Source: Arthrobacter sp. RIT-PI-e
GTDB taxonomy: Bacteria > Actinomycetota > Actinomycetes > Actinomycetales > Micrococcaceae
DNA length: 64,000 nt
NCBI RefSeq assembly: GCF_001187915.1
Contig: NZ_LGIU01000042.1
Coordinates: 1 to 64,000, forward strand
Direction of reading: 5' to 3'
In this document: positions 1 through 64,000 of the stretch, piece after piece
Numbering within the stretch: the first letter of the stretch is position 1
Layout of the letters: each line of letters begins with the position of its first letter
Made by a program: the position numbers and the translations under genes
The notes under the pieces: generated by a model
Told to the model about the DNA's origin: nothing
Database searches by the model: none
Seen by the model: the letters and a program-made list of their open reading frames with translations, nothing else

Positions 1-861
1 CCGCCATCCCCCGTGGCCCCCGCGCCCCCGAAGGGTACGACCACCGCCGTGCTCTACAACGGCCCCAAGCAGGTCGACCAGTTCGCCGGCTACGACATCC
101 TGAAGTCCGTCCCGACCGCCCGCTGGTACGCAGGAGGAACACCCTCGGAGGTCCAGGCCCACGCCCGGCAGTGGGTCGCTGCCGCGGACGGGAAGATCGC
201 GACGCTGCTCGTCTACAACGCTCCGGTACGGGACAACGGCAGCCACTCCGCCGGGGGCGCGGCCAATCTCGCCGAGTACCGGACGTGGATCGACGGCCTC
301 ACCGCGGGCATCGGCACCGCACCCGTGATCGTCTCCGTGGAGCCGGATGCCCTCGGCCATCTCGGCGACCTGACCCAGGCCCAGCAGGCGGAACGCCTCG
401 AGTGCATCAAGTACGCGGTGCAGAAGCTGAAGGCCAATCCCAACGCGAAGGTCTACGTCGACGCCTCCACCTGGGTGGGCGCCACCGAGATGGCGGACCG
501 CATCAAGCGCGTCATCCCGGCGGGGGTCACCATCGACGGCATCAGCGTGAACGTGTCCGCCTACAACTCGAACGCCTCCGTGATCGACTACGGGAACAAG
601 GTGGTCGCAGCCTCTGGTCTCCCGTGGAGGATGATCGTGGACACGAGCCGGAACGGCATGGCCACGGCGAGCACCTGGTGCAATCCCTCCGGGCAGGGGA
701 TCGGGAAGCTGCCGACGCTCACCCCTGGCGTCCCCGGCGTCGATGCCTTCCTCTGGCTCAAGGCCCCCGGCGAGTCGGACGGCGAGTGCAACGGCGGTCC
801 GCACGCGGGTGCGTTCTTCCACGAGCACGCCCAGGAGCTCGTGCGCAACGCACGTCTCTGA
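1..861 (+). CDS. Glycoside hydrolase family 6 glycanase (5' end outside window)
   Basis: The reading frame is open from base 1, so the N-terminus, probably with a signal peptide, lies outside the window; the GTG at 13 is unlikely to be the true start. GH6 hallmarks are VYNAPVRDN, where the Asp corresponds to the catalytic acid region, VEPDALGHL, and the C-terminal WLKAPGESDG. Members are secreted inverting endoglucanases or cellobiohydrolases acting on beta-1,4-glucan. It is convergent with the synthase/oxidase operon and resembles CslZ of the Streptomyces cslA-glxA-cslZ locus. Its likely role (inference) is to trim or release the glucan made by the neighbouring synthase. The usual Cys after the PxRD motif is Asn here. 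Confidence 0.88.
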   Translation, partial: PPSPVAPAPPKGTTTAVLYNGPKQVDQFAGYDILKSVPTARWYAGGTPSEVQAHARQWVAAADGKIATLLVYNAPVRDNGSHSAGGAANLAEYRTWIDGLTAGIGTAPVIVSVEPDALGHLGDLTQAQQAERLECIKYAVQKLKANPNAKVYVDASTWVGATEMADRIKRVIPAGVTIDGISVNVSAYNSNASVIDYGNKVVAASGLPWRMIVDTSRNGMATASTWCNPSGQGIGKLPTLTPGVPGVDAFLWLKAPGESDGECNGGPHAGAFFHEHAQELVRNARL

Positions 862-893
862 GCAGCCACCCGGCCCCCAGGTGGTGACTGCTC
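860..893. terminator. Bidirectional hairpin between convergent genes
   Basis: GAGCAGCCACC (860-870) pairs imperfectly with GGTGG-TGA-CTGCTC (880-893). The hairpin fills the space between the GH6 stop and the PIG-L stop, as expected for a shared terminator. No long U tract is visible on either side. Confidence 0.6.
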
Positions 894-1514
894 CTAGACG
901 TCCAGGAGCAGTCGGTGGGGCATGAACCCCTCGGCGGCCTCCACCCGGGCCTGGAAACCCCGGTAGCCCGCCTGGGTCATGACCAGCGAGGTGGAGGCCA
1001 TCGAGGAGTTGGCTACCTGGCTCGTGTGCGCACTCAGTGCGTCGTGCTTCTTGCCGAGCGTGGCCGTGATGTCCACGAACACGCTGGGATTGAACGAGTG
1101 GCTGGACGGGCTGTCGTAGCACAGCACGCGGCGTGCGTGCCGGGCGGCGCCCCACGTGGCCTCGGCCACGGCACGGTGGTCCTGGTGGCTGTCGAGGCTC
1201 CCGTGGGTGTACACCACCTCGGCCCGCGTCTGTTTGATGACCCGCTCGATGGTGTGCACGAGGTCGAGTTCGTAGTTGCTCACCCTGCCGTCGGGCAGTT
1301 CGCCCCAGAACAGGCAGTGCCGCGGCACGCCGAGGATCTCGGCTGCGGCGACCTGCTCCTCCACGCGGGCGGCGACCTCGCCGGGGCCCGCCTCACCGGT
1401 GGTGATCACCAGCATGTGGACGTCGTCGCCCGAGGACACGTGGCGGGCCAGGGTGCCGCCGCAGCCGAGTTCGATGTCGTCGGGATGGCTGCCGATCGCG
1501 AGAATACTGGTCAT
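894..1514 (-). CDS. PIG-L (LmbE-like) family deacetylase
   Basis: This 206-residue protein has the metal-binding AHPDDE-like motif near the start (SHPDDIELG, residues 8-16) and a second ligand motif SHQDH about residue 110. PIG-L enzymes are Zn-dependent N-deacetylases of GlcNAc-type sugars, sugar conjugates or mycothiol precursors. It is the last gene of the operon and overlaps the upstream hydrolase by four bases (ATGA). A role in deacetylating an amino-sugar in the operon's product is inference from context; there is no signal peptide, so the substrate is probably cytoplasmic or lipid-linked. Confidence 0.85.
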   Translation of the reverse strand: MTSILAIGSHPDDIELGCGGTLARHVSSGDDVHMLVITTGEAGPGEVAARVEEQVAAAEILGVPRHCLFWGELPDGRVSNYELDLVHTIERVIKQTRAEVVYTHGSLDSHQDHRAVAEATWGAARHARRVLCYDSPSSHSFNPSVFVDITATLGKKHDALSAHTSQVANSSMASTSLVMTQAGYRGFQARVEAAEGFMPHRLLLDV

Positions 1515-2530
1515 TGGACTCCCATTTCTTCCTGGTGGTGATCACTGCGTGGATGGATGCGTCCCGCGTACTGCGGGGCGCGGGGTAGCTCGGTCCGGTG
1601 TACTTCCAGGGCGTCCTGGTCGCCGTCGAGGACGAACTGGGCGGTGTGGAACCAGCAGACCGTGGTCATCCGCGGGAACTGCTGCGAGCGGTAGGTCCGC
1701 CGGTACCACTCGGCGGCGTTCTCCTGGGAGTCCAGGCCGGTCTCCCCGACCCAGTACTCCGCGGTGGGGTGCAGTGCGGTGATCCGGCGGTACGGGTCTC
1801 GGTGGATCTGGTCGAAGGACCCGCCGGCCGAGCCGTTCCAGGCGTAGGAGTCGACACCGACGATGTCCACCCACTCCGCACCGGGCCACAGCTCCTCCAT
1901 GCTCGGGCCTCCCACGTCGCCGCCGTTCATGCACCAGTAGAAGCTCACGGAGTCCGAGTCGGGGACGGTGCGGGCGAGGCGCACCACGTGCCGCCAGGCG
2001 TCCTTCCACTGCTCGGCGTCACGAACGTACCCGCGTCCCGAGCCCGGTGCCCAGTCGTACCAGTTGCCGTTGGACTCATGGAACGGGCGCAGGACCACCA
2101 GGTGCGGGTACCGGGCCGCAGCCGCGACGTAGGTGCGGATGTACTCGTCGTGGTCACCGCGCAGGATCGAGTCGAAGTCGATCCCGAACGGTTCCCAGCA
2201 CAGGAGGACGTCGTACTCCCCGCGTTCCGCCAGGGCGGCGGCCTCGGCCTCGAGCCAGCTGCTCCCCCACGCCTGGAACCAGGACGCGACCGGGAGCGGA
2301 GTGCCACCGAGTCGTTCCTCCAGCGCGAAGTGGGGGTCGATCGGGTACGGCTCGTTGGCCGCGTAAGCGCCGAAACGGCACCGGGTCACGAGGTCGGTGC
2401 CGATCTCCTCCGGGGTATCCCTCCGGAGGAGACCGGCACCGATCACCCCCACGAGCGCGCTCCCCAGGACGTACCGGCGGGTGATCCCACCGTCATCCCT
2501 CGTCGGCTGCTGCTCCGCGCGGAGCCTCAT
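1511..2530 (-). CDS. GH26-like secreted glycoside hydrolase
   Basis: The N-terminus carries a twin-arginine-like signal (RRYVLGSA followed by a hydrophobic stretch), suggesting export. RPFHESNGNWYDW fits the GH26 acid/base site (Glu about 152) and YWVGETGLD the nucleophile site (Glu about 263). GH26 enzymes are mostly beta-mannanases, though the family also includes other beta-glycanases. The ATG at 2530 is preferred because GGGAG lies 4-5 bases upstream; an ATG at 2554 lengthens the protein by eight residues. It overlaps the end of the GT39-like gene and the start of the PIG-L gene, so translation is probably coupled. Substrate unknown. Confidence 0.75.
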   Translation of the reverse strand: MRLRAEQQPTRDDGGITRRYVLGSALVGVIGAGLLRRDTPEEIGTDLVTRCRFGAYAANEPYPIDPHFALEERLGGTPLPVASWFQAWGSSWLEAEAAALAERGEYDVLLCWEPFGIDFDSILRGDHDEYIRTYVAAAARYPHLVVLRPFHESNGNWYDWAPGSGRGYVRDAEQWKDAWRHVVRLARTVPDSDSVSFYWCMNGGDVGGPSMEELWPGAEWVDIVGVDSYAWNGSAGGSFDQIHRDPYRRITALHPTAEYWVGETGLDSQENAAEWYRRTYRSQQFPRMTTVCWFHTAQFVLDGDQDALEVHRTELPRAPQYAGRIHPRSDHHQEEMGVQ

Positions 2531-4034
2531 AGTTCTCCCAGACCTGGTAGACATCGGGACCGTAGGAGTTCTGGAGGTCGATCGTGTGCGTCAGCTCGTA
2601 CCCGAAGGACTCCATCTCGCCCATGAGCTCACGGCTCTCCTGGGTGGTGCCGTCCAGGTAGACGTACTGCCAGTAGCGGTCGCGCAACCCTGCTTCGGCG
2701 GCCTCCATGCCTCGCTGGCCGTCGTAGTAGATGGAGTCGGTGGTGGTCCACTGCCAGTCCTCGGTCTCGTGCATGAACCGGTACCGGAGCGGCTCCCCCA
2801 CGTCCCCGAGGGTGCGCATATAGGGGGTTGCCTCCCAGGAATACGCCATGATGTCGGAGAGCTCCTGGGTGTTGGACCATCCCTCGTACAGGTGGTGGCT
2901 CGAGGCGAGGCCCACGATCCCCATGACCATGATCACGCCGGCGGAGACCACCCGGCGGATCGGGTGGACGATAGGGGCCGAGAGCAGCGCGCCGATGGCG
3001 AGGCAGATGAACACCAGGCCGAAGGTCAGGTGCTTCTCGAGCGAGACGCTCTCGCCGATGTAGGCCTGATAGACGGCGGGCGCGAGCATCGCACCGAGCA
3101 GCACCAGGGCCAGCAGCGGGCGCCGCAGCCTCAGCGCGATGTAGCATGCCGCGACAAGGCCCACCAGCAGGTAGGGCCAGATGCTCTCCAGTGTCAGCAG
3201 GGCGATGTCCTGCCAGGACGCGTTGACGATCGCGCTCCGGTTGGTCGTGGTGCTGGTCAACCCCTGGAGTGCCGGACGGCCGACGGTCAGACCGACGACG
3301 GCGAGGATCCCGGCGGTGAGCAGACCGGCGAGGCCGGCGAACCGGATACTGCGCCAGCGCTGACCGGGTGCGAACCAGATGACCGCGAGGACGAAGGGCA
3401 CGAACATCAGCGCCGCGTACTTGGAGATCACCGCGAGGGAGAGCAGCACGGCCACCACGGGAACCAGGGCGTACTGACGCCTCTGCACACCCCGCACCCC
3501 GGCGGCCATGGCCAGGGCGAGCAGCGAGAGCGCCATGGCGTCGAAGGTCGCGAAGTGCCCGAGGAACATGGTGGGGCCCGCCACGGCGAAGGACGCCGCG
3601 GCCCAGAACGCCGCCTTGGTGTGGAACATGCGCTTGGCCACCGCATGGATGGCCACGGTCGCGGCGAGCATCCACAGCAGGCTGAAGATGCGCGTCAGCT
3701 CGAGACCGCCCACCCGGTCCAGCACCGAGGCGATCACGGGGTAGACCGCGGGAGCGCCGGAGAAGTACTGCGCGGGCTCGTCGGACAGCGGGGTGCCGTG
3801 GAGCCAGTTCTCGATGATCCGGTAGCCGGTCCAGATGTACAGGCCCTCGTCACGCTGGATGGTGTTGCTCAGCCGGAGAGAGGCAGCTGCCTGGATCAGG
3901 AGGATCAGCGCCAGGGGCAGGTGCCGCATCCAGGACCGGGCCCTGTCTCGGATCCTGAGGGGCAGGAAAGAGGCGACCGCGTGCTCCCAGACGGGAGTCC
4001 GCTCCTCGGGGCGGTTCGGGGCGATGGTGCTCAT
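2493..4034 (-). CDS. GT39/ArnT-like integral membrane glycosyltransferase
   Basis: This 513-residue polytopic protein has about ten hydrophobic segments. Its first extracytoplasmic loop contains QRDEGLYIWTG, the Asp-Glu signature of GT-C fold enzymes (PMT/ArnT/YfhO type) that use polyprenyl-phosphate sugars outside the membrane. The C-terminal 150 residues are soluble. It overlaps the cellulose-synthase-like gene by ATGA (4031-4034), arguing for the same assembly line. It may add side sugars to the glucan or to a surface protein (inference). Donor and acceptor cannot be read from the sequence. Confidence 0.8.
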   Translation of the reverse strand: MSTIAPNRPEERTPVWEHAVASFLPLRIRDRARSWMRHLPLALILLIQAAASLRLSNTIQRDEGLYIWTGYRIIENWLHGTPLSDEPAQYFSGAPAVYPVIASVLDRVGGLELTRIFSLLWMLAATVAIHAVAKRMFHTKAAFWAAASFAVAGPTMFLGHFATFDAMALSLLALAMAAGVRGVQRRQYALVPVVAVLLSLAVISKYAALMFVPFVLAVIWFAPGQRWRSIRFAGLAGLLTAGILAVVGLTVGRPALQGLTSTTTNRSAIVNASWQDIALLTLESIWPYLLVGLVAACYIALRLRRPLLALVLLGAMLAPAVYQAYIGESVSLEKHLTFGLVFICLAIGALLSAPIVHPIRRVVSAGVIMVMGIVGLASSHHLYEGWSNTQELSDIMAYSWEATPYMRTLGDVGEPLRYRFMHETEDWQWTTTDSIYYDGQRGMEAAEAGLRDRYWQYVYLDGTTQESRELMGEMESFGYELTHTIDLQNSYGPDVYQVWENYEAPRGAAADEG

Positions 4035-5704
4035 GCGCGTGATCCCTCTTTCTCACCGGAGGTGCGAAGCATCTCGTCGAGGTTGGACATCTCGCCGGCG
4101 CTACCGTCGTCCACGTGCTTGGCACGCTTCGTGCGGGAGGGCAGCTTGAAGGAGGGCAGGTCGATGCCCAGGGCCAGGAGGAACACGGGGACGAAGACGT
4201 AGGCGTTGATGCCCACGAACACCACGGCGGCCCACCAGTCGGTCAGGGAGTACTCGGGCTGGGACAGCCGCCAGACCAGACCCACCAGCACGGCGCCGAA
4301 GGTGACGCCGACGTACCCGACGATCAGGCGCTTGACCTTCACGGCCAGGGGTGCGGGCTTGGTGCTGCCGTGGCTGGGGACCCACTCCGAGGTCCGTCCG
4401 AAGAAGACGTCGTAGATGGCCACCGCGTGGGTGAAGGAGTAGATGAGCTGCGCGCGCAGGACATCCAGGCGCCAGCGGGAGGTGAGCAGCTTGGGGTAGA
4501 CCACGAGCCAGAGCGCCAGCAGGGGCACCAGCGGGAGGAAGTTCCACGCGGACATGTACTGCGGGAAGACCAGGATCATGATGAGGATCGGCAGCGGCGC
4601 GAAGAACGCGTTCATGGCCGTGGTGGCGTAGTAGAAGAAACCCGACCAGAAGGACATCCGCTGGCGTGTGTCCATGTCCGTGTTCGTGTGGAAGGCCTCG
4701 CCCTGGACGATCTCCATGGAGCCCTCGCACCACCGGTACTGCTGGGTGATGAAGGAGTCGATGGAGTCGGGGCAGATGCCCTGCGACAGGTTCACGGGCA
4801 CGTACTGGAGCCGGTACCCGAGCTTGTCCATCTCGATACCGGTGAAGACGTCCTCGGAGTGCGCGATGGCGGGGAAGCCGCCGATCGCGTCCAGCGCGCT
4901 GCGCCGGTACAGGGCCGAGGTGCCGCAGCAGATCGCGGCGTTCACGGAGTCGCGGCTGACCTGGATGAGGCGGTAGAAGATCTCCTGGGTGGCGCCGGCC
5001 GCGCGCTCCAGCCAGTGCATCGACTTGGGGGTGGAGAAGAACTGCGGGCTCTGGACGATACCCACGGAGGGGTCGTCCAGGTAGGGCACGAGCTCGGAGA
5101 GGAACTCGGGGCGCGGCACGAAGTCGGCGTCGAAGATCGCGATGACGTCGCCCTCGGTACGGTCGAAGGCGTACCGGAGGTTGCCGGCCTTCTTCAGTTC
5201 GCTGCCGGGACGGGCGATGTACTCGAAGCCGTGCTCCTCGGCGGCGATGCGCACCTCCTCGCGGGCCATGTCGTCGAGCACGTAGGTGGTGGTGGTGCCC
5301 GGGTACGCGAGGGCACCGACGTAGCCGTAGGTGTTCCGCAGGATCTCGATCGGCTCACCGGCGGTGGGCAGGAACACGTCCACCGAGGGGTAGGCCTCGG
5401 GTGCCCAGGTCTCCACGGTGAACTGGTGGTCGGGCAGGGTCACGCTGCGCCGGTAGGTCGAGGTCCGCAGACCCAGGAGGGTCTCCCCCGCGTACAGGGC
5501 GAGCGGGAGCAGGAAGATCAACGTCCAGTACTCCATGCGCGAGAAGCCGTAGAAGCTGATCGCTATGCCCAGGAAGGCCAGGGCGTGGGCCCAGAAGAAC
5601 CAGCGGTGCTGGCCGCCCTTGATGTAGGCGTACTTCTCCTGGTCGTTCGGTGGGGCTACCAGCGTGTGCTGGTGTTCATCGGTGCGGGTGGCGAGCGATG
5701 TCAT
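4031..5704 (-). CDS. Cellulose-synthase-like processive glycosyltransferase, GT2 (CslA/BcsA type)
   Basis: This 557-residue membrane protein has two N-terminal membrane segments, a cytoplasmic GT2 domain and about five C-terminal membrane segments. The processive beta-synthase motifs are all present: DD at 144-145, DAD at 192-194, SED at 283-285 and QQYRW at 321-325. No C-terminal PilZ domain is apparent, unlike BcsA, so c-di-GMP activation is not expected. It probably polymerises a beta-1,4-linked glucan or related glycan from a UDP-sugar. Neighbouring GlxA-type oxidase and GH6 genes match the Streptomyces cslA locus. Confidence 0.9.
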   Translation of the reverse strand: MTSLATRTDEHQHTLVAPPNDQEKYAYIKGGQHRWFFWAHALAFLGIAISFYGFSRMEYWTLIFLLPLALYAGETLLGLRTSTYRRSVTLPDHQFTVETWAPEAYPSVDVFLPTAGEPIEILRNTYGYVGALAYPGTTTTYVLDDMAREEVRIAAEEHGFEYIARPGSELKKAGNLRYAFDRTEGDVIAIFDADFVPRPEFLSELVPYLDDPSVGIVQSPQFFSTPKSMHWLERAAGATQEIFYRLIQVSRDSVNAAICCGTSALYRRSALDAIGGFPAIAHSEDVFTGIEMDKLGYRLQYVPVNLSQGICPDSIDSFITQQYRWCEGSMEIVQGEAFHTNTDMDTRQRMSFWSGFFYYATTAMNAFFAPLPILIMILVFPQYMSAWNFLPLVPLLALWLVVYPKLLTSRWRLDVLRAQLIYSFTHAVAIYDVFFGRTSEWVPSHGSTKPAPLAVKVKRLIVGYVGVTFGAVLVGLVWRLSQPEYSLTDWWAAVVFVGINAYVFVPVFLLALGIDLPSFKLPSRTKRAKHVDDGSAGEMSNLDEMLRTSGEKEGSRA

Positions 5705-5779
5705 GTCTCTCCAGAGGGGGAAGCGGCGGAAGATCGGGGATCAGGGTGAGTGGATGGGGAAGGTGAGTACGTGCGGTAC

Positions 5780-6631
5780 TCACGCGCAGGCGACGCCGTT
5801 GCCGTCCTCGTCGAGCCCGAGCGGGTCGGTACCCGGGACCTGGAGGGGGATCCCCTCGGGGAAGAGCGTCAGCAGCTCCTCGCACGTCCAGGCGATCTCG
5901 GCCCCGTGCCCGGAATGCTGTGCGGCACTCGGCGGTGCGACCGGCAGGCAGGAGCGCCCGTCACCGTAACCCGGCGCGCAACCACCGGTACGGGCGGCGT
6001 CGTTGACCCCGGCGTCCTGTTCCCCGCGGGCCAGGGAACGCATCTGGAGACCCGGGGCCTGCTTCGCGGTGCCCTTGTTGACGCCCGGACCTGCCGGCCC
6101 GACCCCGGCCGCCGCAATGCCGTGGGGCTTGGCGAGTGCCTCCCCGAGACTCTGCGGCTTGCCCTTGCCGTTGTTGTTCCCGGCGGCTGCGGGGAGCTCG
6201 GGCAGCGGCGCCACCCGGACCTCCTGGCCCGGCGCCCCGGCCGCGTTTCCCGGCGCGGGGGGCTTCGAGCCGTTGCCACCCGTACGTCCGGGGGCGGTGT
6301 CCGAGGCGTTGCCGCCCGGACGGCCCGGGGCCGCGTTGTCCGAGGTGCGCTCGGACGGCGATATCGCCGAGAGCTGGAGGTCATCGCCCTGCTCGTCCGC
6401 CGCAGGGGCGGAACCGGCCGGGTCGACGCCGTGGTCGTGGGTCGCCTCGGTTCCGGGCTCCGCGGAGGCCACGCCGCTCTCCACGGAACCGTGGGTCGAG
6501 TGCTGCGACTCGGCGGCGAGCGGGAAGTCGTCCGGCACGGAGGTGGTGGTGCCGATCAGGGCCGTGACCCCGAGCAGTGCCGCCACGGCCGAGGTCCCGG
6601 CCATCATGAGGGTGCGCTTCTTCATTCTCAT
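5780..6631 (-). CDS. Secreted protein with C-terminal excalibur calcium-binding domain
   Basis: The ATG at 6631 is chosen because it overlaps the oxidase stop as ATGA; a longer open frame upstream is a shadow inside the oxidase gene. The product is 283 residues: MKKRTL signal peptide, a long low-complexity Ala/Gly/Pro region with repeated PGR-GGN blocks, and a C-terminal excalibur motif (CEELLTLFPEGIP, then LDEDGNGVACA) that binds calcium in family members. A cell-surface or wall-associated accessory of the glycan machinery is plausible from position; function is unknown. Confidence 0.8.
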   Translation of the reverse strand: MRMKKRTLMMAGTSAVAALLGVTALIGTTTSVPDDFPLAAESQHSTHGSVESGVASAEPGTEATHDHGVDPAGSAPAADEQGDDLQLSAISPSERTSDNAAPGRPGGNASDTAPGRTGGNGSKPPAPGNAAGAPGQEVRVAPLPELPAAAGNNNGKGKPQSLGEALAKPHGIAAAGVGPAGPGVNKGTAKQAPGLQMRSLARGEQDAGVNDAARTGGCAPGYGDGRSCLPVAPPSAAQHSGHGAEIAWTCEELLTLFPEGIPLQVPGTDPLGLDEDGNGVACA

Positions 6632-9324
6632 CGTCCGATCGTGATCCAGCGGGCCACCGAGACGGCACCCTTCTCGTCCAGGACCGTGAGCATGTACGGG
6701 CCGGGGGGCAGCAGCGCCGCGTTGCTCGGTACTGCCGCGGTCCTGGTGGCACCGGTGCCCGTGATGGGCAGGTCCACGAGGCGGGTGTTGGTGTCCATCT
6801 GGTGGGTCGAGGACATCGGGCTGGTCAGCGAGGCGCTCGCCACGGTGCCGGTGACCCCGAGGTTGATGGACTGGCCGTACTTGGCGGTGGCCGGCGCGGA
6901 GGTCACGGTGGGGCGGGTCCCCTTGAAGAGGTACGGCGGGTTGTAGATGGACACGCGCATCTCCACGGAGCCGTCGATCGGGTTGGAGCCGAGGATCATG
7001 ACCCGGCCGTCCGGCAGGAGCATGTTCATCGAGTGGTAGTTGCGCCCCACCGGGTCGGCCGGCACGGTGATCCATGCGTTGGTGGACGGCGTGTAGATCG
7101 AGGCCGCGCTGATGTTGCCCGTTCGGTTGCCCGTGGCGCCGTTCGAGGCCAGGACGGTGCGGTCGAACATGTTGGTGAGGTTCAGGTACTGGCGTCCTGG
7201 GCCCGGCAGGGCCGGTCCCGGCTTCCAGGAAGGAGTGGCCTCGTTCATGTCGATGATGTCCACCGAGTTGGTCGGCGCCGCTCCCCTGTCGATGTACCCG
7301 CCGCCGGCGATCATGAAGCGCTGGTTCTGTGCGGGCGGCAGGAGCACGGAGCCCGCGTGGTCGCGCAGGTCCTTGTCCCGGAGACCCTGGACGTCGGCGA
7401 TCTGCGCCGTCCGCCAGTTGTAGAGGGAGGAGCCGCTGCCCGGGCGCTGGTCACCGAAGGTGTGGGCACCGGTGTAGAAGAGGCGTCCGTCACCCAGGAG
7501 GAACATGTGGGGGTACTCGCCCCAGTAGCTCCAGGTCTGGGGAACCTGCGCCGTCGGCAGCCAGGAGCTGGTCGGGGTGTTGAACATCTCGGTGGTGTGC
7601 GCACCGTATCCGCCGGCCTCGTCGGTGAGACCACCGCCCATCCAGACGTTGCCGTTCTCCAGCTTGGTCAGGGTGGGGTACCAGTGACCCTCGTTGGCGT
7701 CGTTCGTCCGGGTGAACTGGTTGGTGGCCGGATCGAAGATGTAGGAGGAGCGCAGGCCCTTGAATCCACTGATCGGCGTCCACCACTCCTTGGTGCCTCC
7801 CTGGATGAGGATGCGGCCGTCGGGCAGGGTGACGTGCCCGGCGCAGAACATGTCCTCCGGGGTGGGGACCTGGATCATCGCGCCGGTGGTGGGGTTCCAG
7901 ACATGCGTGGTGAAGGAGCCGGCGTCGAAGTTCGCCTCGTCGTTGCCCGACCCGGCGATCACCAGGACCCTGCCGTCACGCAGCAGTGTCTGGTGGATGC
8001 CGCGGTTGGGCAGGGTCACCGAGGCGATCTGCCACTCACCGGTGGTGGCGCGGGGGTCCGCGGGTGCCGGCGTGGTGGTAGGTGGCGTGGTGGGGGGCGT
8101 GGTGGTGTTGGTCGTGGGCCGCAGCGTCCATCCGGTGGACATGACGGTCCCGTTGCCCACGGCAGCCATCCCGAAGGACACCCGGGTGGTGCCGGCCGGG
8201 AGCGCGGGGAGCTCGGCGCTGACGCTCGTCCAGCCGGTCGCGGCGGGCCGCGGCCGCAGGGTGGTCCAGTACTCCCAGCCACCCGTGGAGGTGGCGGTGA
8301 ACAGCGGGATGGCGTTGGTGGCCACGGTGGACTTGTACTGCACACCGAGCGTGTACTTGGCGGCCGGGTCCACGGTCGGGGCGCACCCGGCGGCGTCCGA
8401 GGCCATGATCTTGGCGTCGCCGCTCTGGTAGCCGGTCACCGTGTAGGCGAAGCTGCGGGTGCCGGCCGGGGAACCGGCCGGGACGTCCGTGGTGGACAGC
8501 GCGGCAGTACGGTTGTGCACGCCCCAGGAACCGTCCACCCAGCAGGCGGGCAGATTCGCGCCCGTGGTGTGGTTGCCGTTCGCCACCAGGTTGGTGGCGG
8601 TGGTCGGCGTCGCCGTCGGTGTTGTCTGGGGTGAGGGCTGGGCCGACGGCGAAGCCGAAGGAGTGGGGGTCGGCTGGGGTGCAGGTGAGGCCGACGGCGA
8701 TGGAGATGAGGTCGGCGTCGGCGAGGGGACCGGCGTGGGCTGCGGCGCGGCGCCGGTGTTCAGGGTGATCGTGGTGAACCCCGTGAGGCCCGGCGTGCCG
8801 AAGTCGGTGCGCCACTCGTCGTCGTGGGTGTGCGCCTGGACGCGGTAGGTACCGGACGGGAGTGCGTACTGGCGGGGCGGGCCGTCCGGGAGCCGCGGGG
8901 GCTGGTCTCCGTCCCCTCCCACGGCGATGGTGCCATTGGCAGGGACGGTGAAGCGGGCCTGGAACGTGCCGTCGGCGGCGGTGCCCGACGCCGGGACGGT
9001 GGACACGCCGATGTTGATCATGTCGTCCACGTTGTTGGGGTACTGGTCCGAGAAGTCGGTGGGGGCACCCTTGGTCTTGTCCGCGTACAGCCACCACTCG
9101 ACCTGGCGCACTCCCGCCGTCGGGCCGCTGGGGCCGGGGGTGTCCTTGACGGTGGCGCTCAGCTGCATGGCCTGACCGGCGGTGAAGGTGGCGTTGCTCG
9201 CGGGCGCAGTCAGGGTACCGGTGGGCAGGGCCGCCTGCGCGGCGGAGGGAAGGGCCACCAGGGCTGTGGTGACGAAGCCGACGGCGATCAGGGCTGCTGC
9301 AATACGGGGACGACGTCGTCTCAT
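6628..9324 (-). CDS. glxA: GlxA-like mononuclear copper radical oxidase (galactose/glyoxal oxidase superfamily)
   Basis: This 898-residue secreted protein has a signal peptide (residues 1-31), an N-terminal beta domain (35-190), a Pro/Ser/Thr linker (192-245), a second carbohydrate-binding-like beta domain (246-403), a Thr/Pro linker, then the kelch-type oxidase with a C-terminal DUF1929 domain. All active-site residues are recognisable by comparison with galactose oxidase: Cys494 and Tyr549 for the Tyr-Cys cofactor, Tyr763-His764 and His841 as copper ligands. In Streptomyces GlxA acts on the glycan made by CslA at hyphal tips. It overlaps both neighbours by ATGA. The gene symbol is by similarity only. 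Confidence 0.9.
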   Translation of the reverse strand: MRRRRPRIAAALIAVGFVTTALVALPSAAQAALPTGTLTAPASNATFTAGQAMQLSATVKDTPGPSGPTAGVRQVEWWLYADKTKGAPTDFSDQYPNNVDDMINIGVSTVPASGTAADGTFQARFTVPANGTIAVGGDGDQPPRLPDGPPRQYALPSGTYRVQAHTHDDEWRTDFGTPGLTGFTTITLNTGAAPQPTPVPSPTPTSSPSPSASPAPQPTPTPSASPSAQPSPQTTPTATPTTATNLVANGNHTTGANLPACWVDGSWGVHNRTAALSTTDVPAGSPAGTRSFAYTVTGYQSGDAKIMASDAAGCAPTVDPAAKYTLGVQYKSTVATNAIPLFTATSTGGWEYWTTLRPRPAATGWTSVSAELPALPAGTTRVSFGMAAVGNGTVMSTGWTLRPTTNTTTPPTTPPTTTPAPADPRATTGEWQIASVTLPNRGIHQTLLRDGRVLVIAGSGNDEANFDAGSFTTHVWNPTTGAMIQVPTPEDMFCAGHVTLPDGRILIQGGTKEWWTPISGFKGLRSSYIFDPATNQFTRTNDANEGHWYPTLTKLENGNVWMGGGLTDEAGGYGAHTTEMFNTPTSSWLPTAQVPQTWSYWGEYPHMFLLGDGRLFYTGAHTFGDQRPGSGSSLYNWRTAQIADVQGLRDKDLRDHAGSVLLPPAQNQRFMIAGGGYIDRGAAPTNSVDIIDMNEATPSWKPGPALPGPGRQYLNLTNMFDRTVLASNGATGNRTGNISAASIYTPSTNAWITVPADPVGRNYHSMNMLLPDGRVMILGSNPIDGSVEMRVSIYNPPYLFKGTRPTVTSAPATAKYGQSINLGVTGTVASASLTSPMSSTHQMDTNTRLVDLPITGTGATRTAAVPSNAALLPPGPYMLTVLDEKGAVSVARWITIGR

Positions 9325-9851
9325 GCGATTTTCACTCCAACGGGTTCAGCGGGATCAACGGGGTCCACCGGGGCAAGGGCACCGGGGACGAGGGAGGGGG
9401 CCACGGGCACTTCGGTGGAGGGGCTGCTCTTGTAGACGAACCGGGACGTGAAGGTGAAGCGCGCCAGGAAGGCCACGGCCAGGGTCAGCGCCTGGGCCAG
9501 GACCCCGGGGACCTGGAGCATCTCCACCAGGAGGATCAGCACCGGGATGCGGGCCAGGGTCTCCAGGTTGTTGAAGCCGAAGCTGATGAGGAAACGCTGG
9601 TACAGCGGCCGTTGGGCCTGCGTGCCGTTGAAGACCACGCGCTCCTGCATGAGGAAGTTCGTGACGATGGTCAGTTCGGTGGCAATGATGGCCGCCGGCA
9701 GGTAGTGGGTGCCGGCGCCGAGCAGCAGCGCCATGATGCCGAGGTTGAGCACCGTGCCGATCACGCCCACCCCGGCGAACCTGATCATCCTGCTGGAGAG
9801 CAGGTCGGCCAGACGGCGTGTGACCGTGACCGGTGTGTTGGTCGGGACCAT
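9321..9851 (-). CDS. GtrA family membrane protein
   Basis: This small four-helix membrane protein has the GtrA/DPMS pattern (FAGVGVIGTVLNLGIM, then a second helical pair ending FTSRFVYK). GtrA proteins are associated with polyprenyl-linked glucosyl or GPI/arabinogalactan-type sugar translocation. The ATG at 9851 is preferred because GAAGGA lies six bases upstream; an ATG at 9857 is too close to it. The C-terminus has a Pro/Val-rich tail. It is the first gene of the operon and overlaps the oxidase start (ATGA). It may flip or present the lipid-linked donor used by the GT39-like enzyme (inference). Confidence 0.82.
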   Translation of the reverse strand: MVPTNTPVTVTRRLADLLSSRMIRFAGVGVIGTVLNLGIMALLLGAGTHYLPAAIIATELTIVTNFLMQERVVFNGTQAQRPLYQRFLISFGFNNLETLARIPVLILLVEMLQVPGVLAQALTLAVAFLARFTFTSRFVYKSSPSTEVPVAPSLVPGALAPVDPVDPAEPVGVKIA

Positions 9852-10618
9852 GGACATTCCTTCAGGTGGATGAATCCGTCGACCCGGCGAAGCGCAGTGG
9901 CATGTCCGGGTCGACGAGCGAGGAGCACGTCCGAGACATGCAGAAATGGCGCTGGCCGTCATTGGCTGCGCGTCCGGGCGCTGGGGAGAGCGGGGTGAGA
10001 GTCAGGGCTCAGTCGCAGCGGACGAAGTGCCGATATGACTGATCCGTCCCGCCGGCTCCCCCGCCCGGTGAGGGGCGAAGTTCGAAGTTCGACGTCTCCG
10101 CGGGAACCTGATGATGGGTTCGGCAGTGCGGAGTTGTCGGTGCGTCGACGGGCAGAGCGATCTTCGGCGGTGAGATGGTCTCTCGGTACCGAATTTCGTC
10201 CCACAGCAAAAATATGGGGAGTTCCAAGCAGACTCACGAGTGGTTGACACCCGAACTGGGACTCATCTACCTGTGCGGTGATGCGTCAGGTACGTGCTCC
10301 GCGCTGGCGGTATCGAGGGTATGGCGTATTAATTACTTGCCCGGTACTCAGTGGCGGAACATATGTGAGGTGGCGCACCTCGATCGATGCAGCAGAGAAG
10401 GTCATGACCCAGCCTGCAGTACTGATCCACTCCTAGGGCTGAGTGCTTTGGGGATGCGGTGGTTCACGTGGTGTTCCCGGCCCTCCGCACGCGGTTCAGG
10501 GACATCCAGGACTGCAGTTCGCATGTCCTTACGCCCTCCTACTACGCGGTGCCATTTCTGCTGCGCAGCACCATCGAGGAGCAGCAGTGCCCAGCTGCAT
10601 GGGAGGTGTCCCGGTTGA
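9852..10618. other. Gene-poor interval upstream of the glycan operon
   Basis: No convincing gene is seen. The stretch holds the presumed promoter of the minus-strand gtrA operon. It also has a plus-strand TTGACA (10242-10247) with CTACCT about 17 bases later that could be a promoter but precedes no intact gene, and a short tandem GAAGTTC repeat near 10077. Open frames here have no recognisable domain. Confidence 0.4.
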
Positions 10619-10972
10619 ATGCGCGCCGTGCACCTGAGCACCCAGGACCAGGAGAGGATCACTCCAGCCCTCCGCGCGGAGCTGCAGCGTCTGGGGTTCC
10701 CGGGGTGGGTTGACTACGACTTCGTGGAGTTCAGCGCCAACATCGTGATGTTCGTGCCCTTCGGCGTGTTCTTCGTGCTCCTGGCCCCACGCGGCTGGCG
10801 GTGGCTGGCCCCGGCCGTGGGCTTCTTCCTCTCCACCCTGATCGAACTCACCCAACTCGTGTTCCTCCCGCAGCGCGTGGCCAGCCTCTACGACGTCCTC
10901 GCCAACACCACCGGCGCCCTGATCGGCACCGGCATCGCCTGGCTCCTGCTCGCTGCACGACGACGGCCGTAG
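10619..10972 (+). CDS. VanZ family protein, N-terminally truncated
   Basis: The 117 residues match the core of the VanZ family: SANIVMFVPFGVFF, then STLIELTQL, then a short Arg-containing loop and DVLANTTGALIGT. Family members normally start with one more membrane helix ending in a WP motif; here an in-frame TGA (10616-10618) sits immediately before the ATG and no first helix is found upstream in this frame. The gene therefore looks 5'-truncated or frame-damaged. VanZ proteins give low-level teicoplanin resistance in enterococci, but most homologues have no assigned function. Confidence 0.6.
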   Translation: MRAVHLSTQDQERITPALRAELQRLGFPGWVDYDFVEFSANIVMFVPFGVFFVLLAPRGWRWLAPAVGFFLSTLIELTQLVFLPQRVASLYDVLANTTGALIGTGIAWLLLAARRRP

Positions 10973-11572
10973 AACGACGCCGGCACCGGCCGAGAGGCGG
11001 CCGCACTGACCCCGCAGGATCTGTCGTCGTGGCGGATGTCACTCCGACTTCACCTCCGACTGCGACGGTGCCCCTCGGAGAGCCCGCCCCCACTTACCGG
11101 TACCCGGCAAAGCCCGCCACCTTCGCCCAAGCATGGGCTGTCGTGAAAACCTGAGCCGCGCACTTCAACGACTACACCGGGTCCCGGAGGAGGAAGCGAT
11201 ACACCCTCGGACCATCGGCCAACTACCCGTGAACTTCACGACATCCACCAATTAGGGGATCAACAACGCCTGCGACGACCTAGAGACCGGGCTCTCCGAA
11301 ATCCCGCCAGCAAATGCCGGCATCCTTCGGGCGCCGACATGAACGGACATTATTAAGGTCGCTGCCGCGGCTTCCATCACGAACATCATGGGCAACCCGC
11401 CCGGTCGTGAGGTCGCGATCATATAGATGGTAGTGGCACCGAGGCCGTCGGGGACGCGGGGAACATTCTCCCGGTAAATCCTTTAGCCCAGACACCGACT
11501 ACCACGCTCGTCCTGATTAGAGATGCGACAAGCTGGTACGAGAAGTGCCGCTGCATCAACTGATAGTAAAGA
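10973..11572. other. 600-base interval without a gene
   Basis: No frame here shows a recognisable domain or coding pattern. A stretch around 11060-11215 looks like decayed coding sequence, with frames interrupted by stops, but its origin is not recognised. It abuts the left end of the ISL3 element. Confidence 0.4.
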
Positions 11573-13014
11573 GGCTCATCGTAATTGAGAGTGGAGACAG
11601 GGTTTGAAGCCGCCGGATTCGAGCAGCAATTTGGCGATGTAGTGGGTGATATTCCTGAAGCCTAGGGCTGATCCGCGCAGGTGCTCGAGCCGCCCGCTAA
11701 TCGCCTCCATCGGACCATTCGAGGTACCGGAGCGGTCGAAGGACGAGAGGACATCATTGGCACGTTGTTTGAGGGTTTGGCCGAGTCGGCGGATCTCGAT
11801 CAGCGCACCGGGCACGCCGGTGGTAACCGCGTCGATGACGGCCCGTATGATTTCTTTCCCCTTCCTCTTGTCGGATCCCCGGTACGCGGTGACGATCCGC
11901 TGGTAAACACCCCAGGTCGCCTCCACCTCGACGTGGTCCACCCTCGAAGACAGCGAGGAGGCGCGCTTACTGCTTGTCGGTGAGGAGATGCACGCCGGTA
12001 TGCAAGGTCCGTCAAGCCTTATAAAGCGGGTCATCGGAACGGCCGCGATGCCCGGTCGTGGTCTGCTGAACACGTTGCCGGCACCGATCCAAACCATCCC
12101 TGGCCAACCGCACGACGTGGAACGGGTCCATGACCGGAACCGCGTCGGGAAGTTCTTCCGCGGTGGCGGTCTTAAAGCCGGTGAATCCATCCATTGCCAC
12201 GACTTTCACCTCGTCCCGCCAGTCCTGCGGACGGGTAGCGAGCCACTGCTTGAATACGAACTTGGAGCGGTCTTCGACCATGTCCAACAGGTGTGCCGGG
12301 CCCGTCTTCTCGCGGATTGGCGTCAGATCGATGATCCTGGTCACGAACTTGTCGCCCTTACGGGTGTGGCGCCAGACGTGCTCGTCCACGCCGATCGCGC
12401 TCACCCGATCGAACCGGTGCGGATCATCAATCAGGACGCGCTTGCCCTCGGTCAGAACAGCGGTGTTCGCGGTATGCCATGACACGCCGCGACCGGCTGC
12501 GACGCGGAAGGCCGTGAGGTGATCGACAACAATTTCGAACAGCGCCCATGTCAGTCCGCGGCGGGGGAGCTTCGCCCTCCACTCGGCTGCTTTCGAGGTG
12601 TCCTGCCGCCAGGTGCACCCGCAGTGCTCGCACCGGTAGCGGCGTACCCAAATCAGCAAGGTCGTGGGTCGGTAGCCGAAAAGCTCGTGAGCGAGCCGGC
12701 GCGTCACCGTGTCTTTCGGTGCTCCTTCGGCACGACACGTACGGCACCACCGATCAGGTTCAAGGACACGACACTTGAGCACCGCGCGATCCGCAGTCAC
12801 GAGTTGGCCGATGACTTCGAGACCGAGCTCGTCGAGGCGGCAGAACGTGGTGAGGTCAGGGCGAACGAAGGTAGCGTTAAGCACGTCGAGGTCTTCCGAA
12901 TGGGCAGTGTGAAAACTTCCATCATCGGAAGGCCTCGACCTGTATGCCGCCTTCGACGCGCCCACCCCGCTTATGTCGACGGCACCCGGCCTCCACCCCC
13001 AATTACGAAGAGCC
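11573..13014 (-). mobile_element. Decayed ISL3-family insertion sequence
   Basis: The element is bounded by 24-base imperfect inverted repeats, GGCTC(A/T)TCGTAATTG.G.GTGGAG, at 11573-11596 and 12991-13014 (21 of 24 identical). The length of about 1.44 kb is typical of ISL3 elements. The 8-base flanks AGTAAAGA (left) and GACAAAGA (right) share only five bases, so the target duplication is decayed or coincidental. The transposase inside is broken. Confidence 0.85.
11576..12884 (-). pseudogene. ISL3-family transposase, disrupted
   Basis: The first two thirds, from a GTG near 12884, contain the ISL3 zinc-finger region (CRTC, CEHCGC), the HTH and the DDE region (SAIGVDEHVW, KVVAMDGFTGFK, DPFHVVRLA). 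The frame is stopped by TGA at 12012 and a further in-frame stop; a one-base shift near 11940 moves the remainder, from HVEVEATWG to FRNITHYIAKLLLESGG, into another frame. The stop TGA lies in the left inverted repeat. The transposase is therefore inactive. Confidence 0.9.
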
Positions 13015-13063
13015 GACAAAGAGATGACCTACCCTTCACTGAATAGGGGCATTTCGTCGTCGA

Positions 13064-14512
13064 TTACCGGCTCCGCACCCTCTTCGCCGCATCGAGTATG
13101 AGGAGGCAGTCTTCACGAATTTTTCTGGACAGGAGCACAGCGCCGCTGAGGAAAAATGCGATGAAGAGGGCAAGAATACCTATGTGCAGAAAAGGATCCA
13201 TGTGATTAAGCAGCAGAAATGAGATCGGGACAGTAATGAGTGTCATAACTGAATACAGTAAGGCGGGGCGGAAAGTTATACGAATCAGGGCCGCACCGTC
13301 CACGCCCGTCTTCGGTATGGCATAAACGCTGTTGAGGATGAAAAGTGTGATCTGGCCAGCAGATGATCCGATTGCTACACCAATTGGCCCCCATATCACC
13401 CCAACGGTCATCATCAAGAGCATGAGTGTCCGGCCTATGAGGCTATAGCGTAGTTGTAGTCCCGTGTACGCCTTCGCGAGAAAGATCCAGTAGTAGACAA
13501 AGCCGAGGGCCTGGACGACTCCACCCACTGCGAGCACTATAAATATGCCTTTGGCTTCATCCCACTGATCGCCGAGCATAATGTCGATCAGTGGGTTGGC
13601 GACACAAGCGAGAGCGAAGAAGAGCCCGCCGAATGTATATGCCAGGATCAGCTGAGCTCGCTGGGCGTACTGGTCGAAGCGAGGGTCATCCTGCAATCTG
13701 GATAGTACGGGAAGAGCCACCCTCGTCATAGGAGCGCCAATCTGCAGAAGCGGCAGTCTGAATAGTTGGTATGCCCTGTCATAGATACCAAGGGCCGAGG
13801 AGCCCGCGATACGTCCGAGGAGGACGCTGTCCGCATTAGACGTGACGTAGGTGAAGATTTGCACGCCAAGAGTGTTCGCGCCAAACCCATACAGACTCCG
13901 CATGTTCGTATTGCGGCGGGGCAGTCCAGGTAGCCACCCAGCCGCGGGAACCAACACCAGGAACGTGATTGAGGCGATAACCACTTGTTGAGCAACCAAG
14001 GCCCAATATCCAAATCCGTTTAGCGCGATAACTACGGCTACACTGAGCGCAACCGCTTGGGCTGTAACGTCCGCGGCTGCAAGCCATTTGAAACGGAACT
14101 TAGATGAGGCTTCGGCGCGGAACTGGGCTGCAAACGCGTTGAGAACGAAACTGATTGACGCTACTTGGGTGACTGCGATTAATTCAGGTCGATTATAGAA
14201 GGAAGCAATGGGTCCAGCTAAAAAGTACACACCAGCACCGAGCAACGACCCAAGTCCCACATTTGTCCAGAAGAGGTTTGATCGCTGTGCATTCGTAAGG
14301 GTCTGGCTCTGTATCGCTGCCATAGATAGGCCGAAATCACCGAGAACGGTAGCGACGCCAATGATGGCGATAACCATGGCGTACATGCCAAAGTCATCGG
14401 GGGCTAGAAGCCTCGCAAGTATGCTGACAGACACAAGCTGGATGAGAAAACGGAGGGCTTGTCCGGTGAAAGTTGCTCCTGCCCCTCGTGCTGCGCTTGA
14501 AGCGAGACTCAC
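13064..14512 (-). CDS. Wzx-like polysaccharide flippase (MOP superfamily)
   Basis: This 482-residue protein has about 12-14 membrane segments and the pattern of the polysaccharide-synthesis exporter family (ARLLAPDDFGMYAMV, LGDFGLSMAAIQ, DSVLLGRIAGSSALGIYDRAYQL). It would flip undecaprenyl-linked repeat units across the membrane for Wzy polymerisation. The start is GTG with no clear Shine-Dalgarno. It is divergent from the Wzy-like polymerase gene, consistent with one exopolysaccharide locus, and the DNA is less GC-rich than the flanking operons. Confidence 0.88.
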   Translation of the reverse strand: MSLASSAARGAGATFTGQALRFLIQLVSVSILARLLAPDDFGMYAMVIAIIGVATVLGDFGLSMAAIQSQTLTNAQRSNLFWTNVGLGSLLGAGVYFLAGPIASFYNRPELIAVTQVASISFVLNAFAAQFRAEASSKFRFKWLAAADVTAQAVALSVAVVIALNGFGYWALVAQQVVIASITFLVLVPAAGWLPGLPRRNTNMRSLYGFGANTLGVQIFTYVTSNADSVLLGRIAGSSALGIYDRAYQLFRLPLLQIGAPMTRVALPVLSRLQDDPRFDQYAQRAQLILAYTFGGLFFALACVANPLIDIMLGDQWDEAKGIFIVLAVGGVVQALGFVYYWIFLAKAYTGLQLRYSLIGRTLMLLMMTVGVIWGPIGVAIGSSAGQITLFILNSVYAIPKTGVDGAALIRITFRPALLYSVMTLITVPISFLLLNHMDPFLHIGILALFIAFFLSGAVLLSRKIREDCLLILDAAKRVRSR

Positions 14513-14836
14513 TGTTCGATCATGCAGAGATGCCGGGCTTCATCTCTGTTTCGTCCTTCGTAGGTTCTCGCTCGATTGGGCCACTGTAGTAGTCGCACCT
14601 CCAAGAACCGGGCTCCCGGTACATGATGAAAGTATGGTGCTTCCGGCCGCGGCAGATTTTTCAGCCGATCGATGATGTTGAACACGCGGTACCTACATCC
14701 TCCGAGACGTTTAAAATGTCAGCAACACGATATAGGAAGTTGCGTCACCGCTGAGCGAGGCCGCGCTGCCGCAGTGCGAAAATGCGGCCCCGGCGTGCTT
14801 CCCAGAGGACACCGATCTGGATGAGAGTATGGACAC
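14513..14836. promoter_or_regulatory. Divergent intergenic region between flippase and polymerase
   Basis: The 324 bases separate two divergent exopolysaccharide genes and must contain both promoters or their remains. No hairpin, riboswitch or strong sigma-70-type box stood out on reading. Confidence 0.35.
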
Positions 14837-16108
14837 ATGCGCGTTTCTCCCTCGGCTTCGACACCACAACATAGGGAAAGTTCGAAGTTCCAGACCCTCT
14901 TAGTTGCACTGGCGTTCCTCATCGCTTCATCCCCGATTGTATTCAGGGACCGACCAGATGCTTTCAATCTCGCGATGGGCTTGATTACTGGCTTGCTTCT
15001 CATCTCGGCAAGGCTCCGACTTCGAACCACGGCGGGGCTTGTCCTGTTCGGAGCATGGGCGGTGCTTAGTCTCACGTGGTCCTACGATCTTGCTACTTCC
15101 CGTGATGAGATCGTTGCCCTTCTCCTAATTTTGGCTGCCGCTGCCGCTGCCGCAAGTTTCGAACATAGAACAATCATCCGCGGCTTACTTTTTGGAAGTG
15201 TAGGCGCTGTACTCGCCAGCTGGGCAACAGGATTACTGATACCGAGTCAGGGAAGGTCCATTGCGTTCGGCGGCGCACTTGTCGGGATCTACGCGCACCG
15301 GAACTTTCTCGCCTCGGTCTCCGCCGTGGCACTTGCCCTCTCTTTGGCAGCAATCCTGAACGCATCTAGTCCCAAGTCTCGAAGGAGGGCCCTCATGGCC
15401 TTCTTTCTAGCTGGTACGGCAAGTGTCGCAACCCTCAGCGGGTCTGCTGGCGTCCTAACCGTCGTTGTGGTCGGACTTAGCTTGCTGCCGTGGATAGGGC
15501 GGAAAATGGGTCCGGTTGGCCGTGTAGCAATTTTACCGCTCGGAATAATTGTAGTGATTACTAGCGGAATCTTACTGGTGCAGTCCCTTCCTCAAATTAG
15601 CGCAAGTGTCGGTCGGAGCGCCACGCTGACAGGAAGAACTGATATTTGGGCAATCGTTCTCAATGTCTGGTCAGAAAGGCCCTTTACCGGGTACGGATGG
15701 GGCGGAGTTTGGAGGGGGCAGATTGGGGATTGGGTTCGAGCAATTTTCGGATTTGATACAGCACTTTCGGCCCATAATGGCTACCTCGACGTTCTGCTCC
15801 AGCTTGGTATTGTCGGCGCTAGTATCGTCGCGCTCCTGTTGCTGGGATCGATTATAAGATCGTGTCGCCTAGCCTTTAGTGACTTGCAGTATGTATGGCT
15901 TCCGCTCGTTTTGGGCGCTGTTCTCGTCAATAGCTTCTCCGAGTCTCAGCTAACGCGACCGATTGGAATCTTCCTTATCGCACTCGTCGCAGCGATTAGC
16001 CGAGTGGAGATCCGAGCCCGGCGGAAAGCACCGCTAGTGAAAATGGCAGCGGTCAGGGGTAGTACGGCAATGCCAAGAACCCGTATGACGCGCGCGCGTC
16101 CCAGATAA
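14837..16108 (+). CDS. O-antigen ligase/Wzy-like polymerase
   Basis: This 423-residue polytopic protein (about 10-11 helices) has the O-antigen ligase family features GRTDIWAIV, RPFTGYGWGG and AHNGYLDVLLQLGIVG in the large periplasmic loop. Such proteins polymerise lipid-linked repeat units outside the membrane. In this locus it is the natural partner of the divergent Wzx-like flippase and the downstream BY-kinase. The C-terminus is a short basic tail. The 3' end lies 26 bases before an IS481 remnant. Confidence 0.85.
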   Translation: MRVSPSASTPQHRESSKFQTLLVALAFLIASSPIVFRDRPDAFNLAMGLITGLLLISARLRLRTTAGLVLFGAWAVLSLTWSYDLATSRDEIVALLLILAAAAAAASFEHRTIIRGLLFGSVGAVLASWATGLLIPSQGRSIAFGGALVGIYAHRNFLASVSAVALALSLAAILNASSPKSRRRALMAFFLAGTASVATLSGSAGVLTVVVVGLSLLPWIGRKMGPVGRVAILPLGIIVVITSGILLVQSLPQISASVGRSATLTGRTDIWAIVLNVWSERPFTGYGWGGVWRGQIGDWVRAIFGFDTALSAHNGYLDVLLQLGIVGASIVALLLLGSIIRSCRLAFSDLQYVWLPLVLGAVLVNSFSESQLTRPIGIFLIALVAAISRVEIRARRKAPLVKMAAVRGSTAMPRTRMTRARPR

Positions 16109-16134
16109 CTACCACACCAGGTAGGGGAACTAGG

Positions 16135-17261
16135 TGTTGCGGTCATGACGTTGGTGACGCGCAGAGAGGTCTGGATATGAAGAAGGGGTGGGGCCCCGAG
16201 CGCAGGATGGAAGTACCTCTATGAACATCTGCGTGAAGGACCTACCCCTCATGACCCACGCTAACGCCCCACTGACTCCGGTCGGAAGGCTACCGACTGG
16301 TCGAACGCTGCCGGGACCGCCCCATCCCCCGCGTCGCCGCGGAATCGGGCATAGCCGCCAGACAGTGACGAAGTGGGTGCACCAATACAAAACACTCGGT
16401 AAAGCTGGTCTGCTCAATCGTTCCAGTGCACCTCACACCAGTCCCACCCAGACACCTGAGGCTGTGGTGGAGCGGATCGAGGAGCTATGCCGGGAGCACA
16501 AATGGACGGCGCATCAGATCCACCGCGAACTCGTCCGAGAAGGACACCGAATCTCACCGGTCACCGTCGCCCGATGGCTACGCTGGCTCGGGATCAACCG
16601 CCGGCGCGACATCGACCCCACCGGCGCCACCAACCGCTCGAGCACCAAGATCACCGCCCGGTATCCAGTCCTCATGATCCGCGACATGAAGAAAGTCGGC
16701 TGGATCTCAGACGGTGGGGGCCGGCGGATCCACGGGCGAGGATCAGAGGCCGCGAAGGCAGCCGCCCGAGCCAAGACCAAAGCTAAGACCAAGAACACCC
16801 GGGCCGGGTACGTGTATCTTCACTCCACCGTCGACGGGTTCTCCCGCCTGGCATACACCGAGGCACTCCGAACGAGACCGCGGCGACGACCATCAGGTTC
16901 TGGGCCCGGGCGAGGGCGTTTTTCGCCGCCCACGGCGTTCTCCGGATCATCTGTGTCGTGACTGACAACGGGTTCAACTATCGGGCGAAGAACTTCACCC
17001 GGACCATCCTCAGCACCGCGGCCCACCATCAACGGATCCGCCCTCACACGGCTAAGCACAACGGCAAAGTCGAATGCTATAACCGCACCCTCACCGAGGA
17101 GCTTCTCTATGCCCGGGATTGAGTATCAGAAACCCAACGCACCATCTCAATCGACATCTGGAATGTCGATTACAACTACCATCGAGCACATACTGCGATC
17201 GGGAACCGCCCACCAGCTTCACGCCTCCACGACGGCATCACCAATGTCATGACACAGAACA
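16135..17261 (+). mobile_element. Decayed IS481-family insertion sequence
   Basis: The ends are imperfect inverted repeats: TGTTGCGGTCATGACGTTGG at 16135-16154, and the complement of 17241-17261, which reads TGTT, a few variable bases, then GTCATGACATTGG. The 1.13-kb size and TGT ends fit IS481. It sits between the polymerase and acyltransferase genes of the exopolysaccharide locus. Confidence 0.8.
16249..17261 (+). pseudogene. IS481-family transposase, frameshifted
   Basis: The coding remnant begins with THANAPLTPVGR. After a shift it continues as LVERCRDRPIPRVAAESG, then VTKWVHQYKTLGKAGLL, VARWLRWLGINRRRDIDP, TVDGFSRLAYTEAL and, in a third frame, VVTDNGFNYRAKNFTR with the retroviral-integrase Asp. 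Several frameshifts and a stop (near 17119) break it. Its start and end lie inside the two inverted repeats. It is inactive. Confidence 0.85.
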
Positions 17262-17283
17262 CCGAGGGGTTGCTTGCATGCGC

Positions 17284-18327
17284 CTATGTCAATACCTTCC
17301 CGCGAGGTTTCTGGCCGAAGATCCCCCAGCTGATCAACACGCTATGGCGTGTTACTAACTCGAAGAGAACCGGCAGGAAGATTGCTAGTAATAAGCACAC
17401 CGCAAACATAAGGCCGTTGTCCTCAATGCCGAACCGTCCAAGAACTACCCGGGCACCCGCTGAGCCAAAAACATGGAGTAGGTAAATGCCGAACGCGAAT
17501 GGCCCAAGCCATGTAAGAAAACCGACTTGTATGCGTTCACGGACGAGGACAAGCAAGGTGACGGCGAGAATGCCTACGGCAAGGCTGATTACTTTAAAAG
17601 CTGGGGCAGCTATGTTGATGTCGCCCAGTAGAGCCCACAACCGGACCGCGAAGATGGCCCCAAAGGCCACACCTAACGCGATCACGACGGAGGATCTGGT
17701 CGGCGAAGCAAAATAATGCAAACCGTAACCAAGTAGAAAGAACGGAAGGAGTCGAGCGGCACCACCAATACTGAATAAATTGATGCTTGTGGGCACCATG
17801 ACGAAGAGTACTGAGGTGGCTAGGATCGCTACGACTAACTGTCGGCGCTTCTTCAGAAGGTTGAGCGCACTGAGTAACCCTACTACCAGAAAAATCAGGA
17901 AGATTGCTTGCACGAACCAAAGGTGTTCGTTGCTGAAGAAAAAGACGCGCCAGTACTCAGACGGTTCAGGCTTTGCGTTCGTATCAGATACAACTAGCTG
18001 GACGAAGAAGAAGAGTGTGCCCACTGTGATCATCGGCACGAGTAGTCGTCGAGCTTTTCCTCTTATGAGACGGGGGTATCCACCGAGGGTGCTCAGTGGC
18101 CGATAAGCATAAATGAAGCCGGACAGAACCGTGAATAGCGGCATCCGAATATCCTCGAGCGCCTGATAGATTAGCCGCCACCCAGACCCATCTGCGGCTT
18201 CGAGACCGCGGCTCGCTGAGGATCCAATTACGTGACCCGCGACCATGAGGATTACCGCCAGACCTCGCAGAGAGTCGATCGACGTATTTCTGTTCGTGGT
18301 GTGAGACCGAGTGAGCATGCTCGCCAT
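17284..18327 (-). CDS. Acyltransferase family 3 membrane protein
   Basis: The N-terminal signature SIDSLRGLAVILMVAGHVIG and about ten membrane helices identify the acyltransferase-3 family (OafA/NodX/ExoZ type), which O-acetylates or succinylates surface polysaccharides. The ATG at 18327 is chosen because homologues begin just before the SIDSLRG motif; the longer open frame upstream has no family resemblance. The gene ends 23 bases from the IS481 end. It probably decorates the exopolysaccharide (inference). Confidence 0.85.
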   Translation of the reverse strand: MASMLTRSHTTNRNTSIDSLRGLAVILMVAGHVIGSSASRGLEAADGSGWRLIYQALEDIRMPLFTVLSGFIYAYRPLSTLGGYPRLIRGKARRLLVPMITVGTLFFFVQLVVSDTNAKPEPSEYWRVFFFSNEHLWFVQAIFLIFLVVGLLSALNLLKKRRQLVVAILATSVLFVMVPTSINLFSIGGAARLLPFFLLGYGLHYFASPTRSSVVIALGVAFGAIFAVRLWALLGDINIAAPAFKVISLAVGILAVTLLVLVRERIQVGFLTWLGPFAFGIYLLHVFGSAGARVVLGRFGIEDNGLMFAVCLLLAIFLPVLFELVTRHSVLISWGIFGQKPRGKVLT

Positions 18328-18888
18328 GAAGATTCCCCGAGTAGTGAGACCTGAGACTGATAGAATTATGCCCCACCTTTCGCCACAAATTCGGCTTAAG
18401 ACAGTGACACGCTGCACTCCCTTCGCAAAGGTGAGTACTTTTCGTGATTTCCGGAGCCGGTTTGGCGCATCCCTACCCGATGTCGGAGGGGTAAGGATAC
18501 GGTAGAGATCAAGAACATCGACGGCCCGATCAGAGGTGTAGCGCTGGCCGTGCCTGGAGTCGTTGACCCTGGAGCTTCTAGGCGCACAAGGAGACGACGT
18601 GAATCGGGACAGCGCCCGATTATCGTGCCCACCCACGACGCCGACCCCTGCGCGCCTCGTCGCGTTTGGGGTTCTCACCCTCTACAGCGGAAATACCCGG
18701 TTGCTACCGGAGCCTGTTGAAGATGTGCTCTGGACGACGGAGAGTGCTCCACCGATGTAGGTGGACCTGATCTTTCCGATGGACAGGACCGCAGGGAGGC
18801 ATGGAGCGCATGCTGCTGTCGGAAGAGCTGCACCAGCCATTCAACATTACTGAGCGGACAAATCGCGGAAACCCTTCTCCTGAAACTT
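18328..18888. other. Gene-free interval upstream of the acyltransferase
   Basis: No convincing gene is visible. The minus-strand promoter of the acyltransferase should lie at the left side. The segment near 18700-18870 looks like decayed coding sequence but no family is recognised. Confidence 0.35.
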
Positions 18889-18988
18889 TTACGTAATTAT
18901 CGTTCAAGCCTCCCGTACGCGCCGGTAGCCCATTAGTACACTCGTGAGGTCTGAACACTTCTCTTAAGGGATTGAACACCTATGCGTA
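18889..18988 (+). repeat. Leader repeat, copy 1 (upstream of tyrosine phosphatase)
   Basis: This 100-base segment resembles 19695-19794 and shares the blocks AAGCCTCCC-like, TACACTCGTG.GGTCTG and CACTTCTCT, and ends CTATGCGTA. TACACT (18937-18942) fits a -10 box, placing transcription start about 40 bases before the ATG. The resemblance continues about 20 bases past the ATG, so the segment looks like a duplicate of the ugd promoter plus its first codons. Confidence 0.75.
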
Positions 18989-19050
18989 GCCATGACCGAT
19001 ATGCGGGAAGGTTCGCCGAGCCGGCGCCGACCATCGGCGGAGCGCCATGA
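18982..19050 (+). CDS. Short leader ORF overlapping the tyrosine phosphatase start
   Basis: The 22-codon ORF starts at an ATG matching the ugd start in the repeated leader. Its TGA overlaps the phosphatase ATG (ATGA, 19047-19050). The peptide begins MRSHDRYAGRF and shows no known domain. Translational coupling is likely if it is translated; alternatively it is only the residue of a duplicated ugd 5' end. Confidence 0.4.
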   Translation: MRSHDRYAGRFAEPAPTIGGAP

Positions 19051-19631
19051 TGTCAGTAGCAACGGATGCGCGTGAGCCCTTCCGCATCCTCACCGTGTGC
19101 ACCGGTAACATCTGCCGTTCCCCCATGGCCGAGCGCTTCCTGCAATCACACCTGGACGAGCAGTTCCCGGGTCAGTTCGTCGTGGAGAGCGCAGGTACCG
19201 GTGCGCTGGTCGGCAACCCGATCGATCCACAGGTGGCGGAGTTCATCCGCGAGTCTGGAGCCGACCCCGAGCACTTCTCGGCGCGCCAACTCACTCCCCA
19301 GATTCTCGAGCGCCAGGACCTCGTCCTCGCGCTTTCCCGGGAGCATCGGAGCAAGATTGTGGACATGTCTCCCTTGATGCTCCGGCGGACTTTTACCGTT
19401 CGCGAGCTAGCCCGGCTCCTTCCGGTGGTACGGCTGAATGAGACCCTTCACGGGCCCGACCGCTGGGCCTCCGCACTACCGAAGGCACTGCGTGCCCGTT
19501 CGGCGCAGAGCGGAGACGCGAAGGACGACGATGTCATCGACCCGTACAGGCGAAGCGCGGACGTCTACGAACAGATGCGAATAGATCTGTCCGAGGCCCT
19601 GACGGACATCACAGCGTCGCTCCTGCGGTGA
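19047..19631 (+). CDS. Low-molecular-weight protein-tyrosine phosphatase (Wzb-like)
   Basis: This 194-residue protein has the CX5R active site near the N-terminus (VCTGNICRSPMAE, Cys18 and Arg24) and a C-terminal DPYRRS loop with the general-acid Asp165. In exopolysaccharide loci such enzymes dephosphorylate the BY-kinase (Wzb/Wzc pair), and the matching kinase lies at 28463. The start is ATG 19047 with GGAG upstream, or ATG 19050. It has its own repeated leader shared with the next gene, ugd. Confidence 0.9.
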   Translation: MMSVATDAREPFRILTVCTGNICRSPMAERFLQSHLDEQFPGQFVVESAGTGALVGNPIDPQVAEFIRESGADPEHFSARQLTPQILERQDLVLALSREHRSKIVDMSPLMLRRTFTVRELARLLPVVRLNETLHGPDRWASALPKALRARSAQSGDAKDDDVIDPYRRSADVYEQMRIDLSEALTDITASLLR

Positions 19632-19694
19632 GGTGATGCTCAGGAGCACGGCCTTGAGGGAGTACCTCGACAGCGGTTCCAAGGTTTATGCCCC

Positions 19695-19794
19695 GTTACA
19701 CAATTTTCTTTCGAGCCTCCCCGAGTTGCCGCTGACCCGTAGATACACTCGTGGGGTCTGGGCACTTCTCTCGAAAGATCAATATCTATGCGTA
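19695..19794 (+). repeat. Leader repeat, copy 2 (promoter and start of ugd)
   Basis: Partner of 18889-18988, roughly 70 percent identical by eye over 100 bases with no large gap. TACACT at 19745-19750 is a good -10 candidate, and the strongly conserved 30-base block after it would be the 5' end of the transcript. It ends at the first codons of ugd. A shared promoter or shared leader control of both genes is the simplest reading. Confidence 0.75.
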
Positions 19795-21101
19795 TTTCCG
19801 TGATCGGTTGCGGCTACCTGGGAGCAGTGCACGCAGCGTGCATGGCTAAGTTGGGGCATGACGTGGTGGGTATCGATGTGGACCCGCGGAAGATCAGTGA
19901 GCTGCAATCAGGCCGCGCACCCTTCTTCGAACCAGGCCTCCCCGAACTCCTCGATGAGGTGCTAGCCACCGGACGTCTCAAGTTCAGTGCCGATATGGCT
20001 GACGCCAAGGGCGCCGAAGTGCATTTCCTCTGCGTAGGTACACCGCAGCGCAAGGGCGAGTATGCAGCGGACATGCGCTATGTGGACGGAGCCTTTTCCT
20101 CCCTCCTCGATTCTCTTGAGCCGGGCAACGTGGTGGTGGGTAAGTCCACCGTGCCGGTAGGTACCGCCGCACGCCTGGCCGATGATCTTGCCGAGCGGCA
20201 CCCCGACGCCGTGCTGGCCTGGAACCCGGAATTCCTCCGTGAAGGCTTCGCGGTGAAGGACACACTCTCCCCCGATCGCTTCGTGTACGGCGTACCAGCT
20301 GGCGCAGCAGGAGAACGGGCGACGGCGGTCCTAGACGAGGTGTACTCGACACCCCTCTCGCTCGGTACGCGCCGCCTGACCTCCGACTATGCCACCGCGG
20401 AACTGGTGAAGGCTGCGGCCAACTCCTTCCTGGCTACAAAGATCTCCTTTATTAATGCCATGGCCGAGGTGTGTGAGGTGACCGGCGCAGACGTCACCCT
20501 GCTGGCAGATGCCATCGGGATGGACGAGCGCATAGGCCGGAAGTTCCTCAACGCCGGCGTGGGTTTTGGCGGAGGTTGCCTGCCCAAAGACATCCGTGCC
20601 TTCATGGCACGTGCCGGTGAGCTCGGCGCAGATCAGGCTCTCACCTTCCTCCGAGAAGTCGACGACATCAATGTTCGCCGCCGTACCCGCACCGTGGAAC
20701 TGACCCGCACCTTGGTGGGCGGTTCACTCCTAGGCAAGCGGATCGCAGTGCTTGGCGCAGCGTTCAAACCCGATAGCGACGATGTCCGTGACTCCCCCGC
20801 CCTCAGCATCGCAGCGCAGCTGCAACTGCAGGGAGCAGACGTCACGGTAACAGACCCGGAAGCAATTGAGGGAGCACGACGCCGTTTCCCAGAGCTGATG
20901 TACGAGGCGGACCTGATGCAGGCAATTCATAAAGCCGATGCATTGCTGCTGCTCACGGAGTGGCAGGAGTACCGCAACCTCGCACCGGAAGCAGCCACTT
21001 TGGCCGTCCACACGAGGAACATTCTCGACGGGCGCAATGTCCTCGATCCGGCGCGATGGCGTGCCGCTGGATGGAACTATAAGGGAATTGGTCGACCCTA
21101 A
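19788..21101 (+). CDS. ugd: UDP-glucose 6-dehydrogenase
   Basis: This 437-residue enzyme oxidises UDP-glucose to UDP-glucuronate with two NAD. It shows an N-terminal Rossmann motif GCGYLGAVH, the KSTVPVGT segment, Lys208/Asn212 in the substrate region and the catalytic Cys264 in GFGGGCLPKD. The C-terminal domain (AFKPDSDDVRDSPAL) is complete. UDP-GlcA supply implies an acidic exopolysaccharide. The start ATG follows directly on the repeated leader. Confidence 0.95.
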   Translation: MRISVIGCGYLGAVHAACMAKLGHDVVGIDVDPRKISELQSGRAPFFEPGLPELLDEVLATGRLKFSADMADAKGAEVHFLCVGTPQRKGEYAADMRYVDGAFSSLLDSLEPGNVVVGKSTVPVGTAARLADDLAERHPDAVLAWNPEFLREGFAVKDTLSPDRFVYGVPAGAAGERATAVLDEVYSTPLSLGTRRLTSDYATAELVKAAANSFLATKISFINAMAEVCEVTGADVTLLADAIGMDERIGRKFLNAGVGFGGGCLPKDIRAFMARAGELGADQALTFLREVDDINVRRRTRTVELTRTLVGGSLLGKRIAVLGAAFKPDSDDVRDSPALSIAAQLQLQGADVTVTDPEAIEGARRRFPELMYEADLMQAIHKADALLLLTEWQEYRNLAPEAATLAVHTRNILDGRNVLDPARWRAAGWNYKGIGRP

Positions 21102-21431
21102 CATCAGCAACGCCAGATACACGCAAGCCCTTCCGCCTCCCAACCACCTGCGCTGGTCAGATCGGACGCTCACCTACAGTGGAATGTTCACAAAACGTGA
21201 ATGAATGCGTACTTCCCGACCAATTCGTTATCGATCCACTCGATGATTAGGTGAACACCGTTCCGTACTGATGCGCTACAATTCTCAGCCTTAGGTGAAC
21301 ACGAAGAGCACATTCCCTAAAATACGCGAATAATGATGGTAAAACATGTTTCTACCAGGAAGTATGAATAACAACTCAACTCCTCGAGCCGCACTGGAGG
21401 TAATATCACCCGTTACCCAAACTCGTTTCCA
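21102..21431. other. Convergent intergenic region with a 12-base direct repeat
   Basis: TTAGGTGAACAC occurs at 21247-21258 and again at 21291-21302, 44 bases apart. Otherwise no gene or clear terminator hairpin was found between ugd and the WecG/TagA-type gene. Base composition becomes AT-rich from here to about 25.9 kb. Confidence 0.4.
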
Positions 21432-22196
21432 TCACAGTAGTAATCGACGACAAACAAATCTCGCAAGCTTTATTGGTTCGACGAAATACCGTTTGCCCAA
21501 GCGTCGAGGAGCAAGAGCAACTCTATAGGCCCATTCAAGCCCGAGGGAGCCAATCCACCTAGGCGCCAGTCGTTGCGCCCCACCTAAGTAATCAAACAAA
21601 CCTCCAACGTTGGCGAAAGTCGCGTTTGGAGCAAGGTCCAAATTTTTAACGATCCACTGTTCCTGAAACGGCATCCCCATACCCACCAACACCAGATCGG
21701 CACCTCGCAAAGCCTCCGTCAAAGAAACTTCCGGACCCTCTGAACAAAAACTGAAATCAAAGCCATCGTAAGCTAACCAAGACATGTTTGCCGTCCTGCT
21801 GTTAACGTTCAACGAAGCCTTTGTAGCAGTATGAGCAGAACCACCAACTGCAACCACTCTAATACTAGAATCCAGTTCTATTAGTGGAATAACCCAGTCC
21901 GTACTTCCAATACGCCGCTTACTCTCTATATGCTGGCTCGCACCAATCATCGCAAGAACCAGGACTGGAAACCCGTCGACAAGCACAACGTCGGCACCCT
22001 CGCAGTAAGCACGAAATTGCGAATTTACTTCGCGTAAGTACAAGCCGTGAAGATTGAGATTCGCAATAATTCGCGGCGCCCGCCCATTCTCCGCAAAAAA
22101 ATCTAGTACCTCTGTTGCTGACATCGGATGAACTTCACCTAGGCCAAGCGGTAGACTCACTGCTTCTAGACCTGCCCCACTCAAATTTTTTTTCAC
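21432..22196 (-). CDS. WecG/TagA/CpsF family glycosyltransferase
   Basis: The protein shows the family's order of motifs: INxH-like NLNLHGLYL, DVVLVDGFPVL, the GGS loop, DLVLVGMGMPFQEQWI and NVGGLFDYLGG...RAP-like RLAPRWIGSLGLEWAYR. Members transfer ManNAc-uronic acid, ManNAc or glucose to lipid-linked acceptors. A GTG at 22196, just after the upstream gene's stop, is the preferred start; no Shine-Dalgarno is evident, and a TTG at 22253 would overlap the upstream gene. It adds an early sugar of the repeat unit (inference). Confidence 0.82.
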   Translation of the reverse strand: MKKNLSGAGLEAVSLPLGLGEVHPMSATEVLDFFAENGRAPRIIANLNLHGLYLREVNSQFRAYCEGADVVLVDGFPVLVLAMIGASQHIESKRRIGSTDWVIPLIELDSSIRVVAVGGSAHTATKASLNVNSRTANMSWLAYDGFDFSFCSEGPEVSLTEALRGADLVLVGMGMPFQEQWIVKNLDLAPNATFANVGGLFDYLGGAQRLAPRWIGSLGLEWAYRVALAPRRLGKRYFVEPIKLARFVCRRLLL

Positions 22197-22201
22197 TTGA
22201 G

Positions 22202-23380
22202 TCAACCGTTCTGTATCACGAGATCCATGACCGGTTTTACTCGCTGAGACCAAGAATGTTCACGCCAGACACGCTGCTGCATATTTGCTGCTTGTAGCTG
22301 TAAAGCATTCTTACTGGAAATAACGCGCCTTAGGGCATTCTGTAGTGATGACTCACCTCGATCGAAACATACTACAGAGTATCCCTCATCCTGTAGTTGC
22401 GATGTTGTCTGATGTTTCGAAGCCAAAATAATACGACCCGCTGCGAGATACTCCCAAAGTTTAAGCGGTGAGAAATAGACACCATTTTCACTTTCGTGAC
22501 CCGCATAGCACACATCAACTTCGGAAAGGAACAAAGCGACGTCATCTGGATGGATGCGACCTTCAAAAACAACTCGATCCACCAAACCTAATTCAGTAAC
22601 TAGACTTTGCAACTTGGCGAGTTCAGGCCCACCACCCGCGATTCGAACCGAAACGGAGGCGAACTCGGGCCGTTTAATTGATTCCAGTAGGAGGTCGACC
22701 TTTTGCCAAGCGTAGAGCGTTCCAAGGAAGCCGATAATAGTTTTCTTATCATCTACCTCTTTTGGTGCAAACATTGTCAGCTCAGCCCTATGCTGATGCG
22801 GTTCATGATCAACGCCATTCTGAACTACAATAATTTTAGACGGAGTAATTCCGTGGACCTGTATGATTTGATCCGCAAGCGCTTTCGTGACAGCCACAAT
22901 GGCGTCCGCGCGCTCAAGTGTTTTCCGCTCCATGATTAGTGCAAAGCGCTTACTAGATGTAACACGTCGTTCACTCGTTGACTCGATTGCGAGGAGTGCG
23001 TTTACCTCAAGTACCCAAAAACCTTTTACTTGAGCCCTAACCGCAGAACCCAGCTCCTGGTAGAGCGCGTACCGCTCGTACATTAAATCGTACTTTGATG
23101 TGGCTGTTTTAGAATGTAGCCGCATCCGACTCCGCCATCTGAATGCTATCCGTCCAGCATCAGCTATCAAGATTGTCCACCTGCTCGAGGACATCCGCTT
23201 CTCGGACCCCTCGCTATGAATTGAGCTGGGAACGAGATCGCCGACAATGAACTGGTCGACTTTTGATCCGTGACTCTTCAGACCGTTAATCACACCCAAA
23301 ATATGAGACCTCGGTCCTAAGCTCTCCGTGGAGGCCTTTGTCGAAAGCCTGGGAGCGCCTGACAAATACAAAACGCGCAT
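22202..23380 (-). CDS. Glycosyltransferase family 4 (GT-B)
   Basis: The C-terminal half has the GT4 pattern: IIGFLGTLYAWQKVDLLLE, RIAGGGPELAKL, the VVFEGRIHPDD loop and the nucleotide-sugar binding segment ENGVYFSPLKLWEYLAAG. The ATG at 23380 (MRVLYLSG) has TAGGA five bases upstream and fits family starts; the longer frame is discounted. It is followed directly by the WecG/TagA-type gene. Retaining sugar transfer from an NDP-sugar is expected; the sugar is unknown. Confidence 0.85.
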   Translation of the reverse strand: MRVLYLSGAPRLSTKASTESLGPRSHILGVINGLKSHGSKVDQFIVGDLVPSSIHSEGSEKRMSSSRWTILIADAGRIAFRWRSRMRLHSKTATSKYDLMYERYALYQELGSAVRAQVKGFWVLEVNALLAIESTSERRVTSSKRFALIMERKTLERADAIVAVTKALADQIIQVHGITPSKIIVVQNGVDHEPHQHRAELTMFAPKEVDDKKTIIGFLGTLYAWQKVDLLLESIKRPEFASVSVRIAGGGPELAKLQSLVTELGLVDRVVFEGRIHPDDVALFLSEVDVCYAGHESENGVYFSPLKLWEYLAAGRIILASKHQTTSQLQDEGYSVVCFDRGESSLQNALRRVISSKNALQLQAANMQQRVWREHSWSQRVKPVMDLVIQNG

Positions 23381-23747
23381 ATATTTCCTACTACCTTTGA
23401 AGCCACGTCGTCGGCGGCTATTTGTCAATTCAGGATTCTCGTGACCAGAGCGTTCCCAATAGGGAGCTGTGCTACGGCTATCACTTCATCCCACTGTAAA
23501 CGCAAGCCTCAGGTACAAACGCAAGCGGCTCGGCGTGTCTGCCCCGAAACTACCGGTGATCTCTGTAATGGTGTCATGGCAGATGAAGTCTTGATGAGAA
23601 TCGAAGGCAGTCATTCGAGCCGTGTAGGTCCACACCTTACCGATCTCTGCTCGTATGATGATGTAAAGGTGCATATGCACTAGAGAACGATCGGGAAGGT
23701 CTTCCGCCATCGCCAACTCCAGTTTCAGATCTAATTTTGTAGTGCTC
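23381..23747. other. Divergent intergenic region between two glycosyltransferase genes
   Basis: The 367 bases separate divergent glycosyltransferase genes. Promoters for both strands are expected here; no unambiguous motif or additional gene was seen. Confidence 0.35.
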
Positions 23748-24734
23748 ATGTCAACTGCACCTCCTGGTGCAACAACGAAATTTGTGGATCAGATAGTGCG
23801 CGAAGCGCCTTCCGCTGTTCAATTTAAGTACTTCAGTTGGAGAGCCGCTCTATTTGGGCGTTATGACTTATTCCATGTCCATTGGCCCGAGTACCTTGTT
23901 CGGCATAACAATCTGCTACTGAGGGCGTTGAAGCAGCTACTTTTTCTTACTTTTGTTACTCGATTGATCGTAAAACAAGTACCTGTTGTGCGAACTTTCC
24001 ATAACCTACAGCCTCATACGCCTGGTTCAAGAATAGAGAATCTTCTACTAGTAATTCTGGAGAAGAGAACATCTGTATACGTAGTGCTGAACGAAACAGT
24101 ACTTCCTGCTGGGAGTAAACCCACCGTGTTGATTCCTCATGGCCACTATATTAAAACACTTCCCGGAAGCGAAGTAGAACCCATACCTGGAAGAATTGTC
24201 TATTTTGGTAGAATAGAACCATACAAAAATGTTGACGGCCTCATCGAGCAATACAAGAAAGCTCGTCGGGCTATGTCTCTCAGCGTCGTTGGAAAAGCTA
24301 GTGCATTGATGCAAGAATCGCTGATGATGAAGGCAAAGGGTAATTCGAGTATAGTTTTCAAATTTGGCTTTGTGTCGGACCAGGAAATGGTCGACGAAAT
24401 TTCGCAAGGAGAGGTCGTAGTTCTTCCTTACAAAGAAATGCATAACTCAGGCGTACTCCTCGTTGCGCTGTCTTTGGGCAAACCCGCCTTGGTTCCTCGA
24501 ACAGCCGCTAACGTCGCCTTATCAGAAGAGGTAGGACAGCAATGGCTAACTCTTTTTGACGATGAGTTGCAGCCTTCAGATATAGACCGAGCTCTGCAAC
24601 ACGCTCAAAATTTGCATGGTTCTAAACCTCGGCTTGTACGCCGAGACTGGGATAATATTGCTCGAAGTTACTTTCATGTTTACAAATCGATTCTACCGGA
24701 AGATGCTGATGAGATTGAGGAAAAGAACGACTGA
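23748..24734 (+). CDS. GT-B glycosyltransferase of the exopolysaccharide locus
   Basis: The roughly 328 residues show a GT-B layout with an N-terminal FHVHWPEYLVR segment, VVRTFHNLQPHTP, and a C-terminal donor domain (RIVYFGRIEPYKNVDGLIEQ, VVVLPYKEMHNSGVLLVALSLGKPAL). It resembles the mannosyl/glucosyl transferases common in actinobacterial exopolysaccharide loci, but the family cannot be fixed by eye. ATG 23748 is favoured over 23742. Its 3' end overlaps the pyruvyl transferase gene. The DNA is noticeably AT-rich for this genome. Confidence 0.75.
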   Translation: MSTAPPGATTKFVDQIVREAPSAVQFKYFSWRAALFGRYDLFHVHWPEYLVRHNNLLLRALKQLLFLTFVTRLIVKQVPVVRTFHNLQPHTPGSRIENLLLVILEKRTSVYVVLNETVLPAGSKPTVLIPHGHYIKTLPGSEVEPIPGRIVYFGRIEPYKNVDGLIEQYKKARRAMSLSVVGKASALMQESLMMKAKGNSSIVFKFGFVSDQEMVDEISQGEVVVLPYKEMHNSGVLLVALSLGKPALVPRTAANVALSEEVGQQWLTLFDDELQPSDIDRALQHAQNLHGSKPRLVRRDWDNIARSYFHVYKSILPEDADEIEEKND

Positions 24735-25788
24735 GCCACCCCTTTTAGCTACGTTCGTCAACCCTAGCGGGCAACGTGACAACTTAGGCGACTCGGTCCT
24801 TCGACGCGCATACCTTGACGCACTCAGGAAAACTGGAAATCTTCACATTTATGTGGGTGATAATGAAGACTATGTTTCAGCATTAGGAATTAGGGCAGAT
24901 GACGTAACTTATCTCTCGAAGAAAAAATGGCTGCTCTCTGCGATCAAGCATCGGAATTCGGGATTAATATTTGCAGCCAATGCTGGAGAATACGTTCTAA
25001 ATAAACGTTTTCTCGTCAATGCTTCATGGCAGTTTTTTCTCGCCCTGATTGCGAATAGCTCGAAAGGCGGATCGTCTATAGCAATGGGCATCTCGATACG
25101 GCCTGGATACTCAAGGACGTCCCTTCGAGTATTACGAGTACTCCTAAAAAGAATTAAAATTGTCAGCTGGCGAGACTCGCTGAGTCGTGACGCTGTTGGC
25201 CTAGGAGCAGTTGCACCTGATTGGGCTTTTACTCTTGGAGAACAAGCGTCAGTTTTAGAAGCTTCCTCGGGCCGTCGTAAGGTTGCTATCGCATTACGAG
25301 GCGATCGGCCAGCGCCGTCGGAATCGTGGGTTCGAGGCGTTCGAGAATTTGCGTCTGAGAAAGATCTCGATGTTGTCGTCGTGAACCAGATGAGACGGGA
25401 TAGAGATAGATGTGCAGAATTGGCTGCTCGATTTGATGCGACTACCTTAGATTGGGGAGTTGAGTCACACGCAGAGCACGAGTTAAGGGTCCGCAAGCTA
25501 TACCGCGAGAGCGTTGTAGTGATAAGCGACCGAATACATGTGTTGATTCTTGGTCTGTCAGAGGGAGCAGTGCCCGTTGGGTTAACTACAAGTGATCCGG
25601 AGAAGATTGTTCGAACCTTCGAGGCGATGTCGCCCATAGACTTAGCATGGCGGCCAACTGAAGAAACCTCGCCTGATCAAATCGTAGAGTTCATCAATAG
25701 TTTGATTGCGAATAGGTCCCATTTAGTTACGGACTTGGACAACGCTCGTAAGCTAGTTGAGAAAAGTATATCGAAAATTGGCAATTAA
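24709..25788 (+). CDS. Polysaccharide pyruvyl transferase family protein
   Basis: The roughly 359-residue protein has the family hallmarks NLGDSVLRRAYLDAL near the N-terminus, VSWRDSLSRDAVG in the middle, VAIALRGDRP at the start of the second domain and VVISDRIHVLILGLSEGAVPVGL with the conserved Arg-His. Such enzymes transfer pyruvate from PEP as a ketal onto exopolysaccharide sugars. GGAAG lies six bases before ATG 24709; ATG 24703 and 24676 are in-frame alternatives. It overlaps the preceding glycosyltransferase by 26 bases, so the two are coupled. Confidence 0.82.
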   Translation: MRLRKRTTEPPLLATFVNPSGQRDNLGDSVLRRAYLDALRKTGNLHIYVGDNEDYVSALGIRADDVTYLSKKKWLLSAIKHRNSGLIFAANAGEYVLNKRFLVNASWQFFLALIANSSKGGSSIAMGISIRPGYSRTSLRVLRVLLKRIKIVSWRDSLSRDAVGLGAVAPDWAFTLGEQASVLEASSGRRKVAIALRGDRPAPSESWVRGVREFASEKDLDVVVVNQMRRDRDRCAELAARFDATTLDWGVESHAEHELRVRKLYRESVVVISDRIHVLILGLSEGAVPVGLTTSDPEKIVRTFEAMSPIDLAWRPTEETSPDQIVEFINSLIANRSHLVTDLDNARKLVEKSISKIGN

Positions 25789-26440
25789 TTAACAAAGAGC
25801 TAGGAGTATTTGACGATTTTGTTTATGTTGATCTGAATATTGCTTGCCTATAGCTACTCATCGCGATCGGGGGTCTAGGTGCAGTTGAGGTCGCCTAGTC
25901 GAGCAGGGATCGAGCGACGGGGTATAGAGCTGACGGATTTTGTCGAGGGTTCAGTTCCAAGTTTGCGGTGTTTGGTTTGGGGCCGCTGTAGGGGCGGTTC
26001 GTTCCAGCATCTCGAACTTGACTGGGGTCAATTTGCCAAGTGCTCGCTGATGACATCCACGATGGTGCGTCTATTCGATCCAGGTCACGGTCGCTGGCCG
26101 GAGGTCCTCCGTCATCTCTCACCGTTGTTGGTGAAGGACATTTTTGCAGAAGTTCGGATAGCGTCTCCATTGCGGCATCTTCACCGCCTGTGTTGACCTG
26201 TCCTACGGACCCGTTCAACCTCCTGCTCTTTAGGCGTTTACACGAGCACCTTGGAAGGAAATCGGCTTGCAATCCTCGACCCGAGTGCAGAATCGTATCG
26301 ACTGGTTCGCGAAGTTGGAATGTGTTCAGTTGTACCCGGCATTGTGGTTAATCGCGGTTGCGGGTTCGTCATGATGATGGACATGAAAGCGGCTACCGCG
26401 TGATCCCTTGAGGAATTTCCTACAGCCCTCTCGTACCGAA
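25789..26440. other. Gene-free stretch before the IS remnants
   Basis: About 650 bases with no frame that shows a known domain; several short frames on both strands are interrupted. It probably consists of decayed mobile-element or exopolysaccharide sequence, but the origin was not recognised. Confidence 0.35.
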
Positions 26441-26930
26441 TCACCACGACGACCGCCCGTCACATTCTCGATCTTGCCCGTCTGTTGACTGAAGCCCTCG
26501 CCAAAGCGTCCCCAGGGCTCATGCGCAGCCTGTTGCAAACCATGATTAAAACGCGCTGCTCTCGGAGGACGCCGGCGCCGTAGCCGGCGCTCAGTGGGGT
26601 CAACCGAGCCCGGATCGTCTGACCTAGCGTGACGAGTACGGGTACCGCGAGTTGGACACCCAGGTCGGGACCTTCGATGTCGCTGTTCCGAAGCTGCACT
26701 CCGGCACCTATTCCGCCGACTGGGTCCTCAAGCGGATGAAGCGGGCGGAGTCGGCGCTGATTACCGTGGCTGCGGGCTGCTACCTCGGAGGGCGTCTCCA
26801 CGTGCCGAATGGAAGCTCGTGAATACCTTGAGCATCAATAGCTTGTCGAGTTCACAGGTCTTCCGCATGACAGCCGAGCTCGACGAGCACTTGAACGACG
26901 TCCGCGACCGCTCTGGGTGAGGCAGGCCCG
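26441..26930 (+). pseudogene. IS256-family (mutator-type) transposase fragment
   Basis: Read across three frames, the plus strand gives LARLLTEALAKASPGLMR, RELDTQVGTFDVAVPKLHSG, RAESALITVAAGCYL and SSQVFRMTAELDEHL, the N-terminal 150-160 residues of an IS256 transposase. Frameshifts (near 26560 and 26780) and stops interrupt it, and the catalytic DDE half is missing. The right side is cut off by the IS3 remnant. Confidence 0.8.
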
Positions 26931-27965
26931 TTCAGACTCCTCGCTGCGGAGGCGCTCGCGATGAAAGTGCTTGAAGGCAAACGGATCATCACCTTGGTGA
27001 TCGAGGTGTTGCGACGACCGATTGAATTTTGCCTGCGTGCCTCGGTCTCTGTAAAAAGTGACCTGTGTCGGCGGGCCCTGCCGCAGTGTCAGAACCATCT
27101 GCAGGGCGTCCTAGATCAGGGTCGGTGCGCATGTGCTTAGCGAGGGCCTAGCCGATTACCCAGCGGCAGTAGGCGTCGATGACGATCGCCAGATACACCC
27201 AGGCTTCAAAGGCACAGGTAGGGGATATTGCCAACCTAGATCTAGTTTAGGGCCTCGGTATCTCACCGTCGTTTCACCTTATCCACCGTGTACGCGTTGG
27301 CGAGATGAATGACCGTGGTCATACTCCGTTTCTTCGTGCACATCCCGGCCAGGCCCAGCGACGTCATTGCTCTCGCAACGGCCTCCCGGGACACCGCTCC
27401 GCCGTCGCCGCGTAAGTCAACCAGGATCCTCGGTGACCCGTAGACCTCATCAGAATCGCCGTCGAAATAGGCGACTTTCTGTTCGATACGAACTCAGCGG
27501 GCCTCTATCCGTGAGGGAATGCGCGCAGCCCAGGCGTAGTAGCCGGACCGGGAGACCTCCAAAAGCCGGGCCTGCTTCTGATACTAGATTGGTCTTCTCC
27601 GCGCGCATCAGCTCGAATGCTCGACGTTCGTATCCGAGGCTCGCCTTACGCGAAGAAGGACGCTTTTCTGTAAACGCTCGGTCGGGTTTCAAGTTCCCAT
27701 TCTCCTTACGCAGCTTAGGCAACTCGGCCCTTTTGGACTCGGTTACGGCGCTCTCACCGGTGTCGTTGCGGGCCTTAAAACTGTCTACCCACCGGCCCCA
27801 ACGAGGCCTCGCGGATACCAAGCTCACGAGCGACGGTCGCGACTGCCCCGCCGGTGTTGATCACCAGCTTCATGGCCTCGCCGTTGTATTGAAGGAGTAA
27901 ACTCTCGACGTTTCCTTCCCTTAAAGACCATTCACCCTCTTCGAGGTGTCCACCATCCGGGGTCA
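26931..27965 (-). mobile_element. IS3-family element remnant (OrfA and OrfB fragments)
   Basis: On the minus strand, an OrfA-like start near 27931 gives KRREFT, then NGEAMKLVINTGGAVATVARELGI and RKENGNLKPDRAF. OrfB pieces follow: FELMRAEKTN, SGYYAWA-like and DRGTQAKF (D-R-G-T-Q integrase motif) in shifting frames. The right terminus reads TGACCCCGGATGGTGGACACC outward-in at 27945-27965, a good IS3 end; no matching left end was found. The gene is broken by stops and shifts. Confidence 0.78.
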
Positions 27966-28117
27966 AGGCCAGGCCGGACGAAGGTAGCGTTGAGCATGTC
28001 GAGGTCTTGATCGATGGTGAGCGTGAGCACTTCGATCGTCGGAAGTCCTTGACTATTACCCAAGCCCCGACTGGCCACCCCGATTACACCTGACCCACAC
28101 ACTCAATTATGACGAGT
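27966..28117 (-). mobile_element. ISL3 right-end fragment, second copy
   Basis: The sequence closely resembles the transposase-start end of the ISL3 element at 12850-13014: GGACGAAGGTAGCGTT, then GTCGAGGTCTT, a diverged spacer and CAATTATGACGAG matching the inverted repeat. It begins exactly where the IS3 terminus stops, so the IS3 copy inserted into, or recombined with, an ISL3 copy. Confidence 0.8.
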
Positions 28118-28140
28118 TTCCACGGCTCTTTCTCACCCCG

Positions 28141-28184
28141 GCATCACCCGGCACCACCCGGCACCACCCGGCACCACCCGGCAC
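28141..28184. repeat. 10-base tandem repeat
   Basis: GCATCACCCG followed by three exact GCACCACCCG units and a partial GCAC, 4.4 copies in all. It lies between the ISL3 fragment and the BY-kinase gene, in non-coding sequence. Slippage-prone; no function is evident. Confidence 0.9.
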
Positions 28185-28462
28185 GTCATCAGTATCACGA
28201 CCCGTACCAGGACATAACTAGGCTGGATTTTGCGCCGTAAGAACTGTCCGACCTCCTTGATCCTAAAAGCCGGCTGGTCAGTCGACATCTCCCTCAGCGT
28301 GATCATGCGCGACACGCTTGGGCAGAGCCGCACGAACCAAGCGACATTGCGCGGCTAGACTCGGCACGACCTTCCGCCATGTGCGCGGACGTTCTTGGTG
28401 ATGTACTCGGTCTCGTTCTGGTACTTACCTGTCATTAGCCGAACATCTTGAGAGGTCTCCCT
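28185..28462. other. Intergenic region upstream of the BY-kinase operon
   Basis: No recognisable gene. A minus-strand frame ending in the tandem repeat has no known domain. The promoter of the kinase-transferase-DUF4012 operon is expected near the right end. Confidence 0.35.
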
Positions 28463-29926
28463 TTGGAGCTGAGTGACTACCTTCGTATCCTGCGCCGCAA
28501 TTGGTTGCTTATCACGGTCTGCACCGTTGTTGGACTCCTGATCGGCGCATTAGCTTCCTTCATGGTCCGCCCTACGTACACGGCTGAGACCAAACTGTTC
28601 ATGGCTCTTCAGAGCTCGGGCAGTGTACAAGAACTCCAGCAGGGCAACACCTTCACTCAGGCCCGTGTGCAGTCCTACGTAGACACTGTGAACGAATCGC
28701 TGGTGCTTCAGCCGGTGATCGATGCCCTCGGTCTCGACCTTACGACGGGTCAGCTTTCCCAAAAGATCACCGCCACTGCCGATCTCAACACTGTGATCAT
28801 CACCATCGCCGTGGATGACACCTCCCCTGTTCAAGCAGCTGCGATAGCTCAGGCGACGGCGGACAGCTTGATGATCGCCGTGGACGAGCTCGAGCGGCCT
28901 TCGGAGGGCGGGAGTTCACCGGTTACTTCCACCGTGATTGCCCCGGCAATAGCGCCTTCCGAGCCCTCCGCTCCCAACACACCCCTCAACCTAGCCCTGG
29001 GATTGTTGGTGGGCCTTGCCCTCGGAGCCGGTGCAGCGGTACTACGCACCACACTGGACACACGTGTGCGTGGCGAGTCAGATCTCCGCCGTGCGAGCGA
29101 AGCACCTCTGCTCGGGGGAATAGCTTTCGACAACGATGCGGTAAAGAAGCCCCTGCTCACCCAAGTACCGGGCCAGAGTCCACGTGCTGAGTCATTCCGC
29201 CAGATCCGTACGAACCTTCAGTTCGCTCACGTGAGCCACAAGTCGAAGGCAGTGCTGGTCACGTCATCCCTTCCCGGCGAAGGAAAAAGCACGACGGCCA
29301 CGAACCTTGCCATCGCGATCGCTCAAAGTGGGCAGTCAGTGGTTCTCGTCGATGCGGACCTTCGCCGACCGCGCGTGGACGAGTATTTGGGACTGGAACG
29401 TAACGCCGGACTTACCACCGCGTTGATCGGTCGCGCGGAAGTAGAGGACCTGCTGCAGCCGTGGGGCACTGATGAGCTCTACATCTTGACGGCAGGTCAG
29501 ATCCCGCCGAATCCGAGTGAGCTTCTGGGTTCCGATGCCATGAAGCGGCTGATCACCCGCCTGGAGGAGAAGTTCGATGCCGTGATCATCGATGCACCTC
29601 CTCTTCTTCCTGTGACTGATGCGGCTGTTCTCGCTCAGCAGGTGGGTGGGGTCGTCCTCGTGATCGGATCGTCGAAGGTGAGACTGCCGGATCTACAGAA
29701 ATCCCTTGGCAACTTGGAGATGGTCGAGGCTGATCTCCTTGGAGTCGTGATCAACCTGCTCCCTTCAAAGGGGCCAGATGCCTACGCCTACAGCTACTAC
29801 TCCTACGAAGCGAAAGAAGCCCCAGCGTTGAAGTCTCCCGGACGAGTGGGACGAGGTAGTTCCAGCAAAGCCTCACCCGATGCTAACGAGAAGGCCCTCA
29901 ATGCGTCCCCCTCGAGAGATCACTAG
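28463..29926 (+). CDS. Polysaccharide co-polymerase / BY-kinase fusion (Wzc/CapAB type)
   Basis: A TTG at 28463 is preferred as start because AGAGG lies seven to eight bases upstream and homologues begin with a short ELSDYLRILRR segment. The Wzz-type domain has membrane helices at about 14-36 and 174-196. The cytoplasmic tyrosine kinase shows Walker A (SLPGEGKST, about 269-277), Walker A' (VVLVDADLRRP, about 293-303) and Walker B (VIIDAPPLLPVTDA). A C-terminal Tyr cluster (AYAYSYYSY) is the expected autophosphorylation tail. It controls chain length in Wzy-dependent export and is the likely target of the phosphatase at 19047. Confidence 0.92.
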   Translation: MELSDYLRILRRNWLLITVCTVVGLLIGALASFMVRPTYTAETKLFMALQSSGSVQELQQGNTFTQARVQSYVDTVNESLVLQPVIDALGLDLTTGQLSQKITATADLNTVIITIAVDDTSPVQAAAIAQATADSLMIAVDELERPSEGGSSPVTSTVIAPAIAPSEPSAPNTPLNLALGLLVGLALGAGAAVLRTTLDTRVRGESDLRRASEAPLLGGIAFDNDAVKKPLLTQVPGQSPRAESFRQIRTNLQFAHVSHKSKAVLVTSSLPGEGKSTTATNLAIAIAQSGQSVVLVDADLRRPRVDEYLGLERNAGLTTALIGRAEVEDLLQPWGTDELYILTAGQIPPNPSELLGSDAMKRLITRLEEKFDAVIIDAPPLLPVTDAAVLAQQVGGVVLVIGSSKVRLPDLQKSLGNLEMVEADLLGVVINLLPSKGPDAYAYSYYSYEAKEAPALKSPGRVGRGSSSKASPDANEKALNASPSRDH

Positions 29927-29959
29927 AGCTGCGGCACACCACAGGAGTATGGGGATCTT

Positions 29960-31405
29960 GTGTCCACCGCAGAAGTAGGTAAGAGCTGGGCTCGGCGGTA
30001 TGCGCGACGGTTGGCGATCATCGATGCTGCCGTGGTGCTGTGGGCAACAGTTGGCGCACTGCTCGTGCGGTTTGGAGTGCCGGAGACTGAACAGCTCGAG
30101 GTAGCGTCTCAGCCCTACGTTGTGCTCTCCGTGGTACTCGCAGCTGCCTGGTGGGCGATGCTGTTTCTCCGAGGCACCCGTGAACCAACGGTTCTAGGGC
30201 ACGGCACGGAGGAGTACAAGCGCGTGGTCAGCGCTTCGCTGATTCTCTTCGGGACCGTGGCCATCGTCAGCTACGCGTTCCAGATAGATACAGCTCGCGG
30301 CTATATAGGGATTGCGCTCCCGGCCGGCCTCATCATGTTGCTGCTCTCGCGTACGATCGTGCGCCGCCTCCTGCATATCGAGAGAGCGCGGGGTCTGAGT
30401 TCCTTGCAGGTGCTGGTAGTCGGAAGTACCAGTGGAGTGGACCATCTGACCGAGTCGCTGCGAGCTCAGCCCATGGCGGGATACAACCCCATCGGGGCAT
30501 ATCTACCCGGAGTCGAGGGAACGACACACCTGGAGACTGCTCTGGGGCTACCGATTGTTGGTAGGGGCGTCACCTCCGACGAGATCATCGCTGATATCTC
30601 CTCTTTCAGACCCGACGCTGTAGCTCTGTCCAGCAGCATGCAGTTGGCACCGGAAACTATTCGTGCCCTTGGGTGGGCGCTGGCAGACCTCGATATCCGG
30701 CTCATCATGGCGCCGGCTTTGACGGATATTGCGGGCCCGCGCATCCACACTCGCCCAGTTGCCGGTCTGCCCCTCATTCACGTGTCCACTCCAAACCTGG
30801 AGAAGGGTCAGCGCTTCATCAAGCGCAGCATGGACATCGTGGGAGCATCCGCCCTCATCGTTTGCCTCTCCCCAATCCTCATTCTTTTGGCACTCCTGGT
30901 ACGCCTAGGGTCACGGGGGCCCGTGCTGTTCCGCCAGGAACGCATCGGCACTGCCGGCGGGCGCTTCCAGATGTACAAGTTCCGTTCCATGGTGATGGAT
31001 GCAGAGGCCCGCCTGGAGCAACTACGTAGCGAGAACCAGGGCAATGAGGTTCTCTTCAAGCTGCAGAACGATCCCCGGGTGACCAAGGTTGGGCGTGTGC
31101 TCCGCAAGTTCAGCCTTGACGAACTACCCCAGCTGTTCAATGTGGTGGGCGGATCCATGTCCCTGGTAGGGCCACGGCCTCCCCTCGCGGCGGAGGTCGA
31201 GCGCTACGACATCCGCGCACATCGCCGCCTTCTGGTGCGCCCTGGCATGACCGGACTTTGGCAGGTCAGCGGCCGATCTCTCCTGTCCTGGGACGAGACC
31301 GTGCGACTGGACCTCTACTACGTGGAGAACTGGTCGTTCCTCGGAGACATCACCATTCTGCTTCGTACCTTCAAAGCCGTGGTCGGTAAGCACGGCGCGT
31401 ACTAG
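29960..31405 (+). CDS. Polyprenyl glycosylphosphotransferase initiating exopolysaccharide synthesis
   Basis: This 481-residue protein starts at GTG. Four N-terminal helices and a CoA-binding-like domain precede a bacterial sugar transferase domain (from about residue 290): KRSMDIVGASALIV, RQERIGTAGGRFQMYKFRSM, LRKFSLDELPQLFNVVGGSM, LVGPRPPL and VRPGMTGLWQVSGRS. These are the WbaP/CpsE signatures for transfer of a sugar-1-phosphate to undecaprenyl phosphate. It follows the kinase by 33 bases and precedes the DUF4012 gene by 39, in one operon. Confidence 0.93.
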   Translation: MSTAEVGKSWARRYARRLAIIDAAVVLWATVGALLVRFGVPETEQLEVASQPYVVLSVVLAAAWWAMLFLRGTREPTVLGHGTEEYKRVVSASLILFGTVAIVSYAFQIDTARGYIGIALPAGLIMLLLSRTIVRRLLHIERARGLSSLQVLVVGSTSGVDHLTESLRAQPMAGYNPIGAYLPGVEGTTHLETALGLPIVGRGVTSDEIIADISSFRPDAVALSSSMQLAPETIRALGWALADLDIRLIMAPALTDIAGPRIHTRPVAGLPLIHVSTPNLEKGQRFIKRSMDIVGASALIVCLSPILILLALLVRLGSRGPVLFRQERIGTAGGRFQMYKFRSMVMDAEARLEQLRSENQGNEVLFKLQNDPRVTKVGRVLRKFSLDELPQLFNVVGGSMSLVGPRPPLAAEVERYDIRAHRRLLVRPGMTGLWQVSGRSLLSWDETVRLDLYYVENWSFLGDITILLRTFKAVVGKHGAY

Positions 31406-31444
31406 CTCCCTGAGCTACATCAATACTCAGTAAGGACTCCTTTA

Positions 31445-33337
31445 ATGACTCCAGAGAATGCGCGACGTGGCGGCGAGGAACGTGAAGGCGCCGTGATGTC
31501 CGACGTGCCTCGCCGCAGAAAACGATCGTCTCGCCGGCGCAGGTGGTCCGTTCTGATTACACTGCTCGTTCTTCTGCTGGTGATCGCGAGTGGTCTATGG
31601 CTTGCGAGCCGCGCACAGCAGGTCCACAGCAGCCTGGAGAACATGATCCAGACGTTGCCCAGTTTGCAGACCGCTGCGCTCGAGGGCGATGTGGAGAGGT
31701 CGGTGGCTCTCACGGAGGAGCTCCAGGACCATGCCGACAGCGCTCGGTCCGCGGGGACCGATCCCGTGTGGAAGGCTGCAGGTCTGATTCCTTTTGTCGG
31801 TCAGAACTTCACCGCCGTCTCCGAAGTCGCAGTCAGTGCGGATGACGTAATGGATCGCGCCGTCGCCCCGCTGGTACGGCAGTTCGACTCCCTGGACTGG
31901 GACAGCCTCACACCCCGTGACGGTCGTATCGATGTCACGCCGCTGGAGGAGGTCTCCCCCACCCTGACGTCTGCCTCGAACACGCTCCAGCTCAGTTATG
32001 AACGCCTGAACGGGATCGACCGCAGCCGACTGCTTCCGCAGATCTCCGAGCCACTCCAGCAAGCCGTTGACGCGATGGACGATGCTCGGCAGGCACTGTC
32101 CAGTGCAGCCGCTGCCGCGGAGGTCCTACCCCCGATGCTCGGGGCGGATGGACCGCGCACCTATATGGTGCTCATCCAGAACAGCGCGGAGATCCGTGCC
32201 ACCGGTGGCATCCCCGGCGCGTATGCGCTCATCCGCACCGATGGCGGTGCCATCGAACTCGTGGGGCAAGGAAGCGCCACTGAGATGGGGCGCTTCAACC
32301 CACCACTCGACGTGGACCCACAGCAGGCTCAAATCTACTCCTCGCGCCTCGGAGGTTTCCTCCAGAGCGCGAACCTCACGCCTGACTTCCCCACCGTGGC
32401 GCAGACCGCCAAGGCGATGTATGAGGAGCGGAACGAGGGACAGCGGGTGGACGGCGTCCTCGCCATGGACGCCGTGGTGCTCTCGAAGCTGCTCGGTGTC
32501 ACCGGTCCCGTGGAGCTGGATGACATCGACGATCCCCTGGTGGAGCAACTAATCAGCCAGACGGCCCTGCCGGAGTTCCTGAATACGGACAACGTGGTGG
32601 ACACCCTGCTCTCGGATGTCTACTCGGAGATCGAGGAACCCGAGTTCCAGGACATCTACTTCGCAGCCGTGGCCGGAGAGGTGTTCTCCACCCTGTCCGA
32701 AGGTGCGGGAGACAATGCCGGTTTGATCGACGCCCTCACGCAGAGCACCGAGGAGCACCGCCTCTATCTATGGTCGAATGTCTCGGACGAGCAGGCCGTA
32801 ATCGCCTCCACGCAGCTTGCTGGGGCCGCCACGGGCCCGACCAAGGGTGGCGCCAGCTTCGGCGTCTACTTCAATGACGGTACCGGCGCGAAGATGGACT
32901 ACTACGTGGAGCGCACGGTGGAGCTCATCCAGTCCTGTTCTCCTGACGACGTCCGCGAGTACACCGCGCAGGTGACTCTGACCAACACTGCTCCCGCAGA
33001 CGCTGCAACGTCGTTGCCTCGGTACGTGACGGGTGGTGCGGTATTTGGAGTTCCCGAGGGCCATGTCCGGACGAACGTCGTGGCGTACGGTCCCGCACAG
33101 GCAGCAGTCGCCGGCGCCCGCATCGATGGTGCGGAGGTACCTCTCGGGTCCTTCCTCCATGGCAACCGGCCGGTCGGCGTGGTGACCACGGAACTCGCCC
33201 CGGGTGAGTCGGTCACGGTGGACCTCGCCTTCACGAACGTGGTGCAGACCGATGACCCCGTGCTGAGCGTCACTCCCACTATCCAGCCGGTGAGCGATGT
33301 GGTCCAGCCGACGCAGGTGGACGCCTCCTGCGGCTGA
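31445..33337 (+). CDS. DUF4012 domain protein
   Basis: This 630-residue protein has an Arg-rich cytoplasmic N-terminus and one membrane helix (about 34-53) followed by a long extracellular DUF4012 region (LIQNSAEIRATGGIPGAYALI, LAMDAVVLSKLLGVTGPVEL). AAGGA lies upstream of the ATG. DUF4012 proteins commonly sit beside initiating sugar transferases in actinobacterial exopolysaccharide loci; the biochemical role is unknown, with attachment or export of the polymer a reasonable guess. It is the last gene of the operon. Confidence 0.85.
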   Translation: MTPENARRGGEEREGAVMSDVPRRRKRSSRRRRWSVLITLLVLLLVIASGLWLASRAQQVHSSLENMIQTLPSLQTAALEGDVERSVALTEELQDHADSARSAGTDPVWKAAGLIPFVGQNFTAVSEVAVSADDVMDRAVAPLVRQFDSLDWDSLTPRDGRIDVTPLEEVSPTLTSASNTLQLSYERLNGIDRSRLLPQISEPLQQAVDAMDDARQALSSAAAAAEVLPPMLGADGPRTYMVLIQNSAEIRATGGIPGAYALIRTDGGAIELVGQGSATEMGRFNPPLDVDPQQAQIYSSRLGGFLQSANLTPDFPTVAQTAKAMYEERNEGQRVDGVLAMDAVVLSKLLGVTGPVELDDIDDPLVEQLISQTALPEFLNTDNVVDTLLSDVYSEIEEPEFQDIYFAAVAGEVFSTLSEGAGDNAGLIDALTQSTEEHRLYLWSNVSDEQAVIASTQLAGAATGPTKGGASFGVYFNDGTGAKMDYYVERTVELIQSCSPDDVREYTAQVTLTNTAPADAATSLPRYVTGGAVFGVPEGHVRTNVVAYGPAQAAVAGARIDGAEVPLGSFLHGNRPVGVVTTELAPGESVTVDLAFTNVVQTDDPVLSVTPTIQPVSDVVQPTQVDASCG

Positions 33338-33636
33338 CCGGGTTCACCGTGGGCAAACCTGCGACGATCATGCGCACGTACTGAGCCTGTTGATGTCGAT
33401 CCGTGCTACTACCAGCTACTGGACGTTTCCGACAGATTAACTACTCGAAAAAACTACGTGTTCAACTACGCGTGTTACTCGAATGCTGATACCTTCACTA
33501 CTGGGAACCACAGACTGCTCAGCATTTCTGTAGCCGGCGCAGGCCGGCAGGGGGACCACCGAGGGTCGTCCAGCTGGGGAAAGGCGGGCCGATCTCCTCA
33601 CATTCGTCACTACATACCTCTTGGGGAGATATCGCT
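33338..33636. promoter_or_regulatory. Upstream region of the LAxTG surface protein gene
   Basis: About 300 AT-richer bases between the DUF4012 stop and a well-formed ribosome site (GGGGAG, nine bases before ATG 33637). It should hold the promoter of the surface-protein gene; no sharp -35/-10 pair or hairpin was identified. Confidence 0.35.
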
Positions 33637-34317
33637 ATGCAGAAGACCATCTCGACCCTGGCAATCGCCGGGTCCATCGCATTCCTCGGAGCGGGCGCAG
33701 CCCAGGCAGCCGAGTACCCTGCACCCGTAGTTCCCGGCACGGTGAGCAACAGCGTCATCGTCTCCGGTAACACGGTTGTGTTCGGCGGCTCGGGCTTCAC
33801 CAGCTTCGAGAACGTCAACATCACCATCGTGTACAACGGTGCTCCTCCCGCCGCCTCCGGCGCAGCTGGAGCAGGCCGGGTCGGAGCGGCACGCACCGGC
33901 GTGATCGTGCTGAACCAGGTCCTGGCTCCCGTGCAGACCAAGGCGGACGCGAACGGCAACTTCTCGATCCCGCTGACCCTCGGCGAGCCCGGTTCGTACA
34001 CCCTGACAGCAGTGGGCGCCGAGTCCGGGCGCACCGTCACCTCGGTGGTCACCGTCGTCCCGGCGTCGGCTCCCACGGGTGGTAACACCGGTGGTAACAC
34101 GGGCGGCACCACTCCCGGCGGAACCACCGGTGGCACCACGGGTGGAACGACCGGCGGCACCACCGCCGGCGGAACCACTGCAGGCGTGAAGGGCGGGCTG
34201 GCCAACACCGGCATCGAGGCCTCCATGTTCCTGTGGGGCGCAGCAGGCATCGGTGCTCTCGGCCTGGGTGCCGGTAGCATCGTGGTTGCCCGTCGCCGCG
34301 CCGGCGCAGAGGCATAA
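33637..34317 (+). CDS. Secreted surface protein with LANTG sortase signal
   Basis: This 226-residue protein has a signal peptide (cleavage after AAQAA, about residue 28), one Ig-like/beta domain (VVFGGSGFTSFENVNITI to SVVTVVP), a Gly/Thr linker with repeated GGTT units (about 148-188), then GLANTG, a hydrophobic helix and ARRRAGAEA. LAxTG is the class E sortase signal of high-GC Gram-positives. It is followed by a strong terminator and a broken paralogue. It is likely an abundant wall-anchored protein; ligand unknown. Confidence 0.85.
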   Translation: MQKTISTLAIAGSIAFLGAGAAQAAEYPAPVVPGTVSNSVIVSGNTVVFGGSGFTSFENVNITIVYNGAPPAASGAAGAGRVGAARTGVIVLNQVLAPVQTKADANGNFSIPLTLGEPGSYTLTAVGAESGRTVTSVVTVVPASAPTGGNTGGNTGGTTPGGTTGGTTGGTTGGTTAGGTTAGVKGGLANTGIEASMFLWGAAGIGALGLGAGSIVVARRRAGAEA

Positions 34318-34348
34318 GCACTCAGCGACTGACGCTCAGTAGTACCTG

Positions 34349-34383
34349 CTGAAGGAACAGGCCCACCAGGTCTGTTCCTTCAG
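34349..34383 (+). terminator. Intrinsic terminator after the LANTG surface protein
   Basis: A perfect 12-bp stem CTGAAGGAACAG / CTGTTCCTTCAG with an 11-base loop, followed by TGTTTAA. Confidence 0.8.
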
Positions 34384-34399
34384 TGTTTAACTCCGACTT

Positions 34400-34839
34400 C
34401 TCCACTACGCCTCGGACTTCGAGGGCAGCGGGATGACCCCGAACGAGTAGCTCGCGGTGGACACCACGTGCACCACCGAGGACGGCGCGGCTTCCACGGC
34501 ATCGGCGCCCGTCAGTGCGGACGCCGCGGGCAGCTTCGTCTACACCGCCACGATCGACGCCGCGGGCCAGTGCACGCTCACTGCACAGGGAAGCGCCACC
34601 ACCCCCTTCACCGCTCAGGTGACCGTCCGGGAACCGGTGGCCGTCGGCGCCTCCGTGCCAGCTACCGCCGATGCGACCTCGGGTCTCGCCGCCACCGGTG
34701 CGCCACTCCCCTGCTGGTCTGGGCCGGCGTCGGGCTCGGCGCACTCGGGGTGGGCACCCTCGTTATAGCCACGGCCGTGGATCCGGCAGTGAACGCGAAG
34801 AGCCCCCGTACCGGAGTACGGGGGCTCTTTCACAGCTGA
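34400..34839 (+). pseudogene. Broken paralogue of the LAxTG surface protein
   Basis: The frame SDFEGSGMTPNE, stop, LAVDTTCTTEDG, then FVYTATIDAAGQCTLTAQG and GLAATGAPL resembles the last beta domain and sorting signal of a surface protein like the gene at 33637. There is no start or signal peptide, an in-frame TAG lies near 34448, and a shift just after LAATG (near 34713) puts the membrane segment LLVWAGVGLGALGVGTLV into another frame. The frame then runs into the terminator hairpin. Confidence 0.8.
34798..34829. terminator. Perfect hairpin terminator with CGGA loop
   Basis: AAGAGCCCCCGTAC, loop CGGA, then GTACGGGGGCTCTT: a 14-bp perfect stem followed by TTC. By symmetry it can act on both strands, separating the surface-protein region from the LuxR regulators. 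Confidence 0.9.
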
Positions 34840-35050
34840 GGGCCGGCGGCGGCTGGGGACGAAGTCCTGGTCTCAAGAGAACTCCTACGCCACCGACCCG
34901 GTTCAGGGGCCGCACAGAGTGGCAGGTCTCCCCGCGCTGCTCTGTCCAACGGGTTCGACACTACGGGCACCGGAAGCGGCGATCACGAGTAGAGAAGCCC
35001 TGAGAATGCTGGGCCACTACTCTAATTAGCTTTCGAAAATACCTGTTCGC

Positions 35051-37822
35051 TTACATGGCGAGCAGTGAGGGCTCCAGATCCGCGGTGAGTTCCTCGCGCC
35101 GGGTGATGCCCAGCTTCACGAAGATCCGGTACAGGTGGCCCTCCACGGTGCGCACGGACACCGTGAGCGCCTGGGCGATGTCCCGGTTGGAGAATCCGCG
35201 CAGCGTGAGGACCGCGATCTCCCGCTCCCGCAGGGTCAGCGGGGCACCGCCGGCCTCCTCCCCCAGCTCCGGGAACAGGGCGCCGTCGATCAGTGCGCGG
35301 CGGCGCCGGACCGTGGGGGCGAGCAGCCGCTGGGACCGGACGTCGTTGTTCACCCCGTACAGGTCCATGGCCCGGCGGCACGCGTGGGCCGCCAGGACCG
35401 GCAGCCCCAGGAGCTCCGCGCGGTCCGCCGCCGCCACGAGCACCTCGGGATCCTTCACCGACCACGACGAGACGATGGTGGTGAGCACCGCGGCCTCCGC
35501 CCCCTGCATGGTGCTCGTGATCTGCCGCAGCAGGGTGCCGGCCCGCGGATGGCCGAGGGTGAAGGCGAGGCCCAGGATGTCCTTCTCGCAGGTGATCCAT
35601 CCGCGGTGCCGCGCCTCGGCCGCGCCGGACAGCAGGGCACGCGGACCGAGCGAGGGGTCCAGCAGCGTATTCGCCGCCGCCGCGTACGCCCGGCCGAGCA
35701 GTACCGAGGAGGTCTCCGCCTCCGCCGGGTCCGCGACGTCCTCCCGCTCCGCGGTGGGCGCGTCCGGGTCGGTGTCCGCGTCCGTGTCCCCGTGCACGGC
35801 GGTGGCCCATGCGGTGAGACCCAGCGCGTAGGTGAGCAGGCCGTCCGGATCCGCCCGGCGCAGTGCCGCGACGGCGGGGCCGAGGAGGGCGAGCCCCGCG
35901 CCGAAGCGCCCCGCACGCACCTCCAGGGCACCCTGCAGCGCCGCGAGGCTCCCGCTGAGGAACCCGAAGTCCGGGGTGCCGGAGGAGGTGTAGGCGTCGA
36001 TGGCCTGCTGCGCCGCCGCAGGCTGCCCCGAGTGGACGAGCTCACGGACCGAGCGCAGGGTGAACTCGCGGCAGAGCTGGGCCACCCGGTGCCGCTCACC
36101 GGTCAGCTGCGCAGCCGCCACCTCACGGTGGGTCACGGCGTCGGTGCTGCGTCCGAGCTCCCCGAGCGCCTCGATGAGCAGGCACCGGGCCAGGACGCCC
36201 GCCGTGCCGTCCGTACCGCGCGCCAGCAGCGGCTCGAGCATGCCGACGGCGTCCATGTACCGGCCGGAACGGTTCAGGCCGAGGGCACGGAAGTCCGTGC
36301 GGCGCTCCTCGCTCGCGGTGACTGCTGCCACCGCGGTGCCCCCGACGTCGTCGGATGCTGCGTGCTCGGACGCAGCATGCTCGGATGCTGCATTCCCCGA
36401 CGCCGTGTTCTCTGATGCTGCGTTCCCGGGGTCGGCGGCACCCTCACCGAGTGCGTGCTTCCAGCGCTCGCTGATGCCCTCCACACCGCGGACGTCCCCG
36501 CGCGCTGCCAGGAGCCGGCGCACCTCGAGGATGCCGGCCGCCGAGACGACCTCCGGGTCCGCGGCGGTCTCGAGCAGCCCCTCCAGCGCCGTGCGGGATT
36601 CCTCCACGCGCCCGAGGTCGAACAGCGCGGTGGCGCGGAGCACGCGGGAGGTGGCGTCACCGGCGGGTCCGGCGTGGTGCAGGAGCCGCAGGGCGGAGCC
36701 GGGATCCCCGACGGACAGGGCCGTGTCCGCGAGCGCCAGCAGGTCCGGGGCCGGGACGGCGCGGCCGCACTCGAGGCTCCACAGGGCCCGGCGGATGCGC
36801 GCCTGCTGCGGCAGGTGGGCGCCACCGCTCCCGGTGATCTGCTCCACCTTCGCCAGCAGGGCGGTGCTGCGTCCCATCGGGACCAGGGTGCGGGCCACCC
36901 GCCCGAAGAGGGGCGTGCTGAGCGTGGCGAGCACGGGGTGCTGCGGATACCGCTCGATCAGGCCGTCGCGGAAGAGCGCGGACACGGTGTCCTCGCCGGT
37001 GAGGGCGGCGAGGTCCTGGAAGCTGAGCGCCTCCCCGAGGGCCAGGAGGTCGAACGCGGTGCGCTCGGCGGTGTCGAAGGGCAGCAGGGTGGCCCGCACG
37101 AGGTCCACGAGGGCCCGCGGTACGGGGAGTTCCCCCGCATCGAGGAACCACACGCCGTCCGTCTCCGCGAGCGCGCCCGTGGCCACGGCCTCCTCGAGGA
37201 GCACGGCGAGCAGCAGCGGGTTCCCGGATGCCTCGGCGCGCAGGCGCTCGCCGGCGCCAAGGGTCACCGGGCCGCCGAGTTTCCCGCGGCACAGCTGGAG
37301 GGCGTCGGCGGAGGTGAGCGGTGTGAGCTCGAGTTCCTGCACCAGGCCGTCGCGCGTGAGGCTCGTGAGCTCCGCCGAGCCCGGGGCGCCGGGGCGCGCG
37401 AAGGCCGCGAGGTGGATGGCGCGGGCGGCCGCGAGCTGGGCGAGCACGTACCCGGTGGAGCCGTCGAGCAGGTGGGCGTCGTCCACCACCACCAGGACGG
37501 GGCGCTTCCCGGCCTCCTTACGGAGGAAGGTGAGCACGGCGCGCAGCACGGTGCGGGGGTAGGCGAGGTCCGACGACGTCGCCTCGCCCAGCAGCGGGGA
37601 CAGCGCACCGTAGGGCACCGCGGTCAGCGATGCCGCCGGGGTGAGCTGGAAGGAGGCGAACTCCTCCCCGAGGTGCTCGATGAGCATGCGGGCGAGCACG
37701 CTCTTGCCCGCCCCGGTACCTCCTGTCACGTACACCCCGGAGAGGGCCTCGCCCCGGAGCACCTCCTGGATCCCGGTGAGCAGCTCCTCGCGGCCCACCA
37801 GTGCGGAACTGTGCTGGATCAA
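35051..37822 (-). CDS. Large LuxR-family (LAL) ATP-binding transcriptional regulator
   Basis: The 923-residue protein starts at a TTG whose last two bases overlap the TGA of the upstream regulator (TTGA, 37819-37822). It has a P-loop GGTGAGKS at residues 34-41, a Walker B-like VLVVVDDAHLL, a long helical-repeat middle and a C-terminal LuxR HTH (LTLREREIAVLTLRGFSNRDIAQAL...VRTVEGHLYRIF). A low-complexity insert of five-residue AASE(N/H) repeats lies near 36350-36430. The extended frame further upstream is a shadow of the other regulator. Ligand and target genes are unknown. Confidence 0.88.
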   Translation of the reverse strand: MIQHSSALVGREELLTGIQEVLRGEALSGVYVTGGTGAGKSVLARMLIEHLGEEFASFQLTPAASLTAVPYGALSPLLGEATSSDLAYPRTVLRAVLTFLRKEAGKRPVLVVVDDAHLLDGSTGYVLAQLAAARAIHLAAFARPGAPGSAELTSLTRDGLVQELELTPLTSADALQLCRGKLGGPVTLGAGERLRAEASGNPLLLAVLLEEAVATGALAETDGVWFLDAGELPVPRALVDLVRATLLPFDTAERTAFDLLALGEALSFQDLAALTGEDTVSALFRDGLIERYPQHPVLATLSTPLFGRVARTLVPMGRSTALLAKVEQITGSGGAHLPQQARIRRALWSLECGRAVPAPDLLALADTALSVGDPGSALRLLHHAGPAGDATSRVLRATALFDLGRVEESRTALEGLLETAADPEVVSAAGILEVRRLLAARGDVRGVEGISERWKHALGEGAADPGNAASENTASGNAASEHAASEHAASDDVGGTAVAAVTASEERRTDFRALGLNRSGRYMDAVGMLEPLLARGTDGTAGVLARCLLIEALGELGRSTDAVTHREVAAAQLTGERHRVAQLCREFTLRSVRELVHSGQPAAAQQAIDAYTSSGTPDFGFLSGSLAALQGALEVRAGRFGAGLALLGPAVAALRRADPDGLLTYALGLTAWATAVHGDTDADTDPDAPTAEREDVADPAEAETSSVLLGRAYAAAANTLLDPSLGPRALLSGAAEARHRGWITCEKDILGLAFTLGHPRAGTLLRQITSTMQGAEAAVLTTIVSSWSVKDPEVLVAAADRAELLGLPVLAAHACRRAMDLYGVNNDVRSQRLLAPTVRRRRALIDGALFPELGEEAGGAPLTLREREIAVLTLRGFSNRDIAQALTVSVRTVEGHLYRIFVKLGITRREELTADLEPSLLAM

Positions 37823-40557
37823 GGGGTGCACCCCGGCGGGATGCACTCGGCCAGCTCGGCCCGGGTACTGACGTTCAGTTTCGTGTACACCTGGTACAGA
37901 TGCCCTTCGATGGTACGGACGGAGACGAACAGCTGCTCCGCGATCACCTTGTTGCTGTGCCCGGCGAAGGTGAGCAGGGCGATCTCGCGCTCCCGCGCCG
38001 TGAGGGCCTCGAAGCTCTCGTACGCCTCGGCACGGCCGATCCCCTCGGGCAGCAGCTGCTTGAGCCGGCGCTGCAGGTACCGCACACCCGCGCGGTCCTG
38101 CGCGCGGGTCGCCGCGACGATGCCGGACTGCGCAATGTCCATGGCGAACCGGTAGGATCCCGCGGCCACGGCCTGCCCGATCGCCTCGACGAGCAACTCG
38201 CGATCGTTGCCCAGCAACGCCGTGGCGTACAGGCCGGAGGTCCCGGCGAGCGGGCCGTGGAGGCTGCCGGCCACCCGGCGGAGCTCCTCGAGCGCGTCCA
38301 CGCGCCCGAGCCGGACGGCGGCCGTCAGCGCGACGAGCGCCCAGCTGGTGGCGCCGAGGGCCAGGTCCTCCGCCGCGCACTCCTGCAACCGGCGGGCGGA
38401 CTCGGCCCGGCTCTCCTCCCGTGTGATGGAGAGCAGCTGGTAGTGCCGGGCGGCGCGCCGCACGGACCACGACCGGCCGGCGCCGGCGTCGGAGAGCGGC
38501 AGGTGCGCGATCATCGAGTTCCGCGACTCGAGCTGCGCATGGCAGTAGGTGAGGGCGGCCGCGGCGGCGGGCAGGAACCCGTGCGGGTCCAGCTCGCGCA
38601 GCTGCTCCACCACCGGGCCGAGCAGGCGCACGGCGTCGCGGGGGCGGTCCTGGGCCAGGAGGGTGAGGGCCTCCGCGAGCTCCGCCTGGGAACCGCGCCG
38701 CACCGACCACCGCTCGGGGGCACCGGGGATCCCGCCCAGGTACTCCTCGTGGCTCCGGTCCCCCGTCAGCCGCGCGGCGAGGTCCACCCGCTGCAGGGCG
38801 GCGTCGGCCACCGGGGAGGAGACCTCCCGGGAGGAGAGACCGGCGGCGAGGGAGCGCAGGAACTCGGGCTCGGCGGGGCGCTGGTCCACCAGGGCGTGCG
38901 CCTCCAGGAGCAGGGACTGCAGGGTCACGCGGACCTCGGGATCCCCGGACTCCCCGGACTCCTCGGCGAGCAGCGCGGGCGCCGTCAGGAGGTTCTCGTG
39001 GAAGCGGCCCTCGAAGGCGGCGAGTTCCGCCTGCTCCGTGCCGATCAACCGGGCGAGGCGCGCGAGTCCGGGCACGGCCTCCGCGTCCGCGGTGTACCGG
39101 AGCTCGATGAGCCGGGTCATCGCGGCGTCGAGGTACTCCGCGGCATTCGCGGTGGAGAGGCTGCGCTGGATGCGCGAGAGCTGGATGCGGCAGCGCACCC
39201 ACAGCTCGACGTCGGGCTGCTCGGTCACCGTGGCCAGGCTCAGGCCGAGGATCTCCGCGGTGCGGTGCCGCCCGGAGCCGAGCGCCGCCACGGCACCCTG
39301 CAGTGCCAGCCTCGGGGGCGTCGGGGCGTCGCCAGCGCCCCGTCCGGCGTCGACGAGCTCGGCGGCGTGCGCGTAGCGGCCCTCCGCGTTGAGGGCGGAC
39401 ACGGCGGCCACCAGCTGCTCCTCGCCCACGGGGAGGCCCGCCTTCAGCGCCCACACGGTGCGGCGCACGGGATCGGCCTCGAGGGACCGGGCGGCACCGG
39501 AGACGGCGGTGTACCGGGAGTGGAGGGCAGCGGCCTCGGCGCGCGAGGTCGCGGCCACGAGCGCGCGGACACGGCGGGGAGCGGCCACGGAGAACACCGG
39601 TTGCTGCTGCAGCGTGACCGTGATCAGGCCCCGGCCCTGCAGGGCGTCGAGATCCCGGGCGGCGACGAGCCGGATCAGGTGCGCCCAGGGGGAGGGCCCG
39701 GCGAGGGCCAGGAGCTTCAGCACCTCGCACTCCGACGGTGCGAGTACCGCGGACGGCGCCGCACCGGGCGCGCTCGGAGCGGGGACGTTGCCCAGGAGCA
39801 CCCAGGCGGGGCCGCGCCGGGCGAGGGCACCGGCATCCACGAGGCCCTGCAGCGTCTCCAGGATCGCCTGCGGGTTGCCGTGTGCGGCGTCGCGGACCTC
39901 CTCGAGGGCCTCGCGGCTCACCGGCGCCCCGAGTTCGGCCTCCAGGAGGTGCCGTGTCTCGGCCACGTCGAGCGGCGCCACGTCCAGCCGGATGAGCCTG
40001 CTGCCCCGCCAGAGGGCGGAGAACACCGGATCCAGCCGGGCGAAGTCGCGGACGGCCATGACCAGCCGGGCCGTGCCGTTGGCCACGAGCTGGCCGATCA
40101 GGGTGGCCGATGCCGCATCGAGGAGTTCGCCGTTGTCCACCGCGAACACCAGGGGCCGCCCTCCGGCCCGCTTGCGGAGGTACGCGGTCAGGGCCGTGGG
40201 GAGCAGCGGCGGGGAGGTGAGATCGGCGGGGAGGCGCGAGAGCAGGAAGTTCAGCGCACGGTAGGGCGCGGAGGCCGTGGCCCGGGCCCCCCGGACGCGG
40301 AGGAAGTACTCATGAGGGGACGAGTCCTGGACCGCCTGGAGGAGGCTGGTCTTCCCGAGCCCCGGCGCTCCCACCAGCACCGCGCCGCAGACGTCCTGGA
40401 GCCGGAGGGACTGCCGCAGCGCTGCCAGCTCCTCGGCGCGGCCCACCAGGGCACGCTTCGCCTGGGTGCTGCCCGGCGCGCGCGTGCCAGCGGGTCCTGG
40501 TACTCCAGGACGCGCCGGATGGCGGGACGGAACCACTCGGTACGACTGCGTTGACAT
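37819..40557 (-). CDS. Large LuxR-family (LAL) ATP-binding transcriptional regulator
   Basis: The ATG at 40557 is chosen for GGGGAG five bases upstream. The product is 912 residues: P-loop GAPGLGKT at 63-70, Walker B-like LVFAVDNGELLDAA, helical repeats, and a C-terminal LuxR HTH (LTAREREIALLTFAGHSNKVIAEQL...RTIEGHLYQVY). It shares layout with the gene immediately downstream, with which it overlaps, so the pair probably arose by duplication and is co-translated. The middle has no recognisable ligand domain. Confidence 0.88.
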   Translation of the reverse strand: MSTQSYRVVPSRHPARPGVPGPAGTRAPGSTQAKRALVGRAEELAALRQSLRLQDVCGAVLVGAPGLGKTSLLQAVQDSSPHEYFLRVRGARATASAPYRALNFLLSRLPADLTSPPLLPTALTAYLRKRAGGRPLVFAVDNGELLDAASATLIGQLVANGTARLVMAVRDFARLDPVFSALWRGSRLIRLDVAPLDVAETRHLLEAELGAPVSREALEEVRDAAHGNPQAILETLQGLVDAGALARRGPAWVLLGNVPAPSAPGAAPSAVLAPSECEVLKLLALAGPSPWAHLIRLVAARDLDALQGRGLITVTLQQQPVFSVAAPRRVRALVAATSRAEAAALHSRYTAVSGAARSLEADPVRRTVWALKAGLPVGEEQLVAAVSALNAEGRYAHAAELVDAGRGAGDAPTPPRLALQGAVAALGSGRHRTAEILGLSLATVTEQPDVELWVRCRIQLSRIQRSLSTANAAEYLDAAMTRLIELRYTADAEAVPGLARLARLIGTEQAELAAFEGRFHENLLTAPALLAEESGESGDPEVRVTLQSLLLEAHALVDQRPAEPEFLRSLAAGLSSREVSSPVADAALQRVDLAARLTGDRSHEEYLGGIPGAPERWSVRRGSQAELAEALTLLAQDRPRDAVRLLGPVVEQLRELDPHGFLPAAAAALTYCHAQLESRNSMIAHLPLSDAGAGRSWSVRRAARHYQLLSITREESRAESARRLQECAAEDLALGATSWALVALTAAVRLGRVDALEELRRVAGSLHGPLAGTSGLYATALLGNDRELLVEAIGQAVAAGSYRFAMDIAQSGIVAATRAQDRAGVRYLQRRLKQLLPEGIGRAEAYESFEALTAREREIALLTFAGHSNKVIAEQLFVSVRTIEGHLYQVYTKLNVSTRAELAECIPPGCTP

Positions 40558-40704
40558 GTCTTCTCCCCGGCTTCGGCTCACAGGATCGTGATCCTGCTCC
40601 AGCGTAGGAAAGGAAGGACGGCGTAGCACGAGTGGATGGTACGGGACCACCCGGAGCCCTACTCGGATTTCTCCATCGGCTCCATGCGCCCGCTACTCGC
40701 ACCA

Positions 40705-40725
40705 GGGCCGGGAACTACCCGGCCC
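40705..40725. terminator. Hairpin downstream of prs
   Basis: GGGCCGGG, loop AACTA, CCCGGCCC: eight perfect base pairs nine bases beyond the prs stop on the minus strand. No U tract, as is common in GC-rich actinobacteria. Confidence 0.65.
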
Positions 40726-40733
40726 CGAAGGCA

Positions 40734-41714
40734 TCAGGCGTTGCCGTCGAACAGGCTGGTGACCGAGCCGTCGTCGAACACCTCGCGGATGGCGCGCGCG
40801 ATCAGCGGGGCGATCGAGAGGACGGTGAGCTGCGCGAAGCGCTTCTCCGCGGGGATGGGCAGCGTGTTGGTGACCACCACCTCCCGCGCGCCGGACTCCG
40901 CCAGACGGCGCGAGGCCGGCTCCGAGAACACGGCGTGCGTCGCGGCGATGATGACGTCCTTGGCACCCGCGTTCTTCAGCACCTGCACGGCACCGGAGAT
41001 GGTGCCCCCGGTGTCGATCATGTCGTCGATGAGCACGCAGGTGCGGCCCGCCACCTGACCCACCACCTGCTTGGACACCGCCTGGTTGGGCACCGTGAGG
41101 TCGCGGCTCTTGTGCACGAAGGCCAACGGAGCTCCGCCCAGGCGCTCCGCCCACTGCTCCGCCACGCGCACGCGCCCGGTGTCCGGGGACACCACGGTGA
41201 CGTTGTCCGCGTCCACGCGGGTTCGGATGTAGTCGGCCAGCAGAGGGATGGCCATGAGGTGGTCCACCGGGCCGTCAAAGAACCCTTGGATCTGCGAGGT
41301 GTGCAGGTCCACGGACATCAGCCGGTTCGCGCCGGCCGTCTTGTACAGGTCCGCCACGAGCCGGGCCGAGATGGGCTCGCGCCCGCGCCCCTTCTTGTCC
41401 TGGCGCGCATAGGGGTAGAACGGCGAGACCACGGTGATGCGCTTGGCCGAGGCCCGCTTCAGCGAGTCCACCATGATCAGCTGCTCCATGAGCCAGTTGT
41501 TCAGCGGTGCCGGGTGCGCCTGGATCACGAACACGTCCGTTCCGCGCACGCTCTCCCCCGAGCGCACGTAGATCTCACCGTTCGCGAAATCGTACGCCGA
41601 GACCGGGAGGAGCTCGGTGCCCAGCCAGGACGCGATCTCCTCCGCCAGCTCAGGGTGCGCCCGCCCGGAGGCGATCACCAGCTTCTTCTCGCCGTGTGCG
41701 GTGATCTCGCTCAT
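40734..41714 (-). CDS. prs: Ribose-phosphate pyrophosphokinase
   Basis: The 326-residue enzyme converts ribose-5-phosphate and ATP to PRPP for nucleotide, His and Trp synthesis. It shows the class I motifs NGEIYVRSGESVRGTDVFV, YARQDKKGRGREPISARL, VDLHTSQIQGFFDGPVDHL, VVSPDTGRVRVAE and the PRPP loop VLIDDMIDTGGTI. It overlaps glmU by four bases (ATGA), the usual arrangement in Actinobacteria. Confidence 0.97.
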   Translation of the reverse strand: MSEITAHGEKKLVIASGRAHPELAEEIASWLGTELLPVSAYDFANGEIYVRSGESVRGTDVFVIQAHPAPLNNWLMEQLIMVDSLKRASAKRITVVSPFYPYARQDKKGRGREPISARLVADLYKTAGANRLMSVDLHTSQIQGFFDGPVDHLMAIPLLADYIRTRVDADNVTVVSPDTGRVRVAEQWAERLGGAPLAFVHKSRDLTVPNQAVSKQVVGQVAGRTCVLIDDMIDTGGTISGAVQVLKNAGAKDVIIAATHAVFSEPASRRLAESGAREVVVTNTLPIPAEKRFAQLTVLSIAPLIARAIREVFDDGSVTSLFDGNA

Positions 41715-43222
41715 GCCTGACCGTCTTCCTGGAGTGCCGGAACTGCTGTGGGGTCTGTGGCGGCTGCCGCTGCCTCCGCGGCGGCGGTACCCGGGCGCTT
41801 CGCGGCGGCCCAGCCGTCGATGTTCCGCTGGGAGGCCGCGGTGATGGCCAGTGCGCCTGCGGGGACGTCCTTGCGCACCACGGCGCCGGCGCCGGTGTAC
41901 GCGCCGTCGCCCACGCTCACCGGTGCCACGAACACGGTGTTGGAGCTGGTGCGCACGTGGGAGCCGATCACCGTGCGGTGCTTGGCCACGCCGTCGTAGT
42001 TGGCGGTGATGTTGCCGCAGCCGATGTTCGTGTACTCGCCGATCTCCGTGTCACCGGCGTACCCGAGGTGGGAGAGCTTGGAGCCGCGGCCCACGGTCAC
42101 GTTCTTGGTCTCGTAGAACGCGCCGATCTTGGCCTCCTGCCCCAGCGACGTGCCCGGCCGCAGATAGGTGAACGGGCCCACGGAGGCTCCGGGTCCGATG
42201 CTCGAGGCGCTGCCGTGCGTGCGGATCACCTTCGCGCCCTCGGCCACCTCCACGTCCGTGAGGGTGGTGTCCGGGCCGATCACGGCGTCGCGCGCGATCC
42301 GCGTGGCACCGTGCAGCTGGGTGCCGGGCAGCAGCGTGACGTCCTCGTCCAGCTCCACCGAGACGTCCACCCAGGTGCTGGCCGCATCCACCACGCTCAC
42401 GCCCGCGCGCATCCAGCGCTCCAGCGTGCGCCGGTTCAGTTCCGCGCCCAGCTGGCCCAGCTGCACGCGGTCGTTGGCGCCCTCCACCTGCCAGCGGTCG
42501 GGGACCGCCAGGCCGGCCACCCGGCCGCCGTCGGCCCGCGCCACCCCCAGCACGTCCGTGAGGTAGAGCTCACCCTGCGCGTTGTCCGTGTCGATCCGGC
42601 CCAGTGCGGCGCGCAGCACCGCGGCGTCGAAGGCGTAGATGCCCGAGTTGACCTCGCGGATGGTGCGCTGCGCGACGTCGGCGTCCTTGTGCTCCACGAT
42701 CCCGAGCACCGTGCCGTCCTCCGCCCGGATGATCCGGCCGTACCCGGTGGCGTCGTCGAGCTCCGCGGTGAGCACCGTGACGGCGTTGCCCTCACGGGTG
42801 TGGGTGTCCACCAGGGCGTGCAGGGTGTCCGCCTCCAGCAGCGGCACGTCCCCGTACGTGACCACCACGGTGCCCTCGACGCCCTCTCCGCGGGCGTCCA
42901 GTGCCTCGAGCGCCACCTGCACGGCGCGCCCGGTGCCCGGGACGTGATCCTGGTCCACCAGCAGGGCGGCGGCATCGAGCTCCGCGATGTGCGCGGCGAC
43001 GCGCTCGCGCTCGTGCCGGACGACGACGGCGAGCTCGCGCGGCTGCAGGCCGCGGGCGGCGGCCAGCGCGTGGCCCACCATGGAACGGCCGCCGAGCGGG
43101 TGGAGGATCTTCGGGGTGCGGGACTTCATGCGGGTGCCGGCTCCGGCTGCCAGTACGATCACCGCGGCCGGGCCGCCTCCGGTGGGTTCCTGCGAGTCGG
43201 TGTTCACACTCTGGGGGCTCAC
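41711..43222 (-). CDS. glmU: Bifunctional GlmU: GlcN-1-P acetyltransferase / GlcNAc-1-P uridylyltransferase
   Basis: The 503-residue protein makes UDP-GlcNAc for peptidoglycan. The N-terminal uridylyltransferase has VLAAGAGTRMKSRTPKILHPLGG and TYGDVPLLEADT. The C-terminal left-handed beta-helix has repeated hexapeptides, the YLRPGTSLG and TKNVTVGRGSKLSHLGY segments and the NYDGVAKHRTVIG acetyltransferase site. It has an Ala-rich C-terminal tail. It sits just downstream of tRNA-Gln on the same strand and is coupled to prs. Confidence 0.97.
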   Translation of the reverse strand: MSPQSVNTDSQEPTGGGPAAVIVLAAGAGTRMKSRTPKILHPLGGRSMVGHALAAARGLQPRELAVVVRHERERVAAHIAELDAAALLVDQDHVPGTGRAVQVALEALDARGEGVEGTVVVTYGDVPLLEADTLHALVDTHTREGNAVTVLTAELDDATGYGRIIRAEDGTVLGIVEHKDADVAQRTIREVNSGIYAFDAAVLRAALGRIDTDNAQGELYLTDVLGVARADGGRVAGLAVPDRWQVEGANDRVQLGQLGAELNRRTLERWMRAGVSVVDAASTWVDVSVELDEDVTLLPGTQLHGATRIARDAVIGPDTTLTDVEVAEGAKVIRTHGSASSIGPGASVGPFTYLRPGTSLGQEAKIGAFYETKNVTVGRGSKLSHLGYAGDTEIGEYTNIGCGNITANYDGVAKHRTVIGSHVRTSSNTVFVAPVSVGDGAYTGAGAVVRKDVPAGALAITAASQRNIDGWAAAKRPGTAAAEAAAAATDPTAVPALQEDGQA

Positions 43223-43297
43223 GAAGCGGGCACTCCTACCTGGGGTTCATGCTGCGATCCGGCGCGCCCCGGGAAAGGGGTACCGGGGCTCACGCCG

Positions 43298-43369
43298 TTC
43301 CGCCCATAGGATTCGAACCTATACTCCACAGCTCCAAAGGCTGGGGTGCTGCCGTTACACCAGGGCGGA
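43298..43369 (-). tRNA. tRNA-Gln (anticodon TTG)
   Basis: The 72-nt minus-strand sequence has a 7-bp acceptor stem TCCGCCC/GGGCGGA with discriminator A, a D arm, the anticodon loop CTTTGGA (anticodon TTG) and a T arm with GGTTCGAATCC. CCA is not encoded. It lies directly upstream of glmU, a common actinobacterial neighbourhood. Confidence 0.95.
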
Positions 43370-43475
43370 CCGTGCGACACCGGGCCCTCGGGCGAGGGGC
43401 ACCTGCGCACGGTTATCTAGTTTGCCACGCCCCACCTGCATCGGCGAGCCGGTACACGCCCGTGATCGGGGCCGC

Positions 43476-43634
43476 CTACAGGTTCAGTGCCAGGCCCACG
43501 AGGATGCCGGCGCCCACCATGAGCATGAGCAGCCCGAAGTACTGCAGCCACTGGTACGGCCTCACGCGGTGGATGCGACGGCGCATGCGGCGTCGCAGCC
43601 TGCGGGTGAGCGGAGCTTTGTAGGCGCGGTACAT
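43476..43634 (-). CDS. Small basic single-pass membrane protein
   Basis: This hypothetical 52-residue peptide has an Arg-rich cytoplasmic part (TRRLRRRMRRRIHRVRPYQW) and one C-terminal membrane helix (YFGLLMLMVGAGILVGLAL). The ATG at 43634 gives the compact form; a GTG at 43691 adds 19 residues. No Shine-Dalgarno decides. Similar tiny basic membrane proteins are common in Actinobacteria, but no function is known. Confidence 0.5.
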   Translation of the reverse strand: MYRAYKAPLTRRLRRRMRRRIHRVRPYQWLQYFGLLMLMVGAGILVGLALNL

Positions 43635-43806
43635 GGGCGGAGGACCCCCGGTGATCGGCGACGGGCGGAGTGTGAGGGGGTTCCCCGGCACCGAGCCGGT
43701 GTCCCCCGGAGCGACGCTAGTTGCGTGGGTGCACCGAGCACACGAGTAGGGGCTACGTGAAAGTTCACCGGGTCTCCTGCCCCGGGGAGGAGAACTGCTT
43801 GCTGCG

Positions 43807-44718
43807 CTAGCTCGTGGGGGTCATGAGGTCGAGGATCTCGATCTGGATGCAGGCGGCCAGCACCCGGAGGCGCCGTTGTTCCTGGTCGGTGAGGGTGCGC
43901 GGCTCGGTGTCCATGATGCACAGGGCCCCGATCCGCCAGCCTCCCGGTCCGGTGAGGGGATGCCCCGCATAGAACCTGATCAGGGAATTCGCGGTCATCG
44001 GCGGACAGTGGGAGGAGTATTCCTCCAGGGTGGTGTCGGGGATGATGAGCGTACGGTCCTCCTTGACGGTGTGGTGGCAGAAGGACTCCTGACGCGGCGT
44101 CCGCATGCCCGCTTCCATGACACCGGGATCGGTGGAGTTCGCGATGGACTTGACGAGATGATCATGCGCGTCGATGAAGGAGACCATAGCGATGAACGCC
44201 CCGAACTCCCGCTGGGCCAGCCGGGTGAAGCGATCGAAGCGCTCCTCCTGCCCGGCGTCGAGGAGACCGGTGGCGTGCAGGGACTTCAGCCGGCGGTTCT
44301 CCGCCTCGTCGGGGTCGAACATCGAGACGAGGCGCGTGTTCACGCGAGGCCAGTCATCACACCGCCAGGCCCCATCAGCGGCGGACCGGCCGAGGAGGTG
44401 GACCTCGGGATCACCTTCGTCGAGGGAGGAGGTGGCCCCCTTCGAGGTGGTCGAGACGGGCGCCGCCGGTGAGTCCCGCTCTCCGGGAGGTGGCGGTGGT
44501 GCGTCGTCCGGGGAATCGGCGAGGATGCCGTTGATCGCGCAGGAGACCAGATCACGCTGCAGGTCGTCGAGGAGCACCAGGCCGTGGAGGTAGGCCGCCA
44601 CGGCCACTGCATCCGCAGCACCCCCGAGGGAGACGTAGCGCACCCAGATGTCGTCGACGAACAGGCCGGCCTCGGATGCGGCCTGCGCCGTCAACCACTG
44701 TTGATCACGGGAATCCAT
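43807..44718 (-). CDS. GAF domain protein (paralogue of 52379-53221)
   Basis: The 303-residue soluble protein has an N-terminal region with DDLQRDLVSCAINGIL shared with the second GAF protein, a variable Pro/Ser-rich linker, and a C-terminal GAF domain (LKSLHATGLLDAG, FIAMVSFIDAHDHLVKS, ESFCHHTVKEDRTLIIPD, FYAGHPLTGPGGWRIGALCIMD). No output domain is fused, so it must signal through a partner. The ligand is unknown. It is divergent from the coiled-coil surface protein gene. Confidence 0.8.
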   Translation of the reverse strand: MDSRDQQWLTAQAASEAGLFVDDIWVRYVSLGGAADAVAVAAYLHGLVLLDDLQRDLVSCAINGILADSPDDAPPPPPGERDSPAAPVSTTSKGATSSLDEGDPEVHLLGRSAADGAWRCDDWPRVNTRLVSMFDPDEAENRRLKSLHATGLLDAGQEERFDRFTRLAQREFGAFIAMVSFIDAHDHLVKSIANSTDPGVMEAGMRTPRQESFCHHTVKEDRTLIIPDTTLEEYSSHCPPMTANSLIRFYAGHPLTGPGGWRIGALCIMDTEPRTLTDQEQRRLRVLAACIQIEILDLMTPTS

Positions 44719-45156
44719 CGGCTGCCCTTATGAGAATGAACACGACGACACGGAATCCGATCCGGCATTTCCCTCGCATGACAAACGGGTACCCATTGCG
44801 GGCCATACGCATCATTGCGGCGAAACCGATCGTTGTCCGGCAGCGCTCGAAACCTGACAAAGGGAGACGGAGAAAGTATCTGGGCGAGTGCAGCACCCTG
44901 ATCTTGACGTATTCCTGGTGAAGATGCAACGAGAAACTTGGGGATTTCCCGTATTGGCCGACTGTCTATTGTGGTGGCCGATCGGACGAGAAACTCTAGC
45001 GTATCGGCCATAGCGCTCCACGCAGTCGATGGTGTGACATGAGTCCCAGGACGTGGTCTCAGGAAATTCCCAGGTCTCACAGTGGTTTTCCGCAGCTCGG
45101 AAGAGCCCTTCCGGCGCGCTCCGCTGACAAAGTACTTTCAAAGGGGAAAAATCGTC
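44719..45156. promoter_or_regulatory. Divergent region between GAF gene and coiled-coil surface protein gene
   Basis: These 438 relatively AT-rich bases must hold promoters for both directions. Several GGCC(A/G)AT-type words recur (for example around 44800, 44957, 44978 and 45005), but no clear operator or riboswitch could be assigned. AAAGGGG about ten bases before ATG 45157 is the ribosome site of the surface protein. Confidence 0.4.
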
Positions 45157-47766
45157 ATGGCTCAATCCACACGGCTCGTTGCCGCTGGTTCAACCGCTGC
45201 CCTCGTCGCCGGCGGTCTTCTGTTCACTGCCGCGCCGGCTTCGGCCGCTCCCAACTCCGCCGACTGCCTGGCCGCCCAGAGCCTGTTCCGGGCGGCGCTC
45301 GATACTGCTGCAGCGGACGAGAGTCTCTCGGCCGAGCTGGGCGAGGCCCTCGAGGCCGTTCTCGTGGCCCTCGCCGAGCGCGACGCCCTCGTGGCCGCCG
45401 TCCCGGCGGACACCGCCGCTGCGCAGGAGGTCCTGGACGCCGCCCTCATCGTCCTCGCCGACGCTCAGGCTGACGTCGATGCCGCACAGGCGGCCCTCGA
45501 CGCCGCAGAGTTGATCCAGGCTCCCCTGGATCAGGCGGTCGTCGACGCTCAGGCGGACCTCGACGCCGCGCTGCAGGCCCTCGCCGACGCGCAGGCCGCA
45601 GTCGATGCCGCGGAGCAGGACCTGGCCGACGCCGAGGCGCTGCTGGCCCAGCTCCAGGAGGACGTCGACGCCGCACAGGACGCCGTGGACACCGCGATCG
45701 ACGTGCTCGCCGGCCTGAACGACGACGTCCTCGAGGCGGAGGGCCTGCTCGACGACGCCGAAGGAGCGCAGGAGGGCCTAGATGCCGCCGTGGACGCCGC
45801 CCAGGAGGACGTCGACGAGGCGGAAGAGGCGCAGGAGGCCCTCGACGGGGCTGCCGCAGATGCAGCAGCGAACCTCGCCGACGCCGTCGAAGTGCAGGCC
45901 GGGCTCGAGGCCGATCTGGCAATTGCTCAGAGAAACCTCGCCGGCGCGGTCGAGGTCCGGGGCGGGCTCGTGGCCGCCGTCGAGGCCGCACAGACGGCCC
46001 TCGATGACGCGGTGGCTGCCGGACCTGGGCTGGCCGCCGCCGTCGTCGACGCACAGGCGAACCTGGACGCCGCTGTCGGCGCCGAGGCCGGCCTCATCGC
46101 CGCCGTCGACGCTGCCCAGGCGGAGGTCGATGCCATCGAGGCTGCACTGCCCGGGCTGGCGGACGAAGCCGCCGACCTTGCTGTCGATCTCGATCTGGCC
46201 CTGGCTGATGTGGCGGCCCTGGAAATCGCCGCGAACGCGGCACTCGGAGCGTTCAACGAGGGCAGCGGCATTCTGGCCGGCCTTCAAACCACCCTTGACA
46301 CCGCAACAGCTGCTCTCGTCACCGCCGTCGCCTCTGGCGACCTCACGGCGATCCTCAACGCACAGGCAGCTGTTACTTCGGCTACCGATGCTCTGCTCGC
46401 AGCCCAGGCGACCATCAACCTCGGTCAGCTGCAGATCAACCTGAACCTGGCTGTTGCGAACCTTGACAGCGCAGAAGCGGACGCAGAACTCCTCAGGGTC
46501 GCCCTGGGTGTGGCGGTCGGCAACGTCCAGGAGGCGCAGGAAGGCCTTGGAGCGGCACAGATCGCGCTGGCGGAGGCACAGGCCGCGCTGAGTGCCAATG
46601 CGCAGGCCCAGATCGATCTGGCCATCCTCGTCACCGTGGCCGAGGCCGCGGTGACCGCCAACGCCGATGCCATCCCCGGCCTCGAGGACATCCGGGACGA
46701 AGCCGTGGGCGCCGCGGCAGACAACGCTGCAGCCATCGTCGAGCTCGAGGGCCTCCTGGAAGTGGCCGAGGATGACCGGGATGCCGGTCTGGCGATCGTC
46801 GCCGGGCTGCAGGCCACCTTCGACGCCGCCGCAGCCGACGCCGCCGAGGGCCAGGAAACCCTCGACGGTCTGCGGATCGTCCTCGCCGAGGCCACGGCAG
46901 ATGCTGCCGCCAACGCCGCGCTGATCGTCAGCCTCGGTGAAGCACTCGAGGAGATCACCGAGCTTCGTGACGCGGCCGCCGATGCGCTCGAGGCCCTGGA
47001 GATCGAGCTCGACGACGCCGAGCGCCTTCAGGCCGAGGCCGTGGCCGCGATCGACCTGGTCGCACTCCAGGATGCGATCGACGACGCCCTGGAGGCGCAG
47101 GCGGAGGTCGTGGCCGAGATCGACCTGGACGCCCTCGAGGCAGCTCTCGAGGCCGCCGTCGCGGTGGCAGCAGAGGGCCAGATCGAGGTCGACGCCGCGC
47201 AGGCGGATCTCGATGCCGCACTGGTGCTGCTGGCCGACGCCGAGGACGGCGTCGCCGAGGCTCGGGCGGGAGTGATCGCGGCTGCGAACCTCGAAGCCAT
47301 CATCGCCGCGAACGTCCGCCTCGAACTGGCCGTGGCCGCCGCGAACGAGCTCCGTGTGGACGCGGACGCGTTCACCGTGGACTACGCGGCGATCGAGGAC
47401 CTCTTCGACGCCGCGATCGTGGCCTGCTCCGGCGGGCCGACCATCGACATCGACTTCGACATCGATGGTGACGGGAATGTCGGCATCATCGTCGGCGGGA
47501 CCGGCACGGGCGGCGGCACGGGCGGCGGCACCGGCGGCGGCGTCGTCGTTCCCGGCGCCATCCCGGGCGTCGGCGGCACCGGCACCGGCACCGGGAAGGG
47601 CTCCGTACCCGCCGGTAGCAACCGCGGGATGAACGTCCAGACCGGTACCGGCGCGGAGGGCGCCTCGGAGAGCAGCCTGCCCCTGGGCGGCATGCTCGTG
47701 GCCGGGTTCGGTCTGCTCGCAGCAGCCGGCCTCTGGGCTCGACGCTCGCTGAAGATCGAGGACTGA
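45157..47766 (+). CDS. Large Ala-rich coiled-coil secreted protein with C-terminal membrane anchor
   Basis: ATG 45157 begins a signal peptide (cleavage near ASAAP, residue 30). About 750 residues of Ala/Asp/Glu/Leu-rich predicted coiled coil follow, including six tandem 21-residue repeats (residues 204-329, DNA 45766-46143). Then come an acidic DIDFDIDGDGNVG segment, a Gly/Thr linker, RGMNVQTG, SLPLGG, one hydrophobic helix and a short basic end. No canonical LPxTG/LAxTG is present; NVQTG is the only candidate sorting motif. The next gene is a sortase, so it is a likely substrate. It probably forms a rod-like surface stalk. Confidence 0.8.
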   Translation: MAQSTRLVAAGSTAALVAGGLLFTAAPASAAPNSADCLAAQSLFRAALDTAAADESLSAELGEALEAVLVALAERDALVAAVPADTAAAQEVLDAALIVLADAQADVDAAQAALDAAELIQAPLDQAVVDAQADLDAALQALADAQAAVDAAEQDLADAEALLAQLQEDVDAAQDAVDTAIDVLAGLNDDVLEAEGLLDDAEGAQEGLDAAVDAAQEDVDEAEEAQEALDGAAADAAANLADAVEVQAGLEADLAIAQRNLAGAVEVRGGLVAAVEAAQTALDDAVAAGPGLAAAVVDAQANLDAAVGAEAGLIAAVDAAQAEVDAIEAALPGLADEAADLAVDLDLALADVAALEIAANAALGAFNEGSGILAGLQTTLDTATAALVTAVASGDLTAILNAQAAVTSATDALLAAQATINLGQLQINLNLAVANLDSAEADAELLRVALGVAVGNVQEAQEGLGAAQIALAEAQAALSANAQAQIDLAILVTVAEAAVTANADAIPGLEDIRDEAVGAAADNAAAIVELEGLLEVAEDDRDAGLAIVAGLQATFDAAAADAAEGQETLDGLRIVLAEATADAAANAALIVSLGEALEEITELRDAAADALEALEIELDDAERLQAEAVAAIDLVALQDAIDDALEAQAEVVAEIDLDALEAALEAAVAVAAEGQIEVDAAQADLDAALVLLADAEDGVAEARAGVIAAANLEAIIAANVRLELAVAAANELRVDADAFTVDYAAIEDLFDAAIVACSGGPTIDIDFDIDGDGNVGIIVGGTGTGGGTGGGTGGGVVVPGAIPGVGGTGTGTGKGSVPAGSNRGMNVQTGTGAEGASESSLPLGGMLVAGFGLLAAAGLWARRSLKIED
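45766..46143 (+). repeat. Six 63-base in-frame repeats coding 21-residue coiled-coil units
   Basis: The translated units begin AQEGLDAAV, AQEALDGAA, VQAGLEADL, VRGGLVAAV, AGPGLAAAV and AEAGLIAAV, each exactly 21 residues (three heptads). The DNA copies have diverged at third positions, so the array is not recent. Confidence 0.8.
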
Positions 47767-47812
47767 CACCAGCTGTGCCCGTCCCTCGAGGGCACCTGAT
47801 GGCATGAAGCAA

Positions 47813-47853
47813 CCGGCCCCGTCCCGCAGTCCCCAGCTGCAGGGCGGGGCCGG
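47813..47853. terminator. GC-rich hairpin between surface protein and sortase genes
   Basis: CCGGCCCC (47813-47820) pairs with GGGGCCGG (47846-47853), with further interrupted pairing inside (CCCGCAG with CTGCAGGG). A smaller hairpin GTGCCC/GGGCAC lies just before it. It should separate or attenuate transcription into the sortase gene. Confidence 0.7.
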
Positions 47854-47891
47854 CTCGTTCCCACCCCTCCACCTCCCAGGACACCATCGGC

Positions 47892-48737
47892 ATGAACGAG
47901 CGATCCCAGCCCGAGAACACACCACGATCCGCTGACCCGGTGCCTGCGCCGGCGTCGCACCGGATGACCCGCCGATCGCGGTGGCGGACCCTGCCCCTTG
48001 GCGCAGCGGCAGGACTCACCGTGACCCTCACGCTCGCCCTGCCGGGCCCGCCCACCCCGTCACCGGCCGTCGGCGGTGCTGCGCCGGCGGTCAGCGAGGC
48101 GCCGGCCGTATCAGCCCCGCCGAGCTCGCCGCCCACCGCCGACGCCCGACCACCCATCGCCGTCGACACCCAACCGCCCGCCGCTGCCGCCACCGTGCCT
48201 GCGCCGTCGTCCTCGCCCACGCCCACATCCCCACCGACCCTGGATCCGGCACCTCCCGCCGTCGCTCCGGAGACTGCGGACGAGGCACCGGCCTCACAAC
48301 CGGTGGGGATCGAGTTCCCCGCCGCCGCCATCGACATGGCCGTACTACCCCTGACACCGAGCGACGCCGATCTAGCGTCCCAGCAGCTGGTGCCCCCGCT
48401 GACCCTCGAGGCCTACTGGCTCTCCCCCTACGGGGCGCCGGGAGCGGGGTCGGCGAACACCACCTACATCGTGGGCCACAGCTGGGAGGGCCAGGACGCC
48501 CCGTTCAACCGGCTGAGCGACGAGACCCTCGTGGACGAGGAGTTCACGATCACCACGCACACCGGAGAGGTGACCTACTTGGTCGATTCGGTGACCACCC
48601 ACGACAAGGACACGCTCAAGGACAGTGACGTGTGGAGCATCGTCCCGAACCGGGTGGTGCTCATCAGCTGCTACACGGAGAACCCGTGGGGGAAGAACGT
48701 CGTGGTCACGGCGACACCCGCTCCGCAGCAGCCGTGA
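47892..48737 (+). CDS. Sortase (class E/F-like) with Lys at the usual catalytic Arg position
   Basis: The 281-residue protein has a short N-terminus, one membrane helix (about 33-51), a long Pro/Ala/Ser linker (50-135) and a compact sortase domain. His196 (TYIVGHSWEG) and Cys260 (VVLISCYTENPWG) are in place. The residue expected to be Arg downstream of the Cys is Lys268 (WGKNVVVTA), and no other Arg follows. It lies directly downstream of the coiled-coil protein. Its 3' end overlaps the convergent LADTG protein gene by 32 bases. Confidence 0.8.
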   Translation: MNERSQPENTPRSADPVPAPASHRMTRRSRWRTLPLGAAAGLTVTLTLALPGPPTPSPAVGGAAPAVSEAPAVSAPPSSPPTADARPPIAVDTQPPAAAATVPAPSSSPTPTSPPTLDPAPPAVAPETADEAPASQPVGIEFPAAAIDMAVLPLTPSDADLASQQLVPPLTLEAYWLSPYGAPGAGSANTTYIVGHSWEGQDAPFNRLSDETLVDEEFTITTHTGEVTYLVDSVTTHDKDTLKDSDVWSIVPNRVVLISCYTENPWGKNVVVTATPAPQQP

Positions 48738-49422
48738 CCGCGGACTCCTTCCTCCGCCGGGCGGCCGCCGAGACCCCCAACCCGACGACGACGGCGCCCA
48801 GGGCGAGGAGCACCTGCATCAGCAGGGCGGCACCCGTGTCCGCGAGTGAACCCGGGCCCTGCCGGAACGGCCGGCTCCCGCCCGGTCCGGCGGCTTCGTC
48901 CGTCGTGCCCGTCGCGGCCGCCGTGACCACGATGTGCGCGCGTTCCGAAGGCGGACCGAGGCGGGCCCCGGCAGCGAGGGTCACGTCGACGCGGACATAG
49001 ACGGCTCCGCCCACGTGCAGGGTGGGGTGGAGGACGGTGGTGGAGGTGCCGCTCACCGAGCTCAGGGGGACCGCGGGGACCACCGGTGTGCTGCTTCCGG
49101 TGCAGCCGGCGTCCTCGAAGGGTACGGAGCAGGCGGTGGCCGACACGTCGAGGTGCTGCTCGAGGCCCCTGTCGCTCAGTGCGTGGCCGTCGAGTCTCAC
49201 GGTGAGGGTGTCGAGGTGGTCCTGGTCGACGTCAATCCGGAGGTCCCAGGAGGAGACCTTCCCGGGTACCAGGAACACCACGTCCTCGCTGTGGTCGAGT
49301 TGCAGCAACCTGGGGGCGCTCGGCATCGCCTGCTCTCCCTCGAGCGCGGCGACACCCAGCGGTGAGCAGAGCAGCACCGCCAGGGCCGCGCCGGCGCCGT
49401 AGCGGACCCTACGGGTGCTCAT
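48706..49422 (-). CDS. Secreted LADTG-anchored protein of the SipW operon
   Basis: The 238-residue protein has a signal peptide (to about residue 26), a beta-rich extracellular region with two Cys (TACSVPFEDAGC) and a C-terminal SLADTG, hydrophobic helix and RRRK tail, the LAxTG class E sorting signal. It overlaps the SipW peptidase gene by ATGA, so it is made together with the SipW substrates. It may anchor or cap the exported fibre subunits on the wall (inference). No known domain was recognised in the body. Confidence 0.78.
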   Translation of the reverse strand: MSTRRVRYGAGAALAVLLCSPLGVAALEGEQAMPSAPRLLQLDHSEDVVFLVPGKVSSWDLRIDVDQDHLDTLTVRLDGHALSDRGLEQHLDVSATACSVPFEDAGCTGSSTPVVPAVPLSSVSGTSTTVLHPTLHVGGAVYVRVDVTLAAGARLGPPSERAHIVVTAAATGTTDEAAGPGGSRPFRQGPGSLADTGAALLMQVLLALGAVVVGLGVSAAARRRKESAVTAAAERVSP

Positions 49423-50033
49423 GCATCAGCTCGGGCACCATGAGGGCTGTCCTCGGAGGGCGCATTCTCCTCCCGGCGGCGTCCGCGGCGCGAGGTGTGC
49501 CGTGAGGGATTGCGCCGCTGCGCCGTGGGCCAGCTGCTCCAGGTGACCAGGCCGGCCACCAGCACGGTGATGGCGGCCATGACCGGTGGATCGGAGATCC
49601 GGACGATCACGTGGGCGAGGTCCGGCACGGACCCGAGGACCCGCCGCACGGTGTCCACCGTGTACGGAGCGGGATCCTCCTGGAGGTTGGCGTCACCCTT
49701 CATGGTGATGATCCGGGTGGCACCACCGGCGTCCGTCACATCGGTGACGCGGTGCGTCACGGGAAGAGCGTCGGGGCGGTCGACGGTGATGACGTCCCCG
49801 GGAACGATGTCCGCTGCAGGGATCTGCTGGACCAGGGCCACCGAACCCGCGGGGATGGTGGGCGACATGGACCCGGTCTTGAACATGATGAGCGTGATGT
49901 CGAAGACCAGGGCGAGGACCACGAGCACGATGCACAGGCCACCGCCCACGGCAGCCAGGTCGAGCAGTGCGTCCCCCACCAGCCGCACGGGCCCCCGCTC
50001 GCCGCGCCGGGTACGGCTCGCGGCCGGTGTCAT
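49419..50033 (-). CDS. sipW: SipW-type signal peptidase I
   Basis: The 204-residue membrane protein has two helices and the S26 motif FKTGSMSPTIPAGS (Ser55). The second catalytic position is His94 (PVTHRV) instead of Lys, the mark of SipW/ER-type peptidases. The start ATG 50033 overlaps the stop of the upstream substrate gene (ATGA). Such enzymes process TasA/CalY-type proteins with the special SipW signal, and two such genes lie immediately upstream. The symbol is by similarity to Bacillus. Confidence 0.88.
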   Translation of the reverse strand: MTPAASRTRRGERGPVRLVGDALLDLAAVGGGLCIVLVVLALVFDITLIMFKTGSMSPTIPAGSVALVQQIPAADIVPGDVITVDRPDALPVTHRVTDVTDAGGATRIITMKGDANLQEDPAPYTVDTVRRVLGSVPDLAHVIVRISDPPVMAAITVLVAGLVTWSSWPTAQRRNPSRHTSRRGRRREENAPSEDSPHGARADA

Positions 50034-50695
50034 GGGGTGGACACCGCGGAGAAGAGCCACACCGCGGTGGCCGACCTACCCTGCAACCCGTTGTTCGCCC
50101 TCGCGCTCTCGGGCAGGGTCACCTCGAAGCAGAACCGCACACCGGCACCCGGTGCCGTGGGGGTCGCCGCCGGCAGGACGGTGCTCCCTCCAGCCGCCTG
50201 ACCAGTGGTCAGGGGCTGGGACGCGCTCGCGGACCCCACTACGAAGGCTGCCCCCGGAGCGAACGCAGTCGCGTTGCACACGTCCGAACGCACCACCCGG
50301 TACACCAGCGCCGCACTCAGCAGCGGCGCCGTCGTCGTCGAATCGGTGACGGCAGCCCCACCGAGTGTCACCGCGCCGGCCATCGATGTTGCGCGGGTAC
50401 GCAGCGCGATCGGTGCGTACACCGTTCTCCCCGGGTACATGCCCCCGGCGTCGAAGGCCAGGGTGGCACCCGGTGCGGTCTCGTTGACCGTCCAGGCACC
50501 GGTGGCCGAGAAAGGGTTCGAGACGTTGGACTCGATGGTGAAGGTACTGGCGCTGAAGGAGCCGCTGGCGTACTCCGTGTCCGTCCACGAGGCCAGGGTG
50601 AGCGACCCGCCGATGCCGAGCACCAGGGCACCGGCGAGAACTGCCCGCACACGGGAGAATCGTCTTCCCGGGGAGCGGGACCTGCGAGCGCCCAC
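50030..50695 (-). CDS. SipW-dependent (alternate signal peptide) secreted protein
   Basis: The N-terminus has RAVLAGALVLGIGGSLTLASW followed by TDTEYASGSF, the SipW-type signal with the W-x-D-x-E mark. The mature part is a beta-rich domain with a Cys pair. GTG 50695 starts just after the upstream gene's stop; a GTG at 50728 would overlap it by 31 bases, and neither has a clear ribosome site. It is a paralogue of the upstream gene and resembles TasA/CalY-class fibre proteins in its signal only; fibre formation is inference. Confidence 0.82.
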   Translation of the reverse strand: MGARRSRSPGRRFSRVRAVLAGALVLGIGGSLTLASWTDTEYASGSFSASTFTIESNVSNPFSATGAWTVNETAPGATLAFDAGGMYPGRTVYAPIALRTRATSMAGAVTLGGAAVTDSTTTAPLLSAALVYRVVRSDVCNATAFAPGAAFVVGSASASQPLTTGQAAGGSTVLPAATPTAPGAGVRFCFEVTLPESARANNGLQGRSATAVWLFSAVSTP

Positions 50696-50697
50696 GG

Positions 50698-51333
50698 TCA
50701 GGACAGCGACTCGGCTGCGAACTCCCACGTAGCGGTACCGGCTGCGCCCTGGGTGATGTCACCGGCTGTGACCACGAAGCACAGGTACACCGGCGCGAAG
50801 GTGGTGACGGCGTTGGGCCCGGTTCCCGTGGTGGTGGGCTGAGCCAGGTTGAACGATACTTCGCCGAGCTCGGCGCCGAGTGATGTGCCTGCCGCCACGA
50901 GGGCCAGGCCCGTACCCGTGGTCGTGTCGTCACACCCGAAGGTCGTGGTCTGCAGCAGCTCGTAGGTGACGTCCGTCAGATCGCCGTCAACCTCTGTGGC
51001 CGAGACGACGACGTTCGCCCCGTACGTCGTGTCCTCGTCGAGCCTCACGGCGAAGGGGGCGTAGACGACGTCCTCCGGGGCCAGGTTGTCCGGATTGACC
51101 TCGAACCCCAGGGTTGCAGCACCGTCAGGGGTCTCGTGCTCGCTGAAGACGGTTCCGTCGGCACTTCCCTCGAGGTTGAACTGGCCGGCAGCGAAGTTGC
51201 CGATGGCGAACTCGGAATCGTTCCAGGCGGCGAGGGTGACGGCCGCACCCACTCCGAGGACCAGTCCTCCCGCGAGAACCGCCCGGACTCGGCGCCGCTT
51301 CAACTGGACGTTCTCGGGCATGGTCTGGGGCAT
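50698..51333 (-). CDS. SipW-dependent (alternate signal peptide) secreted protein
   Basis: The 211-residue product begins with a basic segment and AVLAGGLVLGVGAAVTLAAW, NDSEFAIGNF, an ideal SipW-type signal. The mature domain (about 165 residues, beta-rich, with FGCDD and YLCFVV cysteines) matches the layout of its downstream paralogue. It is the first gene of the operon: substrate, substrate, SipW, LADTG protein. It is probably the major subunit of a secreted surface polymer; there is no direct proof in the sequence. Confidence 0.85.
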   Translation of the reverse strand: MPQTMPENVQLKRRRVRAVLAGGLVLGVGAAVTLAAWNDSEFAIGNFAAGQFNLEGSADGTVFSEHETPDGAATLGFEVNPDNLAPEDVVYAPFAVRLDEDTTYGANVVVSATEVDGDLTDVTYELLQTTTFGCDDTTTGTGLALVAAGTSLGAELGEVSFNLAQPTTTGTGPNAVTTFAPVYLCFVVTAGDITQGAAGTATWEFAAESLS

Positions 51334-51565
51334 GGTGGTATTCCTTCGGCTCGAACATTTCCGGCTGAGACTGACCGGCGCGATGAATGTTATTCGAGCG
51401 ATCCGCTGAAGGCTCTGATCAATGGTCTAGATCTGGATACCCGATCGAACATACGTATTTACCCTGCGGGACAAACAATGGAATTCGCGAACTATTCTTC
51501 CTTGCCCGGGGGTGTCTCCTCCCGGAGGGACCGTACTATTCAAGGGCAAGCGATGGGAAAGGTTC

Positions 51566-52282
51566 ATGGTCACGTTCCGCGAAGCGCACCGGGAGGAAGC
51601 TGCCGCTGATGAGGTGTACGGCGACGATCTCGCTGAGCCCCGGAGGGGAGGAGGGCGATCGGTGCTGACCGCCCACGCCGACGCGATGTCCTCCGACCGG
51701 GAGGGCGGACGTGCCGCCGTCGGCTCCCTCGGGCGTCGCCGGGCGAAAGGCCTCCTGCTCCACAGCAGGGCCGGCCTGGCACTGCTCTTCGCCGTGTCGC
51801 TCCTGCTCCCCACCCAGAGCTCACCCGTGATCGGGTCCACGGAGGCGGCCTGGCAGCGGGATCACGTGAGTACGGGAGCGTTCGGTGCGGTGACGATCCC
51901 GGCTCCCCGGTTGACGGCCCCGTGCCGGTTCCTTCCCGGTGTCCTGACGGTCATCGGACCGCGCATCGAGATCTACTGGGCGCCTCCGCCCACCTACGGT
52001 GACGACAAGGCTCAGGTATGGGCCTCCACAGCGGGCCTGGGAACAGCACTTGCACCTCTGACAGGTTTCAACCTTCGCCAGAACACCGCGTTCGACGCCA
52101 GGGCCGGCCACTACGTCACGACCGTCCCGACGAATCTGCTGGGCGGGCTCCTCGGACTCGGGACCGAGATCGAGCTGTCCATCGTCATCGCCGAGCACGG
52201 CTGGACCTCCACTCCCGCCTCGACCGCCACCAACGCCGGCCTCGTTCTCGGACTGGGAGCCACCTGCCGCAATCTGAGTTGA
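51566..52282 (+). CDS. Secreted protein with SipW-like signal, divergent from the SipW operon
   Basis: The ATG at 51566 has GGGAAAGG upstream and gives 238 residues. A long charged N-terminus (about 55 residues) precedes a hydrophobic helix and STEAAWQRDHVSTGAF, which keeps the W-x-D...G-x-F pattern of SipW signals. The rest is a single beta-rich region ending GLGATCRNLS. The position beside the SipW operon suggests a third substrate or fibre-nucleating protein (inference). No known domain. Confidence 0.65.
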   Translation: MVTFREAHREEAAADEVYGDDLAEPRRGGGRSVLTAHADAMSSDREGGRAAVGSLGRRRAKGLLLHSRAGLALLFAVSLLLPTQSSPVIGSTEAAWQRDHVSTGAFGAVTIPAPRLTAPCRFLPGVLTVIGPRIEIYWAPPPTYGDDKAQVWASTAGLGTALAPLTGFNLRQNTAFDARAGHYVTTVPTNLLGGLLGLGTEIELSIVIAEHGWTSTPASTATNAGLVLGLGATCRNLS

Positions 52283-52378
52283 CCACCGCCCCGCCACCAT
52301 GCGCGCCACTCCTATGCGGCGCTCCCAGGATTCGAGGAGCGATGCTTCACCGCCCCACGAGCTGGTTCGGCGGGTTCC

Positions 52379-53221
52379 TCAGGTCAGGATCTCGAGCTGG
52401 ACGAGGGCAGCGAGCATCCTGAGCTTGTGCTCCTCGGCGTGTGACAGCGACCGCGGCCGGTCATCGACGATGCAGAGAGCACCGATGCGGGATCCGCCGG
52501 GGCCGAGGATCGGATGACCGGCGTAGAAACGGAAGTACGGAGGACCTACGACATGCGGTGAGTCCGAGAATCGCGGATCGCTCTGCGCGTCGGCGACGAT
52601 GAAGGTCCGGTTGTCCTGCACGGTTTCCTCGCAGAAGGACCCTCGCCGGGGACGATCGCGATTCGGCAGTCCGATGATCGATTTCGAGACGAGCACCTCC
52701 CGGTCCACGAGGGTGACCGCGGCTGCCATGGTTCCGAAGTGGTCACGCGCGATTCTGGGCAACCTGGCGATGCTCTCGGTGAGAGGTGCTTCGAGCAACC
52801 CGGAAGAACGAAGCGAGGAGAGCCGTTCCGATTCCTCGTGCCTCAGCATTGCGGCATGTGTGAGGGGATGGTCAGCCCTTCCCTGGATCACGACGCGATC
52901 CTCGTCAGCCCCTGGTCCATATCCGCAGGCGACGGACGGGTAGGACCCGCTGTAGGGGGCGCGAACCGCTCCTGCTATCAGCTGGGAAGCAGGTAGCAAC
53001 TGGTTCACGGCATAGGAGACGAGGTCTCGCTGCAACGGTGAGATCCTGGCGGCACCGTCCAGATAGGCCGAAACGGTTTCCCTGGTCTCCAGTCCGCCGG
53101 TCCCGGCATAGACACCGTGGATCTTCTCGGTGTTCAACCTGAAACGGCTCACGAGATGCCTCGTGACGCTCTGCTGCGCATCCTCGTAGGACACCCCCAC
53201 CACTCCCCGTCGCTCCCCCAT
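52379..53221 (-). CDS. GAF domain protein (paralogue of 43807-44718)
   Basis: The 280-residue protein has the same two-part layout as the gene at 43807: an N-terminal region with LDGAARISPLQRDLVSYAVNQLL, a linker, and a GAF domain (LSSLRSSGLLEAP, AAVTLVDREVLVSKS, GSFCEETVQDNRTFIVAD, FYAGHPILGPGGSRIGALCIVD). There is no output domain. An ANTAR protein and a response regulator are encoded just upstream on the same strand and could be partners (inference). Confidence 0.8.
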   Translation of the reverse strand: MGERRGVVGVSYEDAQQSVTRHLVSRFRLNTEKIHGVYAGTGGLETRETVSAYLDGAARISPLQRDLVSYAVNQLLPASQLIAGAVRAPYSGSYPSVACGYGPGADEDRVVIQGRADHPLTHAAMLRHEESERLSSLRSSGLLEAPLTESIARLPRIARDHFGTMAAAVTLVDREVLVSKSIIGLPNRDRPRRGSFCEETVQDNRTFIVADAQSDPRFSDSPHVVGPPYFRFYAGHPILGPGGSRIGALCIVDDRPRSLSHAEEHKLRMLAALVQLEILT

Positions 53222-53331
53222 CGATCATGGTCGGCTCAAAAATAATGGATGAGACGAGCGCTGTCCATCACATGATGCTTCCCCGCGTCCGCAGGCATGG
53301 ACCGGATCCCGATGTCACCGGTGAGCCTTGG

Positions 53332-53604
53332 TCACTTCTCGGTGTTCACTTCTCCGGAGGTGGACACCAACCCGCGCGCGAGTTCGAGAACGGTGACGTT
53401 GAACGTCTGGGCGGTGCGCTGCAGATTCGCCAATCCGCTCGCGCGGTCCAGATCGTGCTTGCCCATCACGATCCCGACGGCGGTATCCAGGAGGGAGCGA
53501 GCCTCGAGCGCCACGTCGAATGCCTTGTCGGACGCCGTGTGCCTGAAGTCGGATGCACCGACAAGATCGGTGTACGGAGAAAGAGCGGCGTGGGTGTGGG
53601 GCAT
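53332..53604 (-). CDS. Small ANTAR-type RNA-binding regulator
   Basis: The 90-residue protein's C-terminal 60 residues fit the ANTAR three-helix domain: LLDTAVGIVMGKHDLDRASGLANLQR, AQTFNVTVLELARGLV. ANTAR domains bind paired stem-loops in mRNA leaders and antiterminate. ATG 53604 is preferred for the GAGG upstream; a start at 53673 is possible. No sensor domain is fused, so one of the GAF proteins nearby could serve as sensor (inference). Confidence 0.7.
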   Translation of the reverse strand: MPHTHAALSPYTDLVGASDFRHTASDKAFDVALEARSLLDTAVGIVMGKHDLDRASGLANLQRTAQTFNVTVLELARGLVSTSGEVNTEK

Positions 53605-53796
53605 GGTGACCACCTCGTATCTCGTAGTGACGTCCGACGTGCGGCAGAGGGTGAACCGTAGCTGCTTCCACATCGATCCTTCGACTGCGTAACGCCTGCC
53701 GAAAGCTTAGGCGAACCGTGGACCGGGCACAAAGGGAGTTCGCTGAACCTCCGGCGAAAATTGATCGCTCGTACGTGCTGGTACGAATGTGGGGCT

Positions 53797-54453
53797 TCAG
53801 ATGGAGTGGAAACCTGCACGGACGGCGAACACCGCGAGCTCGACACGCCCGCCGACGTTGAGCTTCGCCATGATCTTCGTGATCTGGAGTTTCACCGTCG
53901 CCTCGCTGACGTGGAGGTCGAGAGCGATCTGGGCGTTCGTGCGGCCCGCCGTCAATCCGCTGAGGATGGAACGATCGCGCGCGGGCAAGCTGTTGATCAC
54001 CTGGTGATCGGACGCATCCTGCGTCATGACGGGTATCGGGAAACGCCCTACCTCGGGGGATGTGGAGAAGATGGTCTCCCCGTGGTGGATCATCCGGATC
54101 GCCGCACCCAGATCGGATGACACCGCGGACTTCGAGAGGTAACTGACTGCACCCGCCCGATACGCTTCGCGCATCACGTCGAAGGAGAGGTTCGAGGAGA
54201 GCATCGCCACCTTGACCTGGGGCGCCTGGTTCGTGATCTCCCGTACGGCACGGATGCCGTCGACATCCCGGATCATCGTCTCCATGAGCACCACGTCCGG
54301 ATTCAGCGACAGCGCTTCCTCGATCGCCGAGTTCCCCGTGGAACTGACCGATTCGACGTCGATCAATGGTGAACCCTCGAACAGCTTCTCGATACCCAGC
54401 CGCACGAGGTAGTCGTCATCGACGAGATGGACGCGGAGCTTCTGGTGCACCAC
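53797..54453 (-). CDS. NarL/FixJ-type response regulator with Glu in place of the phosphoacceptor Asp
   Basis: GTG 54453 is preferred because GGGGGAGG lies about eight bases upstream; ATG 54471 is the alternative. The receiver domain keeps the acidic pocket (HLVDDDYLV, residues 12-14) and the conserved Lys (YLSKSAV), but the phosphorylation loop reads VVLMETMIRDVDG, with Glu58 where Asp is expected. The C-terminal LuxR HTH is complete (SLPARDRSILSGLTAGRTNAQIA, VSEATVKLQITKIMAKL). No histidine kinase is adjacent. The Glu may mimic phosphorylation, making it constitutively active (inference). Confidence 0.88.
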   Translation of the reverse strand: MVHQKLRVHLVDDDYLVRLGIEKLFEGSPLIDVESVSSTGNSAIEEALSLNPDVVLMETMIRDVDGIRAVREITNQAPQVKVAMLSSNLSFDVMREAYRAGAVSYLSKSAVSSDLGAAIRMIHHGETIFSTSPEVGRFPIPVMTQDASDHQVINSLPARDRSILSGLTAGRTNAQIALDLHVSEATVKLQITKIMAKLNVGGRVELAVFAVRAGFHSI

Positions 54454-54726
54454 AGCTGAGACCTCCCCCATACGGTGAGCGGTCGCCCACCACGCTTCCT
54501 TGCGCTCGCCGCCCAACACGACGCGCGTCCTCACCAAGATTACCGAAGACGGGGACGTTGGCCAGGAGGAAGGTCGATTCCTGCCGATCGGGTGATGAGG
54601 GGTAGCCGACTGCACCGCCTGATGCACTAGCGACGCACGCCGTTCACTCCCATGCCTTCCGGGCGCACACCGCGTTTCGCCGTCGTCCTGATTGATGCAC
54701 CGCCGGGGCGCGACTAGATTCGCACC

Positions 54727-55263
54727 ATGCGCCCTCCCCGCCCCGAGATGTCGAACACCACTCCCCCACCGCTCAACGTGCCCCGGAAGCCGGCCGCCCC
54801 GGTGCGGGTCGCCGCGCGGCTCCTGGGTCTCGGAGCGGTGATCGGACTCGCATCCGTGGTGTTCCGGGTGCTGAACCAGGACACGCAGCTGACCTATCTG
54901 CGGCGCACCGCCGGCGGCGTGGAGAGCGGTGTCCCGCAGAGCGAGATCGAGCTGGTGGCGTTGGTGGCCTTCTGGGGCACGATCGGGCTGCTGGTGATCG
55001 TGTTCCTCATCCAGGCCATCCTGATCGGCCCGCTGCAGCGCGGGAAGGGCTGGGTGCGCTGGGTACTCCTCGGCCTCCTGGTGCCCAACCTGCTGGGCCT
55101 GCTGCTGGCCTCCGCCTTCCTGTCCGACGACACCCCCGGCCTGCAGCTCACACCCTTGCTGCTGATCGCCCAGGTGGTGCTGGCGGTGGTGGCCGTGCTG
55201 ACCATGCTGCTCCCGGCCGCGACGCGCTGGTTCCGGCAGATGCGGGCCGAGAGTCGGGGCTGA
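54727..55263 (+). CDS. Hypothetical four-helix membrane protein
   Basis: The 178 residues have hydrophobic segments at about 32-48, 76-98, 108-126 and 140-162 and a soluble loop (RRTAGGVESGVPQSEIE). No family was recognised. It is convergent with the next small membrane gene, four bases apart. Codon use is typical of the genome, so it is probably real. Confidence 0.65.
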   Translation: MRPPRPEMSNTTPPPLNVPRKPAAPVRVAARLLGLGAVIGLASVVFRVLNQDTQLTYLRRTAGGVESGVPQSEIELVALVAFWGTIGLLVIVFLIQAILIGPLQRGKGWVRWVLLGLLVPNLLGLLLASAFLSDDTPGLQLTPLLLIAQVVLAVVAVLTMLLPAATRWFRQMRAESRG

Positions 55264-55267
55264 AACC

Positions 55268-55480
55268 CTACCGACGGGCGCGGACGGCCATGATCGAGGC
55301 GGCCGTGTACACGAGGGCACTCACTACGAAGACGCCTGTCGCGACGAACATCAACGTGCTGCCCTGACTGTTGATGATGAGCATCAGAGCAGTACCGAGC
55401 ACCAAGCCGATGAGGCCCTTCCGCACTCCGCTGCGGGCTGCCTTCTGAACGCGTTCCCCCGGCGTCGTCAGGTGACCCAC
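55268..55480 (-). CDS. Small two-helix membrane protein
   Basis: The 70 residues have two membrane helices (KGLIGLVLGTALMLIIN and FVATGVFVVSALVYTAA) after a short basic amphipathic start. No domain was recognised. It is followed on the same strand by another small membrane gene upstream (55496), with which it may be transcribed. Confidence 0.55.
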   Translation of the reverse strand: MGHLTTPGERVQKAARSGVRKGLIGLVLGTALMLIINSQGSTLMFVATGVFVVSALVYTAASIMAVRARR

Positions 55481-55495
55481 CCGGCGAGAGCGGGG

Positions 55496-55669
55496 TCAGT
55501 GCTGTCCAGCCGGCGATCGCCCCTGGAACCAGCGCACCATGCCGATGACGCCGACAACGAGGACGGCGAGCAGGCACACGTGGTAGAGCAGGCCCATGCC
55601 CATGAAGAGGAAGTTCGTCACTGCTACGGCGAGGGCCACGGCGATGATCAGCCGTTCGTTCTTCGTCAT
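55496..55669 (-). CDS. Small two-helix membrane protein
   Basis: ATG 55669 (MTKNERLII) gives 57 residues with helices at about 6-24 and 28-46 (YHVCLLAVLVVGVIGMV). The longer frame upstream to 55771 has no hydrophobic or family pattern. It lies just upstream of 55268-55480 on the same strand. Function unknown. Confidence 0.5.
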   Translation of the reverse strand: MTKNERLIIAVALAVAVTNFLFMGMGLLYHVCLLAVLVVGVIGMVRWFQGRSPAGQH

Positions 55670-55817
55670 CGCTGCGCCGGTCCGGTGAACATCATTGCTA
55701 CCCCCATGATCGCGATCGAATGTTCGGTGAGCAGAGCCTACTCGCGCCGGCTGCAGATGCGCCAGAACCACGGCTGTTCACGCAGTCGGCACCTCGGCGG
55801 TTCATGACCCATCAGCT

Positions 55818-56036
55818 TCAGGTAGTACATGTCCGGGAGGGCGCCGTCGTCGCGCCCTGCCCGTACGGCTCATCAGGCGACGGGGCCGGCCCTGTACGGC
55901 GACGGCAGGAGGTGATCCCCAGCGCGATCCCAGCCGTGACGAGCGCTGCCGTGCCGACCCGTGCAACAGTCTCGACCGCCCCGATCATCAATACCACGAC
56001 GCCGGCGATGAAGAACGATGTCCCGGAATCCTCCAC
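55818..56036 (-). CDS. Small membrane protein following the Xre regulator
   Basis: A GTG start at 56036, four bases past the regulator's stop, gives 72 residues with two hydrophobic helices (FFIAGVVVLMIGAVE and GTAALVTAGIALGIT) and a polar tail. No recognised domain. It is probably co-transcribed with the Xre-type regulator and the membrane gene at 56290. Confidence 0.5.
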   Translation of the reverse strand: MEDSGTSFFIAGVVVLMIGAVETVARVGTAALVTAGIALGITSCRRRTGPAPSPDEPYGQGATTAPSRTCTT

Positions 56037-56042
56037 CAGTTC

Positions 56043-56288
56043 TCATGACGGCGACCTCGCTGAGCTGTTCTGCGAGCTCGCAGCGTCCTGGACTGCACCA
56101 TCCGGGAAGAAGAGGTCCTCGAGGGACGTCCCGAAGATCGCCGCGAGCCGGAAGGCCAGCGGCAAGGACGGATCGAAGCGACCGCGCTCTATGGAGATGA
56201 TCGTCTGACGGGACACACCGAGCTCGTCGGCCAGTTTCTGCTGCGACCACTGGAGCCGGGTGCGGGATTCGTTGACCAGGTTCCTCAC
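56043..56288 (-). CDS. Xre-type HTH transcriptional regulator
   Basis: The 81-residue protein is almost entirely a helix-turn-helix: NLVNESRTRLQWSQQKLADE, LGVSRQTIISIERGRFDPSL, AFRLAAIFGTSLEDLFFPD. This is the YozG/Xre subgroup often paired with DUF2178 or small membrane proteins. It starts at GTG one base before the upstream gene's end, so the two are coupled. It probably autoregulates this small operon. Confidence 0.85.
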   Translation of the reverse strand: MRNLVNESRTRLQWSQQKLADELGVSRQTIISIERGRFDPSLPLAFRLAAIFGTSLEDLFFPDGAVQDAASSQNSSARSPS

Positions 56289-56289
56289 C

Positions 56290-56670
56290 TCAGCCCCGGC
56301 GGCGCAGGAGCAGGTAGCGGATCCCGAAGGACGCGGAACATATGAGGCCCACGGCAGGAAGGACGAGCTTCAGGTCCACGGAGACCTCCGTCGGCACGAA
56401 GGAAAGAATGATCGATGCGACCCCCAGGAGCAGGATCACATCGGTGAAGGATCGAGAGGTCGCCCTGTCGTACCAGCCGGATTCGATCGACTCGTCGGGA
56501 TGCTCGGTAGCACCTTCGAGAGTGTCCCGGTCGACGACCACGGCGAACACCAGGGCGACGCCCGGTGGCGTGAGACACAGCGCGAAAGCCAGGAAACCGA
56601 CGACGGCGTGAGGTCCGGTGACTCCGTTGAGGACGGCCAGCATGCCTCCTGCCGCGCCGAGCACCACCAT
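56290..56670 (-). CDS. Four-helix membrane protein upstream of the Xre regulator (DUF2178-like)
   Basis: The 126 residues from ATG 56670 have four membrane helices and a central charged loop (DRDTLEGATEHPDESIESGW) ending with SFGIRYLLLRRRG. This layout and the adjacent Xre gene fit the DUF2178-type membrane proteins commonly paired with such regulators; the assignment is tentative. The long open frame further upstream is a shadow of the MFS gene. Confidence 0.6.
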   Translation of the reverse strand: MVVLGAAGGMLAVLNGVTGPHAVVGFLAFALCLTPPGVALVFAVVVDRDTLEGATEHPDESIESGWYDRATSRSFTDVILLLGVASIILSFVPTEVSVDLKLVLPAVGLICSASFGIRYLLLRRRG

Positions 56671-56696
56671 GTCTCGTCGTCGATGCCCGAGTGATC

Positions 56697-57941
56697 CTAG
56701 GAAACAGCGTCCTGACGTGCGGGCTTGTCCGCCACCTCGAGCTTCCGGAGCGCCCACGGGCCGAGCCAGGCACCGGACAGGATGACGGCACCTGCAAGCA
56801 CGCAGGTGAGCTTCCAGGATGCGGCAGCGTAGATGATGCCACCGAGGGACGCTCCGAGGGCTGAGCCGATGAGGGTCGCAGCAGTGTAGATCCCCATTGC
56901 GGCACCCAACTGGTGAGGGTGCTTCTCCGCGATCACGGCCTGCTCGATCGGCATCACCAAAGCCCACGCCACACCGCACAGGATCCACAGGGCAGCAATG
57001 GTCACCGGTCCGGACGCGTAGGCCAGGGAGATGGCGAAAGCACCACTCAGGACGGACCCGGCCACGATTCCGGCGCGTCGGCCGATGCGCTGGACCACGG
57101 TGTGCAGCACCGGGGGAAGAACGCCCATGATGATGGCTCCCGGGAGGTAGACATAGGCGATCTGGATGACCTCCAGACCCAGTCCGCGCTGGAGATGAAG
57201 GAGGAGCAGGATCCCGATCAAGGTCTCCGCCAGCGCGGTCACCCCGGCTGTGATGAGGATCGGGTGGAGTGAGGAGACCAGGGCGCGCGAAGCTCGGGGC
57301 GCCACAGTTGCTCGGTACTCCTGATCCTCGGCTACCCAGGATGTCCGATCTACTCGCGCAGGGCTGGAGAACAGGACCAGGGCTCCTATCAGGCATCCCG
57401 CAGCAGCGGCGAGGAAGACCACCGGGAACGATTCGAACTGCCCCAGCAGCAACAGACCACCGACGAATGCCACCCAGACGGCGGTCTCCTGCGCGGACAT
57501 CAGGCGGGCGAACACCCCTGAGTCCTCGGCGAGGTGTTCTCCGACCATGGCACGGAGGGATACCCACAACAGCGCTCCCCCGAGACCACCCACCGCGGCA
57601 GCCAGGTACGCGAGTGGCAGAGAGCCGGCGAAGGCGTAACCGCAGCACGACACCGCGTACAGGAGTGCCCCGAGACCGGCGAGGTGTTCACGCCTACCGG
57701 AGTCCGCGAGCCGCCCGGCGATCGGACGGACGATGACGGAGACGATCAGTTCGAGAGCGACGAGGAACCCGATGTGAGCAGGTTCGGCGCCGAGCGCCAT
57801 ACCTGCCCAGAGCGGGATGAGGAAGTCGAGCAGCTCGGCCGGTCCGTTCGTCAGACCTGCCGCCACCAGCGCTGACCGAAGACGGGCACGCTTGCCCACA
57901 GTGTTCCCCCACATGCGCCTGATCCTAACCACAGGGGTCAA
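56697..57941 (-). CDS. Major facilitator superfamily transporter
   Basis: The 414 residues have 12 membrane helices, with the MFS signature after helix 2 (RPIAGRLADSGRREHL) and a long charged central loop (VDRTSWVAEDQEYRATV). The C-terminal half has IGRRAGIVAGSVLSG. The drug-efflux-like subgroup is likely but the substrate cannot be told. Starts at 57941 or the in-frame ATG 57914 are both possible. Confidence 0.85.
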   Translation of the reverse strand: MTPVVRIRRMWGNTVGKRARLRSALVAAGLTNGPAELLDFLIPLWAGMALGAEPAHIGFLVALELIVSVIVRPIAGRLADSGRREHLAGLGALLYAVSCCGYAFAGSLPLAYLAAAVGGLGGALLWVSLRAMVGEHLAEDSGVFARLMSAQETAVWVAFVGGLLLLGQFESFPVVFLAAAAGCLIGALVLFSSPARVDRTSWVAEDQEYRATVAPRASRALVSSLHPILITAGVTALAETLIGILLLLHLQRGLGLEVIQIAYVYLPGAIIMGVLPPVLHTVVQRIGRRAGIVAGSVLSGAFAISLAYASGPVTIAALWILCGVAWALVMPIEQAVIAEKHPHQLGAAMGIYTAATLIGSALGASLGGIIYAAASWKLTCVLAGAVILSGAWLGPWALRKLEVADKPARQDAVS

Positions 57942-58108
57942 GCCCAGCTGGGATACTCAGCCTGACGGCGATCAGAACGTGCCCCAACGCCACGCAGCCC
58001 AGGTCACCGCCGATGACGATCATGGATCAGCATGGAGCCCAGTACGGCTTTGCCGCCTCCACCGCGACGTACCGACGTGAGCGGGTTCCACTTCAAGGCA
58101 AGACGCGG

Positions 58109-58723
58109 CTAGGAGATGACGCGGTGCACCCGACGTCGTGCACCGCCGGTGAAGCCGAAGCGCTGGTACTGCTCGAACTGGGTAGGCGTATTGGCTGTTG
58201 CCACGACCACCGCACCGGATGGCGGGACGGTGGCGAGAGCACTCCGTGCAGTCTGGACTGCCGTGAACTGCGTTCCGGGCAGTTGCGCGAGACCCGCGAG
58301 CTCCCACCGCGGACCGGCCGGCGTCTCGGGCCCGTACGGCACTGTTGACGCTCCCCTCTTGGGGAGCAGGAAGAGTGCGCCTGCCGAGGCCGCGATCACC
58401 AGCAGTGGGGCGAGGACGAGCAGGACAGGGAAGGCGTTCAGGGCATCGGCCAGCGCTAGGAGGCCGAAGGTGGTGACTGCGGCGAGGACGCCGACGGGTA
58501 GCAGTAGGAGCAGATCGAGGGCCACGTTGATCGGCAGCAGCAGCACCAAGCCCGTGCGGGTCGCGTCGAGGAAGAGCCCTCCACGCACCGCGGCCGGGAG
58601 AACCGCCAGCACTGTCCACGGTAGGGCCAGGAGTGCCACCACCCGGTGAGGAGTGAAGGCTCGCGCCATGATCCACGCCGAACGCAGTACCCGGCGACTG
58701 GGACGAGGTGGGTGAGTCGTCAT
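58109..58723 (-). CDS. Hypothetical membrane protein of the MarR-like operon
   Basis: The 204 residues have a basic N-terminus, about four hydrophobic helices (to residue 125) and a soluble C-terminal part of about 75 residues (FTAVQTARSALATVPPSGAVVVATANTP) that resembles an acyltransferase/peptidase-like fold only weakly. No family could be named. It is the last gene of the operon controlled by the operator pair at 59453-59499; ATG 58723 or 58738 may be used. Confidence 0.6.
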   Translation of the reverse strand: MTTHPPRPSRRVLRSAWIMARAFTPHRVVALLALPWTVLAVLPAAVRGGLFLDATRTGLVLLLPINVALDLLLLLPVGVLAAVTTFGLLALADALNAFPVLLVLAPLLVIAASAGALFLLPKRGASTVPYGPETPAGPRWELAGLAQLPGTQFTAVQTARSALATVPPSGAVVVATANTPTQFEQYQRFGFTGGARRRVHRVIS

Positions 58724-58734
58724 GTCAGTGCCCC

Positions 58735-59028
58735 TCATTCTGTTCCCTCGATGATGGCCCGGAGTGCTGCGATGTGCCCCTGGTACGCGTCCCGCCCCTG
58801 CTCTGTGAGCGAGAGCCGGAGGCGTGAGCGCCCTGCTCGCGTCACCTGCTCCTGCTGGAGGTATTTCTGCTCGATCAACTGGGAGATGTGCTTGCTGAGC
58901 GCGGACTTCGACAGGTCGAGCCTGCGCTGGAGCTCACCGAACTCCACGTGCGTGGCGGCGTTCGTGATGGCGCAGATCTGCAGGCGGTGAGGTGCGTGGA
59001 TCAGCGGGTCGAATCTCGGCTCAGGCAC
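58735..59028 (-). CDS. Winged-helix transcriptional regulator (MarR/ArsR-like, HTH_27 type)
   Basis: The 97-residue protein is a single winged helix: LQICAITNAATHVEFGELQRRL, DLSKSALSKHISQLIEQKYL, then a wing with RAGRSRLRLSLTEQGRDAYQ. It overlaps the upstream membrane gene by eight bases. It is the obvious candidate to bind the two palindromes in front of the operon and repress it. The ligand is unknown, perhaps a membrane-active compound (inference). Confidence 0.85.
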   Translation of the reverse strand: MPEPRFDPLIHAPHRLQICAITNAATHVEFGELQRRLDLSKSALSKHISQLIEQKYLQQEQVTRAGRSRLRLSLTEQGRDAYQGHIAALRAIIEGTE

Positions 59029-59461
59029 TGCCCACTTCTCTCCTGTAACGGTGACCCATCTCGAACGTCACCACACCGCCGAGCACCCCGGCCGGCAACC
59101 ACAGCCACGTGGCGTCGAGGGCGACGGCGAGCGCCGCGGGTAGGCCGACGGCGGCGATCATCGAAACCATGTAGGGGAATGCCCCCTGGCCATCCAGCCC
59201 CACCATGCCGTAACCGGGTCGCAGGAACACCCAGCGCATGCCGACCCCTACGAGGGCCAGGAACCCGATGATCGTCACCACTCGGGAAGGGCTGGTGGGA
59301 AGCATCTGCGCCCAGCAGATCACCGTGATGAGCGTGGCCTGGGTGATGAAGAACGCCCTCGATAGCGGCGGGTTCCGCGTTGCAGTCTCGGCCCCTTCTG
59401 CAACCTCCAGCATCGCGCGCGCTTCGTTGCGGTCCGGTGTCCCGTCTCGGCTTGTTTCCAT
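59021..59461 (-). CDS. Hypothetical four-helix membrane protein, first gene of the MarR-like operon
   Basis: The 146 residues have a charged 30-residue N-terminus and four hydrophobic helices between about 36 and 135, ending MGHRYRREVGSA. No family was recognised. The ATG (59459-59461) lies inside one operator palindrome and has no Shine-Dalgarno, so the message may be leaderless or an internal ATG may be used. Membrane gene plus winged-helix regulator resembles known stress-sensing pairs. Confidence 0.65.
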   Translation of the reverse strand: METSRDGTPDRNEARAMLEVAEGAETATRNPPLSRAFFITQATLITVICWAQMLPTSPSRVVTIIGFLALVGVGMRWVFLRPGYGMVGLDGQGAFPYMVSMIAAVGLPAALAVALDATWLWLPAGVLGGVVTFEMGHRYRREVGSA

Positions 59462-59471
59462 AGGGGAAACA
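59453..59471. promoter_or_regulatory. Operator palindrome 1 (TGTTTCC-N5-GGAAACA)
   Basis: Perfect 7-base arms with spacer ATAGG, overlapping the first codon of the membrane gene. It is identical in arms and spacing to palindrome 2, with centres 28 bases apart. It is likely bound by the winged-helix regulator encoded in the same operon. Confidence 0.85.
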
Positions 59472-59480
59472 GTAGCATTG

Positions 59481-59499
59481 TGTTTCCACTAAGGAAACA
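59481..59499. promoter_or_regulatory. Operator palindrome 2 (TGTTTCC-N5-GGAAACA)
   Basis: Perfect 7-base arms with spacer ACTAA. It lies just downstream of a minus-strand TTGACT (59503-59508) that fits a -35 box, so binding here would block the promoter. Confidence 0.85.
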
Positions 59500-59504
59500 G
59501 GGAG

Positions 59505-59645
59505 TCAATCGGAGATGGCCTTGAAGTAGCGGGCAACAGGCCAGCGCTCGAACCCGGATCGCTCGTAGAGGTGACGTGCTGGTTCATGACCGGGATCATC
59601 ACCGGTCTCGACCAGCATCATGTGCATCCCACATGCTCCAACCGT
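59505..59645 (-). pseudogene. GNAT acetyltransferase C-terminal fragment
   Basis: The minus strand reads MMLVETGDDPGHEPARHLYE then RSGFERWPVARYFKAISD and a stop, the C-terminus of a GNAT acetyltransferase. A further piece, LGEGWERLEHVGC, lies in a neighbouring frame just upstream, so a one-base shift is present near 59622. The first two thirds of the domain are missing. The stop codon abuts the -35 box of the MarR-like operon. Confidence 0.7.
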
Positions 59646-59721
59646 TCCCAACCCTCACCAAGGAGCTTGGGCGGCGACCCCTTATGAGTCTTCTCCCCGA
59701 CCAGGCTTTACAGTCGGTCGC

Positions 59722-60579
59722 ATGGGAACTTCAACCAGGACGATGGGCCATGCAGCCCGGTGGATCATCAGCACCGGCGCCGGGCTGTGGCTCTCGAGCC
59801 TCACCCTCCTCATGGTCGTGTCCCCGTCGGGGACGGCGATCTCGAGTGATCCTGGTGCGCAATCCGTGCCGTACTGGGCAACGCTCGTACCGCTCGCCGT
59901 GGGGACTGCCCTCGCCCTCCTCCTCCCCCGCTCGTCACCGCACCGACCGGTCAGGATTACTTCCCCGAGGTCCTTCCGCGTGACCACAGCCGGTCTCCTC
60001 GTCCTGGCTGCCCTGTTCCCGGTGATGACGCTCGCCGTTCCGCTCGTCGGCGAGTCCTACGTCCTGGGCAAGTTGATCCTGTTCATGATCGTGCCGACGG
60101 TCCTGCTGCTGATAGTGCGCAGGAGCGTGAGCATTACCTGGCGTAAGAATTGGTCCCGATGGTGGGCGCCGGCCATTGTGATCATCGTGTGGACGCTGCT
60201 GTCCCAGGTTGCCCCGTGGAGCCCGGCATTCGACCCGGCAGGCATGGAGGTGGCGTTCATCCTCACGGCGGCCATCGCGACGGCCATCACCGCGGGCGTG
60301 GGTGAGGAACTGTTCTATCGTCGCTGGTTACAGACGCGACTGGAGGCCGCCCTGGGCGCATGGCCGGGCATCATCGTGACCTCCCTCGCCTTCGCGCTCA
60401 TGCATCTCGGTTCCCACGGGACCGGTGACCCGCTCCTGGACGTGGCCCGCGTGATCGTCCTCCAGGGATCGTTCGGGCTGTTCGTGGGAGTGCTGTGGTG
60501 GCGCTACCGCAATCTCACCGCCGTCGTCGTGGTTCATATCATCAGTAACGGGTGGGCCGTGGCCGCGGCCCTGGTGTAA
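59722..60579 (+). CDS. CPBP-family intramembrane metalloprotease
   Basis: The roughly 285-residue polytopic protein has the Abi/CPBP motifs: GVGEELFYRR (Glu195, Glu196, Arg200), FALMHLG with the first metal His, and VVHIISNGW with the second His and Asn. These proteins include Rce1-type CAAX proteases and bacteriocin-immunity proteins. ATG 59722 is preferred by the hydrophobic profile. Its neighbour on the opposite strand is a related protein that lacks these residues. Confidence 0.83.
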   Translation: MGTSTRTMGHAARWIISTGAGLWLSSLTLLMVVSPSGTAISSDPGAQSVPYWATLVPLAVGTALALLLPRSSPHRPVRITSPRSFRVTTAGLLVLAALFPVMTLAVPLVGESYVLGKLILFMIVPTVLLLIVRRSVSITWRKNWSRWWAPAIVIIVWTLLSQVAPWSPAFDPAGMEVAFILTAAIATAITAGVGEELFYRRWLQTRLEAALGAWPGIIVTSLAFALMHLGSHGTGDPLLDVARVIVLQGSFGLFVGVLWWRYRNLTAVVVVHIISNGWAVAAALV

Positions 60580-60619
60580 CCGGGAAGGGCACTGCGCAAT
60601 GGGGCGTGACCGCCGGCAT

Positions 60620-61228
60620 TCACCCGACGAAGACGAAGTAGAAGGAAAGGTGCAGGGCGAGATTCAAATGGAGGGTCTTCAACCCGAGCCGTAGTGATGC
60701 CAGAACGAACCCGAGGGCGAGGATCGAGAGGCTCGGCAGCACATGGACGGGTGCAAAGCTCTGCCGGAGGAACACTGCATGGCCGAGCCAGAACATGACG
60801 GCACTGGTAACGAGCACACCCCACGCTGGTAACCGCTCCCCGAGGTAGCTCTGCAGGAGCCCGAAGGTGAGGTAGTTCTGCCAGAAGTCGGAGACGGTCA
60901 TCCAGAACATGTAGAGCGCCACCGGCGCCTCCAGTTCGTACCGGAAGGGCACCGTGACGGCCAGGACCAGCGGCAGCACGTAGAGCCACCTCGACCAGGA
61001 GCGGGCGAACAGGACCCGGTTGTACCGGCGGTGGGTGAGCACGAGTACGACGACGACGATGAGCGCCAGGATCGTCTCGATGAGGATGGACGTGTCGATG
61101 TCCGTGGTGAGGAGCTTGCCGGCACCGTTGGCGAGCAGTCCCGGAGTGAGATACCAGAGCCCGAGCCACACGACGGAGATCAGGAGGAGTGTCCTCCGCG
61201 AAGGACGCATGTGGAGATCGGAGGTCAT
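60620..61228 (-). CDS. CPBP-like membrane protein lacking the catalytic glutamates
   Basis: The roughly 202-residue protein has eight hydrophobic segments arranged like CPBP proteases. It has FGLLQSYLGERLPAWGVLV where active members have EExxxRG..., then MFWLGHAVF (His kept) and LHLNLALHLSFYF. The Glu-Glu pair is replaced by Trp-Gln-Asn-Tyr-type residues (DFWQNYLTF), so it is probably inactive as a protease. ATG 61228 is preferred; longer starts to 61342 cannot be excluded. It is convergent with the active CPBP gene. Confidence 0.65.
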   Translation of the reverse strand: MTSDLHMRPSRRTLLLISVVWLGLWYLTPGLLANGAGKLLTTDIDTSILIETILALIVVVVLVLTHRRYNRVLFARSWSRWLYVLPLVLAVTVPFRYELEAPVALYMFWMTVSDFWQNYLTFGLLQSYLGERLPAWGVLVTSAVMFWLGHAVFLRQSFAPVHVLPSLSILALGFVLASLRLGLKTLHLNLALHLSFYFVFVG

Positions 61229-61393
61229 CACGGGTGTTCGGTGTGGAGTGCTCACCCGGCCCATCCCAACGGTCCGCACATTCTCGACCACCGCACCGAA
61301 ACGTCGGGTCCGGGTGTCTTCCTGATGGACGACAACCTGCATCGCCGTGCCGATGTTGACCCTGACGCGGGGTCAGTCTCTACGGTCGAACCC

Positions 61394-62278
61394 ATGACGA
61401 CCAAGATTCTGGACACCAGTAGGGGAATGGGTGCCGTGCTCGCTGCTCCCCGCGATGAACGTGAGGACATACTGCGTGGCATGATTGCGCCGGCGGAGGG
61501 GATGTATCGGTACTTCCCGGGCGAGGTGGACCTGGTGGCGATGCACCGGATGAGCTTCGGGTTCCCCCTCGACCGCTGCGAGGAAGAAGTCCTCGAGGCA
61601 CTCGAACGGATGCGGGCCGCCGAGGTCTGGCAGCGGATGAGCACCGCGCTGACCCGCGCCGTCGACGTCCAGCGTGCCGCCACCCCGGATATCGAGGTGC
61701 CCGACGTCGTCGTCCTCCTCGTGCTGGGCGATCCGGAGGATCAGTACTTCATGGGCCCGTTACGGGGGTTCAGCGGCAACGGCAGTGTGCCCGGCTATGT
61801 GCAGTTGACGGTGTGGCCGACCGAGGAGAACCTCGCCCGGGTCGAAGCAGCGGTGGTCCACGAACTGAACCACAACCTGCGCTACGCGCCCGGAGGGATC
61901 AGCTGGGACCCCTCCACCGTAGTAGTGGGCGAGCAGGTGATTTCCGAGGGGCTCGCCGACGCCTTCGCCCGGCAGCTCTACGGGCATACCGGGTACACCC
62001 CCCTAGGCCTCCCGCACCTGGACGACGACGCGGTCCTGGCGAAGGTGATTTCCGGGTTGCAGGTGACCGGGATGCAGAACTTCACCGCCTGGATCCATGG
62101 GGACGATTCCGCGCGGCGGTTCGGCGCCCACCCGGTGGGACTTCCCACCGGCGCGGGCTACGCGGCAGGTAACCGCCTGATCGACGCCTACCTGGCTGCT
62201 ACCGGGCGGACGGCGGCCGAAGCCCTGCACGTGCCGAGTCAGGACGTCATCGACGTCGCCCTGTCCCGCCTGCACTGA
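61394..62278 (+). CDS. DUF2268 putative Zn-dependent protease
   Basis: The 294-residue soluble protein has HELNH at residues 156-160 (VVHELNHNLRY) and a downstream EGLADAFA Glu that would complete a gluzincin site, as in DUF2268 proteins. ATG 61394 follows the open region; the longer frame is a shadow. It is convergent with a TipAS-type MerR regulator; such pairs recur in Actinobacteria, but the substrate is unknown. Confidence 0.83.
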   Translation: MTTKILDTSRGMGAVLAAPRDEREDILRGMIAPAEGMYRYFPGEVDLVAMHRMSFGFPLDRCEEEVLEALERMRAAEVWQRMSTALTRAVDVQRAATPDIEVPDVVVLLVLGDPEDQYFMGPLRGFSGNGSVPGYVQLTVWPTEENLARVEAAVVHELNHNLRYAPGGISWDPSTVVVGEQVISEGLADAFARQLYGHTGYTPLGLPHLDDDAVLAKVISGLQVTGMQNFTAWIHGDDSARRFGAHPVGLPTGAGYAAGNRLIDAYLAATGRTAAEALHVPSQDVIDVALSRLH

Positions 62279-62306
62279 TCCCCCGCCCGCGGTGTCGTCG
62301 CAGGGC

Positions 62307-63095
62307 TCATTCCCATCGGGCGGTGCCCGGGTCCACACCGTGGTTTCGGGCGTTCGCTTCGATGGCCAGCTGCAGCCACACGGCCAGGCCCGGCGCAGCC
62401 TGCTCGTAGTAGGCACGGAACCCGGGCTCGGTCACGTAGCTGCGCGCGAGGACCACCTGCATGGAGTGGGTGCAATGGAAGTACTCGCTCATCGCCACCC
62501 GGTGCTGCTCGGCCACCGCTCCGGCCTCCGTACTGCCCGGGAGAACTCCGGCGCGCAACGCTTCGGCGGCGGCGTCCGTCGATTCCTGCAGCGAGACCGA
62601 GACGGCGTGCCAGTCGGCCTCGGTGCGGGCGGCGGAGCGCTCCGCGTACTGCGCCCACTGCACCGATTCGCCCCACAGCTCGCGCGCCTGCCCGGGCCAG
62701 TCAGGATCCCACTGCGCGCCGAAGACCCGGGGCTGCTCGGGTACGGGGACGAGGACACCGTGCTCCTCGGCGGCGAGCAACCGCTCCACGGCCCGGTCCA
62801 CATCCTGGAGGCGCAGGATCCTCTCCGCCAGCTCCACCCGCCGGGACTCGAGCTCGGCTCGGCGTTGCGCGGACCCGGCGTCGAGCAGTCCGGGGATCCG
62901 CTGCAGCGGCACCCCCAGATCCCGGAACAGCACCACCCGCTGCAGACGGGCCACGTCGGCCTCCGAGTACATCCGGTATCCATTGCTCGTACGCCCCGAC
63001 GGAACAGCAACACCGCATCGGTGCCAGTGGTGCAGGGTCCGCACGCTCACCCCCAATGACCGGGCGACCGCACCGACACCCTCGAACCCGTTCAC
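62307..63095 (-). CDS. MerR-family regulator with TipAS antibiotic-recognition domain
   Basis: GTG 63095 is preferred for GAGGAG three bases upstream. The N-terminal MerR HTH reads VGAVARSLGVSVRTLHHWHRCGVAVPSGR and YRMYSEADVARLQRVVLFRDLGVPLQRI. The helical linker leads to a TipAS-like domain (FHCTHSMQVVLARSYVTEPGFRAYYEQAAPGLAVWLQLAI). TipA-type proteins bind thiopeptides or other amphipathic drugs and activate their own promoter. The 262-residue length fits the full-length form. Confidence 0.9.
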   Translation of the reverse strand: MNGFEGVGAVARSLGVSVRTLHHWHRCGVAVPSGRTSNGYRMYSEADVARLQRVVLFRDLGVPLQRIPGLLDAGSAQRRAELESRRVELAERILRLQDVDRAVERLLAAEEHGVLVPVPEQPRVFGAQWDPDWPGQARELWGESVQWAQYAERSAARTEADWHAVSVSLQESTDAAAEALRAGVLPGSTEAGAVAEQHRVAMSEYFHCTHSMQVVLARSYVTEPGFRAYYEQAAPGLAVWLQLAIEANARNHGVDPGTARWE

Positions 63096-63139
63096 GCTCT
63101 CCTCACTGCTCCGGGAGATTCGACCCGGGCTCGACGCCG

Positions 63140-63493
63140 TCACCGACGGGTGAGATTGCCCGGCTCGGGTACCGGAAGCTCGATGATCGTCCCGTAGTCC
63201 TGTTCCCATCCGTAATCCACACTCTTCACCCGCAACACCTCCGGGCTCGCCTCCACGATCTGCACGTTGATCGGCTCCTCACGGTCGGCGATGGACAATA
63301 CCCAGGTGTCCGCCAGGTAGCTCAGACCGATGCTTTCCAGCACCTGGGACGCGTCGTACTCATCGGCAGCCTCGCCGAGCCGGTACCCGAATACCGTGAC
63401 CGGGACGAACGTCCCACCCTCCGCCACGAGGTACCCGAGCAGCTCGCCGTCGTCCTCCCGGTGGTACGGCACCCACGATGAAGAGATCATCAC
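63140..63493 (-). CDS. Hypothetical small soluble protein
   Basis: The 117 residues begin SSWVPYHREDDGELLGYLVAE and end in a Pro/Asn/Arg tail, with a mixed alpha/beta pattern and no membrane helix. The start HREDDGELLGYL pattern occurs in uncharacterised actinobacterial proteins of this size; no function is known. ATG 63493 or 63490 may be used. Confidence 0.65.
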   Translation of the reverse strand: MMISSSWVPYHREDDGELLGYLVAEGGTFVPVTVFGYRLGEAADEYDASQVLESIGLSYLADTWVLSIADREEPINVQIVEASPEVLRVKSVDYGWEQDYGTIIELPVPEPGNLTRR

Positions 63494-63531
63494 CCGATCC
63501 TACTGACGCCTCATCCTGTCAGTCTCGCCGA

Positions 63532-64000
63532 TCAGTCCTGCTGGGCCTCCGTGCGGGGCTCGCTCACCGCGACCCTCGACTGCCTGAGGCGCTTCCTGAC
63601 CCGCAGGAGCACGAAACCGAGGACGACGAGCCCGATGATGACGACGACGACGTTGGAGATCAGACCGCTCCAGTTCTCGAGGATCGACTTGATGGCCGGC
63701 CCGAAGGCGACGCCGAGCCCGATCCAGATCCCGTTCCACACGGCGGAGCCGACGAAGGTGTAGAGGCTGAACTTCCAGACCGCCATGCGCTCGATCCCCG
63801 CGGGGATCGAGATGAACGAGCGGACCAGCGGCACGCACCGGCCGAACAACACCGCCGCAGCACCCCATCTCGCGAAGAACGTCTCGGCGCGGTCGAAGTC
63901 GTCGTGGTCGAGCAACGGGATGCGCCCGACGATGCGCCTCGTACGATCACGGCCCACCGCAGCTCCGATGGCGTACCAGATCAGCCCGCCGATCAGTGCG
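63532..64000 (-). CDS. DedA family membrane protein (5' end outside window)
   Basis: The open frame runs through the right window edge, so the N-terminus is missing. The visible part has the DedA core: LIGGLIWYAIGAAVGRDRTR, the re-entrant FARWGAAAVLFGRCVPLVRSF, IPAGIERMAVWKF, and FVGSAVWNGIWIGLGVAFG, then a last helix and a polar tail. DedA proteins are lipid-carrier flippases (undecaprenyl phosphate or phosphatidylethanolamine) needed for envelope stress resistance. Confidence 0.88.
   Translation of the reverse strand, partial: ALIGGLIWYAIGAAVGRDRTRRIVGRIPLLDHDDFDRAETFFARWGAAAVLFGRCVPLVRSFISIPAGIERMAVWKFSLYTFVGSAVWNGIWIGLGVAFGPAIKSILENWSGLISNVVVVIIGLVVLGFVLLRVRKRLRQSRVAVSEPRTEAQQD

Follow-up and report, generated by a model that had tools for sequence, protein, structure and literature searches.

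The window, i.e. the whole stretch of 64,000 nucleotides that was analysed (Arthrobacter sp. RIT-PI-e, contig NZ_LGIU01000042.1, positions 1 to 64,000, forward strand), contains five genes between positions 48706 and 52282 that are grouped around a SipW-type signal peptidase (Table 1). As described in the first-pass annotation, two genes encoding proteins with SipW-type signals (S1 and S2), the peptidase gene and the gene of an LADTG wall protein (the anchor) are present in a row on the minus strand, and a third gene encoding a SipW-like secreted protein (S3) is divergent, on the plus strand. The proposed fusion of the operon by overlaps is likewise borne out by the gene boundaries, with the start codons of all genes judged on sequence alone: the SipW and anchor genes overlap by 4 nt, and SipW probably starts at ATG 50033, which would give a further 4-nt overlap with S2. 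The real start of S2 is perhaps GTG 50695, and that of S3 likely lies inward of 51512, at 51566 or 51662. The promoter scan of the 178-bp S1–S3 intergenic region revealed no sigma-70-type consensus, and the terminator consensus scan gave no match. The convergent sortase-like gene lies outside 48706–52282 except for a 32 bp overlap with the anchor gene.

Table 1. Genes and features of the SipW locus
Feature	Coordinates	Strand	Basis
S1: TasA-type fibre subunit (predicted), SipW-type signal peptide	50698..51333	-	TIGR04088, AlphaFold2 model fold match
S2: S1 paralogue, putative second fibre subunit	50030..50728	-	TIGR04088, identity to S1
SipW: ER/archaeal-type signal peptidase (Ser/His)	49419..50060	-	TIGR02228, conserved catalytic residues
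Wall anchor: TasA-like domain without donor strand, LADTG	48706..49422	-	sequence, profile comparison, model
S3: SipW-type-signal protein, different globular domain, divergent	51512..52282	+	family profile
S1–S3 divergent intergenic region, 178 bp	51334..51511	none	coordinates
Sortase-like gene, convergent on the operon	47892..48737	+	PF04203 36.1 bits

The peptidase exceeds the cut-off of TIGR02228 (64.9 bits, cut-off 51.85) and remains below that of the Bacillus-specific SipW model NF046067 (45.6 bits, cut-off 190). Among the aligned SipW domains, that of the window included, the catalytic Ser is found in 81/82 and both the His and the GDA Asp in 82/82, in agreement with the earlier description of a His-type SipW peptidase. 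SipW-type peptidases are common in the family (132/149 genomes at E <= 1e-5; 95 above the cut-off), and SipW alone is therefore a weak indicator.

The SipW-dependent-type signal peptide model TIGR04088 (NCBIfam), which also matches in the Bacillus subtilis control genome, recognizes both S1 (27.0 bits) and S2 (25.1 bits) above its cut-off of 19, and S2 shares 37% identity with S1. Matches to S1 were found in 34/196 genomes, its own genome counted. At the sequence level S1 and S2 were not recognised as TasA/camelysin subunits, Pfam searches with E up to 1 returning nothing for either. When the S1/S2, anchor and S3 profiles were run against PDB sequences, only chance-level matches were obtained, TasA being absent from them, and fold comparison was therefore needed. 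The AlphaFold2 model of S1 (pLDDT 87.8) and that of the anchor (pLDDT 81.9) both matched the TasA fibre 8aur_A best (E 9.1e-5, TM 0.54 and E 1.7e-4, TM 0.52, respectively), and for each model 8aur was the sole PDB match at E <= 0.001. The TM-scores are moderate, with an rmsd on TasA of 6.9 A for the anchor and 7.9 A for S1, and the fold-match lists of both models also include unrelated beta-sandwich proteins as well as type 1 and P pilus subunits, joined in that of the anchor by Pyrobaculum bundling pili. The predicted models of S1 and the anchor are consistent with a TasA/camelysin-type beta-sandwich.

The mature N-terminus of S1 is probably residue 36 (AWNDSEF...). The first 18 mature residues constitute the most conserved 18-residue segment of S1/S2 (rank 1/159), which may be partly due to recognition by SipW, and the first 10 have a mean pLDDT of 52 in the AlphaFold2 model of S1, as expected for a strand that needs a partner. 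A strict donor-like motif occurs in 65/76 S1/S2 proteins, 2/66 anchors and 17/43 S3 proteins.

The anchor displays, by eye, an ordinary-looking signal peptide and a C-terminus in which LADTG precedes a hydrophobic stretch and an RRRK tail, and thus appears to have the layout of LPXTG-type wall proteins (signal peptide, motif, hydrophobic stretch and positive tail); its score with the curated anchor model TIGR01167 is 11.8 bits, below the cut-off of 15.9. Sorting-type motifs are widespread among the 68 anchor-family frames, that of the window included, with LAxTG in 34 and LPxTG in 25 (59/68 together), altered motifs in five and none in four. The anchor resembles TasA but lacks the strand that is conserved at the N-terminus. 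Comparison of the S1/S2 profile with the anchor profile gave E 1.3e-5 at a probability of 80%, and the anchor profile found no match in that of S3. With profiles trained on the window and the 80 loci described below, the window's anchor scored just 6.1 bits against S1/S2, and the anchor profile failed to find S1 or S2. The same genome has a second SipW locus, which encodes T1, a TasA-like protein with a SipW signal. The anchor profile, trained on the window and the 80 loci, matches T1 with 24.2 bits (E 1.6e-8 among 13 proteins); an earlier score of 49.8 bits was probably inflated, as the training set could include T1. The direct profile scores being weak, the link between S1 and the anchor rests on the profile–profile comparison, the fold and the T1 bridge.

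S3 matched no family, TIGR04088 and Pfam included. Its family profile aligns with that of S1/S2 (E 2.8e-8) over 38 columns that cover the signal and the N-terminal strand only. Via this shared N-terminus the initial S3 profile had drifted onto S1/S2 (80.7 bits for S1), and each frame was therefore assigned to its best-scoring profile. Judged from its sequence, S3 is a better candidate than the LADTG protein for a donor-only (TapA-like) role.

The conservation of the locus was assessed in the best 80 of 264 S1 matches, by six-frame counts with cut-offs of 40 bits (60 for the anchor) and with profiles whose training set (inclusion E 1e-6) consisted of the very loci that were later counted. SipW is present in 80/80 of these loci, at least two S1/S2-type genes in 75/80, the S3 family in 76/80 and the anchor domain in 66/80; all four kinds occur together in 58/80, and the gene order S-S-SipW-anchor-S3 is found in 53/80. 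Paenarthrobacter aurescens TC1 (L122), a laboratory soil strain, is one example of a carrier of the full cassette. The divergent S3 of the window represents a rarer layout, shared by one of the 80 loci (L109) and by L074 outside them. A recognisable anchor is absent from 14/80 cassettes, as it is from L074 and L076, which both belong to the genus of the window. The flanking families vary, none occurring in more than 12/81 neighbourhoods. The S1, S2, SipW, anchor and S3 genes are a conserved cassette, which was found in four families, so that the association of these genes, whose failure to co-occur had been named as a refutation of the fibre proposal, is confirmed. A further survey, in which only 8 candidates were scored per genome, gave 7/396, a figure that may be too low. 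The GAF and response-regulator genes in the neighbourhood, considered as cassette regulators, were rejected, as they are not among the families common to many loci.

SipW and the anchor share a single stop-free frame in 41 of these 80 loci (42 proteins), and Brevibacterium aurantiacum (L168) is one species with such a fused protein. According to a simple hydropathy scan, 39/42 fused proteins contain four hydrophobic segments, and the loop between segments 2 and 3 is net positive in only 22/42, so that its charge is no guide to the topology of the fused protein. On the SipW tree the fused label requires six changes, at least four of them on well-supported branches, and 0/500 shuffles gave a number as low.

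The genome encodes at least four sortases, the sortase search having missed the window's own sortase-like gene, which was found by Pfam. One of them is a class E sortase (234.8 bits, cut-off 160). The nearby sortase was dropped as a cassette member, since by BLAST just one further organism has a sortase-like gene close to the cassette: among the loci, the matches to five query sortases were confined to the window, A. castelli (L077, L111) and L104, which lacks the cassette, in a survey that divergent sortases could escape.

The cassette is regarded, with a probability of roughly two in three, as a self-contained system for a wall-attached extracellular fibre of the TasA type. S1 and S2 would be exported by Sec, and SipW would cleave their signal peptides, thereby freeing a conserved segment at the N-terminus (AWNDSEFAIGNFAAGQF in S1), which would be donated as a strand to the following subunit in the manner of TasA. 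S3, likely a SipW substrate, would carry its donor-type segment on a domain unrelated to theirs and could therefore donate a strand but probably not accept one, as expected of a tip or an initiator. The LADTG protein, with a TasA-like acceptor domain and a sortase signal but no donor segment, would take up the strand of the last subunit and link the fibre to peptidoglycan, a linkage probably made by the class E sortase. The overlap or fusion of SipW with the anchor (a single polypeptide in roughly half of the relatives) would place subunit release beside the wall-bound base. The full division of labour, with S3 as a donor-only cap, S1/S2 as the shaft, an acceptor-only wall-linked base and the peptidase as an assembly platform, is put forward tentatively, at somewhat less than even odds. 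The distinct wall-linked fibre that had been suggested for this locus is thus supported by the co-occurrence of the cassette genes and by TasA-like predicted folds, the fibre itself being inferred. The description of such fibres as amyloid-like is replaced here by donor-strand assembly, which has been shown for TasA (PMC9674648).

The closest parallel is the tapA-sipW-tasA operon of Bacillus subtilis, in which, according to PMC10151520 and PMC9674648, SipW is likewise encoded with TasA-fold subunits and TasA has, downstream of the point of cleavage by SipW, a conserved N-terminal strand, in keeping with the TasA-fibre fold match obtained here. In contrast to B. subtilis, the cassette has two paralogous subunits, a wall anchor of the sortase type with a predicted TasA-like fold, frequent SipW–anchor fusion, and S3 where B. 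subtilis has TapA; the word 'sortase' is absent from the main text of both papers. The earlier suggestion that the LADTG protein replaces TapA-like anchoring is refined here: the protein is no plain stand-in for TapA, being TasA-like, devoid of the donor strand and often fused to SipW. In an alternative model, the S proteins assemble into a matrix fibre resembling that of TasA and the anchor acts as a TapA/CapP-like nucleator or chaperone that donates or templates rather than accepting at the end. Such roles have been described for TapA and CapP in Bacillus, CapP too is located at the cell wall (PMC10151520 and PMC13082335), and fusion with SipW would put either type of helper at the exit site. 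However, the N-terminus of TapA is donor-like (PMC9674648), whereas the donor motif is found in only 2/66 members of the anchor family, which has a sortase motif, and the signal/strand region sits in S3 instead; a nucleator or chaperone role of the anchor is accordingly unlikely.

It is quite improbable that S1, S2 and S3 are monomeric adhesins or enzymes, wall-displayed or secreted, that use SipW as their peptidase without forming a polymer. The cassette fibre is proposed from genes and predicted folds, which leaves room for such monomers, but neither NCBIfam nor Pfam family-model searches assigned an enzyme family to S1, S2, S3 or the LADTG protein, and a conserved, low-confidence N-terminus together with the best fold match to the TasA fibre is what polymerising subunits would be expected to show; the possibility that the products are soluble secreted enzymes, raised at the outset against a fibre, thus found no support. 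Usual Gram-positive sortase-polymerised pili with an incidental SipW are highly improbable despite the LADTG motif of the anchor and a class C (pilus-type) sortase in the genome, since the C-terminal sequences of S1 and S2 lack the sorting signals of a pilus backbone, the class C sortase sits on another contig of the draft rather than adjoining the cassette, and the sortase-like genes that do adjoin it are, by BLAST, not conserved.

The TasA-type wall-fixed fibre proposed here also resembles in part the SipW systems of Bacillus cereus and Clostridium perfringens. In B. cereus, the surroundings of sipW (sipW-tasA, capP, calY) encode a pair of TasA-type subunits and one further secreted protein with an accessory role, and the system has been reported to be sortase-independent, with CapP kept at the wall through its disordered C-domain, in contrast to the sorting signal of the cassette anchor (PMC13082335). 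The sipW-bsaABCRSD operon of Clostridium perfringens similarly combines SipW with several secreted proteins, and its extracellular polymers are needed for pellicles; the system is reported as sortase-independent, the neighbouring sortase gene being dispensable, BsaA has no LPXTG-like motif, and its polymers are mainly extracellular (PMC7395162). Among the products of this operon is also a two-component system, for which the cassette has no conserved equivalent. Among the matches listed from openly licensed papers, no title or abstract opening concerned such an actinobacterial system or a SipW–anchor fusion, and no experiment on any cassette member was found.

Donor-strand subunits also build the archaeal bundling pili of Pyrobaculum, and chaperone-usher pili depend on a dedicated chaperone and usher; unlike what is proposed for the cassette, neither the Pyrobaculum pili nor type 1 and P pili are known to have a sortase anchor. 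If true, the three-role fibre would give the Gram-positive wall a counterpart of the Gram-negative usher that needs neither chaperone nor usher. TasA-type fibres have been studied in Bacillus, and the cassette extends the topic to a sizeable set of actinobacteria, soil members of the Arthrobacter group among them, with Arthrobacter, Microbacterium, Brevibacterium, Leifsonia and their kin. Its genes suggest how TasA-type fibres may be held to the cell, namely by a sortase-fastened end subunit tied to the peptidase, and make fibre polarity, initiation and anchoring open to study by single-gene deletion.

The first-pass annotation had proposed a five-gene, SipW-dependent fibre system tied to the cell wall through a sortase-anchored protein; all five genes are real and lie within the range assigned to them, and this interpretation was right in substance. 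The minus-strand genes follow one another as S1 and S2 (paralogous secreted proteins with SipW-type signals), the signal peptidase SipW and the LADTG anchor, with SipW (counted from the ATG at 50033) overlapping S2, and the anchor overlapping SipW, by 4 nt each, while S3, a third SipW-like secreted protein, is divergent from S1 across a 178 bp gap. In NCBIfam, S1 and S2 were assigned above cut-off to proteins with a SipW-dependent-type signal peptide and the peptidase to TIGR02228. A Pfam search with S1, S2 and S3 returned no match, and the anchor gave only a sub-threshold one (11.8 bits versus a cut-off of 28.6).

Positions and products of the genes and loci discussed (a contig handle marks positions outside the window)
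Feature	Position	Strand	Product or content
S1		minus	211 aa
S2		minus	232 aa as listed; 221 aa if the start is at 50695
SipW		minus	213 aa as listed; 204 aa from ATG 50033
Anchor	48706-49422	minus	238 aa
Ala/Asp-rich protein	45082-47766		894 aa
Sortase-like gene	47892-48737
Genes adjoining the cassette	52379-55320		GAF-domain gene, small ORF, LuxR-type response regulator (by eye)
Second SipW locus, same genome (contig C32)	L108:7694-10662		TasA-like T1 and T2, another SipW, secreted T3
Arthrobacter sp. EpRS71	L129:6154-7185		SipW and S3 in one frame
Glaciihabitans MAG	L156:3847-9937		two complete tandem cassettes

Structure prediction connects both S1 and the anchor with TasA. The models of mature S1 (76-row alignment, mean pLDDT 87.8) and of the anchor (66 rows, 81.9) each ranked the TasA fibre 8aur_A first among solved structures in Foldseek, and it was the sole match with E <= 0.001 in each case (9.1e-5 for S1, 1.7e-4 for the anchor), at moderate query TM-scores of 0.54 and 0.52. 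Lower matches in both lists included archaeal cannulae and subunits of Fim and Pap pili, with Pyrobaculum bundling pili in that of the anchor, as well as unrelated beta-sandwich proteins such as a birnavirus capsid protein (anchor) and a streptococcal adhesin (S1). Profile comparison aligned the globular domains of S1/S2 and the anchor (E 1.3e-5, probability 80%) and matched S1/S2 to S3 over the signal and N-terminal strand only (E 2.8e-8); the anchor and S3 profiles did not match. The direct sequence link between S1 and the anchor is weak, single-sequence scores being weaker than the profile-profile comparison. With profiles built from the window and the named loci only, the S1/S2 profile scored 15.6 bits against T1 and 6.1 bits against the anchor, and the anchor profile scored 24.2 bits against T1 and did not match the S1 and S2 sequences; thus, the anchor may derive from a T1-type subunit. 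T1, which is TIGR04088-positive, belongs to the second SipW locus of this genome, where T3 resembles S3 by eye only and no sorting motif was seen.

According to PMC9674648, TasA polymerizes by strand donation, each subunit supplying the following one with an N-terminal strand (residues 28-38). Among the 18-residue windows of S1/S2, that covering mature residues 1-18 ranks first of 159 in conservation (relative entropy 2.74 versus 1.76 for the rest), the runner-up non-overlapping window being C-terminal (2.52). W2 and F17 never vary and D4, E6 and F12 hardly do, and the first ten mature residues of S1 have a mean pLDDT of 52. Recognition by SipW could account for the first mature positions, and less easily for F12 and F17. 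The donor-like motif was present in 65 of 76 S1/S2 sequences, 17 of 43 S3 sequences and 2 of 66 anchors, a distribution that suggests a model in which S3 would serve only as donor, S1/S2 as both donor and acceptor, and the anchor only as acceptor.

The S1 alignment against the named genomes yielded 264 relatives, the best 80 of which were analysed (Microbacteriaceae 32, Micrococcaceae 28, Brevibacteriaceae 13, Dermabacteraceae 4, unplaced 3). Gene kinds were counted in six-frame translations with profiles trained on these 80 and further loci, the counts being limited by contigs that end early. All 80 have SipW, 75 carry two or more S1/S2-type genes, 76 have S3 and 66 the anchor domain, and 58 combine all four kinds. 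The order S-S-SipW-anchor-S3 was found in 53 loci and S-S-SipW-S3, without the anchor, in 14; S3 lies divergently upstream, as in the window, in one. The flanks are variable, the most frequent other family occurring in 12 of 81 neighbourhoods (the 80 loci plus the window; simple gene caller). S1 matches occurred in 34 of 196 related genomes (own included), covering 18 of 75 genera, and in 7 of 396 genomes sampled evenly across the phylum (own included); of the other six, three were from the same order, one, with a pair of S genes, from the same class, and two were weak matches from other parts of the phylum. Some more distant relatives (e.g. L093 and L095-L098) carry a reduced S-SipW-anchor version. 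The gene set is therefore a cassette centred on one order. Relatives of the adjoining response regulator flank the cassette in L076 and L078.

A stop-free frame runs from SipW into the anchor domain in 41 of the 80 loci, giving 42 fused proteins, since one locus holds two cassettes; both tandem Glaciihabitans cassettes have SipW and anchor in one frame. A simple hydropathy scan found four hydrophobic segments in 39 of the 42, two with the peptidase, one ahead of the TasA-like domain and one behind the sorting motif. The last segment is absent from the L177 and L186 proteins, which both stop near a contig end, and the L164 protein falls slightly below the threshold. Mapped onto the SipW tree, the fused state takes 6 changes (shuffled mean 27.7), of which well-supported branches force at least 4. 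Such repeated joining of the partners is good evidence that SipW and the anchor work together. In Arthrobacter sp. EpRS71, SipW shares its frame with S3, and no anchor was recognized there.

Among 68 anchor-family frames, window included, the sorting motif is LAxTG in 34, LPxTG in 25, altered in 5 and lacking in 4. LAxTG is the preferred motif of class E sortases. In the window's genome, one class E and one class C sortase pass their cut-offs, and two class F-like sortases narrowly miss theirs, at 164.2 and 165.6 bits against 166. In addition, a sortase-like gene of divergent sequence adjoins the operon; it scores 27.8 bits with the class F model, far under the cut-off of 166. In this gene, which converges on the operon, a Lys apparently occupies the site of the expected catalytic Arg (LISCYTENPWGKN, by eye). 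Adjoining it is the gene for the 894-aa protein, which is probably secreted, coiled-coil-like and very Ala/Asp-rich, with SMC-like profile matches and, at the C-terminus, SLPLGG together with a hydrophobic segment; it is possibly a surface protein. The anchor was not recognized by six-frame profile search in 14 of the 80 cassettes, nor in two loci of the window's own genus, and in such cassettes the putative fibre may be free or held by other means.

For B. cereus and C. perfringens, PMC13082335 and PMC7395162, respectively, describe the SipW system as sortase-independent, whereas the present cassette has a sortase-type anchor; for B. subtilis, the word sortase is absent from the main text of PMC10151520 and PMC9674648. 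No bench study of any cassette member was found in the openly licensed literature. The cassette is filed, as a putative variant, under the SipW/TasA fibre kind, the sortase-type anchor being its main difference from these Bacillus and Clostridium systems; a further distinctive trait, as read from the gene frames, is that peptidase and anchor often appear to be one protein.
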